64,000 nt of DNA from Halothiobacillus diazotrophicus. Lineage in GTDB: Bacteria > Pseudomonadota > Gammaproteobacteria > Halothiobacillales > Halothiobacillaceae. Positions within the stretch are counted from its first letter, which is position 1. Each line of letters opens with the position of its first letter. The notes under the pieces are model-generated. The model made no database searches and had not been told where the DNA came from. It saw only the letters and a program-made list of their open reading frames with translations. The DNA is taken from NCBI RefSeq assembly GCF_001663815.1, contig NZ_CP016027.1, positions 1,550,001 through 1,614,000 on the forward strand, read 5' to 3'. Position numbers and translations under genes: made by a program. Of this stretch, positions 1 to 64,000 are shown one piece after another.

Positions 1-151
1 CACCCTGCTCGATCCCTATGCCGCCACCAACCCCGCGGAGTTCTTTGCGGTCGCGAGCGAGTACTACATCACCGCGCCGCAGCTGCTGCTGACCGGCTAC
101 CCCGAGGTCTACGCCCAACTCGATCTATTTTACCGACCGGCGCCTTCCTGA
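1..151 (+). CDS. mtfA: MtfA-like M90 zinc peptidase, C-terminal fragment
   Basis: The window opens inside this gene. Only about 49 C-terminal codons are present, in the frame whose codons start at base 2, ending at a TGA at 149-151. The fragment contains DPYAATNPAEFFAVASEY and later PEVYAQLDLFYR. These match my memory of the conserved tail of the MtfA/DUF980 family, cytoplasmic zinc metallopeptidases that in E. coli interact with the Mlc repressor of the glucose PTS. The HExxH catalytic motif lies upstream of the window, so activity cannot be judged. Transcription runs toward the lipoprotein gene, but a gap of 177 bp separates them and I see no clear hairpin terminator in it. Confidence 0.75.
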   Translation, partial: TLLDPYAATNPAEFFAVASEYYITAPQLLLTGYPEVYAQLDLFYRPAPS

Positions 152-328
152 CGACGCTCAGCACAAGGTGCGCCCTGGGCGGTTGCACCCCGAAAAGCGG
201 TTGAAGACATAAACTTATCGCAATCTCCCACCAAAATATGGTTACATTTGCAATTGAATGGCTTTGCGATACATGATTGATCCGGCAAACGAACCGGTTG
301 CCCGCACAACGAACAGGAGTTCCCGCTC

Positions 329-622
329 ATGCGACTGGATGCGCCCACGCCCCGCCTCTCCCTTCTGGGTTTTGCCATATTGCTCTGTTGCGGATGCTCG
401 GTAGACCAGCCGTCCACACGCGCCGGTCAGGCTGACGCCCCGCTCGATTTCGTCTGGCAGCGCGTAGGCACGACACCGGGGGGCTGCGCGATGTACACCA
501 AGAAACCGGTCGCTAAGCATATCATCGTGGACAACGCCATCTGGTTTCGCAACGCCCAAGGGCAATATGTTTTGGACGAACACGCCTGTTCTCCCTCAAC
601 CTTTCAAGGAAATCCGCAATGA
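329..622 (+). CDS. small putative lipoprotein, unknown function
   Basis: This is a 97-residue protein that I do not recognise. The N-terminus is [20 protein letters not shown] followed by CGCS: a short basic stretch, a hydrophobic core and Cys residues that fit a lipoprotein signal with cleavage before one of the Cys residues near position 23. The rest is a small soluble domain with two more cysteines (GGCAMY and EHACS) that could form a disulfide. An AGGAG sits 9 bases before the ATG, supporting the start. The stop overlaps the ATG of the following protease gene (ATGA at 619-622), so the two are translationally coupled and may act together, for example as a protease-associated lipoprotein. 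That role is inference from position only. Confidence 0.6.
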
Positions 623-2283
623 GCATCCTATCTGGCATCCAACCGAAAATCGGATTCGTGATCGCATTCACGGTGGTGCTGACAGGCTGCGGCGGTGGAG
701 GGGGCGGCTCGTCCGTACCGGATCCCGGCAGCTATGTCCCGACACCCGCGCCGACACCCGCTCCGACACCCGCTCCGACACCCGCTCCGACGCCCGCTCC
801 GACGCCCGCTCCGACGCCCGCTCCGACGCCCGCTCCGACGCCCGCTCCGACGCCCGCTCCGACGCCCGCTCCGACGCCCGCTCCGACACCTGGCCCCACC
901 CTCACCCCATCACCCGGCGCGCCGACCAATTCGGCCCGGGTTACCGCAACACTGAACTATGCCGGCGCCGCCGCACAATCCGTCGGTGTCGCCGTACTGG
1001 ACTCGGGGATCAACACCACCCACCAGGAATTCACGGGCAATGGCGGTAAGAACGGCGTGGGCGGCCCCATCGTCAGCGGCGGCATCAATACCACGGCGGC
1101 CCTGAACAATGCCTACCCCACCCTCACTGGAACCACCTCCCAGCAGAACACCGGCGACTACAGTTATGCGTCCGGGCAGTCCACCCATGGCAACTTCGTG
1201 GCCAGCGTGATCGGCGGCGCCAATGTCGGTTACTCCGGCGATTCGAGCCTGTACATCGAAAAAATCACCGACACCACGACCGCCAGCTCCGTGACCGTAG
1301 CCTACGGCTTCGGCGATGCGGCCACTAAGGGCATGAGCTTCGCCAATCTGAGTTACGGACTCGACCCGGTCAGTTATTACAAATTACTGGCCGATCAGGT
1401 GGCCTCCGAGCGCGCCGCCGGGCAGACCGGCATCAACAATCTCACCGACGCGCAGTACGCGCAGTACCAGAACGTCATCAACAAGGGCATGGGGTTGATC
1501 GTGTCCGCCGGCAACAGCACCCTCAATTTCTCGACGACCAATCAGACCCAGAACACCTGGTCCACCAGCAACCCGCTCTATGGGCTGACGCTGATCGTCG
1601 GGGCCTTGGACAGCAGCCAGAACAATCTGGCTTCCTATTCGAACTTCGCGGGGGATGATCCCAACGTACAAAAGCGTTTCATCACGGCGCCGGGCACCAA
1701 TACCGGCGCGGATCCGACAAGCAATACCGCCTATGGCTCGTTTTCCGGAACCTCTTCGGCGGCGCCCGTCGTCACGGCCGCCGCCGCGACCCTTAAATCC
1801 TACTGGTCGTTCATGACCCCAGCGCAGGTGCAGCAGCGCCTGCTGGATACCGCCGACAAGAATTTCAACGCCATGTGGAATATCCACACCTGCGGGGCAT
1901 CCGGTAGTTTGAACTGCGGCAATTACTATTTCGGCCAAGGCCGCCTGGATCTGCCGGCCGCGCTGGCGCCGGCCGGGGTGGTCGTAACCACGACGGCTGC
2001 CAGCGTCCCCACCGGAGCTGACGGCAACCCGAAAACGGCGCCGGCGCAGGCCGCTCACCTGGTGGTTCCCGCCGCCCTCGCACCGATTCAGCAACAGGTA
2101 CGCGCCGAATCCACCGGCATCCAAGGGTTCGACGCGATCGGCCGCAACTACACGCTCAATGTCGCCCCGGCTATCGACACCGTGACCGATCCCACGCAAA
2201 CTCTGGGCTATGAAATGCAGGGGTTCATCGATGGATTCATGAACAAGGATCAGTCATCGTTTACGGCCTTCGAAAATCAGTGA
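619..2283 (+). CDS. subtilisin-like (S8) autotransporter protease, passenger part, separated from its barrel
   Basis: This is a 554-residue serine protease. A signal segment ends in LTGC, which looks like a lipobox, followed by a glycine run. Residues about 40-92 are a (TPAP)n repeat. The S8 catalytic triad is visible: Asp128 in [10 protein letters not shown], His190 in [10 protein letters not shown] and Ser379 in FSGTSSAAP. The oxyanion-hole region reads VSAGNS. After the protease domain come an Ala/Pro-rich stretch and a linker ([11 protein letters not shown]) of the type that precedes the barrel in S8 autotransporters. The frame stops at 2281-2283, where such proteins would normally continue into the barrel. 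The next frame supplies that barrel. Either the gene is frameshifted or the two halves are made separately. The start is fixed by ATGA overlap with the lipoprotein gene. Confidence 0.8.
739..894. repeat. 12-bp tandem repeat (about 13 units) encoding (TPAP)n
   Basis: The unit is CCGACRCCCGCT. The first four units carry ACACCC; from 787 to 882 eight consecutive units are identical (ACGCCC); the last unit is degenerate (ACACCTGGC). The period is a multiple of three, so gain or loss of units keeps the protease frame. It encodes a proline-rich spacer between the membrane anchor and the catalytic domain. The homogeneous run suggests recent slippage or unequal recombination. Confidence 0.95.
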
Positions 2284-2332
2284 AACGCTGTTAACTCAAC
2301 CGCCTGAGTCAGGAAAGGAGCGATTTCCCGCC

Positions 2333-3244
2333 ATGTTCGCCGTCGATCAGGTCATCGACTATGACGGATATGGCCGTCCCACCATGGCCTATGTCCAATA
2401 TCGTGCGAACGATACGGCATTCAGCGCATTCCATTTTACGCGGGGCAAGGCCCTGCCCGACGCCGTGGGCGCGGATCTACCGGTCGCGCTGGTCACCGTC
2501 AACGGCGCCAATCCCTTGGCCGGCATGGTCTATCAGGCGGACGGAATCGGCACCACCCACAAATTCAATGAAGTCGTATTCGCTAAAACCCAGGTCTGGT
2601 CCGGTACCGGATCGGCCGTACAGATGGGGTCGTACGATCGGATTGATCAATACGCTTTCGCACTTGGCGCGAATATCGGCGACCACCTTCAGATCCAAGG
2701 CGAAGAAATTCGCGCCCGCGAATCCAGCGGCTTCCTCGGCGCGATCGGCAGCGGCGGATTCAGCACTGCCGACGGCGCCAGCATCCGACTGCATGGGCTA
2801 TCCCTAAGATTTTCGATGAAGGCGGCCGAAAATCGGTTCGAGGCCTTTGCCACCTACCGACAGGGCACGGCCCAATCGCGGTTTGCCGATTCCATCCTCA
2901 CGCGCATCGACGCCCGCCTGAACCAGTCCGCCGTCGGCATCGGCTGGCGCAACAACGTCAATGCCGTCGCCTTCGCCGTCAGCCAGCCGCTGCACGTCAC
3001 CGGCGGCGATCTCGGCATGAAGCTCGCCATCGGCCGCACCGACAACGGCGCGGTGATCTACAACACCCCCACCATCGTCCTCAACCCCGGAATCCGCCAG
3101 ATCAACTGGGAACTGGGCATGACCCACCGGCTCAATCAGAACGCCAAGATCGGCATGAACCTGATTTATGTGAAAAACCCGGCAAACTCGCCGGGCCTGA
3201 GCCACGATGCCGGCCTATTGTTCATCTATGGGGCACGGATTTAA
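2333..3244 (+). CDS. C-terminal part of the S8 autotransporter (beta-barrel-like)
   Basis: This is a 303-residue frame beginning 50 bases after the stop of the protease part, in the +1-shifted frame. The sequence alternates polar and hydrophobic residues in short stretches ending in turns (for example FEAFATYRQGT, AVGIGWRNNVNAVAFAV, INWELGMTHRLNQNAKIGMNLIYV), as expected for an outer-membrane barrel. It lacks its own signal peptide. A purine-rich GGAAAGGAG lies about 12 bases before the ATG, so independent translation is possible. However, this frame stays open upstream to about 2243, overlapping the end of the protease frame, which fits a single ancestral gene broken by an indel. A separately made barrel without a signal peptide could not reach the outer membrane, so I lean toward a disrupted gene, sequencing error or programmed frameshift. 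Confidence 0.65.
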   Translation: MFAVDQVIDYDGYGRPTMAYVQYRANDTAFSAFHFTRGKALPDAVGADLPVALVTVNGANPLAGMVYQADGIGTTHKFNEVVFAKTQVWSGTGSAVQMGSYDRIDQYAFALGANIGDHLQIQGEEIRARESSGFLGAIGSGGFSTADGASIRLHGLSLRFSMKAAENRFEAFATYRQGTAQSRFADSILTRIDARLNQSAVGIGWRNNVNAVAFAVSQPLHVTGGDLGMKLAIGRTDNGAVIYNTPTIVLNPGIRQINWELGMTHRLNQNAKIGMNLIYVKNPANSPGLSHDAGLLFIYGARI

Positions 3245-3253
3245 GCCGGATAC

Positions 3254-3285
3254 GCCCCACTCATCGGGCTGAAAAGGGGTTTTTT
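3254..3285 (+). terminator. weak candidate terminator
   Basis: A short GCCCC/GGGGT pairing with a long loop is followed by six T residues just after the barrel frame. The stem is only 4-5 bp, so this is a low-confidence call. It lies between two convergent genes. Confidence 0.3.
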
Positions 3286-3391
3286 ACTCCGAGCCCAATA
3301 GCTGAGTTAAAACCAGCGCCCTCTCGATCAATGACCTTATATATCGGAGCCCGTTGATCAAATCAGAAAATAACCTTGATCAGAACGCCGT

Positions 3392-6300
3392 CTAAACGGA
3401 AGACGGGGGGTGAATATTTATCACCCGCGCCTGAAGGCTGGTACGGTTAATCTTTATTTCGTTGCTGACCGCCTTGCCTTTGTAACACATCGAGGTTTCA
3501 AGCCGCTTGCAAACCCCGTCCCTGGCCGCACTAAACCAGTTGAATGATCCGATGCATAGAAGATCGTCATCACAGGCAACAATCTTGCTGTGGACCTTAT
3601 TGACGATTATCAGTTGGATTTTAGAGGATGCCAGGATTTCCTTGGCTGCTATCAAAGCACACTCATTCGCGTCCTGCTGATCCGTGCTTTTGTTCCCACG
3701 GTTGAATTCCAAATCGGTATAGATCGCGATCTTCACCCCGCGCGATATCGCTGCATGCATCGAGTCCAGAACGCCGGAGGTCGAAAGCTTTTCCTGCTTG
3801 AACCAGGGCGTGACGATCATTACCTCGCGCTTGGCAGATTCAATGGCTTCCCTCAGGAATGCATCGTGCTCTTCGGCATCGTGCAGCACCTGGATATCCG
3901 CGCCCATGTCAGCGATGTCCACACGTTGAACCGGTGGGAAGATCAATTCATTACCCATGCTGCGGAAAAGATACGTGGCCAGCAAACCCCGAGGTTGTGA
4001 CTTCAAGCGGGGATTGAACATGTCCATGTCCCCAAAGACCAGGAAACTGTCCTTGGCCCGAGAAACCGCCACATTCAACATGCTCGTATTACGGTCGATG
4101 AAGCCGCCATCCGCGTGCTTCGAGTACGTCGGGGAGAACACAATGACCCGTCGCTCCGCACCTTGGAGTGCATGAACAGTGCCGATGGTCATCGATGACT
4201 CGCCGGAACCGACTGCGATACCCCTCTTCTTGCATTCGTCCGAGATGAGCCCAGCTTGGCCGGCAAAGGGGGTGACCACGCCGATGATTTTGTGTAGCGG
4301 TTCGCCATAGGCCCGCTCCAGCATCTCACGATGATCTGAGATCCATGCAGCAATCGTTTCGGCCTCTACCTTGTTTTGCCTGCTTCCCGAGTTTCCCTGC
4401 GTGCACATGCCGTCGATATGCAGATACCCCATGGCAGGGAGATCAACCTGCGATGGATATTCGTTCTCGTCGCGGCTCGGAATCAGCTTCCCGTGGTAAC
4501 AAAGCTGGTTGCAGTACTCGATGATTTCGCTGAGGCAACGGCGGTGTTCATACAGAAAAAGGCCGCGTGCCAGATCGCGGTCATAGTGGTAGCGGGATGC
4601 GTTTTGGGCGATCTTCATCACACTGCCTGACGATGCCGTAATGCCAAGCTCGCGCAGACGCTCAAATTCTGTACGAGGCGATGCTGGCGACATGATTTCT
4701 GCGGAAATGAGGTTGCCGACATCAACGGGGCCTGGCATTCCCCAGATGGGTTCGATTTGCAGCGTGTCGCCAATGACCAATGCCCGTTTCGCCAAAGCGA
4801 ACGAGGCTCCCGCCACTTCGGGCAAAACTTGTCCGGCCTCATCGACGATGAGCAGATCGGCGAAGTCGTAAAGGTATTCATCAATGAATCCTTCTCCGTC
4901 ATGGCGTGTGCACCTTAAGTGGGTCGGGAGCATGAAGAACGTGCTGACGACGCAGGGGGTCAGCATCATGCGTCGTCGCCACCGGTCCATGACGACTTGC
5001 CGGCCTTTCTTGCGTTTCAACTCTTCAAGCTGGGTGCCCAACTTCTCAATCTCCAGCAGCCAACGTCCCTCCCAATAGTGCGTTGCCAGCAGAAACATCC
5101 GGAAACGGATGGTCGTATCGACTTTTCGGTCAGCATCCGTCAATGTCCTGATGGGGTGCTCCTCGCTTTCAAGTTCTCGGACGGAGCTTTTCCAGTGGCG
5201 ATAGGCCATTTCAAAGGTGTCAATGATCCGCTGCGCCGACATGGCGCGGGCAGCACTACTACTCGCTGCTGCGGCCAACTCCGCTGCCTGGCCGTTCAGT
5301 TGATCACTGATTGAGTCCACAGAACGGATGTCGTCGTCAATGGCGATACCCATCGCTCCAAGTTCTCTCCGGGCCATGGCAACGCGTTTTTTTTCGACGG
5401 CGGGAATCCAACTGAACAGCGTCAACAAAAATGACTCGCTGGCGAGGTAATCATTCCAGCGTTTAAGAGCTTTTCGTACATCATTGACCAAGGTTTCGTC
5501 ATGCGCCGCTTCGTTCTTGAGATGATCTAATGTGGCGTAAGGCTCAGTCCCCAGCGTATTACGAACATTGCACTCTTCCGCCTGATACTTGGTCCAGGTA
5601 GACGCCATTTGAGAGAGCTTGGCCGCTTCCGTGCGCAGTTCGGCGTGTAGCGACTCGACGATACTGGACACATCTGTCTTGGCCAGACTCGGAAAAGCTT
5701 GTTTGCCGGCGGTGATGAACGCCTCGCTCGCCGACGCAAAATAATCCGGGGTTTCAACGGCGTCGAAAAAACCCGGAGTCTGGTATTTGGCGGCGGCCTC
5801 GGCGAGCTTGCTGGATGAAGGGAAATACGCGCCGAAACTCTTGATGCCAGGCAACCATCTCCCGGCAAAGGGGCCTGTGCCAGCCTTAAAATCCTTGCCA
5901 AATGCGTCAAGGATGTTGGTCACAGCCTGGTTGTTCGTCGAGGCCGCGACAATGACGGGCGGCTCACCTTGCTGTAAAGCTGCTTGCGCCCACAGGGAAG
6001 CCACAGCGGATAGCAGCATCGTCGTTTTCCCAGTACCTGGTGGCCCATTGACCGCAACGATCTCGCCGGGGATGGAAATCATCAGATGGGAAAGCGCGTC
6101 ACGCTGGGCCTGGGCCAGCGGGTGTTCATCGCCGGAATGGGCCTGTCGCCTGTCAAAGGTAGCCTCGGATGCAAGGCAAGGCTCATCCGGTGTGGCGTGG
6201 TCAAGCGCATAGGTGACAAACAGCGGGGCGTCTGGCGTCGTCTGGTAGATGTCGTCGTAGACAGCGATGATGTGCTTGCTGGGCGAACCCGTGATGTCCA

Positions 6301-6928
6301 CCTTCTTCAGATACCAAGTGGCGGCCTTCGTATACTTGTCAGATGCTTGAGGCCAATCCCCGATGACTGCGCTCATGAATTGGTTGCAGTAGTCCAGGTA
6401 TTCCTTCCATATCACGGCATGCGCACGGTCTTCTTCAGGATTGACCGTATAACCATGCTGGGTCAGGTTTTCATCCATCGCCGACACTTGGCCGATGGCA
6501 AATGCCCCTCTATCAACAGGATCAAGAATGTCGCGCGCAAACACAGTCTTGCCGGAGGGCAACATCTCGCCAGAGCGATTGGCTCGAACAGTGCACGATA
6601 GCGGGGTAACGATCTCAGGCAACCCGCCACCGAGACCTTTGCCATGCACGATCTGCCGCATGAACGCCCATGGTCTGATGATGAGATCGACAGTTTCGAT
6701 GTGCTCGGGCTCACCTTTGAACAGGGCTGCCAATATATCCTCATCGAGGATGCCTTTTGTCAGCGACTCCGACGGCTGCGGGGTGCATTCCTTGTCGAGG
6801 TCGGCCCTTCTCCAAGCACCTTTTCCAAGTTCAGCGTCGGCTAGCGAGTGACGCCAATAGGCGGCATGTTTTTCCATTGTAGCAGTGGCACGGATTGGAT
6901 TTTTGGACATCATGCTCATAAGTTTCAT
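3392..6928 (-). CDS. large SF1 (UPF1/DNA2-like) helicase fused to a C-terminal PLD nuclease domain
   Basis: This is a 1178-residue protein. Helicase motifs appear in order: Walker [10 protein letters not shown] near residue 294, Walker B LLIVDEAGQ near 692, VIGDTLQIEPI near 719, EHRRCLSEI, then VHALQGAERRVIV near 921 and NVAVSRAKDS near 956. A long, partly helical insert with charged coiled-coil-like stretches separates motifs I and II. The C-terminal 150 residues form a phospholipase-D-type domain (EVMIVTPWF near 1037) with one complete HKD motif: HSK near 1113, then D, G and N at the usual spacing. A single HKD domain would need to dimerise to cut. UPF1-like helicases act on RNA or DNA, and PLD-fused versions are common among bacterial defence genes. 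No partner gene is adjacent, so a one-gene system is suggested. Antiphage function is inference. The ATG at 6928 is the first in frame, but an overlapping upstream frame raises doubt about the N-terminus. Confidence 0.8.
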   Translation of the reverse strand: MKLMSMMSKNPIRATATMEKHAAYWRHSLADAELGKGAWRRADLDKECTPQPSESLTKGILDEDILAALFKGEPEHIETVDLIIRPWAFMRQIVHGKGLGGGLPEIVTPLSCTVRANRSGEMLPSGKTVFARDILDPVDRGAFAIGQVSAMDENLTQHGYTVNPEEDRAHAVIWKEYLDYCNQFMSAVIGDWPQASDKYTKAATWYLKKVDITGSPSKHIIAVYDDIYQTTPDAPLFVTYALDHATPDEPCLASEATFDRRQAHSGDEHPLAQAQRDALSHLMISIPGEIVAVNGPPGTGKTTMLLSAVASLWAQAALQQGEPPVIVAASTNNQAVTNILDAFGKDFKAGTGPFAGRWLPGIKSFGAYFPSSSKLAEAAAKYQTPGFFDAVETPDYFASASEAFITAGKQAFPSLAKTDVSSIVESLHAELRTEAAKLSQMASTWTKYQAEECNVRNTLGTEPYATLDHLKNEAAHDETLVNDVRKALKRWNDYLASESFLLTLFSWIPAVEKKRVAMARRELGAMGIAIDDDIRSVDSISDQLNGQAAELAAAASSSAARAMSAQRIIDTFEMAYRHWKSSVRELESEEHPIRTLTDADRKVDTTIRFRMFLLATHYWEGRWLLEIEKLGTQLEELKRKKGRQVVMDRWRRRMMLTPCVVSTFFMLPTHLRCTRHDGEGFIDEYLYDFADLLIVDEAGQVLPEVAGASFALAKRALVIGDTLQIEPIWGMPGPVDVGNLISAEIMSPASPRTEFERLRELGITASSGSVMKIAQNASRYHYDRDLARGLFLYEHRRCLSEIIEYCNQLCYHGKLIPSRDENEYPSQVDLPAMGYLHIDGMCTQGNSGSRQNKVEAETIAAWISDHREMLERAYGEPLHKIIGVVTPFAGQAGLISDECKKRGIAVGSGESSMTIGTVHALQGAERRVIVFSPTYSKHADGGFIDRNTSMLNVAVSRAKDSFLVFGDMDMFNPRLKSQPRGLLATYLFRSMGNELIFPPVQRVDIADMGADIQVLHDAEEHDAFLREAIESAKREVMIVTPWFKQEKLSTSGVLDSMHAAISRGVKIAIYTDLEFNRGNKSTDQQDANECALIAAKEILASSKIQLIIVNKVHSKIVACDDDLLCIGSFNWFSAARDGVCKRLETSMCYKGKAVSNEIKINRTSLQARVINIHPPSSV

Positions 6929-7102
6929 CGGTCATCAAGAACTCGAGTTCGATCATCACACCCTTATTGTCAACCTTGTTTGTGTCGGACATACCACTGA
7001 TGAAGAATCGGCTACCCTCGGTTATGGCCAGCACTATTTATATCCCCAGAAATTTTATGCGCCGAATGGATAACAGTGATCTGTGATCTAAGCTTGCCCC
7101 GC

Positions 7103-7131
7103 TTGACCAAAATGAAATCATATCCTAATTA
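7103..7131 (+). promoter_or_regulatory. candidate sigma-70 promoter of the DsrE-like gene
   Basis: TTGACC at 7103-7108 and TAATTA at 7126-7131 are separated by 17 bases in an AT-rich stretch. Transcription would start near 7138 and leave a leader of about 85 bases before the ATG at 7223. Confidence 0.45.
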
Positions 7132-7147
7132 TTAGCAATAACTAATA
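7130..7147. promoter_or_regulatory. 18-bp inverted repeat over the -10/start region, possible operator
   Basis: TATTAG at 7130-7135 and CTAATA at 7142-7147 form perfect 6-bp arms around a 6-base spacer. They overlap the end of the proposed -10 box and the expected start site, a usual repressor position. The cognate regulator is unknown; ArsR-type sulfur regulators use AT-rich palindromes, but the link is speculative. Confidence 0.35.
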
Positions 7148-7222
7148 TTAAGGATATCGAACCTCGAGCCATCTACCTGAAATCTGTCGCAACGACAGCA
7201 TTTGATCGAGGAGTGACGCATC

Positions 7223-7792
7223 ATGAACATCAACAAACTATCCGCACTGATCCTGGCCGCCAGCGTTCTGTCGCCACTGGCTGCACCGGCAGCCCTGGCG
7301 GCGGCCGAGCATCCGGCCGGCTTCTGGTCGTACCCGGAAATCGCCGGTTATGGCCCCGTGCATGTCTGGCCGCAGGCCATTGATCGACCGCAACCGGGCA
7401 CGACCTACAAGGCCCTGTTCGACGTGACGCATACCAAGTCCATGGACAAGCTCAACGGCAGCCTGGACCACGTGGCACGCGCCGTGAACGTGTTCGCCGC
7501 GGCGAAAGTACCCGAAGATCACATGAAGTTCATCGTGATCATCCATGGTCCGGCCACGGCGATCGCGCTCGACAACAAGGCCTTCGAGGCCAAATACGGG
7601 CATCCCAACCCGAACCTGAAGGTGATCGACGACCTGCACAAGGCGGGCGTACGGCTGATGGTCTGCGGCAATGCCCTGGCGGACAACGGCTTTACCCCAT
7701 CCGAGGTCAATCCCGAGATCAAGGTGGCCATGTCCGCCCTGTCGACCCTGATCATCGAGCAGGACAAGGGCTATGCACTGATGCGGATGTAA
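7223..7792 (+). CDS. exported DsrE/DsrF-like family protein
   Basis: This 189-residue protein has a clear Sec signal peptide: MNINKLSALILAASVLSP, then an alanine-rich region with likely cleavage after ALAA. The mature part has a DsrE-like fold signature: YKALFDVTH, a helix beginning LNGSLDHVARAVNVF, KFIVIIHGPA, then VRLMVCGNAL with a conserved-position cysteine near the C-terminus, and finally a helix. DsrE-family proteins carry or process protein-bound sulfur; cytoplasmic DsrEFH and TusBCD use such a cysteine. An exported single-domain member is less usual and would act in the periplasm, perhaps in reduced-sulfur handling. GAGGAG 7 bases before the ATG supports the start. It is monocistronic with its own promoter candidate and terminator. 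The family is well supported; the substrate is unknown. Confidence 0.8.
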   Translation: MNINKLSALILAASVLSPLAAPAALAAAEHPAGFWSYPEIAGYGPVHVWPQAIDRPQPGTTYKALFDVTHTKSMDKLNGSLDHVARAVNVFAAAKVPEDHMKFIVIIHGPATAIALDNKAFEAKYGHPNPNLKVIDDLHKAGVRLMVCGNALADNGFTPSEVNPEIKVAMSALSTLIIEQDKGYALMRM

Positions 7793-7857
7793 ACCCGGGC
7801 CGCATCGACCTTGTCCGGACAGGCCGGGCGATCCGGCCCGAATCACGGGAATTAGGA

Positions 7858-7885
7858 AACGGAACCTCTGCGGTTCCGTTTTTTT
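7858..7885 (+). terminator. Rho-independent terminator of the DsrE-like gene
   Basis: A perfect 9-bp stem (AACGGAACC / GGTTCCGTT) with a 5-base loop is followed immediately by five further T residues. Confidence 0.9.
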
Positions 7886-7957
7886 CTGGCCGTACGGTTG
7901 ATGAAGCGGGCCGTTTCCAGCCTGCAACCCCACCCTGCCCCCAGAAACCTGCGCAAT

Positions 7958-7983
7958 GACAAAGGCCCCGCAGAAGCGGGGCC
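7958..7983 (-). terminator. hairpin terminator downstream of the peroxidase gene
   Basis: GGCCCCGC (7964-7971) and GCGGGGCC (7976-7983) form a perfect 8-bp stem with loop AGAA. On the minus strand it is followed by TTTGTC, a short T tract. Confidence 0.6.
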
Positions 7984-8006
7984 ATGGGATCGAATTCGAA
8001 GTGGAT

Positions 8007-9128
8007 TTACTTGGGATTGTTCAGGGCTTCGGAAGCGGTTTCCAGCTTGGCGACCTGCATCATGATGGCCTTGCCCGGAGTTTGCGGCAGCCGGGGCATC
8101 GTTTCTTTGGGGAACTTACCAGTCAGGTCGCCCAGAAAGGCCACGATGTCGTGAACCTGCTTGTCCGACAGAGATTTGCCCAACTGGCAGGCAGCCATGA
8201 TCCGGACGGCGGTCGGCAGGCTGGCCACCGAGCCATTATGGAAATAGGGTGCCCGCAGCGCGACGTTGCGCAGGCTGGGCACCTTGAAATCATGTTCGTC
8301 GGCCGGATTCTTCGTGACATTGAATCGCCCCGGATCCTTGTCCAAATCATACTTGTGGACGTAGGCCACGCATTCCTGGTTGTGAGCCTGCAAGGGGAAT
8401 TTCTGGAAGAAGCCGGTCCCCATCTTCGTCCCGGGGTTGTCGAACATCATGCCCGCATGGCAAGCAGCGCAACCCATGGTATGGAGGTCGTGCATGCCGG
8501 CCACGGCAGCAGTGTTCATGGCCTTCTTGTCGCCGGCCATGTAGCGGTCATAGGGGCTGTCCGGCGTAATCAGGGTCCGCTCGTAGGTGGCGATGGCCTG
8601 CACGACGTGTTCCAGGGAAATCGAGTCCTTCTGGCCGAATACCAGGCCAAATTCCTTCCGGTACCCCGGAATCTGTTCGAGCCGATCCACGATGGCCTTG
8701 GCATTGGGCATCCCCATTTCCACCGGGTTCATCAGCGGCCCCTTGGCCTGATCCTCCAGACTCTTGGCGCGGCCGTCCCAGAACTGCACGGTATTGAAGG
8801 CCGCGTTGTACACCGTGGGCGTGTGCCGCGGCACATCCACCCGGCCCATCACTCCGAAGGAAAGCGGGAGACCATCGCTGCCGTTGCCCATTACCCGATG
8901 ACAGGTGTCGCAAGAAAAATCCCCGGACAAGGAGAGCCGGGGATCGAAATAGAGCTGTTTGCCCAAAGCCACCTTCTGGGGCGTCATAGGGTTGTCGGCC
9001 GGTACGGGAACCTTGGCGGGAAACGAATTCGCCAGAACGGGAAACGCCCCGCCCAGCCCGCTTGCCAACACCACCTGAAGGGCGGCTCGCGCCAGCCTTG
9101 CGCCCACGGAAAACTCGATCGGATTCAT
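8007..9128 (-). CDS. di-haem cytochrome c peroxidase
   Basis: This 373-residue periplasmic peroxidase of the bacterial CcpA/MauG family reduces hydrogen peroxide to water using c-type cytochrome electrons. Two CXXCH haem sites are visible, CDTCH near residue 73 and CAACH near 220, together with family motifs such as GKQLYFDPRLS, YNAAFNTVQFWDGRA and VPSLRNVALRAPYFHNGS. I chose the ATG whose codon is at 9126-9128 because GGAGGAG lies 7 bases upstream. An ATG two codons earlier is too close to it, and the much longer open frame upstream has no export signal. From this start the N-terminus is a basic then hydrophobic signal peptide (ARLARAALQVVLASGLGG). A likely role is removing peroxide made during respiration or sulfur oxidation. 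Confidence 0.92.
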   Translation of the reverse strand: MNPIEFSVGARLARAALQVVLASGLGGAFPVLANSFPAKVPVPADNPMTPQKVALGKQLYFDPRLSLSGDFSCDTCHRVMGNGSDGLPLSFGVMGRVDVPRHTPTVYNAAFNTVQFWDGRAKSLEDQAKGPLMNPVEMGMPNAKAIVDRLEQIPGYRKEFGLVFGQKDSISLEHVVQAIATYERTLITPDSPYDRYMAGDKKAMNTAAVAGMHDLHTMGCAACHAGMMFDNPGTKMGTGFFQKFPLQAHNQECVAYVHKYDLDKDPGRFNVTKNPADEHDFKVPSLRNVALRAPYFHNGSVASLPTAVRIMAACQLGKSLSDKQVHDIVAFLGDLTGKFPKETMPRLPQTPGKAIMMQVAKLETASEALNNPK

Positions 9129-9349
9129 CTGCATACTCCTCCAGCCCCTGCGCCGCAGGGTTTTTCGCCATGGCAAAGCCCCGCCTTGCGACGGGCATGA
9201 AAAGCATCGATGCATCAAGGAATAGACAGCAGAGACCGGGTTGTCACGGGTATGCACATGAACATCTGCCCATATCCATGTCCCCCCGGTAACAGGCGTT
9301 TCCCACCTGTTACAGAACGGGGAAGGCTGACCGGACAAGTCGCATCAGC

Positions 9350-11056
9350 TCAGGGGTGGCTGACGCAGTTTCGGCCCTTGCCCTTGGCGGCGTAGAGGTA
9401 GGAATCGGCAGAGGAAATCAATGCTTCGAGCGTGGGATGCCTCTCGGTGCGCTCGACCACCCCGAAACTTGCGGTAATCGTGAGTGAGACGCCCTGATAG
9501 TTCATCGTGTGCCCGGCAATGAGTGCCCGCATGCGTTCGGCCAGCGTCACCGCCTCGCCAAGCCGGGTTTCCGGCAGCAACAGGATGAATTCCTCGCCCC
9601 CCCAACGGGCCAGCACGTCATGATCGCGAATGGATTGCTGGAGCAGGCCCGCCACCGAACGCAAAACTTCGTCACCGACGGCATGACCATAACGATCGTT
9701 AACGCGCTTGAAATGATCCAGGTCCAGCAGGATCACGCACATCGCGCAGTCGTGCCGTTGCGCAAAGTGCCAGACCGGCATGCTGATATCCGTGAATGCC
9801 CGGCGGTTGTTCACACCGGTCAGCGGATCCACCCGCGCCAGCGCCTCGGCCCGGGACTTCTCCACCATGCCCATCCGGAACTGGTAGGTCAGCGCCAGGG
9901 CCAGCAGCGTCGCATCGAGCATCAGCCCCACATCCGCTGCCCGGAACGTCCATTCGTTGAACGGGATCATCCCCCAGACAGCCAATGCCGTCAGGGCCGC
10001 ACCCACCATCGCCGCGAAAGCGGCCAACAGAAAATAGCGCGCCGCCGGCACGGCTGCCCGTACGGAAACCACGCCCACGCCGAGCATGATCACGGTAAAC
10101 AGGCAGACGAACACGAATGCCAGCAACAGGGCATCGCGCTGATCGTCGAACAGGATCGTGAGCACGAGGAGCGCCACAACACCGCCGATCAATCCCAGAA
10201 CGGACTTGTGCAACCGGGGGAAATGAACGCGCGTATTCAGGAAACTCAAACCGAACAGCAACCCGCTCGCCGCATACGACACCATCAAGGTCGGTTGCGA
10301 CCACTGCGCCCAGACCGTGTCATCCGGCCACAACCAACGAAACCCATGACCGGTGTAGGCGATGTTCATCAGAATGAACAGGCCGAGATAGACCGAGTAC
10401 AGCAGGTAACGAAGCTGCCGCAGTCCGGCATACAACATTGCGTTGTAGATGAGCAGGGCAAGCAGGAAACCATACAGGAAACCGTAACTGTAGCTCTGGA
10501 ATTCCGTCTGGGCGTCCGCTTCGGCGACGGTTGTCAGGAAAATCGGCACCACCATCGGATCCGGCGTGGCGATCCGCACGAAGATCTCGGTGCGCCCCGG
10601 TTCGAAGGCATGATCGAAAGCGAAGAATCGACTGTCGATGGGCCGTTCGGCGAACGGCAGGCGATCGCCCATGTGGTAGGTGCCCGTCGTACGGCCATCC
10701 CGCCGGAGATAGACATCGATCCAGTCCAGCCAGGGGATATCGATGGAAAGCCGACGCAGAAGCGCCCCGGACTCCTGATTATCCACAACGAAGTGCAGCC
10801 AGACGGCCGGCGCACCGATGCCGAAGTCCAGGACCGGACGGCGACTTTCCGTAAACGCCCCCCGCCGGTAGGCATCGATGGCCTGATCCAGGTCGATGCG
10901 CCCACCGGTTTCCTGGTAGTAGGCGATGTGCGTGCCAATGGGCATATCCGGGCGGGCGTTCGCCACATCCACCGGATCGGAACCCACCGCCGAACCCAAG
11001 GCCGCATTGCCGGACACCAGGCTGATCAGCAACGACAGGACGGCCCAAAACCTCAT
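9350..11056 (-). CDS. membrane diguanylate cyclase with 7TMR-DISM sensor
   Basis: This protein has about 568 residues. A signal peptide (MRFWAVLSLLISLVSGNAAL) is followed by a periplasmic DISM-type beta-rich domain (ending near RTEIFVRIATPDP). Seven or so hydrophobic helices follow, then a cytoplasmic GGDEF domain with DPLTGVNNRRAF, DLDHFKRVNDRYGHAVGD and an active-site RWGGEEF near residue 485. An intact GGEEF predicts conversion of two GTP to cyclic di-GMP. 7TMR-DISM proteins sense periplasmic ligands, often carbohydrate-like. Start 11056 is chosen because it begins the signal peptide; the frame is open further upstream and no strong ribosome site decides it. It lies upstream of and co-oriented with the peroxidase gene, but 221 bp separate them. 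Confidence 0.88.
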   Translation of the reverse strand: MRFWAVLSLLISLVSGNAALGSAVGSDPVDVANARPDMPIGTHIAYYQETGGRIDLDQAIDAYRRGAFTESRRPVLDFGIGAPAVWLHFVVDNQESGALLRRLSIDIPWLDWIDVYLRRDGRTTGTYHMGDRLPFAERPIDSRFFAFDHAFEPGRTEIFVRIATPDPMVVPIFLTTVAEADAQTEFQSYSYGFLYGFLLALLIYNAMLYAGLRQLRYLLYSVYLGLFILMNIAYTGHGFRWLWPDDTVWAQWSQPTLMVSYAASGLLFGLSFLNTRVHFPRLHKSVLGLIGGVVALLVLTILFDDQRDALLLAFVFVCLFTVIMLGVGVVSVRAAVPAARYFLLAAFAAMVGAALTALAVWGMIPFNEWTFRAADVGLMLDATLLALALTYQFRMGMVEKSRAEALARVDPLTGVNNRRAFTDISMPVWHFAQRHDCAMCVILLDLDHFKRVNDRYGHAVGDEVLRSVAGLLQQSIRDHDVLARWGGEEFILLLPETRLGEAVTLAERMRALIAGHTMNYQGVSLTITASFGVVERTERHPTLEALISSADSYLYAAKGKGRNCVSHP

Positions 11057-11463
11057 GAGCACGTCACGAAATTTTCGTCGCTGTGGGGGCGCGCGTGGGG
11101 CGGATACCGGTGGCGGTCCTGACGGGCACGATCGCCATGCCCGTTGATCCACCCTCGGGTGCGGTTCTCTTCATGGGCTGCATCATACCCCACCGCACCG
11201 AAATTCCGCGGCTGGCAAGTGCCGAGGGCGGCTGACGGTAGCCCGTCCCGTCGATCGAACGGGAGAAAAATCGACACCTGATAAATAGTCGACCAATGAA
11301 TTATCACAAGACCCTAGCTTAATTCCCCATTCAAACATTACTATGGGGGGCGAAACCATTGGTTGCGGCCACGCGTACGGTGGCCAGTAGTCCGCGGGCA
11401 CTTGAATAGCCGTGGCCGGACACGGACGGCCCATTACTTGTTTGGATGCGTTTAGGGGGTTTT
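11057..11463. other. 407-bp intergenic region between divergent genes
   Basis: This region holds the leaders and presumably the promoters of the divergently transcribed diguanylate cyclase and rhodanese genes. It has an AT-richer core near 11270-11340. I found no convincing -35/-10 pair, RNA gene or coding frame. GGGGG five bases before 11464 is the ribosome site of the rhodanese gene. Confidence 0.5.
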
Positions 11464-12303
11464 ATGATTTTGCAGAGGGTCTTGATTGGCGCCGTGATGA
11501 TGGCTGCCCTCACGATGGGACAAGCGGTGCAGGCCGAAGACGATGCCGCCGTGACCGAAGTGGCCCAGACGCCCCCCAAGGATCTGTATGCCTCGTTCAA
11601 TCTCAAATACGTGACCACGGATGAACTCGCCAAGAACCCCGGCAAATACACCATCATCGATGTCCGATCCCAGTTCTCCTACGACGTGCTGCATGTCAAG
11701 GGCGCCTACTGCGTGCCGTTCGTCCTGCCGAAGAACGAATTCGATGCGAAGGTGAAGAAAATCATCGCCGAGACCAAGAAACCCCCGGCGTTCTACTGCA
11801 ACGGCCCGATGTGCGCCATGGCCCATCGTTCCTCTATTCGCATGCAGGAAGACGGCGATCCGAATACCTACGTCTTTGCCGACGGCATTCTCTCGATGGC
11901 GGAAAAGTACCCCGCCAACACGCTGCTGTACGGCGAACCGCTGAAATCGGCGAGCGAACTCATTTCCGACGAAAATTTCAAGGCCCATCTGCTCAGTGCC
12001 GACAAGGTCATTGCGCAGACGGACGCCGACCCCAAGGCGGTGATCATCGACATCCGGGATCCCTGGCAACGTGCCGGCATTTCCCTGTTCCAGATGCGCG
12101 ACATCAATATTCCGCTGACCGACCCCGCCAAGCTGAAGGAAACGATTCTGCATGCGAAGCAAAGTGGACGGACGTTGTACTTCGTCGACGTGAAGGGCAA
12201 GCAGGTCCGCTGGCTGCAGTACCTCCTGCGGGCCAACAACGTGACCAACTACTGGTTCGTGAAGGGTGGCGCGCAATCCCTGATCAACGCCATGCAGCAG
12301 TAA
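11464..12303 (+). CDS. exported tandem rhodanese-like protein
   Basis: This protein has about 279 residues and a signal peptide (MILQRVLIGAVMMAALTMGQ, cleavage probably near VQAED). Two rhodanese folds follow. Domain 1 has YTIIDVRSQFSYDVLHVKGA and an active-site loop FYCNGPMCAMAHRSS, containing the catalytic cysteine. Domain 2 has VIIDIRDPWQRAG, but the matching loop reads YFVDVKGKQ, with Asp in place of Cys, so it is probably inactive and structural. Rhodaneses move sulfane sulfur to thiol acceptors or cyanide. Export places this one in the periplasm, where thiosulfate and sulfur intermediates occur. The ATG at 11464 is preferred over one six codons upstream because GGGGG lies five bases before it and the signal peptide begins there. 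Confidence 0.82.
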   Translation: MILQRVLIGAVMMAALTMGQAVQAEDDAAVTEVAQTPPKDLYASFNLKYVTTDELAKNPGKYTIIDVRSQFSYDVLHVKGAYCVPFVLPKNEFDAKVKKIIAETKKPPAFYCNGPMCAMAHRSSIRMQEDGDPNTYVFADGILSMAEKYPANTLLYGEPLKSASELISDENFKAHLLSADKVIAQTDADPKAVIIDIRDPWQRAGISLFQMRDINIPLTDPAKLKETILHAKQSGRTLYFVDVKGKQVRWLQYLLRANNVTNYWFVKGGAQSLINAMQQ

Positions 12304-12324
12304 CCCGGCCATCGCGCCGAGTGA

Positions 12325-12350
12325 ATCCGGGCTCCGGCCCGGATGCGTTT
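12325..12350 (+). terminator. hairpin terminator after the rhodanese gene
   Basis: ATCCGGGC (12325-12332) and GCCCGGAT (12337-12344) form a perfect 8-bp stem with loop TCCG, followed by GCGTTTGTTT. The T run is interrupted, so termination may be partial. Confidence 0.55.
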
Positions 12351-12379
12351 GTTTCATCATCCAGCCCCCGACAACACGC

Positions 12380-13630
12380 ATGACCCTACCCGACGCCAAT
12401 ACGATTCTGGAGCGTGCGCGAACCCAATTCATGGGGCTCGCGCCCTTTCTGCGCATGAGCATCGAGGGGCAGGATCTCAGACCCGTCGCGCAGGCAATGC
12501 TCGAAGCGCTGGGGCAGGATTCGAACAACGCCAATCTGTGGATGAACCTGTCCACGGTGATGTTCGGTCTGGAACAACGGGAAATGGGGCTATCCATCCA
12601 GGATCAGGCCCTATCGCTCATTCAACGGGTGTTCCATCGGGCAGCGACGCGTCCGCCCACCCGCTTTCGCCTGCTGATGATCATGGTGGCCGGAGACATC
12701 GCCGCCAACACGCCGCTGGATTGCCTCCTCGAAACCACCGACATCGAACTGATCTACTACTACGCCGCACCCAATGCGCCGTTCGCGCAGCCCATCCCCG
12801 AACATGACGCGGTCATGGTCGCACTGGGTTATGCTCCGGAACACCAGGAGCTGCTGAACCTCCTTCAGGACAAACTGGCCCTTTGGCCGCGCCCGGTGAT
12901 CAATGCCCCCCGATTCATTCCACATACCGAACGCAGCGTGGCCAGTGCCCTGCTTCAAGGGATTCCGGGCCTGCTGATGCCACCGACCCTGGCAGTGGAT
13001 CGGGCGGAACTCATTGCCATCGCGCAGTCCGAGCAGGAACTGGGCCGCCGCCATCCCGACTGGGCTTACCCCATCATCGTTCGCCCGCAAGACTCCCACG
13101 CGGGACGGGATCTGGAACGCATCGCGACACCGGGCGAATTACACGATTATCTGGCCCGAGTCCCCGCGCAGCGGCTGTTCATCGCCCCATTCATCGACTA
13201 TCGATGGTCCGATGGCCTGTATCGCAAATTCCGTGTGGCGCTGGTGGATGGCGAACCCTTCATCTGCCATATGGCCATCTCCGACCACTGGATGATCCAT
13301 TATCTGAATGCCGGCATGTACGACAATCCCGCCAAACGTGCGGAGGAAGCAGCCTTCATGGCCGACTTCGATGCCTTCGTTGCCCGCCACCGAACGGCAC
13401 TTGCCGAAATCCACGAGTGCAGCGGTCTGGACTATGTCTGCTTTGATGGCGGCGAAACCCCGGACGGCCAGTTGCTGATCTTCGAGATCGATCACGTCAT
13501 GGTCGTGCATGCCATGGACCCGCTCGACCGCTTCCCGTACAAGCCGGCCCATATCCAGCGGGTGCAGGCGGCGTTCGAACAGATGATCGCCCGGCGCGCC
13601 ATCGCCCACCAGACGACTGCCGGGAGTTGA
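12380..13630 (+). CDS. ATP-grasp-like protein with N-terminal TPR-like helices, unknown substrate
   Basis: This is a 416-residue protein of a family I cannot name. Residues about 20-90 are helical and TPR-like (LRPVAQAMLEALGQDSNNAN, LWMNLSTVMFGLEQREMGL). A middle segment (FRLLMIMVAGDIAANTPLDC, DIELIYYYA) looks like a nucleotide-binding alpha/beta pre-grasp domain. From about 225 the sequence is ATP-grasp-like: YPIIVRPQDSHAG, then GLYRKFRVALVDGEPFICHM, then LDYVCFDGG and LLIFEIDHVMVVHAMD, where acidic residues could bind Mg-ATP. ATP-grasp enzymes join a carboxylate to an amine or thiol. The stop overlaps the serC region (TGATG), so the genes are probably cotranscribed. A link to serine or phosphoserine chemistry or to a peptide-ligase product is speculation. 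Confidence 0.6.
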   Translation: MTLPDANTILERARTQFMGLAPFLRMSIEGQDLRPVAQAMLEALGQDSNNANLWMNLSTVMFGLEQREMGLSIQDQALSLIQRVFHRAATRPPTRFRLLMIMVAGDIAANTPLDCLLETTDIELIYYYAAPNAPFAQPIPEHDAVMVALGYAPEHQELLNLLQDKLALWPRPVINAPRFIPHTERSVASALLQGIPGLLMPPTLAVDRAELIAIAQSEQELGRRHPDWAYPIIVRPQDSHAGRDLERIATPGELHDYLARVPAQRLFIAPFIDYRWSDGLYRKFRVALVDGEPFICHMAISDHWMIHYLNAGMYDNPAKRAEEAAFMADFDAFVARHRTALAEIHECSGLDYVCFDGGETPDGQLLIFEIDHVMVVHAMDPLDRFPYKPAHIQRVQAAFEQMIARRAIAHQTTAGS

Positions 13631-13635
13631 TGCAC

Positions 13636-14757
13636 ATGGCCCAGCCCATCCCCGCCCTCAACCCGAACAACGAACGGAATTTCTCCGGCGGCCCCGGCGC
13701 GCTGCCCGCATCGGTGCTGCAGCAGGTGCAGGAAGCGATCGTCTCGGTTCCCGAGGTCGGACTGTCGATTCTCGGTATCAGCCATCGATCGGACTGGTTC
13801 GCGGCCGTGGTCCAGGAACTGGAAACCAATATCCGCACCCTGCTCGGCCTCGGTGACGACTATCACGTCCTCTTCCTCCAGGGCGGCGCCACCCAGCAAT
13901 TCTCGATGGTGCCGATGACCCTGTTGCACGGCAAGACCGTGCCCGCCGAGTATCTCCTCACGGGCTACTGGAGCGGCAAGGTGCTGACCGAGGCCCGAAA
14001 AGAAGGCCCGATCCGTACGCTCTGGAGTGGCGAGGCGGACAGCTATCGCCGTCTCCCCAGCGACGCAGAACTCGATTTCTCGCCCGACGCCCCCTATATC
14101 CATTACGTATCCAACGAAACGGTCGAAGGCATCCAGTTCCACCGCGTCCTGGGTCGGGACGATGTTCCGCGCGTCTGCGACATGTCCTCGGATTTTCTTT
14201 CCAAGCCCTGCGAAGCGGACCGGTTCTCGCTGATCTACGCCCATGCGCAGAAGAACATCGGCCCGGCCGGCGTCACCGTGGTCCTCGTGCGCGATGCCTT
14301 GCTGCAGGACGTCCGGGACGACCTGCCCGGCTTCCTGGACTATCGCAGCCACATCAAGGCACATTCCAACTACAACACGCCGCCGGTGTTCGCGATCTAC
14401 GTCGTCCTGCTGGTCACCCGCTGGCTGCTGAACGATATCGGTGGTCTCGAACGGATGGACGCAATCAACCGGCGCAAGGCGCAGGCGCTGTACGAATTCC
14501 TCGATACCAGCGACGGGTTCTACCAAGGCCGCGCGGCCACGGCGGATCGCTCCCTGATGAATGTGGCCTTCAACCTTGCCACGCCCGAACTGGAACGACT
14601 GTTCTTCACCGAAGCACAGCAGGCAGGCATTTTCGGCCTCACGGGGCACCGGGCGATCGGCGGCGTGCGCGCTTCTCTCTACAACGGGCTGACGGAACAG
14701 GCCGTGGCGGGTCTCGTCGATTTCATGGCCGAATTCCGGAAACGCCACGGCAGATAA
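13636..14757 (+). CDS. serC: phosphoserine aminotransferase
   Basis: SerC is the PLP enzyme that converts 3-phosphohydroxypyruvate and glutamate to phosphoserine, in serine and pyridoxal phosphate synthesis. The protein is 373 residues from the chosen start, slightly longer than the usual 360. Visible family signatures are NFSGGPGALP, ISHRSDWF, FLQGGATQQFSMVPMTLL, HYVSNETVEGIQF, DMSSDFLSKP and the PLP lysine in YAHAQKNIGPAGVT. The ATG at 13636 has GGGAG nine bases upstream. An ATG at 13630, overlapping the preceding stop, is only three bases from that site and less likely. Translation is probably coupled to the ATP-grasp-like gene. No serA is nearby. Confidence 0.93.
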   Translation: MAQPIPALNPNNERNFSGGPGALPASVLQQVQEAIVSVPEVGLSILGISHRSDWFAAVVQELETNIRTLLGLGDDYHVLFLQGGATQQFSMVPMTLLHGKTVPAEYLLTGYWSGKVLTEARKEGPIRTLWSGEADSYRRLPSDAELDFSPDAPYIHYVSNETVEGIQFHRVLGRDDVPRVCDMSSDFLSKPCEADRFSLIYAHAQKNIGPAGVTVVLVRDALLQDVRDDLPGFLDYRSHIKAHSNYNTPPVFAIYVVLLVTRWLLNDIGGLERMDAINRRKAQALYEFLDTSDGFYQGRAATADRSLMNVAFNLATPELERLFFTEAQQAGIFGLTGHRAIGGVRASLYNGLTEQAVAGLVDFMAEFRKRHGR

Positions 14758-14827
14758 TCCCGACGGCCCCGCCCCAGCGTTCTGGCCCTGATCCCCACAT
14801 GCATGGCATGGCCCCACTGCGGCGGCG

Positions 14828-14833
14828 TATAAT
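14828..14833 (+). promoter_or_regulatory. consensus -10 box directly before the nudJ start (possible leaderless transcript)
   Basis: TATAAT ends six bases before the ATG at 14840, so a transcript would begin at or next to the A of the start codon. The expected -35 position (GGCATG region) is poor and there is no ribosome site before the ATG. Confidence 0.4.
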
Positions 14834-14839
14834 TCCCGG

Positions 14840-16442
<1,603 letters not shown>

Positions 16443-16563
16443 GCTGTCCGCGTGTCTACTTGCCTTTGGCGGCGAATACAGGGAAAGTACCCTGTTGCCG
16501 AACGTACGAGCCACACATGACCCTGTCCCGATCCTGGACCACCATCGTCCCACCGAGCCGAAC

Positions 16564-17190
16564 ATGAACGCCATCGAAGACCAGACCATCGCCCTCGGCG
16601 GCATCCTCCAGAGTTGCCGTCTCGTCCGCGAACTTGCCTACCATGGGCGCGTGGAAAACGACGCCGCTTTCGAGGCCAGCATCCGTTCCCTGTTCCAATT
16701 CGACCCGAAGGATACCGCCGACACCTTTGGGGGCGTCGCCGCGATCGATTACGGGCTGGAGACCTTCCATAAACTGCTTTCCGCGCAGAATCGTCAGCCC
16801 GCCGATACGGAGTTGATCCGCTACGCCGTCAGCCTCATCGCCGTCACGAAGGCCTTTCTGGCGGACGAGACCATGGCCTCCCGCGTGCACCAGCGTCTAT
16901 CTGCCCTCTCGCCATCCATGACCGAACACGGCATCGACGATGCGCTGATGACCGATTTGAACCATCTCTATCGGGAAACCATCAGTACGCTATCGGCCCG
17001 CATCGTCGTCAATGGCGAGAAGCGTTTCCTTGAGGAAGCTCGGGTCTCCAGCCGCATCCGTGCCCTGCTGCTGGCCGGCATTCGCGCCACCGTGCTTTGG
17101 CGACAGGTGGGCGGGAATCGCTGGTTGTTGCTGCTTCGTCGCGGACAGTATCTCAAGACCGTCCGGGCACTGCGCAACGCGCCCCCCTGA
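16564..17190 (+). CDS. hflD: HflD homologue
   Basis: This 208-residue protein begins MNAIEDQTIALGGILQSCRL, characteristic of the HflD (YcfC) family, with DPKDTADTFGGVAAIDYGLE further on. In E. coli HflD is a membrane-associated protein that binds the lambda CII activator and lowers lysogeny; its normal cellular role is unclear. The length from the ATG at 16564 matches the family, so I reject the 23-codon upstream extension. The gene follows mnmA by about 120 bases; purB, which follows in E. coli, is absent and the convergent nuo operon comes next. Confidence 0.92.
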   Translation: MNAIEDQTIALGGILQSCRLVRELAYHGRVENDAAFEASIRSLFQFDPKDTADTFGGVAAIDYGLETFHKLLSAQNRQPADTELIRYAVSLIAVTKAFLADETMASRVHQRLSALSPSMTEHGIDDALMTDLNHLYRETISTLSARIVVNGEKRFLEEARVSSRIRALLLAGIRATVLWRQVGGNRWLLLLRRGQYLKTVRALRNAPP

Positions 17191-17247
17191 GTGCGATCCC
17201 TTGCCCGGCGCAAGCTAAGGCGTCGGTGCTCCTCTGATCCCCCATGA

Positions 17248-17272
17248 AAAAAGGCCCACGAAGGGCCTTTTT
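17248..17272. terminator. bidirectional Rho-independent terminator (hflD / nuo operon)
   Basis: AAAAAGGCCC (17248-17257) pairs with GGGCCTTTTT (17263-17272) around a 5-base loop. The T tract on each strand can serve both hflD (+) and the nuo/DUF2818 operon (-). Confidence 0.9.
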
Positions 17273-17294
17273 CACGTTCGGGGTGCCCGGAAGA

Positions 17295-17618
17295 CTATCG
17301 ATGCGGCCACAGTTGACGGCGCAACTGGTACTGCCAGATGAAGCCCGGGGTGGCCAGGGTCGCGAACATGAACAGCGTCACCACCCAGAACTCCCAGGGC
17401 TTGTGCTGGATGCCACCGATGCTGTCCTCCAGATAGAGGCCGATGCCGATGGCCACGGCATAAAGCACGAACCATTCGACGAGCTGGATCCAGAACGACT
17501 TGCGCTGTCCGGCACCCGCCACGGGAATCACGAGAAACATGCGCTGATTGAGAAACGGCAGGTTGGCCAGGACCAACATCACCAGAATATAACCCTGTAC
17601 GAGGGTGTTGCTTACCAT
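17295..17618 (-). CDS. DUF2818 family membrane protein
   Basis: This is a 107-residue integral membrane protein with three hydrophobic helices: an N-terminal one (LVQGYILVMLVLANLPFL), a central one (WFVLYAVAIGIGLYL) and a C-terminal one (FWVVTLFMFATLATPGF). It ends in a basic tail. It matches my recollection of DUF2818, a short family found immediately after nuoN in many Betaproteobacteria and some Gammaproteobacteria. Its place, 57 bases after nuoN and before the operon terminator, suggests cotranscription and perhaps a role in complex I assembly or stability. That role is inferred from position only. Confidence 0.8.
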   Translation of the reverse strand: MVSNTLVQGYILVMLVLANLPFLNQRMFLVIPVAGAGQRKSFWIQLVEWFVLYAVAIGIGLYLEDSIGGIQHKPWEFWVVTLFMFATLATPGFIWQYQLRRQLWPHR

Positions 17619-17675
17619 CCGTTCTTACTCCGATTGACGCGGGGGCGTCGTGGATTGAATCTGTCGCAGCCGTGG

Positions 17676-19124
17676 TCAGTTGCCGAAGGCGACCGCTGTC
17701 CAGCCGGCCAGAACCCGCGGGAACAAGCCGAGCAGCAACACGATCAATCCGCTGACGACGAGCATGCCCTGAACGTTCCAGTCCGGGTTGACCGGCGCGT
17801 GATCGACGGGCGCGTCGAAATAGACGTATTTCACGGCGCGCAGATAGTAGAAGGCACCGATCACCGACATGACGACGGCATACACCGCCAGCCACCACAG
17901 GCCTATCCCTACGACCGACTGAAGCACGGTAAGTTTCGCCCAGAAGCCCAGGGTGAACGGAATGCCTGCCATGGAGAACATCAGGAGCAGGAACACGAAC
18001 GCCATCACCGGGCTGCGATCGTTCAGCCCCTTGAGATCATCGAGATCCTCGGCCTCATAGCCCTGGCGCGCCAGGAGCAGGATCATGCCGAACCCGCCGA
18101 CGGACATCACCACGTAGGCCAGGGTGTAGAACACCGCGGCCGAATAGCCCTCGGCCGTGCCGGCCAGAATCCCCAGCAGCACGAAACCGACGTGACTGAT
18201 GGTCGAGTAGGTCAGCATGCGCTTGAAGCTGGTCTGCGCGATCGCCACGATGTTACCAATGGCCAGCGAAAGCATGACCGTGATGATCAGGATCGGCTGC
18301 CAGTCCACCATGAGCGAACCCATGCCATCGACGAACAGGCGGATGACCATCGCCAGTGCCGCAATCTTCGGCGCAGTCGCCAGATAGAGCGTCACGGCAG
18401 TGGGGGCACCTTCGTACACATCCGGCAACCACATGTGGAACGGCGCGATCCCGAGTTTGAAGATGGCACCGACTGCGAGCAGGACGACGGCTGCCTTGAG
18501 CGCCAGGGACGGCTCGGTGGTCGTCAGCGCATTGGCGATATCCGTCAGCATGAGATGGCCGCCCGTCATGCCGTACAGCAGCGACATGCCGTAGAGCAGG
18601 ATGCCGGAAGCCAGCGCGCCCAGGACGAAATACTTCATCGCCGCCTCGGAGGCACGACCGTCGTCGCGCTTGAAGGCCGTCATGGCATACATGGACAGGG
18701 ACATCAGCTCCAGACCCAGATAGATCAGCAGCAGATGGTTGGCCGAGATCATGATCATCATGCCGAGCAGACCGAACAGCGCGAGCATGTAGTACTCGCC
18801 CTTGTCCATGCCCCGGTCGCGCAGGTAACCCCGGGACATCACGAGAACGGCAGCCACGGCCACGTAGGCGGCGAGCTTCATCAGATCCGACATCGGATCG
18901 TTGACCGCCATGCCGCCGAAGCTGAAGCGCACGTCGGGCGACATGTTGATCAGGGTGATGAAGAAGAGCGCGACGAGCGTCAGCAGCGACAGCGTGAAGC
19001 TGACCGAACTGCCCCGACGGGGCAGGAACGGGTCGATCAGCAGGATCAGGCACGCCATCCCCGCCAGGACGATCTCTGGCAGTACCGGCATCAGATTGAG
19101 GTCAGTCACATTCATGTCAGTCAT
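17676..19124 (-). CDS. nuoN: NADH-quinone oxidoreductase subunit N
   Basis: NuoN is one of the three antiporter-like membrane subunits of complex I that carry proton translocation. It has about 482 residues and some 14 hydrophobic helices. Family motifs are LGLELMSLSMYAMTAFKRDD, ASEAAMKYFVLGALASG, GIAPFHMWLPDVYEGAPT, KRMLTYSTISHVGF and FMAGIPF-like SMAGIPFTLGFWAK. The start ATG overlaps the nuoM stop by one base (TGATG). The last nuo gene in the operon, it is followed by the DUF2818 gene. Confidence 0.96.
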   Translation of the reverse strand: MTDMNVTDLNLMPVLPEIVLAGMACLILLIDPFLPRRGSSVSFTLSLLTLVALFFITLINMSPDVRFSFGGMAVNDPMSDLMKLAAYVAVAAVLVMSRGYLRDRGMDKGEYYMLALFGLLGMMIMISANHLLLIYLGLELMSLSMYAMTAFKRDDGRASEAAMKYFVLGALASGILLYGMSLLYGMTGGHLMLTDIANALTTTEPSLALKAAVVLLAVGAIFKLGIAPFHMWLPDVYEGAPTAVTLYLATAPKIAALAMVIRLFVDGMGSLMVDWQPILIITVMLSLAIGNIVAIAQTSFKRMLTYSTISHVGFVLLGILAGTAEGYSAAVFYTLAYVVMSVGGFGMILLLARQGYEAEDLDDLKGLNDRSPVMAFVFLLLMFSMAGIPFTLGFWAKLTVLQSVVGIGLWWLAVYAVVMSVIGAFYYLRAVKYVYFDAPVDHAPVNPDWNVQGMLVVSGLIVLLLGLFPRVLAGWTAVAFGN

Positions 19125-20695
19125 CACAGCTTGGAGGTCAGCGCTTGGTGCGCAAGATGTTCAATGGTGGCGTGCATGATATCCAGAACCGGATTCGGCC
19201 AAATCCCAAGCACAATGATGAGGAAGGCCAGGATGCCCAGGATCCAGCCTTCGCGCATGTTCAGATCGCTCAGTCCCGCGACGGCGTCGCTGCGCACGTC
19301 ACCGAAGATCACCCGCTTCACCATCCACAGGGTATAGGACGCACCGATGATCAGGGTCAGCGCCGCCAGGAAGGCGATCCAGAAGTTGGCCTTGAACGAG
19401 GCGAGAATCACCATGAATTCACCGACGAAGCCTGAGGTGCCCGGCAAGCCGACGTTTGCCATCGCAAACACGACGACCAGCGCGCCAAACCAGGGCATGG
19501 TATTGACCACACCGCCGTAGGTAGAAATCTCGCGTGAGTGCAGCCGGTCGTACAGCACGCCGATCGACAGGAACATCGCCGCCGAGATCAGGCCGTGAGA
19601 AATCATCTGGATCATGGCCCCTTCCAGCGCCAGGTTGACGCCCGTTCCCGCGGTATTGGCCGGGTTCGTGGCGATCATGAAGATGATGAACAGACCCAGG
19701 GTGACGAAGCCCATGTGCGAGATCGACGAGTAGGCGACCAGTTTCTTCATGTCGCTCTGGACCAGTGCCACGAAACCGATGTAGACGATGGCCACGAGGG
19801 AGATCGCGATGATGAACCAGTCGAGAAAATGTGCGGCATCCGGGGTGATCGGCAGCGAGAACCGCAGGAAGCCGTAACCGCCGATCTTCAGCATGATCGC
19901 CGCCAGGATCACGGAACCGCCGGTTGGCGCCTCGACGTGTGCGTCGGGCAGCCAGGTATGCACCGGCCACATCGGGATTTTCACGGCAAAGGCGATCAGG
20001 AAAGCCAGGAAGATCAGGATCTGCTCGGTCATGGTTAACGGCAGTTGCTGCAGGTCCAGAATGGCGAAGCTGCCGCCCTTGAAGTACATGTAGATCAGTG
20101 CGATCAGCATGAACACCGAGCCGAGGAAGGTGTACAGGAAGAACTTGATGGTCGCATAGACGCGCTTCGGACCGCCCCAGACACCGATGATGATGAACAT
20201 CGGAATCAGCATGCCTTCGAAGAAGAAGTAGAAGACGATGGCGTCAAGTGCCGCGAACGTGCCGTTCATCATCCCTTCCATGATCAGGAAGGCGGCCAGG
20301 TATTGGTGGGCTTTTTCCTGGATCACTTCCCAGGCCGCTACGATTACGAGCACCGTCGTGAACGTCGTCAGCACGATCAGGGGCAGGGAAATGCCGTCAA
20401 CACCGAGGTGGTAGTTGATGCCGAACTGCGGAATCCAGGGCGCCTGCTCCACGAACTGCATGGCATACGTATCGGTATGGAAGCCGGGGATCAGCAGTGC
20501 GCTGATCAGGAAAACCAGCAAGGTGCTTGCGAAGGCGAACCAGCGCGCGAATTGGGTATTTCTGGCCCCGAAGAGCATCACGATCAGACCCGCCGCGATC
20601 GGGAACCAGACGATCAGGCTCAGGATCGGCCAGGAGGATAGCCAGGAAGATAACCAGGAAGATAACCAGGAAGAAAACATGAAACCGGTGTCCAT
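19124..20695 (-). CDS. nuoM: NADH-quinone oxidoreductase subunit M
   Basis: NuoM is an antiporter-like proton-pumping subunit of complex I. It has 523 residues and about 14 helices, with AFLIMEGMMNGTFAALDAIVF, KIPMWPVHTWLPDAHVEAPT, KKLVAYSSISHMGF and NVGLPGTSGFVGEF all visible. The N-terminus is odd: before the first helix lies SSWLSSWLSSWLSSW, encoded by a 12-bp tandem repeat not usual in NuoM. The first ATG is at 20695 and a second at 20680; both precede the repeat, so the repeat is translated unless an unusual start is used. It is spaced 11 bases after nuoL. Confidence 0.96.
   Translation of the reverse strand: MDTGFMFSSWLSSWLSSWLSSWPILSLIVWFPIAAGLIVMLFGARNTQFARWFAFASTLLVFLISALLIPGFHTDTYAMQFVEQAPWIPQFGINYHLGVDGISLPLIVLTTFTTVLVIVAAWEVIQEKAHQYLAAFLIMEGMMNGTFAALDAIVFYFFFEGMLIPMFIIIGVWGGPKRVYATIKFFLYTFLGSVFMLIALIYMYFKGGSFAILDLQQLPLTMTEQILIFLAFLIAFAVKIPMWPVHTWLPDAHVEAPTGGSVILAAIMLKIGGYGFLRFSLPITPDAAHFLDWFIIAISLVAIVYIGFVALVQSDMKKLVAYSSISHMGFVTLGLFIIFMIATNPANTAGTGVNLALEGAMIQMISHGLISAAMFLSIGVLYDRLHSREISTYGGVVNTMPWFGALVVVFAMANVGLPGTSGFVGEFMVILASFKANFWIAFLAALTLIIGASYTLWMVKRVIFGDVRSDAVAGLSDLNMREGWILGILAFLIIVLGIWPNPVLDIMHATIEHLAHQALTSKL
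20629..20676. repeat. 12-bp tandem repeat (4 units) at the 5' end of nuoM
   Basis: The units on the + strand are GCCAGGAGGATA, GCCAGGAAGATA, ACCAGGAAGATA and ACCAGGAAGAAA. They are in frame and encode repeated SSWL residues on the minus strand, ahead of the first transmembrane helix of NuoM. Confidence 0.9.
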
Positions 20696-20706
20696 CTCGA
20701 GTTAGG

Positions 20707-22665
20707 TCAGCGAAGAAACACGATCCAGGTCAGTAACCCGATCAGGCCCAAAATCATCACAAAGGCATAGTGATACAGATAACCGGTCTGGATCCGGCGC
20801 CACTGTCCTGCCGTGAATCCCACGAGGGCGGCTGTACCGTTAACCAGCCAGCCATCGATCACGCGGACGTCACCGACACGCCACAAACCGCGGCCCAACA
20901 GGCGGGATCCGCCGGCAAACACGGCGTTGTTGAAATCGTCAAACCCGTAGGCACCGTCCAGAATCCGCTTCGGCAGGGCGAATATCCGGGCGAACAGGGC
21001 CGGCAGCGTGTCCGGCATGCCCAGGTACATCAGGGCGGACAAACCGACACCGGCCATGGCCAGCCAGAACACGGGGGTGGCCAAGCCATGCAGCATCATG
21101 GATACCGCACCATGGTAGTGGGCATGCAACTCCGCCAGCACGTCATGAGCGGGCTGAACGCTGATCGACGACCCGAAGAAACCGGCATACAGCAAGGGAT
21201 CGATGGCAAAGAAGCCGACCAGAAGGGCGGGCACTGCCAGCAGAACCAACGGAACGGTTACGACCTTCGGCGATTCCTGAAGATGGCTGCGGGTATGGGC
21301 ATCCATCCGTCCTTCGCCGAAGAACACCAGGAAGAACATCCGGAAGGTGTAGAACGCCGTCACGAACACCCCGATCAAAACCGCCCAGTAGGCGAAATTC
21401 GCGCCCGGCAGCGTGGAAGCATGCACCGCCTCGATGATGGTGTCCTTGGAGAAGAAGCCCGACGTACCCGGGAAACCGATCAGGGCGAGCGAACCGATGA
21501 GGAACGTCGCGAAGGTCACCGGCATGTACTTCCACAGCCCGCCCATCTTGCGAATATCCTGTTCGTGGTGCATCGCGATGATGACCGAGCCAGCCGCAAG
21601 GAACAGCAGGGCTTTGAAGAATGCATGCGTCATCAGGTGGAAGATGGCCGCGGAATAGGCGGATGCCCCCAGCGCCACGGTCATGTATCCGAGCTGGGAC
21701 AGCGTCGAATAGGCAATCACGCGCTTGATGTCGTTCTGCACGATGCCAAGCAACCCCATGAACAACGCGGTAATGGCCCCGATCACCATGATGAAGGACA
21801 GCGCCGCTTCCGACATTTCAAACAGGGGCGAGAACCGGGCGACCATGAAGATACCCGCCGTCACCATGGTTGCCGCGTGAATCAAGGCGGAAATCGGCGT
21901 CGGGCCTTCCATGGAATCGGGCAGCCACACATGCAGCGGCACCTGAGCCGACTTGCCCATCGCACCGATGAACAGCAGCAGCGCGATCACGGTGGGCAGC
22001 GACCACTCCATCCCCGGCCAGTACTGAACCGTCACGCCCGTCAGGGTCGGCAGTCGGTCGAAGAACGTCCCGTAATCCACGGTATTGGTATACATCAGGA
22101 TGGCGGCAATACCGAGCAGGAAGCCGAAATCCCCGACCCGGTTGACGATGAACGCCTTGAGGTTGGCGAAAATCGCCGTTTCCTTCTTGAACCAGAAGCC
22201 GATCAGCAGATAGGACACAAGACCCACGGCCTCCCAACCGAAGAACAGCTGCATGAAGTTGTTGGCCATCACCAGCATCAGCATGGAGAAGGTGAACAGG
22301 GAGATGTAGCTGAAGAATCGCTGATAGCCCGGATCGTCCTGCATGTAGCCGATGGTATAGATGTGCACCATCAGGCTGACGCCCGTCACCACCACCATCA
22401 TGAGCACGGTGAGATGATCGATCAGGAAGCCGACGTCGAAATGGAAGCTATCGGTCGCCGCCCAGGTGTAAACGGCCTCGTCGAAGGTGGGCAGGCCGCC
22501 CCAGACGTGGGCATAGAAGCTGTACAGCGACAACGCGAAGGCGACGGCAACGCCGAGGATGGTGATGCGGTGGGCGCCGGTGCGACCGAGCTGCCGGCCA
22601 AATAGACCCGCGAGGATGGCGCCGAACAAGGGGGCGAGGACTACCCCCAGATAGACTAGCTTCAT
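20707..22665 (-). CDS. nuoL: NADH-quinone oxidoreductase subunit L
   Basis: NuoL is the distal antiporter-like subunit of complex I with the long lateral helix. It has 652 residues. Signatures include TYGYMQ-like IGYMQDDPGYQRFFSYISLF, ANNFMQLFFGWEAVGLVSYL, MGKSAQVPLHVWLPDSMEGP, KRVIAYSTLSQLGYM, HLMTHAFFKALLFLAAGSVI and ALIGFPGTSGFFSKD. The spacing to nuoK is seven bases and to nuoM 11, consistent with one transcript. Confidence 0.97.
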   Translation of the reverse strand: MKLVYLGVVLAPLFGAILAGLFGRQLGRTGAHRITILGVAVAFALSLYSFYAHVWGGLPTFDEAVYTWAATDSFHFDVGFLIDHLTVLMMVVVTGVSLMVHIYTIGYMQDDPGYQRFFSYISLFTFSMLMLVMANNFMQLFFGWEAVGLVSYLLIGFWFKKETAIFANLKAFIVNRVGDFGFLLGIAAILMYTNTVDYGTFFDRLPTLTGVTVQYWPGMEWSLPTVIALLLFIGAMGKSAQVPLHVWLPDSMEGPTPISALIHAATMVTAGIFMVARFSPLFEMSEAALSFIMVIGAITALFMGLLGIVQNDIKRVIAYSTLSQLGYMTVALGASAYSAAIFHLMTHAFFKALLFLAAGSVIIAMHHEQDIRKMGGLWKYMPVTFATFLIGSLALIGFPGTSGFFSKDTIIEAVHASTLPGANFAYWAVLIGVFVTAFYTFRMFFLVFFGEGRMDAHTRSHLQESPKVVTVPLVLLAVPALLVGFFAIDPLLYAGFFGSSISVQPAHDVLAELHAHYHGAVSMMLHGLATPVFWLAMAGVGLSALMYLGMPDTLPALFARIFALPKRILDGAYGFDDFNNAVFAGGSRLLGRGLWRVGDVRVIDGWLVNGTAALVGFTAGQWRRIQTGYLYHYAFVMILGLIGLLTWIVFLR

Positions 22666-22672
22666 GAATTGA

Positions 22673-22978
22673 TTACCCCTTCATCGCCGTGAGGTCTTCG
22701 ACATTGATCGTTCGACGATTACGGAACAGGGTTACCAGAATCGCGAGGCCGATCGCCGCTTCGGCGGCAGCCACCGTCAGTACGAAAAACACGAATACCT
22801 GTCCATTGATGTCGCCCAGGTAATGCGCGAACGCGATGAAGTTCACGTTCACAGCCAGCAACATCAGTTCAATGGCCATCAGGAGCACCAGAACGTTCTT
22901 GCGGTTCAGGAAAATGCCGGCCACGCTGATCGAGAACAGAATGGCGCCGAAGATAAGGAATTGAGACAGGCTGATCAT
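22673..22978 (-). CDS. nuoK: NADH-quinone oxidoreductase subunit K
   Basis: NuoK is a 101-residue membrane subunit of complex I with three helices and the conserved acidic residues used in proton transfer ([13 protein letters not shown] and [13 protein letters not shown]). Its start overlaps the end of nuoJ by four bases (ATGA), showing translational coupling. The length is standard. Confidence 0.97.
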
Positions 22979-23625
22979 GCGGATTTACTCGGGTTGTCTG
23001 CAGACTCGGCTTGACTTGCCTGGGCGGCTGTCGATGGGGCCATTTTCACCATGCGAACACGATCGTCGCGACGCACGCGCACCTGCGCATCAATGTTCTG
23101 GTAGAGCACACCCTCACGCTTGCGATGCGCGAGGGAGATCGCGGCGACGATGGCCACCAGCAGAATGAACGCGGCAAGCTCGAAGGGATACACAAAGGTC
23201 GTGTACAGCTCGCTGCCCAGCGCCAGGGTGTTGGACGTTCCGGCAGGCGCGGCCGCCGGTGCCGGGAAGACGGACAGGCCAAAACTCTGCGGACCGACGA
23301 TGAATCCCAGCTCGATCACCATCACAAGCGCGACGAACACGCCAACCGGCAGATTACGGACGAATCCTTCACGCAGGGGCGCCATGTTGATGTCCAGCAT
23401 CATCACCACGAACAGGAACAGCACCATGACCGCACCGACATAGACGAGCAGCAGCACGATCCCCAGGAACTCCGCCTCCATGAGGACCCAGACGAGGGCC
23501 GTGGAGAAGAAGGTCAGCACCAGAAACAACGCAGCGTGCACGGGGTTCTTGACGGTCACGACACGGATCGCCGACAACACGGCCGACGAAGCGAAAACGT
23601 AGAACAGGAATTGATAAAGGGTCAT
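22975..23625 (-). CDS. nuoJ: NADH-quinone oxidoreductase subunit J
   Basis: NuoJ is a 216-residue membrane subunit of complex I next to the quinone channel. It has five hydrophobic helices, with [40 protein letters not shown] and a late helix ([16 protein letters not shown]). The C-terminal tail is longer than usual and Ser/Ala-rich ([20 protein letters not shown]). It overlaps nuoK by four bases. Confidence 0.96.
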
Positions 23626-23635
23626 GCTCTGGTCC

Positions 23636-24124
23636 TTAACGGTAGCGCGCGTCGACGAGCCGATCGGCGGCGATCTGCGGTTCCAGTCGGTCGCCGATTT
23701 CCAACAGGCGATCCTTGGTCATGATCTGTTCGCCCTGATGCTCGAAGTGATACTCGAACACTCGCGTCTCCACGATTGAGTCAACCGGGCAGGCCTCTTC
23801 GCAGAATCCGCAGTAGATGCACTTGAACAGATCGATATCGTAACGGGTGGTTCGACGAGTGCCGTCTTCCCGCTGTTCCGACTCGATGGTGATCGCCAGA
23901 GCCGGACACACGGCCTCGCACAGCTTGCAGGCGATGCAGCGCTCTTCGCCATTGGCGTAACGACGCAGCGCATGCAGCCCGCGGAAACGCGGCGACTGGG
24001 GCGTCTTCTCTTCGGGATACTGCACAGTGAACTTGTGGCCGAAGAAATACTTACCGGTAACCGATAACCCGAGGAAAAGCTCCCACAGGAACCAGGTCTT
24101 GAAAAAATGTTTGACTGCGGTCAT
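23636..24124 (-). CDS. nuoI: NADH-quinone oxidoreductase subunit I
   Basis: NuoI is a 162-residue peripheral-arm subunit carrying two 4Fe-4S clusters (N6a and N6b). The two ferredoxin motifs are [16 protein letters not shown] and [17 protein letters not shown] conserved [15 protein letters not shown] segment precedes the first. The length and position between nuoH and nuoJ are standard. Confidence 0.98.
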
Positions 24125-24148
24125 GTCACGTTACCTCCAGGTCCTCCG

Positions 24149-25207
24149 TCAGGAAAACCAGGGCCCCACTTTGAAGTACACCAGCACACCCTCGACGAAA
24201 ATCCACAAAATGGTGACCGGAATGAAGACTTTCCAGCCCAGGCGCATGATCTGGTCGTAGCGGTAGCGCGGGAAGGTCGCGCGGAACCACAGGAAGAGAA
24301 ACAGCAACAGCGCGATTTTCACGAAGAACCAGAGAATGCCCGGCACGAACGACAGGACGGACTCCAGCGGCGTTCCCTGGAACGGCGACAGCCAACCGCC
24401 GAGGAACATGACGGCCGTCAGTGCGGAAATCAGGATCATGCTGGCGTATTCGGCCAACATGAACAGGGCGAAGGTGATGCCGGAATATTCCACGTGGAAA
24501 CCGGCCACCAGTTCGGATTCGCCCTCGGTGATATCGAACGGCGCGCGGTTGGTTTCGGCAACACCGGACACGAAATACACCACGAACATCGGCAGCAGCG
24601 GCAACCAGTACCAGTTCAGCACACCACCCGACTGATGCTCGACGATTTCGGACAGGTTGAGCGTCTTGGCCGCCATCAGCACGCCGACCAGCGCGAAGCC
24701 CATGGCCAGTTCGTAGGCAACCTTGTGGGCCGCCGAGCGCATGCCGCCGAGGAGCGCGTACTTGGAGTTGGACGCCCAACCCGCCAGGATCACGCCATAG
24801 ACGCCGGCCGCACCGATCGCCAGCACATACAGCAGGCCAGCATTGATGTTCGCCAGCACCCAGCCCTTGTCGAACGGGATCACTGCCCAGGCCACGAAGG
24901 CGGCAACCAGAATCAGAACCGGCGCGAGATAGAAGATGAACGGGTTGGCGACCTGCGGCGTGATGATTTCCTTGAACAGGAGCTTGAACACGTCCGCGAA
25001 CGGCTGGAGCATGCCCTTGAAGCCGACCCGGTTCGGGCCGATCCGCACCTGCATGTAGCCGATGACCTTACGCTCGAAATACGTGAGATAGGCGACCGCG
25101 ATCACCAGGGGCAACAGGATGACGAGCACCAGCAGCGTATTGACGATGAAGTACTGCCAGTCTGTGGGCAGCCAGCCCAGGATCGGGGACAGGAATTCCG
25201 TCAGCAT
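24149..25207 (-). CDS. nuoH: NADH-quinone oxidoreductase subunit H
   Basis: NuoH is the membrane subunit that forms the quinone-binding site with NuoB and NuoD. It has about 352 residues and eight helices. Family motifs are [40 protein letters not shown] and [21 protein letters not shown] chose the ATG at 25207 because GGAGG lies eight bases upstream and the residues upstream of it are not NuoH-like. The start overlaps the nuoG stop by seven bases. Confidence 0.97.
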
Positions 25208-27594
25208 GTTACGGCCTCCTGAACGATCTGCACTGCACCGCTCACCATCGGCAAGGTTGATTCGATCGTACCGGCATAAACCACGATCGTACCCGGCGCG
25301 ACACCCTCGTCGATCTGTATCGGCAGGCACACGCTACCACCAGACTGCTGAACCGTTATCACATCCCCGTTTGCCCAACCTTCCCGCGTGGCGTCAGCCG
25401 GGTTCACCAGGCAGTGGCGCTGACGATCGGCCTGGACCGTCGCCTGCAGGGACGGAGACCGGCGAACGATACCATCAACGGCATACATGCCGACCGGCGC
25501 GATACGGACCCAGCCTTGCGCGTCCGCATTATCGGTCGAGGGTGTCACCGCACCCAGCACATCACTGTGGTTGCTCAGATTGACCTGGGCGCAGGCCGTC
25601 TGTACTTCGGCACGAATCTCGTTCGTATCCATGTAATCGAAACCGTTCAGATCCAGCAAATTGCCCAGGACACGCAACACCTTCCAGGCGGGGCGCGACT
25701 GACCGAGGCTGCGCACGACCCCGCGCTGGGATTGCCAGCGGCCTTCGCCATTGACCCAGGTACCGGCCGTTTCGACCGCCGTACCGACTGGCAGCAGGAC
25801 ATCGGCATAACGGCGCATGGCATCAGTCACCTGACTGGCGCAGGCGAGGACGAACTCCGAGGCGGCCAGCGCTTCGATGGCAGCCGCGCCGGCGCTGCTG
25901 TCGCATTCGGGTTCGACACCGAGCAGCAGCATGGCCGGCTTGGGGGCGGCCAGCATCTGCGCGGCATTCGCCCCGACGCCTACGGCCTGTGCACCTCCGG
26001 CGACGCGGTGCGGCACCGCACCGGCCAGCCAGGCACCCGGCGCATTCCCGCCCTGAGGAAGAATGCCCAGGGCAGCACCGGTAGATTTGGCCAACTGGGT
26101 GGCGAGATAGCGGATTGCGCCGAAGTTGGCGTCGTTGCCGGCAAGATGGCCGAGGAAAATCGCGCCTTGCTTGCCCGCATTCAGATCGGCAAGAAGTGCC
26201 GACACGAGTTTTTCCGACACCGGAGCCGACTCGACCAGATTTTCCGGAAGATTGATGCCAGCACCGCGGCAAAGCGCGATCAGGGTGTCGAGCATCCCGC
26301 CTCGGGCCGAACTGGCCCATTGCGTCGCAGCAAAGTTCAGATCCTGCGTGAAGGGATGGACCAGATGCACCTTGACGCCCCGCTTCAGGGCCGCCTGACG
26401 AACCCGATGACCGAAGAGCGGAATTTCCTCCCGGATGCTCGAGCCGATGACCACGATGGTCTTCAGCTGATTGATCTGGGCGATGTCCATGCCCAACCAG
26501 GGCATCACGGGATCACCGCCATCCGCCGAGAAGTCGATCTGGCGCAGACGGTGATCGATGTTGTTCGAACCCAAGCCTCGAATCAGTTTCTGGAACAGGT
26601 AATGCTCCTCGAGGCTGGCATTCGGCGATACGAGACCGCCGAGGGCGGCTGCACCCTGCTGCTGGACGATGGCCTGCAGGCTTTCGGCGGCATACGCCAG
26701 CGCCGTATCCCAGTCGACAGTCGCCCAGGCACCGTCCCGCTTGATCATCGGCTCGGTCAGGCGATCCTGCGTAAACAGGCCTTCGTAGGCGAAGCGATCC
26801 CGGTCGGACAACCAGGTTTCATTGATCAGATCGTTGTCCCGCGGCACGGTCCGCATGATCCGTCCATCGCGGGTATGCAGATAGAGGTTGCTGCCGAAGG
26901 CATCGTGGGTGGAGATGTGCGGCTGCTGGATCAGTTCCCAGGGGCGCGCGGTATACCGTGAGGGCTTGGCCGTCAGGGCGCCCACCGGACACAGGTCGAT
27001 CATGTTGCCGGACAGCTCGGAACTCACGCTCTTGGCGATATAGGTACCGATCTCCATATGGTCGGAACGACCCACCACACCGAGCTCCTTCAGGCCGGCG
27101 ATCTCCTCGCCAAACCGGACGCAGCGGGTGCAATGGATGCAACGGGTCATGTCCGTCGCGATCAGAGAACCGATGTCCTTGTCCTTCACCACGCGCTTGG
27201 TTTCGGAGTACTGGCCGACCCCTTCGCCATAGCCCATGGCCAGATCCTGCAGCTCGCACTCGCCGCCCTGATCGCAGATCGGACAGTCCAGCGGGTGGTT
27301 GATCAGCAGAAATTCCATCGTGGCGCGTTGCGCAGCAAGCGCCTTCGGGCTGCGGGTCTGCACGCGCATGCCTTCGGAAATCGGCGTGGAACAGGCCGGC
27401 AGCGGCTTTGGTGCACGCTCGACCTCGACCAGACACATCCGGCAGTTGGCGGCGATGGAAAGCTTGCGGTGATAGCAGAATCGCGGAATGGTGATGCCAG
27501 CCTGATCGGTCACTTCGATCAGCATGTCGCCCTGTCGTCCGCGCAGACTGTGGCCGTCAACCTCGATGGTGATCATGTCGTCATGGATACTCAA
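25201..27594 (-). CDS. nuoG: NADH-quinone oxidoreductase subunit G
   Basis: NuoG is the 797-residue largest soluble subunit of complex I. The N-terminal part carries iron-sulfur clusters: a 2Fe-2S site ([15 protein letters not shown], then CSTP), the His-Cys3 4Fe-4S site ([18 protein letters not shown]) and a 4Fe-4S site ([16 protein letters not shown]). The rest is a molybdopterin-oxidoreductase-like domain that has lost its cofactor. The last part (about 160 residues) is a beta-rich Asp-decarboxylase-like domain. It is placed between nuoF and nuoH as usual. Confidence 0.97.
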
Positions 27595-27613
27595 AGACTT
27601 AACCCTGTATCAG

Positions 27614-28903
27614 TTAAACGGTCGCCAAACCATCAACACTCATGCTGTGGCCATGTTCGATGTAGTACTCGAACTCATGGCGGAAGTGCTTGATGAAACT
27701 GCGCACCGGCGTCGCGGCCGCATCGCCGAGGGCGCAGATGGTCCGCCCCTCGATCTTGCTCGCCACGTCGTCCAGCCGGTTCAAGTCGGCAGGGGTTCCT
27801 TTGCCTTCGACAATGCGCGTCAGCATGCGGTACAGCCAGCCCGTGCCCTCACGGCAGGGCGTACACTGACCGCAGGATTCGGAATAGTAGAACCGCGCGA
27901 TCCGACGCAGGGCCTGAACCATGCAGGCCGAATCGTCGATCACGATCAGCCCGCCGGAACCCAGGAAGGTGCCGGACTTGGCGATCGAGTCGTAGTCCAT
28001 ATTGGTCTTCATCATGACGTCACCCGGCACCACCGGCGTTGACGTGCCGCCGGGAATGACGGCCTTGAGACGCCGACCTTCCCGTACCCCGCCGGCCATC
28101 GCCAGCAGTTCGCTGAACGGCGTACCCATCGGGATCTCGAATACGCCCGGCTTGGCCACGTGCCCGGAAACGGAAAACAGCTTCACGCCACCGCTGTTCG
28201 GCACGCCCAAGTCGGCGAACCACTTGCCGCCATTGCGCATGATCGCCGGCACGGATGACAGCGTTTCGGTATTGTTGACGGTCGTCGGCCGGCCATACAG
28301 ACCGAAGTTGGCCGGGAACGGCGGTTTGAACCGCGGCTGCCCCTTCTTGCCTTCGAGGGATTCCAGCAGGGCAGTTTCCTCACCGCAGATGTATGCGCCC
28401 GCACCGAGGGAACCATACAGATCGAAGTCGATGCCCGAGCCGAGGATGTCCGTGCCAAGGAGGCCCAGCGCATAGGCCTCCTTCAGGGCACCCTCGAAAC
28501 GACGGAACACCAGGTCGGTGAACTCGCCGCGCATGTAGTTGTAACCGACAGTCGCGCCGATGGTGTACCCGGCGATCGCCATGCCTTCGACGAGGGCATG
28601 AGGGTTATTCAGCAGGATCTGGCGGTCCTTGGCGGTACCGGGCTCGGATTCGTCCGAATTGCAGACGATGTACTTCTGGCCCGGCGCATTGCGCGGCATG
28701 AATGACCACTTGAGACCGGTCGGGAAGCCCGCACCGCCCCGGCCCCGCAGGTTCGAGGCCTTCAATTCCTCGATGATCAGCGACGGATCGGTTCGCTCTT
28801 CAAGAATCTTGCGCCAAGCCGAATACCCGCCGATCTTCAGATAGCTTTCCAAAGTCCAGGGTTCATCGAACTGCATCGTGGCAAAACAGACTTGTTCCGA
28901 CAT
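27614..28903 (-). CDS. nuoF: NADH-quinone oxidoreductase subunit F
   Basis: NuoF is the NADH- and FMN-binding subunit of complex I, about 429 residues. The nucleotide-binding glycine-rich segment is [15 protein letters not shown], the FMN region follows ([17 protein letters not shown]), and [20 protein letters not shown] is characteristic. The N3 4Fe-4S site is [14 protein letters not shown] with a further Cys in [12 protein letters not shown]. The ATG at 28903 has GGAG seven bases upstream and is preferred over the adjoining GTG. It starts four bases after nuoE ends. Confidence 0.97.
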
Positions 28904-28907
28904 CACG

Positions 28908-29408
28908 TCACTCCAGCTTATCGAGAATGGCGTCGACCGCTTCCGGGGTCAGCCGCTCGTAATAGACATGATCGACCTGCATCATCGGTCCGCCATCACA
29001 GGCGGCGAGACACTCCTCCTCCACCTTGAGGAAGATCCGGCCGTCCGGGGTGGACTCGCCCATCTTGATCCCGAGCTTGCGCTCGCAATGGGCCACAATG
29101 TCATCCGCCCCCATCAGCGCGCAGGAAATGTTCGTGCAGATCGACACGTGGTGGCGACCGCAGGGCTTGGTTTCCAGCATGGAATAGAACGTGGCCACCT
29201 CGTACACGGAGATGGGCGGCAGACCGAGATACTCGGCCACGGCATCCATGAGTTCGGTCGTCAGGTAGCCGTTGTTCTGATGCTGGGTTTCCCGCAGGGC
29301 CGCCAGCAAGGCCGACTGCTTCTGCTCCGCCGGGTACTTACGCAGCCAATGATCGATCTCATGGCGCGTGTGCTCCGTCAGCAGTTCGATCTTGCTCGAT
29401 TTCATCAA
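28908..29408 (-). CDS. nuoE: NADH-quinone oxidoreductase subunit E
   Basis: NuoE is a 166-residue thioredoxin-fold subunit holding the N1a 2Fe-2S cluster. The four cysteines appear in [14 protein letters not shown] and [11 protein letters not shown]. It starts inside the last codon of nuoD (4-base ATGA overlap), so it is translationally coupled. Confidence 0.97.
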
Positions 29409-30658
29409 CGATCCACCTCACCAAATACAATGTCCTGGGTGCCAATGATGGCCACCACGTCCGCGAGCATGTGCCCCCGCGACATCTCGTCAAGCGCAGA
29501 GAGATGCGCGAAGCCGGGGGCGCGAATCTTCAGTCGATAGGGCTTGTTGGCCCCGTCGGACACGAGATAGATCCCGAACTCGCCCTTCGGATGCTCGACG
29601 GCGGCATAGGTCTCGCCCTCGGGCAGGCAATAACCCTCTGTGAACAGCTTGAAGTGGTGAATCAGCGATTCCATGTCGGCCTTCACTTCTTCACGACGCG
29701 GCGGTGCGATCTTGCGATCGTCGACCATCACGGGGCCGGGATTCTGGCGCAACCAGTCGATGCATTGCTTGATGATGCGGTTGGACTGGCGCATCTCCTC
29801 GACGCGGACGAGGTAACGGTCGTAGCAGTCACCCGTCACGCCGACCGGAATATCGAAATCGAGTTGATCGTAGACGGCATAGGGCTGCTTCTTGCGCAGA
29901 TCCCATTCCACACCGGAACCCCGCAGCATCGGGCCAGTAAATCCTAAGGCGATGGCCCGCTCGGGGCTCACGATGCCGATATCGACGGTCCGCTGTTTCC
30001 AGATCCGGTTGTCGGTCAGCAGCGTTTCATATTCGTCCACATAGGCGGGAAAGCGCGTGACGAAATCGTCGAGGAAGTCCAGCAACGAACCCTGACGGGC
30101 TTCGTTCATGCGTTTCACGTCGCGTTCGCTGTGCCACTGGGAGGGTTCGTACTGCGGCATCGAATCGGGCAGATCGCGGGCGACGCCGCCGGGGCGATAA
30201 TACGTTGCGTGCAGACGCGCACCGGAGACCGCTTCATAGCAGTCCATCAGGTCTTCGCGCTCGCGGAAGGCATAGAGGAAGACCGTCATCGCACCGATGT
30301 CGAGCGCGTGCGCGCCCAGCCAGAGCAGATGATTCAGAATGCGGGTGATCTCGTCGAACATCACGCGGATGTACTGGGCACGCTCTGGAATTTCCAGACC
30401 GACCAACTGCTCGATCGCACGCACATAGGCGTGCTCGTTGCACATCATCGACACGTAATCGAGGCGATCCATGTATCCGATCGACTGGTTGTAGGGCTTG
30501 CTCTCGGCCAGCTTCTCCGTACCGCGATGCAACAGCCCGATATGCGGATCGGCACGAACGATCGTCTCGCCGTCCATCTCCAGCACCAGGCGTAATACAC
30601 CGTGTGCCGAGGGGTGCTGCGGACCGAAGTTCAGGGTGTAATTCGCAATTTCCGGCAT
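29405..30658 (-). CDS. nuoD: NADH-quinone oxidoreductase subunit D
   Basis: NuoD is the 417-residue hydrogenase-like 49-kDa subunit that helps form the quinone site. Signatures are [44 protein letters not shown]-like [37 protein letters not shown] and [20 protein letters not shown]. It is a separate protein from NuoC, unlike the fused NuoCD of E. coli. Three bases separate it from nuoC. Confidence 0.98.
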
Positions 30659-30661
30659 GAC

Positions 30662-31390
30662 TTATTTACCCTTACGACCAATGTAGCGGCTGTCGTGCCG
30701 ATGCACCTTGGGCACCAACACACGCGGCTCGATGGAAACCGGCTCGTACACCACGCGATTCTTTTCCGGATCGAAACGCACCTCGACATGGCCGATCAGC
30801 GGAAAATCCTTGCGGAAGGGGTGCCCGACGAAGCCATAGTCAGTCAGCAGACGACGCAGATCCGGGTGATCATCGAACAGGATACCGAAGAGATCGAACG
30901 CCTCGCGCTCGAACCAGTTCACGGTCGGCCAGACGCGGACGACGGAAGGCACCACCGGCGCCGCATCATCGGCACAGGCAATACGCACCCGCACGCGCCA
31001 GTTGTGGGTATAGGAAAGCAGATGGGCCACGACGGCAAAGCGTGGGCGTCCGGAATTGCTGGGCTGCGCATCGTCTCCGAACTTCAATCGCGCGTTGCTC
31101 GCCGGCTCCACGCCGCGACTGTAGCCCGTGTAGGACACGCTTTCCTCGCCCGCCCACTCCTTCTGGCCATACTCGAGATAATCGATACCGCACAGATCGA
31201 TGCACTGATCAAACGCAGTGGATGGCGACTGAGCCAGCGTCGTGGCCACGGCCAGCCAGTTCTGCGCGGAAACGTCGATCGTGATTTCGTCCAACGCCAC
31301 GGTCAGATGATTGATCATGGCACCGAGCGTGGATTCCAGCGCCGGTTGCAATGCCGGATTGAGCCTTTGCTGCACAGTCATTACGGTCAT
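30662..31390 (-). CDS. nuoC: NADH-quinone oxidoreductase subunit C
   Basis: NuoC is the 30-kDa subunit (242 residues) that docks with NuoD. Family motifs are [47 protein letters not shown] and [21 protein letters not shown] segment of about 30 residues between the first two motifs ([18 protein letters not shown] region) is longer than in short NuoC proteins. An alternative ATG lies three codons downstream of the first one. Confidence 0.95.
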
Positions 31391-31416
31391 TTCACCCCAG
31401 GTTTACCGCAGTCCGA

Positions 31417-31896
31417 TTAACTGCGCGCGATCGTATTGGTACGGCGGATCTTGTTTTGTAACTGGATGATCCCGTAGAGCAAGGCTTCGGCGGTCGGCGG
31501 ACAGCCGGGTACATAGATATCGACCGGTACGATCCGGTCGCAGCCACGGACCACGGCGTAGGAATAGTGATAGTAGCCGCCGCCATTGGCGCAGGACCCC
31601 ATGGAAATCACCCAGCGCGGCTCAGCCATCTGATCGTACACCTTGCGCAAGGCAGGAGCCATCTTGTTGACCAGCGTACCCGCCACGATCATGACGTCCG
31701 ACTGGCGCGGACTCGGACGAAAGACGACACCGAAGCGGTCCAGGTCGTAACGTGCGGCACCGGCATGCATCATCTCGACCGCGCAACACGCCAGACCGAA
31801 CGTCATGGGCCAGAGTGATCCGGTTCGTGCCCAGTTGATCAGCTTGTCTGCCGTCGTGGTCACAAAACCTTTTTCAAATACACCTTCTATTCCCAT
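31417..31896 (-). CDS. nuoB: NADH-quinone oxidoreductase subunit B
   Basis: NuoB is the subunit that carries cluster N2, the final electron donor to quinone. From the ATG at 31896 it has 159 residues, starting [19 protein letters not shown]. Cluster ligands are in [30 protein letters not shown] and [20 protein letters not shown] seven bases before this ATG supports the start, which overlaps the end of nuoA by ten bases; an upstream in-frame GTG is less likely. Confidence 0.97.
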
Positions 31897-32243
31897 TCCA
31901 AGGCCCCCTTCTTCCACTCGTAAATGAAGCCGACGACCAGCACACCCAGAAAGATCGCCATGGCAATCAGACCGAAATGGCCGATGTGATCCAGTGCCAC
32001 CGCCCAGGGGAATAGAAACGCAATTTCAAGATCAAAGATAATAAATAGAATGGCTACCAGATAATAACGGACATCGAACTTCATCCGGGCATCTTCAAAT
32101 GCCACGAAACCGCATTCGTACGCCGCGTTCTTGGCAGGATCCGGCCGCATGGGCGCAAGGATCTTACCCCCAAACAGCAACCCCAACGAAAACAGCACGG
32201 CCACACCGAAAAAAATCAGTATCGGAAGATAACCTTCAAGCAT
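31887..32243 (-). CDS. nuoA: NADH-quinone oxidoreductase subunit A
   Basis: NuoA is a 118-residue membrane subunit and the first gene of the 14-gene nuo operon. It has three helices, with PYECGF-like [20 protein letters not shown] and [15 protein letters not shown]-like [27 protein letters not shown] lies about seven bases before the ATG. About 118 bases separate it from the tRNA-Leu gene, which is transcribed in the same direction, so read-through from the tRNA promoter is possible. Confidence 0.97.
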
Positions 32244-32361
32244 GGGGCAACCTCACCCGTTACAGAGCCAAACGTTTTGCTTTTTCGCACACAAACTGAA
32301 ACCCAGCACACAGTTTAGCCTGCGGACTGGCCCAATTCGATTGTACGTACATTTATATATT

Positions 32362-32446
32362 TGGTGCGGATGGTGGGACTCGAACCCACACAGCTTTCGC
32401 CACTACCCCCTCAAGATAGCGTGTCTACCAATTCCACCACATCCGC
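32362..32446 (-). tRNA. leuU: tRNA-Leu(GAG)
   Basis: The 85-base class II tRNA is on the minus strand. The acceptor stem GCGGATG / CATCCGC is followed by ACCA, so CCA is encoded. The D-arm reads GGTGGAATTGGTAGACACGC, the anticodon loop CTTGAGG gives GAG, a long variable arm (TAGTGGCGAAAGCTGTG) follows, and the T-arm is GGGTTCGAGTCCC. The place just after secG matches leuU of E. coli. Confidence 0.97.
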
Positions 32447-32503
32447 TAAATTTGCGCCGGCAGGAACCGCATCGTCACGATGCCTGCCTGGCCTCGCCCA
32501 AAG

Positions 32504-32932
32504 TTACTTACCGGGCACATCCGCAGGTTTTGGTTGATCACCTGACTGACTACTGGCCGGCGCGCCCCCGCTGATCGTGGATGGCACGTCAGCCGGTTTG
32601 CCTTTGGATACTGGAGCAGGGTTGACCGATACAGGCGCCCCACCCGTTGCTGGTTCCGTCTTTGAAACGGGCACAGAATTTACCACGCTTATGGTGTTGT
32701 GTGAAGCGTTAATGACATACGCCAGCAACAAGCTGGTCGCGAAAAAGCCCACGACAATCCACCCGGTCATTTTCTGCAGAAAAGTCGCCGCGCCGCGTGC
32801 ACCGAATACGGTGCCGGATGACCCGGAACCGAACGCTGCTCCGGCATCCGCGCCCTTTCCATGCTGAATCAGCACGAGTCCGATCAGGGACAGCCCCAAC
32901 AGTACATGCACGATCAAAATCAATGTTTGCAT
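32504..32932 (-). CDS. secG: preprotein translocase subunit SecG
   Basis: SecG is a small membrane subunit of the SecYEG channel. The protein has about 142 residues from the ATG at 32932. It has two helices (MQTLILIVHVLLGLSLIGLV and VGFFATSLLLAYVI) around the conserved IQHGKGADAGAAFGSGSSGT loop. A long Ser/Pro/Lys-rich tail (about 60 residues, with repeated PVSK and KPADVP) is cytoplasmic and of unknown use. The ATG overlaps the tpiA stop by one base (TAATG). Confidence 0.95.
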   Translation of the reverse strand: MQTLILIVHVLLGLSLIGLVLIQHGKGADAGAAFGSGSSGTVFGARGAATFLQKMTGWIVVGFFATSLLLAYVINASHNTISVVNSVPVSKTEPATGGAPVSVNPAPVSKGKPADVPSTISGGAPASSQSGDQPKPADVPGK

Positions 32933-33702
32933 TACGATGCTCTCAACGAGCCGGCAGCGGCTCGACAAATAACCAAAAAATCTTCCGCGGTCAGCGAGGC
33001 GCCACCAATCAACCCACCGTCAATGTCCGGCTGAGCGAAGAGGATGGCCGCGTTGCCCGGCTTGATGGATCCGCCGTACTGGATACGCACAGACTCTGCG
33101 ATTGCAGGACTGTAGGCCGCAAGCTGCGCCCGAATGGAGGCATGCATCGCCTGGGCCTGCTCCGGCGATGCCGTCTGCCCGGTACCGATTGCCCAAACAG
33201 GCTCGTAGGCCACGATGACCCGCTCAAATGCCTGAATACCGACGGCCGCCACGACCGCCTCGATCTGGGCACCCACGACCGCATTCATCTTGCCCGCCTG
33301 ACGCTCTTCCAGCGTCTCGCCGACGCACACCACCGGGGTCAATCCGGCCGCCAGGGCCTTCTGGGTCTTGCGACCGACCACCTCGTTGGTTTCACCGAAC
33401 AGGGTACGCCGTTCGGAATGCCCCACCAGCACGTACTGACAGCCGACATCGCGAATCATTTCGGCTGAGACCTCGCCGGTATAGGCACCGGTATCGTACT
33501 CGGCACAGGACTGCGCGCCCACGCCCAGACCCGCGCCAGCCACTTGCGCGACCACCTGGGGAATGTATACGAACGGCGGGCAAACCCCGATATCGATATC
33601 CTTCAATTCCGGGCGCACCGCCTCGATATCGGCAACCAGGCGATCAGCCATTGCCCGGGTGCCATTCAGTTTCCAGTTCCCAATTACGATCGGTGTCCGC
33701 AT
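32932..33702 (-). CDS. tpiA: triosephosphate isomerase
   Basis: TpiA interconverts dihydroxyacetone phosphate and glyceraldehyde 3-phosphate in glycolysis, gluconeogenesis and the Calvin cycle. It is 256 residues, the usual length. Catalytic residues are visible: Lys in IGNWKLNG, His in YVLVGHSERR and Glu in VIVAYEPVWAIGTG. The phosphate-binding end reads IQYGGSIKPGNA. Placement between glmM and secG is common in Pseudomonas and relatives. Confidence 0.98.
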   Translation of the reverse strand: MRTPIVIGNWKLNGTRAMADRLVADIEAVRPELKDIDIGVCPPFVYIPQVVAQVAGAGLGVGAQSCAEYDTGAYTGEVSAEMIRDVGCQYVLVGHSERRTLFGETNEVVGRKTQKALAAGLTPVVCVGETLEERQAGKMNAVVGAQIEAVVAAVGIQAFERVIVAYEPVWAIGTGQTASPEQAQAMHASIRAQLAAYSPAIAESVRIQYGGSIKPGNAAILFAQPDIDGGLIGGASLTAEDFLVICRAAAGSLRAS

Positions 33703-33859
33703 GCCGTCTCTATTCCCGTTGACCTATGTTCTTTCAACGCTCGTGGTCAAGACCCGTCACCCAAATAGGATCGTTCCTGCCAAAAGGCCGACAAGGTTAC
33801 TTGTCCGGGCCATTTAAATCAATCCTTGCCACGGGCCGACATCGTTCAGCACCTGCCGG

Positions 33860-35191
33860 TCAGGGCGCAGCAATCTCGCGCACAACCGCCGCCAGGTCCT
33901 CGGCATGCCGCGCCACTTCGTCGGCATGCTCCCCTTCCACCATCACGCGAATCAGCGGCTCGGTACCCGACGCACGCAACAGCACCCGCCCGGAAGCGCC
34001 CATGGCCTGCTCCACCTGACGCACCGCCGCACGCATCCGCGGGTCTTCCAAATCGACTTTCTGCTCCGTACGCACATTGACCAGCGTTTGCGGATAGATC
34101 CGCACCGCAGACGCCAACTCACGAAGACTCTTCTGTTCGTGCCGCATTGCCGCCAGCACCTGCAGCGCGGCGATAATGCCATCCCCGGTCGTGTGACGAT
34201 CCAGACAAAGAATATGCCCGGACGACTCCCCGCCCAACAACCAGCCCTGCTGCTTGAGCACCTCGTGCACATATCGATCCCCGACGCGCGCACGAATGAA
34301 AGGCAGGGAAAGCCGCTCGATCGCCAACTCAAGGCCGAGATTGCTCATCTGAGTCCCCACCACGCCACCGCGATACCCCAATCGGTTCTTGCGATCCGCA
34401 GCGATGATGTACAGCAGGATATCCCCGTCGAGCACCCGCCCATCGGCATCGATCATGATGACCCGATCGCCATCCCCATCGAGCGCAATACCGAGATCGG
34501 CCCGATGCACAGCCACCGCACGCTGCAAAGCCCCCGGGTCCGTCGAACCGACCCCGTCGTTGATATTCAGTCCGTCAGGCTCCGTTCCCATGCGGATCAC
34601 CTGCGCACCCAGCTCCATGAAGACACGCGGCGCAACCTGATAGGCCGCACCGTGGGCACAATCGACCACAATCTTGAGATTTGCCAGCGAGAGGCCGATA
34701 TCGACCGTACTCTTGCAAAACTCGATGTATCGACCGCCTGCGTCATCAATCCGCTGCGCCTTGCCCAACGCCGCAGGTTCCGCCACCGTCATCGGCTCTC
34801 CGAGCAGTCGCTCGATTTCCGCTTCGATCGAATCGGGTAGTTTTTCACCGGTCGCGGAAAAGAACTTGACCCCGTTATCCTGAAACGGATTATGCGACGC
34901 GCTGATTACCACACCGGCCGATCCGCGCAAGGTTCTGGTGAGATAGGCGATTGCCGGTGTCGGCATGGGCCCCAGGAGACGAACGTCGACGCCCGCAGCG
35001 GAGAAACCGGCCTCCAGCGCCGACTCGAACATGTACCCCGAGATGCGGGTATCCTTACCGATCAGCACGCGGCGGCGTCCGTCCTGACCCAACACCATAC
35101 CTGCCGCCCATCCCAGTTTCAGGACAAACTCGGGCGTCATCGGCCACTGGCCCACGGCACCGCGAACCCCATCCGTACCAAAAGTCTTCAT
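33860..35191 (-). CDS. glmM: phosphoglucosamine mutase
   Basis: GlmM converts glucosamine-6-phosphate to glucosamine-1-phosphate for UDP-GlcNAc, the precursor of peptidoglycan and LPS. It has 443 residues. The N-terminus [10 protein letters not shown], the phosphoserine loop [18 protein letters not shown], the metal site [25 protein letters not shown] and the phosphate-binding [15 protein letters not shown] are all present. The ATG at 35191 has AGGGG just upstream. The gene normally follows folP; here a cytochrome c gene separates the two. Confidence 0.97.
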
Positions 35192-35317
35192 TCCACCCCT
35201 CATCTGTGCTGGTCACGGGCATCCAATGCAGGCCACCCGTTCAAATCGGGGCCTATTGAACACCGCCAGCAAATTTCTGTCGACACATAAAGCCCAATAC
35301 AGCGTGAATGCGCCCAC

Positions 35318-35341
35318 AAAAAAACCGCCTTTCGGCGGCTT
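35318..35341 (-). terminator. Rho-independent terminator downstream of the cytochrome c gene
   Basis: On the minus strand AAGCCGCC pairs with GGCGGTTT around loop GAAA, followed by a run of T residues (about 35317-35324 on the plus strand is A-rich). It separates the cytochrome gene from glmM. Confidence 0.85.
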
Positions 35342-35382
35342 CTCTGGATGCCTGCCCGCCGATCGACGACGGGCCATCGGAA

Positions 35383-36093
35383 TCACTCGGTCTGACGCAT
35401 GCTGTTGTTCGCGTCCGGATTGTTCATCTGGGACACATAAGCCGCAACATCACGAATTTCGTCCGGAGTCAGGTACTTCGCCTGCGCGTTCATGACATAG
35501 GAGTAAGGGCCCAATTGCTGACCCTTCTTGTACATCTCCAGCATGGAGCTGACCGCTGAGGCCGGCATGCCAGCCAGCTTGGGTGCATTCAGCAGCTTGC
35601 CGCCTTCACCGTTTGCACCGTGACACACGGCGCAGGAAGAGAACAAGGCATGACCGAAGCCGATGTTCGCATCCGCCATGACCATGGCAGGCGCAGCCTT
35701 GGGCGCAGGGGCTGCAGCCGGGGCCGCGGCCGCACTTGAACCACCACCCAACGTGGCGATGTACGCGGCGAGATCGGCGATATCTGTCGGAGACAGACCT
35801 GCAGCCTGCGGCGCCATGGTGCTGTAGCGCGCACCGCCCAGGTTATGCTTCTGCAGGTAGGCCTTGTCGCCCTTGTGGAAGGCGGTCAGAATCGCTTCCG
35901 CATCGGCGGCACTCAGATGCGTGAGCGCCGGAAACGCCCCGCCATTGCCCTTGCCATCCGCACCATGACAGGCTGCGCAAGTCGCGAACTTTGTCTTGCC
36001 TGCAGCAGCATCACCAGCAGCCATTGATACCAACGGCTGAACCATCAAACCACCCAGCGCAACGGCCAGCAGCGTACGACGCATCATCTTCAT
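35383..36093 (-). CDS. di-haem cytochrome c (two class I domains)
   Basis: This is a 236-residue periplasmic cytochrome of the c4/c553 type. A signal peptide (MKMMRRTLLAVALGGLMVQP, cleavage near SMAAG) is followed by two haem domains, each with CXXCH: CAACHGADGKGNGG and CAVCHGANGEGGK. A linker rich in Ala and Pro (APAAAPAPKAAPA) joins the domains. Each domain has later Met candidates as the axial ligand (for example YSTMAPQAAGLSP). Such proteins shuttle electrons to cytochrome c oxidases or peroxidases. The ATG at 36093 has GAGAG upstream. The gene sits between folP and glmM and has its own terminator, so it is probably an insertion with independent control. Confidence 0.88.
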   Translation of the reverse strand: MKMMRRTLLAVALGGLMVQPLVSMAAGDAAAGKTKFATCAACHGADGKGNGGAFPALTHLSAADAEAILTAFHKGDKAYLQKHNLGGARYSTMAPQAAGLSPTDIADLAAYIATLGGGSSAAAAPAAAPAPKAAPAMVMADANIGFGHALFSSCAVCHGANGEGGKLLNAPKLAGMPASAVSSMLEMYKKGQQLGPYSYVMNAQAKYLTPDEIRDVAAYVSQMNNPDANNSMRQTE

Positions 36094-36324
36094 GTTTACT
36101 CTCTCATTATAATCATTGAAATTTAACCACGTTTGCGACGGCATCACCGCAAGGAGCGCCCACAAGCAAACGCGTCAATCCAAATACCCCGCCGCGTAAA
36201 ATATCAGAAAACACTAATTCTGAACAAACCAATGCGACTTATGCGGCAATAAGTAAATAGATGGTAGCTCATTTTCCCCGGAAAATACCCACACGGATCA
36301 CCGGGAGCCATTCGTCCGTCCGGG

Positions 36325-37185
36325 TCAACCTTGCCGAGTTTCCATCATGGCGGAAAATAAGCGGCAGGCATCCCGCGTCGCGGCAACGTCATGGACTCGA
36401 ACGACCCGAGCCCCCCGATCGATCGCCAATACCGCCAGGGCGACACTGCCCGCCATGCGATCCGACACCGATCGCCCCGTGATCTCGCCGATCATCCGCT
36501 TACGGGAAAGGCCAACCAACACCGGAAAGCCCAACCGATTCACTTCGGACAAACGGTCGAGAAGCCGCAGGTTTTGCTCGGTATTCTTCGCAAAACCAAA
36601 ACCGGGATCGATGAGGATTTTATCCCTGGGAATTCCGGCATCGATTGCCAGATCGATTCGAGCCCGGAGCTCATCGATCACTTCCCGCACCAGATCCTCG
36701 TAATGGGCATGGTCGGCCATGGTACCCGGCTCACCACGCATGTGCATGAGGCAGACGGCCGCATCATGATCGCGGACGGCAGCGGCGGCAGCGGCCAGGG
36801 CGCCCGGCCGAGCCAGCGCCCGAACGTCGTTGATGAGCGACGCACCTGCCCGCACCGCTTCGGTCATGACCCACGGATCACTGGTATCCACGGAGAGAGG
36901 CACATCGACATGACGCACGATCGCCTCGATCACCGGCACGACGCGATCCAGCTCCTCATCCGCACCGAGGGGGACTGCACCCGGACGCGTCGACTCACCG
37001 CCGATATCGAGGATGTCTGCGCCATCGGCAACCATCCGCCGGGCCGCATCGACCACCCGGTCGACATCCAGCCGATCTGCCAAAAAAAAACGCCCCCCGT
37101 CCGAAAAGGAATCCGGGGTGACGTTCAGAATACCCATGATCAACGGGCGCGGTGCGGCCGATAGTTGCCGCATCAAGTCAGACAT
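36325..37185 (-). CDS. folP: dihydropteroate synthase
   Basis: FolP condenses p-aminobenzoate with hydroxymethyl-dihydropterin pyrophosphate in folate synthesis and is the target of sulfonamides. It has 286 residues. Signatures are PLIMGILNVTPDSFSDGGRF, ADILDIGGESTRPGA, PLSVDTSDPWV, LINDVRAL, ILIDPGFGFAKNTEQNL and the C-terminal RVHDVAATRDACR. It starts nine bases after ftsH ends, as in the usual ftsH-folP-glmM order. Confidence 0.97.
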   Translation of the reverse strand: MSDLMRQLSAAPRPLIMGILNVTPDSFSDGGRFFLADRLDVDRVVDAARRMVADGADILDIGGESTRPGAVPLGADEELDRVVPVIEAIVRHVDVPLSVDTSDPWVMTEAVRAGASLINDVRALARPGALAAAAAAVRDHDAAVCLMHMRGEPGTMADHAHYEDLVREVIDELRARIDLAIDAGIPRDKILIDPGFGFAKNTEQNLRLLDRLSEVNRLGFPVLVGLSRKRMIGEITGRSVSDRMAGSVALAVLAIDRGARVVRVHDVAATRDACRLFSAMMETRQG

Positions 37186-37194
37186 CGCAAGCGC

Positions 37195-39189
37195 TTAATG
37201 CGAGTTGGCCGCCCCGCCGCCGACCGGTCCACCTGCGGCATTGATGCCACCGCTACCGGTCTTCGACGCATCCGACTCGTCGGTCGTCGTATCGGACGCC
37301 GACTCGTCCACCCCCACCCCGCCTGTGGGCGGATTGCTGGAGGATGCCGAATCGGAACCCTGCCCCCAGTCCGCAGGTTCACGCACCGGGCGACGCGCCA
37401 TCAGATCATCGATCTGGCCGAGATCGATGGTTTCGTACTTCATCAACGCTTCGGCCATGGCATGCAGGATGTCGATATTGTCGGTGAGCATCTGGTGGCA
37501 GCGCTGGTAGTTGCGATCGATGATATCGCGCATCTCCGCGTCGATGACGCTTGCCGTGGTATCCGACACGTTGCTGCCCGGCACCGACCGACCGAACATC
37601 ATTTCTCCATCTTCTTCCGAATAGGCCAGCGTACCGAGTTTGTCGGACATGCCCCACTTGGTCACCATGTTCCGGGCGATTTCCGTGGCGCGCTCGATAT
37701 CGTTGGACGCACCCGTGGTCACGGCTTCGGCCCCAAAGATCAGTTCCTCGGCAATCCGTCCGCCGAACAGGCTGGAAATATTGGATTCCAGCTTGCGCTT
37801 GGAATAGCTGTACCGATCCTGATCCGGCAGGAACATGGTGACGCCCAATGCGCGACCACGCGGAATGATCGATACCTTGTACACGGGATCATGCTCGGGC
37901 ACCAGGCGACCAACGATGGCGTGCCCGGCCTCGTGGTAGGCCGTCAGTTTCTTCTCCGCCTCGCTCATCACCATGGACTTGCGTTCGGCGCCCATGATGA
38001 TCTTGTCCTTGGCGCGCTCCAGATCCGCCATCACGACTTCAGACTTGTTGGCCCGGGCCGCAAAGAGCGCCGCCTCGTTGACGAGGTTCGCCAGATCCGC
38101 GCCGGAGAAGCCCGGCGTACCGCGCGCCAGCAGGTTCGGATTGATGTCCGGCGCCGCGGGCACCTTGCGCAGATGCACCTTGAGAATCTGCTCGCGACCG
38201 CGTACGTCCGGCAGACCCACGATCACCTGGCGATCGAAACGGCCCGGCCGCAGCAGCGCCTTGTCCAGCACGTCGGGACGGTTGGTGGCCGCGATGATGA
38301 TGACGCCCTCGTTACCTTCGAAGCCGTCCATCTCGACCAGCAACTGGTTCAGCGTCTGCTCGCGTTCGTCATGACCGCCACCCATGCCGGAACCACGGTG
38401 ACGACCGACTGCGTCGATCTCGTCGATGAAGATGATGCAGGGCGCCTGCTTCTTCGCCTGTTCGAACATATCGCGCACCCGGGAAGCACCCACGCCCACG
38501 AACATTTCGACGAAATCCGAGCCGGAAATCGTGAAGAACGGTACCTTGGCCTCGCCAGCCACAGCCTTGGCGAGCAGGGTCTTGCCAGTACCCGGCGGGC
38601 CAACCATCAGCACGCCGCGCGGCACACGGCCGCCCAGGCGCTGGAATTTGCCCGGATCGCGCAGGAACTCGACCAGCTCGACCACATCGGCTTTCGCCTC
38701 GTCGGCACCGGCCACGTCGCTGAACGTCACCTTGACCTGATCCTCACCCAGCAGACGGGCCTTGGACTTGCCGAAGCTCATCGCACCGCGACCGCCGCCA
38801 CCCTGCATCTGGCGCATGAAGAACACCCAGATACCGATCAGCAACAGGAACGGGAACCACTGGATGAAGATGGTCATCAGCAGAGAGGGACGTTCCGGCG
38901 GCACGGCATTGATCTTGACGTTGTTGTTCAACAGATCGCCGATCATCGCGCGGTTGTCGGTTTCCGGACTGTAGGTCTCGAAACGCGCACCCGAACTGGT
39001 TTTTCCATGGATGGTCCGACCTTCGATCACCACAGAATCGATGCTACCGCCCTTCACATCGCTCAGGAACTGCGAATAGCTCATCGGCTGGGCGGACGTC
39101 GAACGGCTGTTGAAGCTGTTGAACACCGTCATCAGCACCACAGCGATCACCACCCAGACCAGGACATTCTTGGTTAAATCGTTCAACAC
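37195..39189 (-). CDS. ftsH: ATP-dependent zinc metalloprotease FtsH
   Basis: FtsH is the membrane AAA+ protease that degrades misfolded membrane proteins and regulators. From the chosen start it has about 664 residues. Two N-terminal helices ([19 protein letters not shown] and [19 protein letters not shown]) flank a periplasmic domain. The AAA module has Walker [18 protein letters not shown], Walker [17 protein letters not shown] and the second region of homology. The protease site is HEAGH with a downstream acidic ligand in the zinc domain. The Ser/Gly/Asp-rich tail is unusually long. The start is uncertain: GTG at 39204 has no ribosome site, while AGAGGTGG lies just before GTG at 39189 and TTG at 39186. 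Confidence 0.97.
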
Positions 39190-39252
39190 GCCACCTCTGC
39201 TCACAATCGATGGGGATGTAATACCCCCATCAGAAAATTCTTAAAACCAACC

Positions 39253-39876
39253 TTATACTATGCGCTTGCCGCGCGCCACCAGGTATACCTCGCGCGAACG
39301 CGGCCGGGATGCCTTTGGCTTGCGGACCACCACGCTATCGAACAGCGTCCGCGCCTCACGAACCAGGGCATCAAACCCCTCGCCTTGGAAAACCTTGGTG
39401 ACGAACGCCCCGCCCGGCTTCAGCATCCGACTGCAAAAATCCAGGGCCAGTTCAGCCAGATACATCGCTCGGGGGATGTCCACCGACTCCACACCACTCA
39501 TGTTGGGCGCCATATCGGAAAGGACCAGATCCACCTCGTCCCCGCCCAACAGTTCCGTCAGACGATCCAGCACCACATCGTCACTGAAATCGCCCTGAAT
39601 AACGGTTGTATGGGCGAAGTGGTCCATTGGCAAGAGGTCGAGGGCGAAAATATGACCACGCTCGCCCACCACCTGACTGGCGTACTGGGTCCAGCCACCC
39701 GGCGCTGCCCCCAGATCGACGACCCGCTGCCCCGATTTCAGGAACTGATCACGCTCGTTCAGCTCCATCAACTTGTAGACGGCACGGGAACGATATCCTT
39801 CGCGCTGCGCGCGCAAGACGAACTCATCACGAAAATGCTCAGCCAGCCAACGTTGGCTGCTGTTTGACCGGGCCAT
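39253..39876 (-). CDS. rlmE: 23S rRNA 2'-O-ribose uridine-2552 methyltransferase
   Basis: RlmE (FtsJ/RrmJ) methylates U2552 in the A loop of 23S rRNA. It has 207 residues. SAM-binding motif I is [15 protein letters not shown]. The K-D-K-E catalytic tetrad is suggested by [29 protein letters not shown] and REVYLVARG. The ATG at 39876 has AGGGG five bases upstream and is preferred to the GTG two codons earlier. It precedes ftsH as in E. coli, with a hairpin in the 63-base gap. Confidence 0.97.
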
Positions 39877-40126
39877 AGGCACCCCTGATCCCCAAATAAT
39901 TGTTCATTATCCCCCGAATTGGCGGATCGCCCAAATCGCCAGGCGTACACGAACAATCCAATGGACCCGTTTCCCGCGCACAGGTTCATCGCAAGGATCA
40001 AATACTTGGCGCACCGAAAGCTCGGGCAGGGACGTGACGCAGTCGCAGCCAGATATGCGCGACCGGCAAGAGAAGATTTTGTGCGGGCTGCTTACCGGCT
40101 CAAACGACAAGCGCCCGAATGCTTCT

Positions 40127-40570
40127 TCAGTGAGACATCGCACCCGACATGGCCGGCCGCTTCTTGATCGGCACCTGCAGGGTTTCCGTTGTGCCATCGG
40201 AGAAGGTCAACGTGACCGGAACGTGATCGCCGGCCACGAGGGGCTTGTTGGGCCCGATCAGCATGATGTGGTAACCACCCGGCGCGAGCCGCGTTTCGCC
40301 GTGCGCCGGAATCGCAATCTCCTTCTGCTCGATCATGCGATGCATCCCGTCCACCTGAACGGATTTGTGCATCTGAACCGCCTTGAAACCCGGCGCGGAC
40401 GCCTTGATCAGGGCATCCGGACGATCCCCGGTATTCTTCATCGTCAGAAAGACGGCACTGGCCATCGCCCCCGGCGGCTGCTCCGGAATCCAGGCGTCGG
40501 AGATCACCGGCGCGGCCAGCGCGCCGACGCTCGTCAAAAGGAGCATTGAACCGATAACCCATTGTTTCAT
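40127..40570 (-). CDS. PCu(A)C-type periplasmic copper chaperone
   Basis: This 147-residue protein has a signal peptide (MKQWVIGSMLLLTSVGALAA) and the copper-binding H/M pattern of the PCu(A)C (DUF461) family: VQMHK, then GMHRM, then GGYHIMLIG. These proteins carry Cu(I) in the periplasm and deliver it to the CuA centre of cytochrome c oxidase, working with SCO1. Its start overlaps the end of the SCO1 gene by four bases, supporting joint function. The short His/Met tail (GAMSH) may also bind copper. Confidence 0.92.
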   Translation of the reverse strand: MKQWVIGSMLLLTSVGALAAPVISDAWIPEQPPGAMASAVFLTMKNTGDRPDALIKASAPGFKAVQMHKSVQVDGMHRMIEQKEIAIPAHGETRLAPGGYHIMLIGPNKPLVAGDHVPVTLTFSDGTTETLQVPIKKRPAMSGAMSH

Positions 40571-41247
40571 TGAACCACCTCTTTGAAAAAACGAACGATC
40601 GCCTGCGTCATGGGCGAAATTTCATGCGGGGGCGGCAGAATCGCCACCATTTTCCCGTCGGGGGAAATCAGTCGGAAGGCCGTATCGTGATCGACTTCGT
40701 AGGTCATGCTGCCCGGCGCGTGCGGCTCGATCCGGTAGCCGGCCTTGATGGCGCGCGTCACCCGGTCGATCATGGCTCGCGTCCCGGTAATCGCATGGAA
40801 ATCCGGATCGAAATAGTGCGCGTACTCGGCCAACCGCTTGGGACGATCGCGGTCGGGATCCACGGAAAGGAAGACCACCTGCCAATTCGCGCCGGGCAGA
40901 TCCTTCTTCAGCGCCGGCAGCAGACCGGACAGGGTCGTCAATTCGGTCGGGCAGATATCCGGGCAAAACGTGTAGCCAATATAGAGCAAAGTCCAGTGAT
41001 CGCGGAACATCGCCGGCATCCGGACAGGACCCTGCGCGGACACAAAATCCGCCCCCGGCACCCGAATCGGCGTCGCCAGCGGCCGGAAAACCAACAAATC
41101 CTGGGTATGGAACGCGGCCAGACGCGCCTCGGAAATCGGCTGCTCGGCTAAATTGGCGGCCGGGGCCGCCTTACTCCATCCAGCCGCAAGAAGCAGCAAC
41201 CCAGACCCGAGGCTCGACAGAAGCCGAAGGAAATGTGAAACCCGCAA
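40567..41247 (-). CDS. SCO1/SenC family copper-delivery protein
   Basis: This is a 226-residue thioredoxin-fold protein of the SCO1/SenC/PrrC family. A signal or membrane anchor (SSLGSGLLLLAAGWSKAAP) is followed by WTLLYIGYTFCPDICPTEL, with the CxxxC copper site near residue 95, and YEVDHDTAFRLISPDGK, supplying the third (His) ligand. It helps assemble CuA in cytochrome oxidase. The start is a TTG supported by a strong GGGAGG six bases upstream. PCu(A)C follows with a 4-base overlap. Confidence 0.93.
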   Translation of the reverse strand: MRVSHFLRLLSSLGSGLLLLAAGWSKAAPAANLAEQPISEARLAAFHTQDLLVFRPLATPIRVPGADFVSAQGPVRMPAMFRDHWTLLYIGYTFCPDICPTELTTLSGLLPALKKDLPGANWQVVFLSVDPDRDRPKRLAEYAHYFDPDFHAITGTRAMIDRVTRAIKAGYRIEPHAPGSMTYEVDHDTAFRLISPDGKMVAILPPPHEISPMTQAIVRFFKEVVQ

Positions 41248-41347
41248 CGATCACCTCCCGATGCCTCGGACACAAAAGTCCCCTTTGCATCGTTTCATTT
41301 AATCCCGATAACTCGTTAATATGCCTTCACAAGCCAGAAGCAAACAA

Positions 41348-41363
41348 TGTGTGATTTCACACA
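41348..41363. promoter_or_regulatory. inverted repeat in the SCO1/yhbY divergent region
   Basis: TGTGTGA (41348-41354) and TCACACA (41357-41363) are perfect 7-bp arms separated by TT. It lies about 100 bases upstream of the SCO1 start and 63 bases upstream of yhbY, a plausible operator site for either. Confidence 0.4.
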
Positions 41364-41425
41364 CCCGGATCGGCGCCCACCGGACCGACCCGTTTGCCGG
41401 CTGTCACCCCGCTGATCGAGACACC

Positions 41426-41743
41426 ATGAAACTCACCACGAAACAGAAGCAATTCCTGCGCGGCGAAGCGCATCACCTGAACCCGGTCGTCCTGCTGGGG
41501 CAACACGGCCTGACCGATGCTGTGATGGCCGAGATCGACCTGGCCCTGACGACTCATGAACTGATCAAGGTGCGCGTCCCCGGCCAGGATCGCGAAGACA
41601 AGAAGGCCATCATCGAACAGATTTCGGAAACCACCGGGGCCGAACTGGTGCAAACGGTCGGCCACATCGCGGTGCTCTACAGACCGCATCCCGAGGAACC
41701 GCGCCTGGTGCTGCCGAAGGCAACAAAGAACAGCGCCGGATAA
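41426..41743 (+). CDS. yhbY: YhbY family ribosome-assembly RNA-binding protein (CRM domain)
   Basis: This 105-residue protein is essentially a single CRM domain (KQKQFLRGEAHHLNPVVLLG, QHGLTDAVMAEIDLALTTHE, LIKVRVPGQDRED, GAELVQTVGHIAVLYR), including the conserved glycine-rich loop. YhbY associates with pre-50S ribosomal particles. The chosen ATG removes a 35-residue upstream stretch that is not family-like. In E. coli yhbY is divergent from rlmE; here the SCO1/PCu(A)C pair lies between them. Confidence 0.93.
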   Translation: MKLTTKQKQFLRGEAHHLNPVVLLGQHGLTDAVMAEIDLALTTHELIKVRVPGQDREDKKAIIEQISETTGAELVQTVGHIAVLYRPHPEEPRLVLPKATKNSAG

Positions 41744-41758
41744 ACGCACCGTTTTCTC

Positions 41759-42460
41759 ATGATCCTGCCCTTCCTGGAATCGGGCGCTCACGCAGACCCC
41801 GAGGATTTCCCGCCCGTCACGCAAGCATTGAGTGAGCCGAACGGGTTGCTGGCCGTTGGCGGCGATCTGTCGCTTCCCAGGATGATTGCCGCCTATCGGC
41901 GCGGGATATTCCCCTGGTTCAGCGCGGATGATCCGATTCTCTGGTGGGCACCGGATCCGCGTACGGTGCTTCTGCCGAATGAGTTCCATTGCTCGCGGAC
42001 CCTGCAACGATGGCGACGTCAGGACCGCTACAAGGTCACGGTGGATCAGGCATTCGAGGCTGTCGTGCGCGGTTGCGCGGCGCCCCGTTCGAATCAGGAC
42101 GGCACCTGGATCGTACCGGCCATGCGCGAAGCCTTCGTCCGGCTTCACCGTGCCGGGGTCGGGCACTCCGTCGAAGTCTGGTCGGGCGATGAACTGGTGG
42201 GCGGGCTGTTTGGTGCCAAACTGGGTCGAGCGGCCTTTGGCGAATCGATGTTCAGCCGTGCACCCAATGCCTCCAAATTTGCCCTGGCGGCCATTCTGCT
42301 GGATGGCTGCTGGGGCGAAATCGACTTTCTCGACTGCCAGTTCACGACGGAGCATTTACTCTCACTGGGCGCGATCGAGTGGTCCCGCAGCTATTTTGTG
42401 CGCCAACTGGCCAAAAGCCAGCTTGACGACGCACCGACAGCACAAGGAATATTCATCTAA
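41759..42460 (+). CDS. aat: leucyl/phenylalanyl-tRNA-protein transferase
   Basis: Aat adds Leu or Phe to proteins with N-terminal Lys or Arg, marking them for ClpAP through ClpS. It has 233 residues. Family motifs are EPNGLLAVGGDLSLPRMIAA, YRRGIFPWFS, ILWWAPDPRTVL, GTWIVPAMREAF, LHRAGVGHSVEVW and FGESMFSRAPNASKFAL. The ATG lies 15 bases after the yhbY stop, so it may be cotranscribed with yhbY. Confidence 0.96.
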   Translation: MILPFLESGAHADPEDFPPVTQALSEPNGLLAVGGDLSLPRMIAAYRRGIFPWFSADDPILWWAPDPRTVLLPNEFHCSRTLQRWRRQDRYKVTVDQAFEAVVRGCAAPRSNQDGTWIVPAMREAFVRLHRAGVGHSVEVWSGDELVGGLFGAKLGRAAFGESMFSRAPNASKFALAAILLDGCWGEIDFLDCQFTTEHLLSLGAIEWSRSYFVRQLAKSQLDDAPTAQGIFI

Positions 42461-42525
42461 CGCACAGAAGCGGGGCGCATAGCTCGCGTATCACTTCGCT
42501 TTCATCTCAGGGAATTGCGACCACG

Positions 42526-44523
42526 ATGCAACATGATGTCATGGCCTCACTACTGATCCTGCTGATCATTTCCGTGATCGCGGTAGTCAGCCTTCGCCGC
42601 CTGAAACTGCCGGCGGTGCTCGGCTATCTGGCAGTCGGCGTAGTTGCCGGCCCCTTCGGACTGGGCTGGATCAGCCAGGCCGCCGACATCCATATCATCG
42701 GCGAATTCGGCGTGGTGTTCCTGCTGTTCATGCTGGGCCTGGAGTTCTCCCTGCCCCGCCTCATCGCCATGCGGCGCGCAGTGATCGGCATGGGTGGCGC
42801 CCAGGTGGTCGCGACAGCGATCATCACCGGCATCGCCGCCTGGCTGATGGGCTTCTCGCCGGCGGCGGCATTCGTGCTGGCCGGGGTGCTGACGGTGTCC
42901 TCCACGGCCATCGTGGTGAAGCAACTCGGCGAACAGATGGAGCTGAACAGCCGACATGGCAATAGTGCGATCGGCGTGCTGCTGTTCCAGGACATCGCCG
43001 TGGTGCCTTTCCTTATCATCATCCCGGTGCTGGGTTCGCATAGCGGGACGCCGACCGACTCCACCCAGCTCACCCTGAACGTGGCCTGGACGATCGCGGC
43101 CGGGGTGGCCGTGGCCGTAGCCCTCTTCTTCGGCGGACGTTGGGTGCTTCGACCGCTCTTCCGGGAAATTGCGCGCGCGCACTCGGCGGAGCTCTTCACC
43201 ATTGCGGTGCTGCTGGTCGTGCTCGGTGCCGGCTGGCTTACCAATCAGGCCGGGCTTTCCTACGAACTGGGCGCCTTCCTTGCGGGGATTGCCTTGTCGG
43301 AAACGCAGTACAAACACCAGATCGAAACGGATATCCGCCCCTTCCGGGACGTCCTGCTGGGGCTGTTCTTCATCACCATCGGCATGCTGCTGAACGTCCG
43401 CAACCTGCCGGACATCTTCGTCTGGGTCATCATTCTGCTGGCCCTGCTCATCGTGGTGAAGACCGCCATCATCTTCCTGATCGGCCGCGCCATGGGCGAG
43501 GAACCCGGTGTCGCCTTGCGTACGGGGCTGGTACTTGCCCAGGGCGGGGAATTCGGTTTCGCCATGCTGGCCATCACAACCCCGGACATCATGCCGGACG
43601 ATCAACGGCAGATCGTACTGGCCGTCGTCATCTTCTCCATGGTCCTGACCCCGATTCTGGTGAAGCTCAACGGCCACATCGCCAAGCATATCGTACCCAG
43701 CTACCGCCGTGAGCGGCATGAAGCCCAGATCAGCCTCACCGAGTCCACCTCCGATCTGTCGGATCACGTACTCATCTGCGGCTTCGGCCGAGTGGGCCAG
43801 AACGTGGCCCGGCTGCTGAAAAGCGAGGGCTTCGAATACACGGCCATCGAAGTCGATCCGGACATCGTTCAGCAGGCCATGGAGGCGGGCCTGCCGGTGC
43901 ATTTCGGCAACTCCACTCATGGCGAGATCCTCGAATCCGCCGGGCTCAGCCGTGCCCGGGCACTGGTCATTTCACACCTCGACGATCCCATTGCACTCAA
44001 GACCATCGAAGTGGCACGCAGCCTGTCGCCGGACATCCCCATCATCGTCCGGACCCGTAGCGATGAACAGCTCGACCAGTTCTACGAGGCCGGCGCCACC
44101 GATGTCGTTGCCAGTATCTACGAGATGAGTCTCGTCTTGTCTGGCAACGTACTTCGGGCACTGAACGTCCCCGTGTCCAAAGTCATCCGGCAGATTCAGG
44201 AAATCCGCCGGGAAAACTATGCGCCACTGCGCCATACCTTCGCCGGGACCCGATCACGCGAAGCGGGCGACTTCGTCCCGCTGGCGCCGCGAACGCTGCG
44301 CAATATCACCCTGGTTCAGGGCGCGTACGCAATCGACAAACCGCTGAACGCCTGCCTGCCGGACAACCGCACCATCGTGGTGGACGCGATCAACCGTTCG
44401 GGGATTCGTGGCGAAACACCTCAAGCGGACATGATCCTGCAGGAAGGCGACACCCTCACCCTCTATGGCGCGCCCGAGGAACTCGACAGCGCCGAACATT
44501 TCCTCCTGGCGGGCAAGGAGTGA
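42526..44523 (+). CDS. CPA2 family cation:proton antiporter with TrkA-N and TrkA-C domains (KefB/KefC type)
   Basis: This 665-residue protein has 12 or so membrane helices (residues about 1-385) followed by a cytoplasmic nucleotide-binding domain. The membrane part has VLGYLAVGVVAGPFGLGWI, FGVVFLLFMLGLEFSLPRL, LTVSSTAIVVKQL, LLFQDIAVVPFLI and AFLAGIALSETQYKHQIETD. The Rossmann domain starts VLICGFGRVGQNVARLLKSE. The last 90 residues are a TrkA-C/RCK-C domain (LRNITLVQGAYAIDKPLNAC). Members move K+ or Na+ against protons; the nucleotide gate is NAD(H)-sensitive. Which ion is carried cannot be told from the sequence. Confidence 0.93.
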   Translation: MQHDVMASLLILLIISVIAVVSLRRLKLPAVLGYLAVGVVAGPFGLGWISQAADIHIIGEFGVVFLLFMLGLEFSLPRLIAMRRAVIGMGGAQVVATAIITGIAAWLMGFSPAAAFVLAGVLTVSSTAIVVKQLGEQMELNSRHGNSAIGVLLFQDIAVVPFLIIIPVLGSHSGTPTDSTQLTLNVAWTIAAGVAVAVALFFGGRWVLRPLFREIARAHSAELFTIAVLLVVLGAGWLTNQAGLSYELGAFLAGIALSETQYKHQIETDIRPFRDVLLGLFFITIGMLLNVRNLPDIFVWVIILLALLIVVKTAIIFLIGRAMGEEPGVALRTGLVLAQGGEFGFAMLAITTPDIMPDDQRQIVLAVVIFSMVLTPILVKLNGHIAKHIVPSYRRERHEAQISLTESTSDLSDHVLICGFGRVGQNVARLLKSEGFEYTAIEVDPDIVQQAMEAGLPVHFGNSTHGEILESAGLSRARALVISHLDDPIALKTIEVARSLSPDIPIIVRTRSDEQLDQFYEAGATDVVASIYEMSLVLSGNVLRALNVPVSKVIRQIQEIRRENYAPLRHTFAGTRSREAGDFVPLAPRTLRNITLVQGAYAIDKPLNACLPDNRTIVVDAINRSGIRGETPQADMILQEGDTLTLYGAPEELDSAEHFLLAGKE

Positions 44524-44561
44524 GGGAAAGCAAAAATGCTATTTTTGACAGGATCTTGCGC

Positions 44562-44567
44562 TATAAT
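44562..44567 (+). promoter_or_regulatory. consensus -10 box upstream of the small proline-rich gene
   Basis: TATAAT lies in an AT-rich stretch about 80 bases before the ATG at 44648. TTGACA at 44545-44550 is only 11 bases away, too close for a standard promoter, so the -35 assignment is unclear. Confidence 0.35.
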
Positions 44568-44647
44568 GAAGGGGAAAACAGGTTGAACCGACTCCGGATT
44601 CATCCGGATCGATCGACCCGCTTCCCGCAAGCAGCGAGGTGCACGCC

Positions 44648-44878
44648 ATGATGACCCCACCCTTGAGTTACGCAAATACGCCCGTGGCCGATGGTGCGCT
44701 GACGCCGAGCAACAGCCAGAATCCGAACTACCCCTCCGCGCAAACGCGCAACGCGCCGGTCGAGCCACAGACCCCCTACCGCGTATCCAGCCCGGAACAG
44801 GTCGCCGCAACCGCACGGCAATCGGCGCCACCGTTCGTGGGCCAGTTGCCTGGACAATTGGTCGACGTTCACGCCTGA
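44648..44878 (+). CDS. small proline-rich hypothetical protein
   Basis: This 76-residue protein is rich in Pro, Ser, Gln and Ala (ANTPVADGALTPSNSQNPNY, ARQSAPPFVGQLPGQLVDVH). There is no signal peptide or membrane helix, and it is probably disordered. I do not recognise the family. GAGG lies eight bases before the ATG and TATAAT lies about 80 bases upstream, so expression is plausible. It sits alone between the antiporter and mfd. The composition alone could arise by chance, so confidence is moderate. Confidence 0.5.
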   Translation: MMTPPLSYANTPVADGALTPSNSQNPNYPSAQTRNAPVEPQTPYRVSSPEQVAATARQSAPPFVGQLPGQLVDVHA

Positions 44879-44887
44879 GCCTGAAAC

Positions 44888-44929
44888 AAAAGCCCAGAAA
44901 GAAAAGCCCAGAAAGAAAAGCCCAGGAAC
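44888..44929. repeat. 14-bp tandem repeat, three copies
   Basis: AAAAGCCCAGAAAG occurs at 44888-44901 and 44902-44915, then a third copy with two changes (AAAAGCCCAGGAAC) at 44916-44929. It begins 9 bases after the stop of the small gene. It is purine-rich on the plus strand and forms no hairpin. Confidence 0.85.
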
Positions 44930-45057
44930 AAGGGAGGGGATGATCGCCCACCCTGTTGACGGAACTGCGCCATCGATCGAGTTGCGGGCAAAGCAGATGC
45001 GATTCCCGGCATAATGCGCCACAATCATGCCCCGCAATTCCCAGCTGCAAATTTGTT

Positions 45058-48000
45058 ATGGCGCCCTCCAAACCACCTCGAATCGCAATTCCGAAATCGC
45101 CGGCTGACCCGCTATTCCTACGCAGCGAATCGACGCTCGGTACCGCCTACACGCTCGCCAATCTGGCGCAAACCAGCGCGCATCCACTGCTGGTCATCGC
45201 GCCGGACAGCCGCACGGCGAACGAAATGGCCGAGGCTTTGGCCCTGTTCGACTTTACCAGCAACATATTTCCCGACTGGGAAGTATTGCCCTATGATCGG
45301 TTCTCGCCCCATCAGGATCTGATCTCCGACCGACTGGCCCGCCTCTGGCACCTGCCCCGCGAATCACGCGGCATCACGCTGATCGCCGCCCCGACCCTCC
45401 TGCAGCGCCTGCCGCCGCCTTCTTTCGTCACCGGGCACAGCTTCCTGCTCAAGGCCGGGGATCGGCTGGATCGCGAAGCCTACCGTCAACAGCTGATCGA
45501 CGCGGGGTATCTGGCCGTCTCCCAGGTCGCCCAACCCGGCGAGTTCGCCCTGCGCGGTGGCCTGATCGACGTGTTCCCGACCGGCATGACCCAGCCCGTG
45601 CGGATCGATTTGTTCGACGACGAGATCGAAACCCTGCGGCTATTCGATCCGGAGACCCAGCGCTCGACCGACCCGGTACCCGAGATCACCCTGCTCCCTG
45701 CCCGGGAATACCCCCTGAACGAAACCGGTATCGCCACCTTCCGACGCAATTGGCGTAACCGCTTCGAGGGCGACCCGACCCGGAGCCCGGTATACAAGCA
45801 GATCAGCGACGGCCTGGTACCGGCCGGGATCGAAACCTACCTGCCGCTGTTTTTCGACGACACCGTGACCCTCTTCGACTATCTGCCCAAGCAAGCGGCC
45901 CTGTTCGTACTGCCGGGCGTCGATCGGGCCATCGAACGCTTCACCACCGAGACCATCGAACGTTATACCCAGCGGGCCGGCGACGTCAGCCACCCCATCC
46001 TCAAGCCCGACGAGCTTTATCAGACCGCCGACCAGTACGAAGCGCGCCTCAAGCAGTGGCCGCGGCTGCTCACGTTCCCCGTCGATCATCCCGGTTACCC
46101 GCAGGCGATCCGCCTGCCGCATCAGTCCCTGCCGGAACTCGCCAATCCCATGCGCGGGCAGGAAAGCCTGGCCGGACTCCAGGCGTTCAGCCAGACCTTC
46201 CCGGGCAGGATCCTGCTGACCGCCGAGAGTCCGGGGCGTCGCGAAGCCTTCGGCGAACAGCTGATCAAGGCCGGCATCCGCGCGCCGGTGTTCGAGCGTC
46301 TGACCGACTGGCTGTCGGGCGGCGACCGCTTCGGCCTGCTGGTCACGCCCATCGAACGGGGGGCCATCCTGGCGTTGCCCGATACTGACGCGCCGCTGGC
46401 CCTGATCACCGAAACGGACCTGTTCGCCGAACGGGTCGCACAGCGCCGGCGCAGCAGCGTGCGCACCCGCGATGCCGACGCCCTGATCAACAACCTGAAC
46501 GAGCTGGCGGAAGGCGCACCCGTCGTCCACGAAGAACATGGCGTCGGCCGATTCGGTGGGTTGACGACACTGGCAATGAACGGACTGGAGCAGGAATTCC
46601 TGATCCTCGTCTTCGCCGGCGACGACCGCCTCTACGTACCTGTCTCGTCCCTGCACCTGATCTCCCGCTACACCGGCGGGAGCGAGGAAACCGCGCCGCT
46701 GCACAAGCTGGGTAGCGGGCAGTGGGAAAAAGCCAAGCGCCGCGCTGCGGAACAGGTTCGCGATGTCGCCGCCGAGCTGCTCGACGTGCATGCGCGCCGG
46801 GCGGCGAAGAAAGGTCATGCCCTGCCGACGCCGGCCGAGGAGTATGCCGAATTCGCCAACGCCTTCCCCTTCGAGACCACCGCGGATCAACAGCTCGCCA
46901 TCGACAGCGTCCTGGCGGACATGGCGCGCGCCCAACCGATGGATCGGGTGGTCTGCGGCGACGTCGGCTTCGGCAAGACGGAAGTCGCCATGCGGGCCGC
47001 GTTCATCGCAGTGCAGAACGGGCGTCAGGTCGCCGTGCTCGTGCCGACCACCCTCCTGGCCGAACAGCATCTGCGCAACTTCCGCGACCGGTTTGCGGGC
47101 TGGCCTCTGCGCATCGAAGGCCTCTCCCGCCTGCATACGGGCAAGAAGGCCGAGCAGACGCTGACCGACATCGCCGAGGGCAAGGTCGACATCGTCATCG
47201 GCACACACAAACTGCTGCGGGACAAGATCGAATTCCACAACCTGGGGCTCGTCATCATCGACGAGGAACAGCGTTTCGGGGTGCGCGACAAGGAGCAGCT
47301 CAAGCGGCTGCGTGCCGAGGTCGACCTGCTCACCCTCACCGCCACGCCGATTCCCCGCACGCTGAACATGGCCCTGAGCGGCATCCGCGATCTGTCGATC
47401 ATCGCCACGCCCCCCCGCGAGCGACTGGCCGTGAAAACCCTGACCCTGCAATGGGACGACGCCCAGATTCGCGAAGCCGTGCAGCGGGAGCTCAAGCGCG
47501 GCGGGCAGGTCTATTTCCTGCACAACGAGGTCAAGACCATCGACCGCATGGCCAAGCAACTGGCCGAGCTCATCCCCGAAGTGCGCATCGCCGTCGCCCA
47601 CGGACAGATGCCCGAACGCGGCCTGGAACAGATCATGGCGGACTTCTACCATCAGCGGTACAACCTGCTGCTCTCGACCACCATCATCGAATCCGGTATC
47701 GACATCCATACCGCCAACACCATCATCATCAACCGGGCCGACAAGTTCGGTCTCGCCCAACTGCATCAGCTGCGGGGTCGGGTCGGCCGCTCGCACCATC
47801 GCGCCTATGCCTACCTGATCACGCCCGAGCCCGCACAGATGACGGCCGATGCCGTGAAGCGCCTGGATGCCCTGACGGCGCTGGAAGAACTGGGCGTCGG
47901 TTTCACCCTGGCCACGCACGATCTGGAGATTCGCGGCGCGGGCGAACTGCTGGGCGAGGGTCAGTCGGGCCAGATGCACGAGGTGGGATACGGCCTGTAC

Positions 48001-48510
48001 ATGGATCTGCTCGATCGCGCGGTGCGCGCGCTCAAGTCCGGCAAGGAACCCAACCTGCTGGCGCCGCTGGAACACGTCAATGGCGAGGTCGATCTCGGCC
48101 TGCCGGCGCTGATTCCCGCGGATTACGTGCCGGACGTCCACAACCGGCTGATTCTGTACAAGCGTCTGGCCAACTGCACGGAACAGAACGAGATCGATCA
48201 GATCAAGGTCGAACTGATCGACCGCTTCGGCCTGTTGCCCGACCCGACACAAACCCTCATCGAAACCCATCGCCTGCGCCTGCGCGCCCGCGATCTCGGC
48301 ATGCGCAAGCTGGAACTCGCCAGTGGCGGGGGTCGCATCGTCTTCACCGAACACGCGGCGATCGACCCGGTTAAACTCGTGAAGCTCGTGCAGAGCGACC
48401 CGCAGAAATTCCGTCTCACGGCGGACACGCTGAAATGGACCGAAACGATGGATGATCTCGCCGCCCGAACCCGCTTCATCGAACGATTGCTCGGGAGCAT
48501 CGCCCCATGA
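45058..48510 (+). CDS. mfd: transcription-repair coupling factor
   Basis: Mfd pushes stalled RNA polymerase off damaged DNA and recruits UvrA. It has about 1150 residues, the normal length. The UvrB-like N-terminal domains (LLVIAPDSRTANEMAEAL, NIFPDWEVLPYDRFSPHQDL, QPGEFALRGGLIDVFPTGM) are followed by the RNA-polymerase-interacting domain (PVVHEEHGVGRFGGLTTL). The translocase has Walker A CGDVGFGKTEVAMRAAF, Walker B LVIIDEEQRFGV, TATPIPRTLNMALSGI, and the last helicase motif RGRVGRSHHRAYAYL. The TRCF tail is present. The ATG at 45058 begins the family N-terminus; the ribosome site is weak. Confidence 0.98.
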   Translation: MAPSKPPRIAIPKSPADPLFLRSESTLGTAYTLANLAQTSAHPLLVIAPDSRTANEMAEALALFDFTSNIFPDWEVLPYDRFSPHQDLISDRLARLWHLPRESRGITLIAAPTLLQRLPPPSFVTGHSFLLKAGDRLDREAYRQQLIDAGYLAVSQVAQPGEFALRGGLIDVFPTGMTQPVRIDLFDDEIETLRLFDPETQRSTDPVPEITLLPAREYPLNETGIATFRRNWRNRFEGDPTRSPVYKQISDGLVPAGIETYLPLFFDDTVTLFDYLPKQAALFVLPGVDRAIERFTTETIERYTQRAGDVSHPILKPDELYQTADQYEARLKQWPRLLTFPVDHPGYPQAIRLPHQSLPELANPMRGQESLAGLQAFSQTFPGRILLTAESPGRREAFGEQLIKAGIRAPVFERLTDWLSGGDRFGLLVTPIERGAILALPDTDAPLALITETDLFAERVAQRRRSSVRTRDADALINNLNELAEGAPVVHEEHGVGRFGGLTTLAMNGLEQEFLILVFAGDDRLYVPVSSLHLISRYTGGSEETAPLHKLGSGQWEKAKRRAAEQVRDVAAELLDVHARRAAKKGHALPTPAEEYAEFANAFPFETTADQQLAIDSVLADMARAQPMDRVVCGDVGFGKTEVAMRAAFIAVQNGRQVAVLVPTTLLAEQHLRNFRDRFAGWPLRIEGLSRLHTGKKAEQTLTDIAEGKVDIVIGTHKLLRDKIEFHNLGLVIIDEEQRFGVRDKEQLKRLRAEVDLLTLTATPIPRTLNMALSGIRDLSIIATPPRERLAVKTLTLQWDDAQIREAVQRELKRGGQVYFLHNEVKTIDRMAKQLAELIPEVRIAVAHGQMPERGLEQIMADFYHQRYNLLLSTTIIESGIDIHTANTIIINRADKFGLAQLHQLRGRVGRSHHRAYAYLITPEPAQMTADAVKRLDALTALEELGVGFTLATHDLEIRGAGELLGEGQSGQMHEVGYGLYMDLLDRAVRALKSGKEPNLLAPLEHVNGEVDLGLPALIPADYVPDVHNRLILYKRLANCTEQNEIDQIKVELIDRFGLLPDPTQTLIETHRLRLRARDLGMRKLELASGGGRIVFTEHAAIDPVKLVKLVQSDPQKFRLTADTLKWTETMDDLAARTRFIERLLGSIAP

Positions 48511-48962
48511 CCGACCGCACAAAGACACCTGCCGAACCTGAATCGGAACCACCGCGCCCGGCGCCGGTATGGAAGCGGGTCGCCGCCCTCTTCTACGACA
48601 GCCTGTTCGTCTTTGCCCTGCTGATGCTGGCGACCCTCATCGCCCTGCCCCTGAATCACGGCGAGGCCTTTCCGCAATCGGGCGGGCTGGCCTGGTTGTA
48701 CCGCGGCTATCTGCTGTTGTGGGTCGGCGCGTATTTCACGCTGTTCTGGTGCATCGGCGGCCAGACGCCGGGCATGAAGGTCTGGCATATTCGCGTCCGG
48801 TTCGACGGGCGCGACTGCCTGGGGCGCGCCACGCTACGGTTCCTGGGCGGCCTGCTCTCGATCCTCCTGGCCGGCCTGCCGTTCTGGCTGAGTCAGATCG
48901 ATCCCGAGCGACGCAGTGTGATCGACCGACGCCTCGGCAGTCGCGTCATTCGCACGCCCTAA
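48507..48962 (+). CDS. RDD family membrane protein
   Basis: This is a 151-residue protein overlapping the mfd stop by four bases (ATGA). The RDD pattern is seen in WKRVAALFYDSLFVFALLML (Arg and Asp in helix 1), helix 2 (GYLLLWVGAYFTLFWCIGGQ) with TPGMKVWHIRV after it, and a third helix (FLGGLLSILLAGLPFWLSQI). RDD proteins are small membrane proteins of mostly unknown function; some act as Na+ or Na+/K+ antiporters. An Asp/Arg-rich end (RRSVIDRRLGSRVI) is typical. Coupling to mfd is likely. Confidence 0.85.
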   Translation: MTDRTKTPAEPESEPPRPAPVWKRVAALFYDSLFVFALLMLATLIALPLNHGEAFPQSGGLAWLYRGYLLLWVGAYFTLFWCIGGQTPGMKVWHIRVRFDGRDCLGRATLRFLGGLLSILLAGLPFWLSQIDPERRSVIDRRLGSRVIRTP

Positions 48963-49014
48963 CTCATCCCACATCGGATACCCGCGCTCCCTCAATTCAA
49001 CCGGGGAATCGTCC

Positions 49015-51174
49015 TCAATCCGCACATAATCGTTCCAGCTGCCCTGCGCGTTGCACCCGACGACGCACCCCATCGGCCAGGATCGACAAGGATGGATCCG
49101 CATCGGAAGCGACCAGGGTGAAGCGGTCCCTCGCCCGCGTCAGGGCGGTGTAGATCAACTCGCGCGTCAGAATCGGGTTCGGCGCCGCCGGCAGCACGAA
49201 GACGGCATGGCCGAACTCAGATCCCTGTGCCTTGTGCACGGTCAAGGCAAACGCGGTTTCGCAGGAAGGCAACCGGTGTGGATTCAACCAGCGAATCGGC
49301 GCCGTGGGATCGTCACCGGGGAATGCCACCCGCAGGACCGGCTCGCGGCCCGCATCGTCACGATAGGGCAGCGTCAGGCCGATATCCCCGTTGGCGAGCC
49401 GCAATCCGGGCTCGTTCCGGGTCACGAGAATCGGGCGACCGGCATACCAGGCACCCTCGCGCAGACCGAACCCCGGCAATAATCCGGCGCGGTACAGGGC
49501 CTGCTCGACCAAAAGGTTGACGCCCTCGACGCCCTGCCGTCCCTGGCGCAATGCACACAGAATCTGCGTCTCCTGGTGCGCGGCGAAGATCGCACGAGCC
49601 CAGTCATCCTGCGCCGCCCCAACCATCGACGGCGGTGATTGCACCCGCTTCAGCCAGGTCGATAGCGCCTCGACCGCCAGACGAGTCAGGCCGTGCGCCT
49701 GACGGTCATCCGGCAACAGTCCGATCGCCTCGCCCGGCGATGATGCCGCTTGAAGCACCCGACGGGTGGCCGAGGCATCGCCGGCATTGATGGCCCGCGC
49801 CAGGGTACCGATGGGACTATCCGGGCCGAAGCGATGGCTGTAGCGCAGCGTCGCGATGGCCTGATCGAGAGAGGCGCCCGGCTCGGCAGCAGCCGGCAGC
49901 GATACGCCAACGGTTTGCCGAATCCATTCGACCGTTTCCGCATCATAGGGCATCTTCGCATCGGCGTGGGCACAAAGCGCGCCCAATACGGAACCGGGTT
50001 CGACCGACGCCAGCTGATCCCGATCCCCAAGCAGCACCAGCGACGTGTCGGGTGCCAGGGCTGCGAGGGTTCGGGCCATCAGTTCCTGACCGATCATGGA
50101 CGCCTCGTCGATCACCACGATGTCGGCCGGCAAATAGTTGCCCGCATGATGCACCGGGCGCGGCTGATTCGGTCGAACGCCAATCAGCCGATGCAGGGTT
50201 TCGACGGTCTGCGGCAACGTGTCTGCCAGGCGGGGATATGTCTCCGCAAATCGGGGCAGGAGGGTGACGATCTGCGCCTGGATGGACTGTTTCAGACGGG
50301 CCGCCGCCTTGCCGGTGGGCGCAGAGAGACGAATCCGCAGCGGCGGTTGCCCGGCGCGGAATGCCAGAATCTGGCGCATCAGAAGCAGCTTGACCACGGT
50401 GGTTGTCTTGCCGGTTCCCGGTCCGCCGGTAATGATCGAAAACGGTCGACGAATCGACAGCGCGCAGGCGATTTTCTGCCAATCCGGCTCGGCAGGGTCA
50501 ACCGACATGGGATCGAACAAGCGATCCAGCACCTCGCGGACATGCCGTACATCCAGGCGAGCCGACTCGGCGGACACCCGTCGACGCACCTGTTCGGCGA
50601 TGGCCTGCTCCTGCACCCAGTATCGCCGCAGGTACAGGAGACCACCATCCAGCACGAACGGAGGCGCATCGGGCAATATCGACACGCCAGCTGATTCCGG
50701 ATCACCGATGGTCGGTGGCTGCGGATCTTCAGCCAACGCGACGACGCTACGCGCATCGGCAAGGACGGCCACCCAATCCGCCAAGCGCCAACCCCGCATC
50801 AACTGGGCCGGTCGAACAGGCGGAATACCGTCCTCGGGCAGCACGCCCGATTGCGGCGGCATTTTCAGGACGGTATCGGGATCGTCCAGACAGGCGGCCA
50901 GATCGAGGCAGACGTGCCCCTGACCGGCCTGATGACTGGTCAGCACGGCGGCGAGGATCACTCGGGCGTCCGTCTCCGGGCACAGCGCCTCAAGCCATCG
51001 GCCGACCGCACGATCGACGCGGCGCATCCAACCGGCATCGACCCATTGATCCATCAATATCGCGATCGGCGGCAGCATCGCGTCGCCTGCCCTGTCGTCA
51101 CCCGCCGCACCCAGTCCCTCCTGGCTCGAGCCCTGAGGCGGGATAAAATCCAGGGACAGCTGCTCGGGACTCAT
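49015..51174 (-). CDS. recD: RecBCD enzyme subunit RecD
   Basis: RecD is the 5'-3' helicase of the RecBCD end-processing enzyme. It has 719 residues, longer than the 608 of E. coli. Helicase motifs are Walker A GGPGTGKTTTVVKLLL, DIVVIDEASMIGQELMARTL, VLLGDRDQLASVEPGSVLG and the late ETAFALTVHKAQGSEFGHAV and YTALTRARDRFTLVA. The N-terminus has a RecD-type helical domain (DARVILAAVLTSHQAGQGHV). Its start overlaps the recB stop by four bases. No recC lies next to it. Confidence 0.95.
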   Translation of the reverse strand: MSPEQLSLDFIPPQGSSQEGLGAAGDDRAGDAMLPPIAILMDQWVDAGWMRRVDRAVGRWLEALCPETDARVILAAVLTSHQAGQGHVCLDLAACLDDPDTVLKMPPQSGVLPEDGIPPVRPAQLMRGWRLADWVAVLADARSVVALAEDPQPPTIGDPESAGVSILPDAPPFVLDGGLLYLRRYWVQEQAIAEQVRRRVSAESARLDVRHVREVLDRLFDPMSVDPAEPDWQKIACALSIRRPFSIITGGPGTGKTTTVVKLLLMRQILAFRAGQPPLRIRLSAPTGKAAARLKQSIQAQIVTLLPRFAETYPRLADTLPQTVETLHRLIGVRPNQPRPVHHAGNYLPADIVVIDEASMIGQELMARTLAALAPDTSLVLLGDRDQLASVEPGSVLGALCAHADAKMPYDAETVEWIRQTVGVSLPAAAEPGASLDQAIATLRYSHRFGPDSPIGTLARAINAGDASATRRVLQAASSPGEAIGLLPDDRQAHGLTRLAVEALSTWLKRVQSPPSMVGAAQDDWARAIFAAHQETQILCALRQGRQGVEGVNLLVEQALYRAGLLPGFGLREGAWYAGRPILVTRNEPGLRLANGDIGLTLPYRDDAGREPVLRVAFPGDDPTAPIRWLNPHRLPSCETAFALTVHKAQGSEFGHAVFVLPAAPNPILTRELIYTALTRARDRFTLVASDADPSLSILADGVRRRVQRAGQLERLCAD

Positions 51175-54100
51175 GTCGCCTCCATGGCCAATACGGCCAG
51201 CGGATCCGCCCCCGGTGGGACTTCGGATTCACCACCGAGACAGCGATCGATGGCTTCGATCACGGCAACGTCCGGACAATGGGAATAAACGCCACGCCCG
51301 GGCGCCGCAACCCCGCGGACGAACAGGTAAAATGCGCCACCCATGTGCCGCGCGTAATCGTAATCGGGCACCCGATCCTGCAGATGCCGGTGAAGCGCTG
51401 TCAAATACAGGGCCATCTGCAAATCATAGCGCGCGGCCAACATCGCTTCGGTCAAGCGTTCCTGGGCATAGGCGCCATCCGTCTCACCCAGCCAGTTCGA
51501 TTTGTAGTCCAGCACGTAATACCGTCCATCGGCCTCGAAAACGAGGTCCATGAACCCCTTCAGCTGACCGGCCACCCACTGGTCGGACAACGGCGGTCTC
51601 GGCAAACCGGGATGGAAATGCGCCTGCAAAATGGCATCCAGCGCCGCGACACGCAAGGCGTCCACGGGCAGCCAGAACTCGAGTTCGATCTGGTACCGCC
51701 GTAGATCGCGCAGAGGCAGTGGCCCCGAGGCCGAGGGCAACGGCACGGACAGCGACTGCGCAATCAGCTCGGTCAACGGTTCACGCACCTCCGGCGGCGT
51801 CGTTTCCAGCCCCTCATCCGCATGGAATAACGTTGCGCAGGTCGCCCGACTGTCGAACCGGCCAAAGCCCTCTGCCCCGGCCACTTCGAACAGACGGTGC
51901 ATCAACGTACCAAACTCGGGGCCCTTGGGCAGACGACTCAAGATCACGGTTGTCGGATGGGCGGGGCCAGGCGCCGTCGAATCGACCGCCACGGAGTGCG
52001 ACGACCGGACGGTCGTTTCCTCCATGGATTCATCGACCAGGCTATCCAGACGATTGGCCTGTTCCGGCGTTTCGGGCACGGGCAATGCGGCATGCAGACT
52101 GTGCGACAAGCTACTGAAACTCGTGATCTGCCACGGACGAAAGTGCCGGGAACGCGGCGTCAAGGCCGTACCCAAGGGCGAAAGCGGCGCCTCGTAGCGG
52201 TCATTCGTTGCGACGGGGGCCGAGACAATCCGAATGTCCGAGCAAGCCGCCCAGTGCGTCAGCGCCTCGTCGAGGGTACGGGGCGGTACCGGACCCGGCG
52301 CACCCTCGCCCTGCCGCTCGGTCAGCGCGTCACCAGACGATGCCGATAATCCGAGGAGATAACCCAGCGCCGTTTCCGTCTCGGTGCCTGCCGCCTTCTT
52401 GTTGAAGGTCACCGGACCCAGCCCGACCACGCAGGCGGACTCTGCCCGCGTCAGCCCAACATAGATCAGGCGCAACCCCTCGGTCAGCTCATCATGCCGC
52501 TGTTCCGCCAGTGCCTGCGGATCCGCGCCCAGGCTCAGCACACGCGCCGACCCCACGTGACGAACCTGGGCCACATCGTCCCGCGACCGTTCGCTGGGCC
52601 GGATCAGGCAGAGGTACGGCAGATAGACCAGGGGATACTGCAACCCCTTTGCGGAATGGATCGTCGTGATCTGTACCAGATTCTCGTCCTGCTCGAGCCG
52701 CAACTCCTGTTCGGTTTCGTTGGCATCCAGAGCCTGGTGGAATCGCTGCAACAAGGCGTCGATACCGGCAAGCTGCGCCTGTTCACTCTGTGCCCAGTCC
52801 GCCAGATGCAGCAGATTCATCAACCGCCGCTCACCGGACACGGTGACCATCGGCCGGGTCAACAACCGTGCCGGAATGTCGTAATCGTGCAGCAGTCGGT
52901 AAACGGCGGCCAGGACACCCTGTCGTAGCCACAATGCCCGGTAGGTGAGGAAACGCTCGACCGCCGCATCCAGCGGATCCTCACCGGCCTCCGTCGATCT
53001 CAGGGCATCCAATTCCGCCAACGAACGGCAGAACGATCCCGTCGCCAGAGCGCTGCGGATATGGCCCAGGTGGCGCGGATCAGCCATGGCACGGAGCCAG
53101 AGCAGGAAATCCGCGGCCTCGGTCGATGCAAACAGGCGATGCCGATCCGACAGGTATACACTGCGCACGCCCCGTTGGCTCAACGCCTGCTGGATCGCCG
53201 CCGCCTGCTTGCCGTTGGACACCAGTACCGCGATATCCCGGGGCTGCAACGCCGTCCCGCCCTCCTCGACACCGGAATCGGACGGATAGAACACCGCCTG
53301 CCCCCCGGCACCCGCCTGAACACGCCGACAAATGTCGGTGGCGCATCGCGCAGCCATCTCATCGATGAACACAGACACGCCGCAGGGTTCACCCGACAGT
53401 GTCCAACCAGTCAGAGGGGGAACATCCTGGCCGTCGATCCGAAGCGTCCGCGCTCGGCCTTTCGCCGCAACAGGAATGAAAGGGAGCGCATTGCCCCCCC
53501 CGTCACGGTAGCCGAATGCGCCCCCGGGGCGCGACTCTGCCAGGGAAAAAACCTGATTGACCGCATTGACCAATCCCGGCGTCGACCGGAAGTTGTGTCC
53601 CAATGTGTAATGGCGGCCGGTGGTTGCTGTTCTGGCCTTCAGGTAACTCTGGATATCCGCCCCCCGGAATCGGTAAATGGACTGCTTGGGGTCCCCGATC
53701 AGGATGACGGTGCCCGAAGGCACCTCGTCCGTGATTCCGTAAATACGATCGAATATCCGGAACTGTAGGGGATCGGTATCCTGGAACTCATCAATCAGCG
53801 CAACGGGAAACTGCCGACACAGCGACTGGGCCAGCACATGTCCAGTGGCACCTTCCAACGCGCGATCCAGATTGACCAGCAAATCGTCAAATCCCATCTG
53901 TCCCTGCGTCTGCAGCATTACGCCGACCCGATGCCGGACCCACAAAGCGGCATGCGCAAACAGTGCCAGACGCATTTCCTCATCGAGTTCACCGGTTTGC
54001 CGCACTGCCCCATGCCAGGCGGCCACCGCCGACCAGATCGGATGATCCGGCAGCGCGAACCCCTTGTTCAGGCTCGGTCCGGCCAGGAATGCCCGGATCC

Positions 54101-55043
54101 GGGGATCGAGAGCTTCTCCGGTAGCGGCCCAGGACGCAATGCGTTCAAGCGCCATCGCCAGATCCTGCTCGGTCTTCAACACGCCATGGCTGCGCTTGTT
54201 GATGCCCAGGTGCAGTGTGGTCACCAACTCAGACAACGCCGCCGCATCGGCCTGCCAAATCTGACGGGCTGCGGATTCGAGACGCGTGAGCAAGGATTTA
54301 TGGGCGGTACCGCAGGCAAGAATGGCAGACAGATCGGCATCGCCATCGCTCACAGCGCGGTCGGCCAGCCAGATCGGCGTGTCGTCGCGCACGAGCAGGG
54401 ATCGCAGACGCCGCAGAAGCGTCTCGGGATCATCCAGCAGACGAGCGGCCAGACGCCGTTGCGCCTCGGGCAATCCATACACGTGAATGCGCCAATAATC
54501 CTGCACGCAGGTTTCCAGCACCGGAGTCATATCGGTCAAGAGCGTCTGCGCGTACAGACTCCGGCTGTGAAAAGCATGCTCGATCAGCATCCGCTGGCAC
54601 CAGCCATGAATGGTGAAGATCGCTGCTTCATCCATCCAGTCCGCCGCTTTTGCCAACCGCGCGGCGGCAATTCGACGGTCCTGCCCGTTGGGATAATCCC
54701 CTCGAAGCGTCAGAAGCAGCGGATCGACATCGGCAGGAATGGATGAATCCGGAGCGGCAAAGAGCTGTGCCGCCACATGCAGACGCGCGCGAATGCGTTC
54801 TCTGAGTTCGTCGGCCGCGGCCTGCGTAAAGGTTGCGACCAAAATCTGCGGAGGCATCAGCGGTTCAGGTTCTGCGTCGGAACAGCGGTCATGACCAAGG
54901 ATTAAGCGGAGATAGAGCACCGCAATGGTATAGGTCTTACCGGTACCGGCACTCGCCTCGATCAGGCGGCAATTCGAGAGCGGAAAGTCGAGAGCACCCA
55001 ATTCCTGGCTGCCCTCGACCGGGGGAATCTGATGAGCAGACAC
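51171..55043 (-). CDS. recB: RecBCD enzyme subunit RecB
   Basis: RecB is the 3'-5' helicase and nuclease subunit of RecBCD. It has about 1290 residues from the chosen start. The UvrD-like helicase has Walker A LIEASAGTGKTYTIAVLYLR, VALIDEFQDTDPLQFRIF, TVILIGDPKQSIYRFRGADI, LVQITTIHSAKGLQYPLVYL and LIYVGLTRAESACVVG. The C-terminal nuclease keeps its metal residues: GTLMHRLFE, GFMDLVFE and YYVLDYKSN. The start at GTG 55043 is preferred because it begins a RecB-like N-terminus and AGGTG lies about nine bases before it; a far-upstream TTG frame is less likely. A porin gene, not recC, lies upstream. Confidence 0.96.
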   Translation of the reverse strand: MSAHQIPPVEGSQELGALDFPLSNCRLIEASAGTGKTYTIAVLYLRLILGHDRCSDAEPEPLMPPQILVATFTQAAADELRERIRARLHVAAQLFAAPDSSIPADVDPLLLTLRGDYPNGQDRRIAAARLAKAADWMDEAAIFTIHGWCQRMLIEHAFHSRSLYAQTLLTDMTPVLETCVQDYWRIHVYGLPEAQRRLAARLLDDPETLLRRLRSLLVRDDTPIWLADRAVSDGDADLSAILACGTAHKSLLTRLESAARQIWQADAAALSELVTTLHLGINKRSHGVLKTEQDLAMALERIASWAATGEALDPRIRAFLAGPSLNKGFALPDHPIWSAVAAWHGAVRQTGELDEEMRLALFAHAALWVRHRVGVMLQTQGQMGFDDLLVNLDRALEGATGHVLAQSLCRQFPVALIDEFQDTDPLQFRIFDRIYGITDEVPSGTVILIGDPKQSIYRFRGADIQSYLKARTATTGRHYTLGHNFRSTPGLVNAVNQVFSLAESRPGGAFGYRDGGGNALPFIPVAAKGRARTLRIDGQDVPPLTGWTLSGEPCGVSVFIDEMAARCATDICRRVQAGAGGQAVFYPSDSGVEEGGTALQPRDIAVLVSNGKQAAAIQQALSQRGVRSVYLSDRHRLFASTEAADFLLWLRAMADPRHLGHIRSALATGSFCRSLAELDALRSTEAGEDPLDAAVERFLTYRALWLRQGVLAAVYRLLHDYDIPARLLTRPMVTVSGERRLMNLLHLADWAQSEQAQLAGIDALLQRFHQALDANETEQELRLEQDENLVQITTIHSAKGLQYPLVYLPYLCLIRPSERSRDDVAQVRHVGSARVLSLGADPQALAEQRHDELTEGLRLIYVGLTRAESACVVGLGPVTFNKKAAGTETETALGYLLGLSASSGDALTERQGEGAPGPVPPRTLDEALTHWAACSDIRIVSAPVATNDRYEAPLSPLGTALTPRSRHFRPWQITSFSSLSHSLHAALPVPETPEQANRLDSLVDESMEETTVRSSHSVAVDSTAPGPAHPTTVILSRLPKGPEFGTLMHRLFEVAGAEGFGRFDSRATCATLFHADEGLETTPPEVREPLTELIAQSLSVPLPSASGPLPLRDLRRYQIELEFWLPVDALRVAALDAILQAHFHPGLPRPPLSDQWVAGQLKGFMDLVFEADGRYYVLDYKSNWLGETDGAYAQERLTEAMLAARYDLQMALYLTALHRHLQDRVPDYDYARHMGGAFYLFVRGVAAPGRGVYSHCPDVAVIEAIDRCLGGESEVPPGADPLAVLAMEAT

Positions 55044-55141
55044 GCGTCGAGCACCTGTGACCTGGAACCATAAAGCTCGATCATACCCAAAATGACGTAT
55101 TGGAAACGACGGGATTCCATCCGGCGTTTCCAATGCCCACG

Positions 55142-55162
55142 AAAAAGGCCCCCGAAGGGGCC
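55142..55162 (-). terminator. Rho-independent terminator of the porin gene
   Basis: On the minus strand GGCCCC pairs with GGGGCC around TTCG, followed by TTTTT. It lies about 45 bases past the porin stop. Confidence 0.9.
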
Positions 55163-55206
55163 TTGACTCTATTGTTGGCGATGACCTGACTCAGGTCAGC
55201 CGAACC

Positions 55207-56307
55207 TTAGAACTTGTGCTGGATACCCAGAGAGACGGAGGACGTCTTCAGGCCGCTGGAAGAAGCGGTACCAACCGGGAAGCTGTAGTCGTGACCACCG
55301 CCCATGATGGTGTAAGTGCCATTGGTATCGTTGCTGGTCTGACCGTAGACAGCGTAAACGCTGGTCTGCTTGCTCAGCTTGTAGTCGTAACCAACGGCCC
55401 ACAGGTCACCACCGGTGTTGGTGGTGCCGCTGAAGCTGTCAGCCTTGTAGTACTGGGCCTTGATGGTGTTTGCACCGAAGCTGTATGCCGCGCCAACGCC
55501 ATAGGTCTTCAGATCCTTGCCGGAAGTGAAGCCAACGTTCTTGGCATCCATGTACAGACCCATGATCTTGAAGCCGGCGATCTTGTAGTTCGCGCCCAGA
55601 CGGTAGGCGTCGGTGCTGCGAGAAACACCAGCAGCATTCGGACCACCATGACGACGGGTTTCATACGCTGCATCCAGACCGAAGCCGGCGATGCTGTAAG
55701 AAGCGTTCATGCTCCAAGCGTTGGAGTTGTTGTAGTACGGAGCAGTCTTGGCTGACGGCGGGTTGGTGTAGTAGCTGTCGTTTGCAGCCCAGCTGTTGAT
55801 GTAGGCAACCATGGCCTTGAAGCCGGCCAGATCAGGCGTGGCATAGGCCAAAACCTGGGACGGACGCAGATCGAAGCCGGTGGTGCCGATGATGTTACGA
55901 GAGTCAGCAACGGTGTCGCCGAACAGATCGTACTTACGACCCATCATCTTCATCGGGGTGTCGTGACGACCGGTGATGACGGTACCGAAAGCGCCGGTAG
56001 CACCGATGAAGGTGTTACGCTGACCGCCCAGGCCACCTGCAGAAGCGCCGGTAGAAGCGTTCTGACCCGCGTCGATGCCGGTTTCGTACTGATAAATGAT
56101 GGACAGGCTGTCGTTGATCTTCTCTTTGCCCTTGATACCGATGCGGGAAGAGTTGGATGAGAAACCGCCAGTGGTAGCAGCGTGGTTGTCACCGCCAACG
56201 AAATCGTAGGATACGTGGAACTTGCCGTACAGGGTGGTGTCGGCCATAGCGGCGGCCGGAGCAACCAGGGCTGCGGCGACTGCGAATGCGATGATATTCT
56301 TTTTCAT
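55207..56307 (-). CDS. Gram-negative general porin
   Basis: This 366-residue outer-membrane porin has a signal peptide (MKKNIIAFAVAAALVAPAAA, cleavage after AMA) and starts DTTLYGKFHVSYDFVG. NSSRIGIKGKEKINDSLSII and IYQYETGIDAGQ are typical of trimeric porins of Proteobacteria. RNTFIGATGAFGTVITGRHD belongs to the loop-3 constriction region. It ends in aromatic Phe (LGIQHKF), the barrel assembly signal. GGAG lies nine bases before the ATG. It probably allows diffusion of small anions or solutes; specificity cannot be read. Confidence 0.95.
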   Translation of the reverse strand: MKKNIIAFAVAAALVAPAAAMADTTLYGKFHVSYDFVGGDNHAATTGGFSSNSSRIGIKGKEKINDSLSIIYQYETGIDAGQNASTGASAGGLGGQRNTFIGATGAFGTVITGRHDTPMKMMGRKYDLFGDTVADSRNIIGTTGFDLRPSQVLAYATPDLAGFKAMVAYINSWAANDSYYTNPPSAKTAPYYNNSNAWSMNASYSIAGFGLDAAYETRRHGGPNAAGVSRSTDAYRLGANYKIAGFKIMGLYMDAKNVGFTSGKDLKTYGVGAAYSFGANTIKAQYYKADSFSGTTNTGGDLWAVGYDYKLSKQTSVYAVYGQTSNDTNGTYTIMGGGHDYSFPVGTASSSGLKTSSVSLGIQHKF

Positions 56308-56369
56308 CCGATCGATCTCCAATGAGTTTTGAGATTACAAGATTCCCCAGCAATCTGGGTACCCCGGCA

Positions 56370-56397
56370 ATAGTAGCCGGATGTCGGATTGACACAA
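56370..56397 (-). promoter_or_regulatory. candidate promoter of the porin gene
   Basis: On the minus strand TTGTGT (56397-56392) and TACTAT (56375-56370) are separated by 16 bases, about 60 bases upstream of the start. A small hairpin (CCCAG ATTG CTGGG) lies in the leader. The boxes are only partial matches to the consensus. Confidence 0.35.
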
Positions 56398-56544
56398 GCC
56401 GCAACGAACTTTTTTACAACAAGCCGACTATTTTTTGTTGCTGCATTGCAACACGCAGAACGCTCGCGCCCCATTAGCGCGCACCAGAATCACGCTCTAT
56501 CCCCATTCGGCAGCAATTGTCACCCGGCCCGCGCATGGGCGGCT

Positions 56545-58059
56545 TCACAGATACTCGAGTTCGAAATCCACCATTTCCAGGTAACCGCGCTCCAGCTCGA
56601 GATCCATGGCCGTCAAGGGATGCGCTTCCAGCCAACCCTCCGGAAACCGGATACTGAGCGACTGCTTTTTCGCCTGCAGCTTCAAATTCGGCACATGGGA
56701 GCGCAGCGATCGATCCCGATGAAGCAGCACCGCGAGGCGAAGAACCACTGCCAAGCGGACCACCTGCCCGCGTAGGCTTTCCTCGACCATTTCGAAACGC
56801 TGCGGCTTCATTTTGCGCCGATGGACATGCACCAGACTGGCGATAATGGTTTGCGCGGCGCGGGTCAATCCCGGCATATCGGCGTAATTCAGTATGTACG
56901 CGCCATGATGGTGATAACCGGAATGACTGACGGCCAGACCGATTTCGTGAAGACGCGCGGCGATTTCCAACCAGACCGAGTAGCGCGGTGCCTCGATTGC
57001 ATCCGGGGCACTGCGCAGATCCCAGGCATCCGCCACCTGACCGAACAGCATCCGCGCGGAACGCGCCACGCGATCGGCATGGGCCATGTCAATGGTGAAC
57101 AGGTGCTGCAGGCGCTGCACGGTGGCGGCCCGGATGTCGTCATGATCGCTACGGTCCAGCCAGTCGTAGACCAGGCCTTCTCTCAGCGCACCGTCGCTGA
57201 TATGCATCCGCTCGATTTCCAGCGCGGAGAACACGGCCTGCATGGCAATCAATCCGCCCACGAATACCGGCTTGCGATCCTCCGACAGCCCGGCCAGATC
57301 CAGCTTATCGAGTGACCCTGCCTTGAGCACCGCCGCATGAATCTGAGCCAACCCCTCGGCGGTAATGCTGCCGTCCCCCCAACCGTTGGCCTCCGCGACG
57401 GCGGCTAGAGATCGGGCCGTTCCGGAGCTGCCCACGGCACGCGCCCAGCCCACATCGAGATACGCCCCCTTATAGGGACTCAGTTCGAGCTCGGCCCGCG
57501 TCTTCGCTCGGGCGAGTCGCGAAGCGGAGAACACACCATCGGAAAAGAACTCCCGCATCAAGGCGACACAACCGATCGGAGCGCTTTCCATCTTATCCGG
57601 GGTCGTTCCACGGCCCAGAATGAGCTCGGTCGATCCGCCACCGATATCCACGACCAACCGAACACCATCGATCGGAATGTCGCTCTGCGCAACCCCCAGA
57701 TACACGAGTCGGGCCTCTTCCCTGCCCGCAATGATCTCAATGGGGTGTCCGATCGCCTTTTCGCCCCGTCTTATGAATTCAGCCCCATTTTTTGCCGCGC
57801 GCAACGTATTCGTTCCCACGATACGTACGCTGCCCCGGGGCATGCCGGCCAATCGCTGTCCGAAGCGAGTCAGGCTGGCCAGGCCTCGTTCAATGGCTTC
57901 CTCAGAAAGATATCCGTCCTCTTGCAAGCCGCCGGCCAGACGGACCATGTCCTTCATCCGATCCACGACCTGCACTTGTCCAGCATGAATCCGGGCCACC
58001 AGCATGTGAAAACTGTTGGACCCGAGGTCAACGGCGGCTACCAGCGTTTCGTCTTGCAT
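56545..58059 (-). CDS. ppx: exopolyphosphatase (Ppx/GppA family)
   Basis: This 504-residue protein belongs to the ASKHA-fold phosphatases that remove terminal phosphates from polyphosphate, or gamma phosphate from pppGpp. Signatures are AAVDLGSNSFHMLVARI, VRIVGTNTLRAAKN, IIAGREEARLVYLGV, LVVDIGGGSTELILG, VGSSGTARSLAAVAE and the later HEIGLAVSHSGYHHHGAYIL, the HD-like helical end found in Ppx and GppA. Whether it is Ppx or GppA cannot be decided; the length fits Ppx. The ATG at 58059 gives the family N-terminus; the frame is open 10 codons further. Confidence 0.9.
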   Translation of the reverse strand: MQDETLVAAVDLGSNSFHMLVARIHAGQVQVVDRMKDMVRLAGGLQEDGYLSEEAIERGLASLTRFGQRLAGMPRGSVRIVGTNTLRAAKNGAEFIRRGEKAIGHPIEIIAGREEARLVYLGVAQSDIPIDGVRLVVDIGGGSTELILGRGTTPDKMESAPIGCVALMREFFSDGVFSASRLARAKTRAELELSPYKGAYLDVGWARAVGSSGTARSLAAVAEANGWGDGSITAEGLAQIHAAVLKAGSLDKLDLAGLSEDRKPVFVGGLIAMQAVFSALEIERMHISDGALREGLVYDWLDRSDHDDIRAATVQRLQHLFTIDMAHADRVARSARMLFGQVADAWDLRSAPDAIEAPRYSVWLEIAARLHEIGLAVSHSGYHHHGAYILNYADMPGLTRAAQTIIASLVHVHRRKMKPQRFEMVEESLRGQVVRLAVVLRLAVLLHRDRSLRSHVPNLKLQAKKQSLSIRFPEGWLEAHPLTAMDLELERGYLEMVDFELEYL

Positions 58060-58254
58060 GTTTTGTATCCGAGGATCTGTATGACCCACGCATTATCGCC
58101 ATCGTTGCGCATCGAAACAATTTCAATGCACGCGGCGCCACTACTTGATCGAAGCATTCATGAGTCTGTCATGCCGAAAGCGCACTATAAAATCGATCTA
58201 ATAACACCCACCTGCCAGCCGATCCCTTTGCATGGCGCATAGGGGGGATATGTG

Positions 58255-60093
58255 ATGCGCGACAAAACCTTACTCCCCGCTCATTCTGCCGAGACTCGGT
58301 TCATCCCGCACAGTGCGCCCCCTCGCCAGATGGCGGACGCTGCCACGCGCATAGACCAACTGATCGCCCGTCGACGCATTGCGATTGCCTTTCAACCCTT
58401 CATCGACGTCATGAGCCACGTAATCCATGGCTACGAGGCCCTTGGCCGACCGCCTGTGGACGCCGGTTTCTCCGACATCTCCGAGCTGCTCTCGATCGCC
58501 TCGGCAACCGATCGACGCCTCCAACTCGAGTGCCATCTCGTCGCGCGCGCCATCGATCGGTTCATGACATTGGATTTACCCGGTCGACTGTTTGTCAATC
58601 TGTCCCCGGAGTGCCTGGGTCACCCCGATTTTTCGGTCGACAATCTACTCGCCTGTCTCCAGACGCAGGGCCTGGCCTACACCCGGCTGGTCGTCGAATT
58701 GACCGAACAGCATTACAGCAACTTCCCCCACGTGCTACAAGCCAACCTCGACCGGCTGCGCAAGCTGGGCATATCCCTAGCATTGGATGATTTTGCAGCC
58801 GGCTACAACGGCATGCTTCATTGGATGGATCAGCAGCCCGAAATCGTCAAGATCGATCGCAAGATGCTCAGCGACATCGACAAGTTGCCCAAGAAATATC
58901 GATTCGTTCGTTCCGTCGTCCATCTTGCCAAGGAGTCCGGGGCCCATGTCATCGCGGAGGGCATCGAGACCCCCTCGGAAGCCGGCGTCTTGACGGAACT
59001 CGGTGTCGACTTCCTGCAAGGCTACCTGTTCGGCAAGCCGGCAACGGAACCCTTGCGGAACATCGAACCCGAAATCCTCGGTCATCTTGTCAGCTATCGA
59101 CAGGCACAACGGACGCAACAGGGCCTGATCCGCACGCTGATCCAGCCTGCACGCAGCGTTCAGCACACGACCCGCCTGGATACGGTCATGGACCTATTTC
59201 TCTCGAGCCCGGAACTCCGCGCCCTGCCTGTACTCGATGGGGAGTCCCCCGTCGGTATTGCCTGGCGGCATGATCTGATGAACCTCTACGCCAGCCCCTA
59301 CGGACGACCACTGAACGAACGTCGGTCGATCAGTCGCCTGATGGATCGACGGCCCGTCATCGTCGATGAATCTGAATCGCTCACGGTATTGAGCCGACGA
59401 CTCAGTGAGCGCGATCATCGAAGCTTTCACGACGTCTTCATCATTACCCGCGGTCGCGCCTATGCCGGCATCGGTCAACTGATCGACCTGCTTCGTCTGT
59501 ACACGACCCAGCAGGTGCGTCAGGCACAACACCTCAACCCCCTCAGCGGCCTCCCCGGTAACGTCCCCTTGAACGAGACGCTCGAATCCTGGCTAGCCGA
59601 ACGACAACCCTTCGCTCTGGTGTATGTCGATCTCGATCATTTCAAGGCCATCAACGACCATTACGGGTATCAGCGGGGCGATCAGGTGCTCCTGATGCTG
59701 AGCCAGATACTCAAGGACCATACCCATCCAGCGCGTGACTTTCTCGGCCATATCGGCGGTGACGACTTCGTCATCCTCTATCGCACCACGGACTGGCGCG
59801 CATACTGCGACGAAATCATCCGTCAGTTCGACGCCCGGATCCCCGCATTCTACGATCCCGAGGATCAGCAACGCGGCTCGATCGGCACAGCCGACCGCGA
59901 TGGAAACCCCAGGCAGTACCCGATCTGCAGCGTGACGCTGGCTGCACTGAATCTCGGGGATGATCAGGTCCCCAACAGTCACTTGCTGACAGAGCAAATC
60001 AGTGCCATCAAATCCCGGGCCAAGCAACGTCAGGGCAGCAATCTGCTCGTCGAAACTTTGCATGACTGCCGCCGACCGGTCACACGAATCTGA
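58255..60093 (+). CDS. EAL-CBS-GGDEF-type cyclic-di-GMP protein (phosphodiesterase with altered GGDDF)
   Basis: This 612-residue soluble protein has an unusual order: EAL domain first, then a CBS pair, then GGDEF-like. The EAL domain appears complete: YEALGRP near residue 60, FVNLSPE, VVELTEQH, LALDDFAAGYNG, VKIDRKM, VIAEGIETPSEAG and FLQGYLFGKP. All the expected catalytic residues seem present, so it should hydrolyse c-di-GMP. CBS-like segments follow (residues about 310-430). The GGDEF-like domain has LVYVDLDHFKAINDHYGYQR but the signature is GGDDF near 501, with Asp instead of Glu, so cyclase activity is doubtful; it may bind GTP as a regulator. GGGGGG lies seven bases before the ATG at 58255. 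Confidence 0.9.
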   Translation: MRDKTLLPAHSAETRFIPHSAPPRQMADAATRIDQLIARRRIAIAFQPFIDVMSHVIHGYEALGRPPVDAGFSDISELLSIASATDRRLQLECHLVARAIDRFMTLDLPGRLFVNLSPECLGHPDFSVDNLLACLQTQGLAYTRLVVELTEQHYSNFPHVLQANLDRLRKLGISLALDDFAAGYNGMLHWMDQQPEIVKIDRKMLSDIDKLPKKYRFVRSVVHLAKESGAHVIAEGIETPSEAGVLTELGVDFLQGYLFGKPATEPLRNIEPEILGHLVSYRQAQRTQQGLIRTLIQPARSVQHTTRLDTVMDLFLSSPELRALPVLDGESPVGIAWRHDLMNLYASPYGRPLNERRSISRLMDRRPVIVDESESLTVLSRRLSERDHRSFHDVFIITRGRAYAGIGQLIDLLRLYTTQQVRQAQHLNPLSGLPGNVPLNETLESWLAERQPFALVYVDLDHFKAINDHYGYQRGDQVLLMLSQILKDHTHPARDFLGHIGGDDFVILYRTTDWRAYCDEIIRQFDARIPAFYDPEDQQRGSIGTADRDGNPRQYPICSVTLAALNLGDDQVPNSHLLTEQISAIKSRAKQRQGSNLLVETLHDCRRPVTRI

Positions 60094-60134
60094 TCGGATA
60101 TTGCGATCTGCCGCATCAGGGCCCATACAACAAA

Positions 60135-60159
60135 AAAACCCGCCACAAGAGCGGGTTTT
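60135..60159. terminator. bidirectional terminator between the EAL gene and fba
   Basis: AAAACCCGC (60135-60143) pairs with GCGGGTTTT (60151-60159) around a 7-base loop. T runs on both strands suit the converging EAL (+) and fba (-) genes. Confidence 0.9.
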
Positions 60160-60208
60160 ATACTTGTCGCACCGGGGTTCTGCCTCGGCGCGTACGGATT
60201 TACGCGGG

Positions 60209-61273
60209 TTACTTGACCTGCTGCTTCAGGCTGCCTGACGCATAACGCTTGTGCATCTCGTCGAGGTTGATCGCGGTGATCTTGGAGGCCATGCCGGCGG
60301 AGCCGAATGCTTCGTAACGTGCCTGGCAGATGCCCTTCATGGCCTTGGTGGCTTCCTTGAAGAACTTGCGCGGGTCGAAGTTGGCCGGGTTGTCGTGCAG
60401 GTGCTTACGAATGGCACCGGTGCTCGCCATACGCAGGTCGGTATCGATGTTGACCTTGCGCACGCCGTGCTTGATGCCTTCAACGATTTCCTCAACCGGT
60501 ACGCCATAGGTCTGACCCATGTCGCCGCCGTAGTTGTTGATGATTTCCAGCCAGTCTTCCGGTACGGAAGATGAACCGTGCATCACGAGGTGCGTGTTCG
60601 GAATCCGGGCATGGATTTCCTTGACGCGGTCGATGCGCAGCACCTTGCCGGTCGGCTTCTGAGTGAACTTGTAGGCGCCGTGGCTGGTACCGATGGCGAT
60701 GGCCAGGGCATCAACGTCCGTCTTCTTGACGAAGTCGGCAGCCTCTTCCGGATCGGTCAGCAGCATGGAGTGGTCGAGTTCCTCGTCGGAACCGTGACCG
60801 TCTTCCTCACCCATCTTGCCGGTTTCGAGCGAGCCCAGGCAGCCCAGTTCGCCTTCAACGGAAACACCGCCGGAGTGCGCCATTTCGACGACCTTGCGGG
60901 TCACGTCGACGTTGTACTCGTAGGTGGACGGGGTCTTCATGTCGGACATCAGGGAACCGTCCATCATGACCGAGCTGAAGCCGGACTGGATGGCACGCAG
61001 GCAGACGCCCGGATCCGCACCGTGATCCTGGTGCATGACCACCGGGATGTGCGGATACATTTCTACCGCCGCCATGACGAGGTGACGCAGGAACGGCTCG
61101 CCCGCGTAGGAACGAGCGCCCGCGGAACCCTGCAGGATGACCGGGCTATCGCACGCGTCAGCGGCCTGCATGATCGCGTGGATCTGCTCCATGTTGTTGA
61201 CGTTGAATGCGGGCATGCCATAGCTGTTTTCAGCCGCATGATCCAACAATTGACGCAAGGAAATAAGTGCCAT
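60209..61273 (-). CDS. fba: class II fructose-bisphosphate aldolase
   Basis: This 354-residue zinc aldolase (Calvin-cycle CbbA type) makes fructose 1,6-bisphosphate (and sedoheptulose bisphosphate) from triose phosphates. [20 protein letters not shown] and [18 protein letters not shown] open the sequence. HQDHGADP carries the zinc-binding and catalytic residues, [32 protein letters not shown] and [14 protein letters not shown] follow. AGAGG lies seven bases before the ATG. It is the last gene of pgk-pyk-fba. Confidence 0.97.
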
Positions 61274-61366
61274 CTAGCCTCTCCAGTTAGGTAAAAAACA
61301 AAACGAAATCAGATAAATAATCTCAGAGCACCGTGTTGCCGGCAAATCGCCTTGCGATCACGGCAA

Positions 61367-62842
61367 TCAATCTGCGTTGATGATATCCCCGACGCGCACG
61401 ATCTTCATCGCGTTGGTGCCGCCCATCTCGCCCATCAGGTCGCCCTTCGTGATGATTACGAGATCACCCTCATCCAGACGCTCCATCTGGATCAACGCCT
61501 CGATGACCAGTCGATTCACCTCGGCATGATCCGTGGACGAATACGGGAAATGCACTGCCTGAACCCCACGGTACAGCGCCACGCGGCGTGCTGCAACTTC
61601 GCTGCGCGTGAAGGCATAAATGGGAATATCGGTATTGACGCGGGACATCCACAACGGGGTTGCGCCCGACTCGGTCAAGGCGACAATGGCGCCCACCGAG
61701 AGGTGATTCGCCGTATAGATTGCCGAATAGGCAATCGCCTGATCGATCCGCTCAAAGGGGATATCCAGCGGCGGTTGGCCCCGCTTCGCTTCGATCTGGT
61801 ATTCGGCCCGATGACAGATGCGCGCCATGGTTTCGACGACGCGAACCGGGTGCTTGCCCGCGGCCGTTTCGGCCGAGAGCATCACCGCATCCGTGCCATC
61901 CAGAACCGCGTTGGCCACGTCGAACACCTCGGCCCGGGTCGGGATCGGATTGGTGATCATCGTTTCCATCATCTGGGTCGCTGTGATCACCGGACGGTTC
62001 ATGTCCCGCGCCATGCGAATGAAAGCCTTCTGCACCGCAGGCAACTCGGCGTCGCCGATTTCCACACCGAGATCGCCACGCGCGATCATGATGGCATCGG
62101 AGGCCTGGATGATGTCCCGAATGCTGTCGATCGCTTCTGCGCGCTCGATCTTCGCCACGATGTGGGCCGTGCAACCCGCTTCCTGCAGCAATCGGCGAGC
62201 TTCATGGATGTCCTCACCGGTGCGCGGGAAGGAGACGGCGATGTAATCGACACCGATCTGGGCTGCCGTCTTGATATCGTCGCGATCTTTTTCGGTGATC
62301 GCGGGTGCCGACAAGCCGCCGCCCTGACGGTTGATCCCCTTGTTGTTGGACAACTCGCCGCCAACGACCACTTTCGTCTGAATCTTGTTGCCGACGACGC
62401 TTTCGACCTGCAGCACGATCCGGCCATCGTCCAACAAGAGAATGTCACCCGGCTTCGAATCAGTGACCAATGCCTTGTAGGTGATACCGACGGCCTGCTC
62501 ATCCCCGGCATCCCGATCCATATCGGCATCCAGCGTAAACATTGCACCATCGGCGAGTTCGACCTTGCCGGTCTTGAATCGATCGATACGAATCTTTGGC
62601 CCCTGGAGGTCCCCCAGGATCGATACGAATCGCCCGTGCTTGCGTGCCGCTTCGCGGACCATGTCGGCACGGTTCTGATGATCGGCAGCCTTGCCGTGCG
62701 AGAAGTTCAAGCGAACGACGTCCACACCGGCACGCACCAGTTCTTCGATGACTTGCGGATTGTCGCTTGCAGGCCCCAATGTCGCCACAATCTTGGTGCG
62801 ACGCGTTGAAGACAAATAACCCGGCGTATTCGAGGGGTGCAT
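61367..62842 (-). CDS. pyk: pyruvate kinase
   Basis: Pyk converts phosphoenolpyruvate and ADP to pyruvate and ATP. It has 491 residues. Signatures are RRTKIVATLGPASDN, VVRLNFSHG, ILGDLQGPKIRIDRF, GVDYIAVSFPRTGED, AKIERAEAIDSI, DAIMIARGDLGVEIG and TATQMMETMI. The C-terminal domain carries the allosteric site region (VALTESGATPLWMSRV). It starts nine bases after the pgk stop, so the two are probably cotranscribed. In an autotroph it drains carbon from the Calvin cycle to pyruvate. Confidence 0.97.
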   Translation of the reverse strand: MHPSNTPGYLSSTRRTKIVATLGPASDNPQVIEELVRAGVDVVRLNFSHGKAADHQNRADMVREAARKHGRFVSILGDLQGPKIRIDRFKTGKVELADGAMFTLDADMDRDAGDEQAVGITYKALVTDSKPGDILLLDDGRIVLQVESVVGNKIQTKVVVGGELSNNKGINRQGGGLSAPAITEKDRDDIKTAAQIGVDYIAVSFPRTGEDIHEARRLLQEAGCTAHIVAKIERAEAIDSIRDIIQASDAIMIARGDLGVEIGDAELPAVQKAFIRMARDMNRPVITATQMMETMITNPIPTRAEVFDVANAVLDGTDAVMLSAETAAGKHPVRVVETMARICHRAEYQIEAKRGQPPLDIPFERIDQAIAYSAIYTANHLSVGAIVALTESGATPLWMSRVNTDIPIYAFTRSEVAARRVALYRGVQAVHFPYSSTDHAEVNRLVIEALIQMERLDEGDLVIITKGDLMGEMGGTNAMKIVRVGDIINAD

Positions 62843-62851
62843 GGGTATTCC

Positions 62852-64000
62852 TTAAGCTTTGGCGCGTTGTTCGAGGATGGCTACGGCAGGCAGGGTCTTA
62901 CCCTCGAGATACTCGAGGAATGCACCGCCAGCGGTAGAGATATAGCTTACTTTATCGTAAATATCGTACTTCTGAATGGCCGCGATCGTATCGCCACCAC
63001 CCGCCAGCGTAAACGCACTCGTATTGGCGATCGCATCGGCGATCGTCTTGGTGCCTGCGCCGAATTGATCGTACTCGAACACGCCCACGGGACCGTTCCA
63101 CACGACCGTACCCGCCTTCATGATGATTTCGGCCAGCTCGTTGGCGGACTTGGGACCGATATCGAAGATCATGTCGTCATCGGCCACGCCGTCCACGGCC
63201 TTGAGAACGGCCGGGGTGTTTTCCTTGCCGGGCAGGAACGGGAGTTCGGTACCCACGACCACGTCGACGGCGACGGGAATCGTCGCACCGCGCGCACTCA
63301 TTTTCTCCATGAGCGAAGTTGCGGTCGGTACGAGATCGTCCTCGCACAGGGATTTACCCACATTGTGACCCGCCGCCTTGATGAAGGTATTGGCAATACC
63401 ACCGCCGACAACCAGCTGATCGACCTTCTCGGAAAGCGCCTCGAGGACGGTCAACTTGGTGGAGACTTTTGAGCCGCCGACGATGGCGACCATCGGACGC
63501 GCCGGATTGGCCAGCGCCTTGTCCAGGGCTTCGAGTTCTTCGGCGAGGAGAATGCCCGCACAGGCAACCGGTGCAAATTTGGCGATGCCGTGCGTGGACC
63601 CTTCAGCACGGTGGGCCGTACCGAAAGCGTCCATGACGAACACATCGCACAGCGCGGCATATTTCTTCGCAGTTTCGTCGACGTTCTTCTTTTCACCCAC
63701 ATTGAAGCGAACGTTTTCCAGCAGGACGACTTCACCCGGGGCCACGTCGAATCCACCATCGACCCAGTCCTTGATCAGTCGGACCTTCTGGCCCAGCTTG
63801 GCACTCATGTCGGCTGCTACGGGTGCCAGGGAGTTCTCTTCGGAATAGACGCCTTCTTCCGGACGCCCCAGATGCGAGGTCACCATGACTTTTGCGCCGG
63901 CCTTCACACAATGCTGAATCGTGGCCAGGGAGGCGGCGATACGCGCATCGGAAGTCACCTTGCCGTCTTTGACAGGCACGTTCAGATCTGCACGGATGAA
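62852..64000 (-). CDS. pgk: phosphoglycerate kinase (N-terminus cut by window edge)
   Basis: Pgk exchanges phosphate between 1,3-bisphosphoglycerate and ADP. 382 residues are present and the first few are missing: the frame runs to base 64000, reading [14 protein letters not shown] at the edge, which is close to the normal N-terminus. Signatures are [71 protein letters not shown] and [17 protein letters not shown]. It is the first gene visible of the pgk-pyk-fba run; gap or tkt genes may lie beyond the edge. Confidence 0.98.

Follow-up and report, generated by a model that had tools for sequence, protein, structure and literature searches.

Mokosh type II is described as an anti-phage system that consists of a single gene, mkoC, whose product carries an RNA helicase at its N-terminus and a PLD nuclease at its C-terminus (PMC11672841). 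Assignments to this type call for some caution, as in the Bacillus cereus group the number of Mokosh type II calls made by PADLOC greatly exceeds that of DefenseFinder (PMC11811056). Here, we analyzed a 64,000-nucleotide stretch of DNA from Halothiobacillus diazotrophicus (hereafter the window; NZ_CP016027.1, positions 1,550,001 to 1,614,000), in which a first-pass annotation had pointed to a helicase-nuclease fusion as a candidate one-gene defense system. Judged from its sequence, we consider it very likely that this gene, referred to below as the mkoC-like gene, is a Mokosh type II mkoC in both identity and anti-phage role. The defense reading of the first-pass annotation thus remains the best one, although the full-length match to MkoC means that the system is not new.

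Domain architecture and family assignment

The mkoC-like gene is read from the minus strand and encodes 1178 amino acids with no internal stop codons. Its parts, and the stretch in which it lies, are listed below in window coordinates.

3392..6928, minus strand: mkoC-like gene, an SF1 helicase fused to a PLD nuclease; 1178 codons, alternative start at codon 18 (6877); from PADLOC MkoC match and alignment
6140..6871, minus strand: N-terminal region, residues ~20-263; family-specific, without a Pfam match; Y24, R26, D31, R132-D133 and D225 conserved (11 homologues)
5729..6139, minus strand: RecA-like part one of the helicase, residues 264-400; Walker A at 6020-6046; from Pfam and alignment
5006..5749, minus strand: long helical insert between motifs I and II, residues 394-641; from a structure model; low sequence conservation
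3944..5128, minus strand: part two of the helicase core, residues 601-995; DEAGQ at 4829-4843 and motifs V-VI at 4049-4189; from AAA_12 and alignment, with matches to UPF1, senataxin and DNA2
3419..3901, minus strand: PLD nuclease domain, residues 1010-1170; single HKD motif at 3536-3592; from PLDc_2 and alignment, with Nuc (1byr) and NucT (6ehi)
3245..7116, no strand: inserted stretch absent from the sister genome G005; contains the mkoC-like gene only; neither a direct repeat nor an integrase detected at its flanks

The HMM check proposed in the first-pass annotation returned AAA_11 (42.7 bits), AAA_12 (73.0 bits) and PLDc_2 (43.0 bits), all above the Pfam gathering score of 27. Together with the open reading frame and a motif alignment, these matches bear out its description of a UPF1/DNA2-like helicase with a long insert between motifs I and II and a C-terminal PLD domain with an HxK...D...GSxN signature. 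In an alignment of the protein with ten full-length homologues (11 proteins), the helicase motifs GPPGTGKTT (Walker, 295-303), DEAGQ (696-700), GD..Q (720-724), EHRRC (794-798), TPF..Q (886-891), VH..QGAER (918-926) and NV.VSRAK (952-959) are invariant or nearly so. The same is true of the PLD residues H1113, K1115, G1127, S1128 and N1130, while D1120 is nearly invariant, and each chain carries a single HKD motif. Motifs I and II are separated by ~390 residues, and within this interval residues 394-641 are poorly conserved in sequence and modeled as long helices, mostly at pLDDT 70-88. The full-length model, built from a shallow alignment, has a mean pLDDT of 54, and only its PLD domain and helical insert are usable. 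Since profile and DNA homology both begin near residues 18-20, the true start of the gene is uncertain and M18 appears at least as likely as M1. Promoter and terminator scans performed no better than shuffled sequences.

Compared with the PADLOC profiles, as the first-pass annotation had also advised, the protein matched MkoC over its full length with 1326.7 bits, residues 18-1167 aligning to positions 5-1134 of the 1136-position profile; the runner-up model, MkoA, reached 96 bits. Despite the caution raised for PADLOC, this match is probably not an over-call, because it covers the whole profile. All 11 aligned proteins match MkoC. Other traits of Mokosh type II are likewise present: the helicase precedes the PLD domain in a single polypeptide (AAA_11/AAA_12, then PLDc_2), the Walker A, DEAG and HKD residues are intact and conserved in 11 homologues, and no partner appears to be obligatory, in that neighbors vary among homologues and the inserted stretch carries one gene. 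Since a one-gene helicase-PLD architecture has already been described as Mokosh type II, it does not constitute a new system, and the mkoC-like gene adds a member to the described one.

Insertion between two conserved genes

The mkoC-like gene is flanked on the left by a subtilase-type autotransporter and on the right by a DsrE-family protein. In G005, both flanking genes are present (80% and 84% protein identity) but lie ~190 bp apart, compared to 3,978 bp here. DNA homology to G005 ends near 3241, just past the stop codon of the autotransporter, and returns near 7117, so that ~3.87 kb containing the mkoC-like gene alone is extra in our genome. G005 is an empty site for this gene. Our search set comprised 57 genomes, and among the 26 that are other members of the genus and family, none carries the mkoC-like gene. 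A direct repeat spanning the edges of the insert, as a scar of transposition, was looked for and not found, nor was an integrase detected flanking 3245..7116.

The closest relative that we identified is from Parasulfuritortus cantonensis (86% protein identity). The DNA of the two aligns over the coding region only, and the flanks of the relative differ, with nitrogenase-type and HipA-like ORFs among its neighbors by our reading of the sequences. The dN/dS ratio between the two genes is 0.19 overall and ranges from 0.09 to 0.27 by region, with 0.09 and 0.11 for the helicase parts and 0.27 for the PLD domain. These values indicate purifying selection on a gene that has been kept functional, its activity being predicted from sequence. 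The first-pass annotation had noted AT-rich surroundings, which agrees with a GC content of 0.551 for the gene versus 0.605 across the window; just 3 of 242 equally long sliding windows have a lower value. This low GC fits a foreign origin, and the comparisons as a whole indicate that the gene was gained horizontally and inserted between the autotransporter and DsrE-family genes.

One detail of the earlier description has to be revised. The autotransporter was called broken, and it does fall into two ORFs (554 and 303 aa; window 619-3244, ~50 bp apart). Because the same two-ORF form occurs in G005 (521 and 303 aa), the split is not damage at this locus, and the autotransporter may truly consist of two genes instead of being a pseudogene. 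The claim that the gene stands alone and without a partner is upheld: it is the only gene in the inserted stretch, and no local defense island was found in the left 20 kb or among the ORFs tested on the right. By our reading, the left 20 kb holds groEL, icd, glycogen phosphorylase and flagellar genes. On the right, the tested ORFs encode housekeeping proteins, for example a tRNA-modifying enzyme and RecBCD-like and Mfd-like proteins. Helicase-like matches at 44.9-55.1 kb were considered as defense genes and set aside, as they read as Mfd and RecB/RecD and their matches to defense models are weak or partial. The locus offers a clean case of a one-gene defense system on the move, placed between two conserved genes without an island, an integrase or a direct repeat, and the empty site in G005 serves as a control.

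Relatives and alternative roles

Homologues of the mkoC-like gene lie on plasmids, in satellite prophages, or beside Gabija, restriction-modification (R-M) and ThsB-like genes. Using a Salmonella query, we found relatives in 877 of 5426 complete E. coli genomes. Two E. coli copies (L065 and L067) follow a tRNA-Phe gene and an integrase, and a third (L066) is part of a tRNA-Leu island in which a PDC-S02 restriction-like gene, a ThsB-like TIR gene and a type I R-M system adjoin it. Among viral-contig records, one (L071) contains GajA and GajB of Gabija with an integrase near the homologue, and another (L072) is a P4-like satellite with a type II methyltransferase and a restriction enzyme. Relatives were also found on 62 plasmid records. 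Plasmid copies are single genes with unrelated neighbors, often transposases, integrases or toxin-antitoxin genes. The mapping of homologues proposed in the first-pass annotation thus returned defense or mobile neighbors at these five loci and on several plasmids; it covers ~14 inspected loci and is a survey rather than an enrichment statistic. The neighborhoods are consistent with a defense gene. A looser family tally (120 of 274 genomes) consists mostly of partial helicase or PLD matches and was not used as a measure of MkoC prevalence; strong, long matches are present in ~3 genomes.

Several more distant loci deserve mention. One genome (G130) encodes a 992-aa relative of the MkoC helicase on the minus strand (L013/L068:1323-4301; profile 5-964, 898 bits). 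This protein stops after the helicase and lacks a PLD domain; the ORF that follows encodes 314 aa and is of unknown type, and a relaxase/helicase-like gene lies nearby. The relative may represent a variant whose effector is different or encoded separately. Other genomes of the class encode large SF1 helicases of ~1100-1180 aa (L015, L016 and L017) that match MkoC positions 243-990 and show no match to its PLD part. In L073, a trio of vWA, phosphatase-like and kinase-like ORFs (4052-7790) adjoins an MkoC homologue and an integrase; we read it as TerY-P-module-like, and it had no PADLOC match at E <= 1e-10.

Could the gene serve the host rather than defend it? RNA-surveillance and DNA-repair enzymes are found among the UPF1/DNA2-like helicases and the local neighbors are housekeeping genes, as might be expected of a helicase-nuclease that turns over RNA or repairs DNA for the host and defends it only as a by-product. 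The first-pass annotation had named syntenic conservation in all relatives as the mark of such a gene, and the opposite was found, namely absence from all 26 other genomes searched in the genus and family and a clean insertion relative to G005. The E. coli relatives, present in 877 of 5426 genomes and seen at tRNA/integrase sites or in a defense-gene island, speak against it as well, and we rejected this highly improbable reading on the grounds of the gene's absence from these relatives and the empty site. A module with which mobile elements act against plasmids or competitors, rather than against phages, would accord with the plasmid-borne relatives and with the one contig on which the helicase-only relative adjoins a relaxase/helicase-like gene. 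Yet chromosomal and satellite-prophage copies adjoin R-M, Gabija and ThsB-like genes and Mokosh has been described as anti-phage (PMC11672841), which leaves this role very unlikely too. Finally, a solitary gene outside any island might be a decaying or non-functional copy, but the open 1178-codon frame, the intact catalytic residues and the dN/dS of 0.19 give us hardly any reason to believe so.

Proposed mechanism and comparison with known systems

By sequence profile and fold, the PLD domain is nearest to Nuc and NucT. The helicase is nearest to UPF1 and senataxin, with a resemblance to DNA2 as well. Nuc forms its active site where two chains, each with one HKD motif, meet. Since the mkoC-like protein has one HKD motif per chain, its PLD active site would need two chains, and by analogy the nuclease is probably a Nuc-like dimer. 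We propose that the N-terminal region and the helical insert help to recognize, or gate access to, nucleic acid produced during infection. The UPF1-like motor might then load and translocate with ATP, and the PLD dimer would cleave the engaged strand, thereby keeping the phage from propagating; the infected cell might be lost in the process. Our confidence in this detailed scheme, in which the helicase directs the PLD nuclease, is evenly divided. A bolder version, in which the insert (394-641) and the N-terminal region together sense infection and keep the PLD dimer inactive as long as no particular phage nucleic-acid structure has been engaged, strikes us as rather unlikely; if true, MkoC would combine sensor, motor and effector in one chain.

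As to the target, we lean slightly toward RNA over single-stranded DNA. The best helicase matches are the RNA helicases UPF1 and senataxin, and Mokosh has been stated to degrade viral transcripts, an assertion for which we found no direct test (PMC11291487). Phage DNA would instead be the target if the protein sensed replication intermediates in the manner of DNA2 or Hachiman and cut DNA with its PLD domain. The closeness of that domain to the nucleases Nuc and NucT points in this direction, as does a review table that groups Mokosh with systems from which phages escape by mutating functional proteins of their own, such as DNA polymerase, ssDNA-binding protein, helicase and terminase (PMC10286901). 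We regard a DNA target as quite possible, at somewhat less than an even chance, and it is a sub-question within the Mokosh reading rather than a competitor to it. Because the mechanism of Mokosh is listed as unknown in a review (PMC12926258), a compact, intact and divergent mkoC homologue such as this one could be of use for biochemistry.

The individual parts of the protein have relatives outside Mokosh. Its helicase has SF1 motifs and RecA-like cores in common with UPF1, senataxin and DNA2; however, it differs from them in its N-terminal region and its long helical insert, and a PLD domain takes the place of the UPF1 regulatory and DNA2 nuclease domains. Nuc and NucT have the same PLD fold with one HKD per chain but are small free nucleases, whereas here the domain is fused to a helicase. 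DISARM DrmC is likewise a defense protein with a PLD domain, to which the match is weak (26.6 bits), and it lacks the helicase fusion. As the PLD domain is here joined to a helicase and no other Drm gene was recognized among the neighboring proteins scanned, membership in DISARM was rejected.

Within Mokosh, the likeness to type I (MkoA and MkoB) is distant, the helicase matching MkoA with 96 bits and the PLD domain matching MkoB with 58 bits. Type I comprises two genes and includes a kinase domain, whereas here helicase and PLD are fused in one gene. A search for a separate MkoB gene in the same genome found matches solely on the mkoC-like gene, and type I was rejected on this basis. With type II (MkoC), in contrast, the gene has in common its single stand-alone form, the order of helicase then PLD, a similar length, all motifs and a full-length profile match. 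Relative to other type II homologues, this copy is 30-46% identical to most of those examined and 86% identical to that of Parasulfuritortus, and it is set apart by its position outside any defense island.
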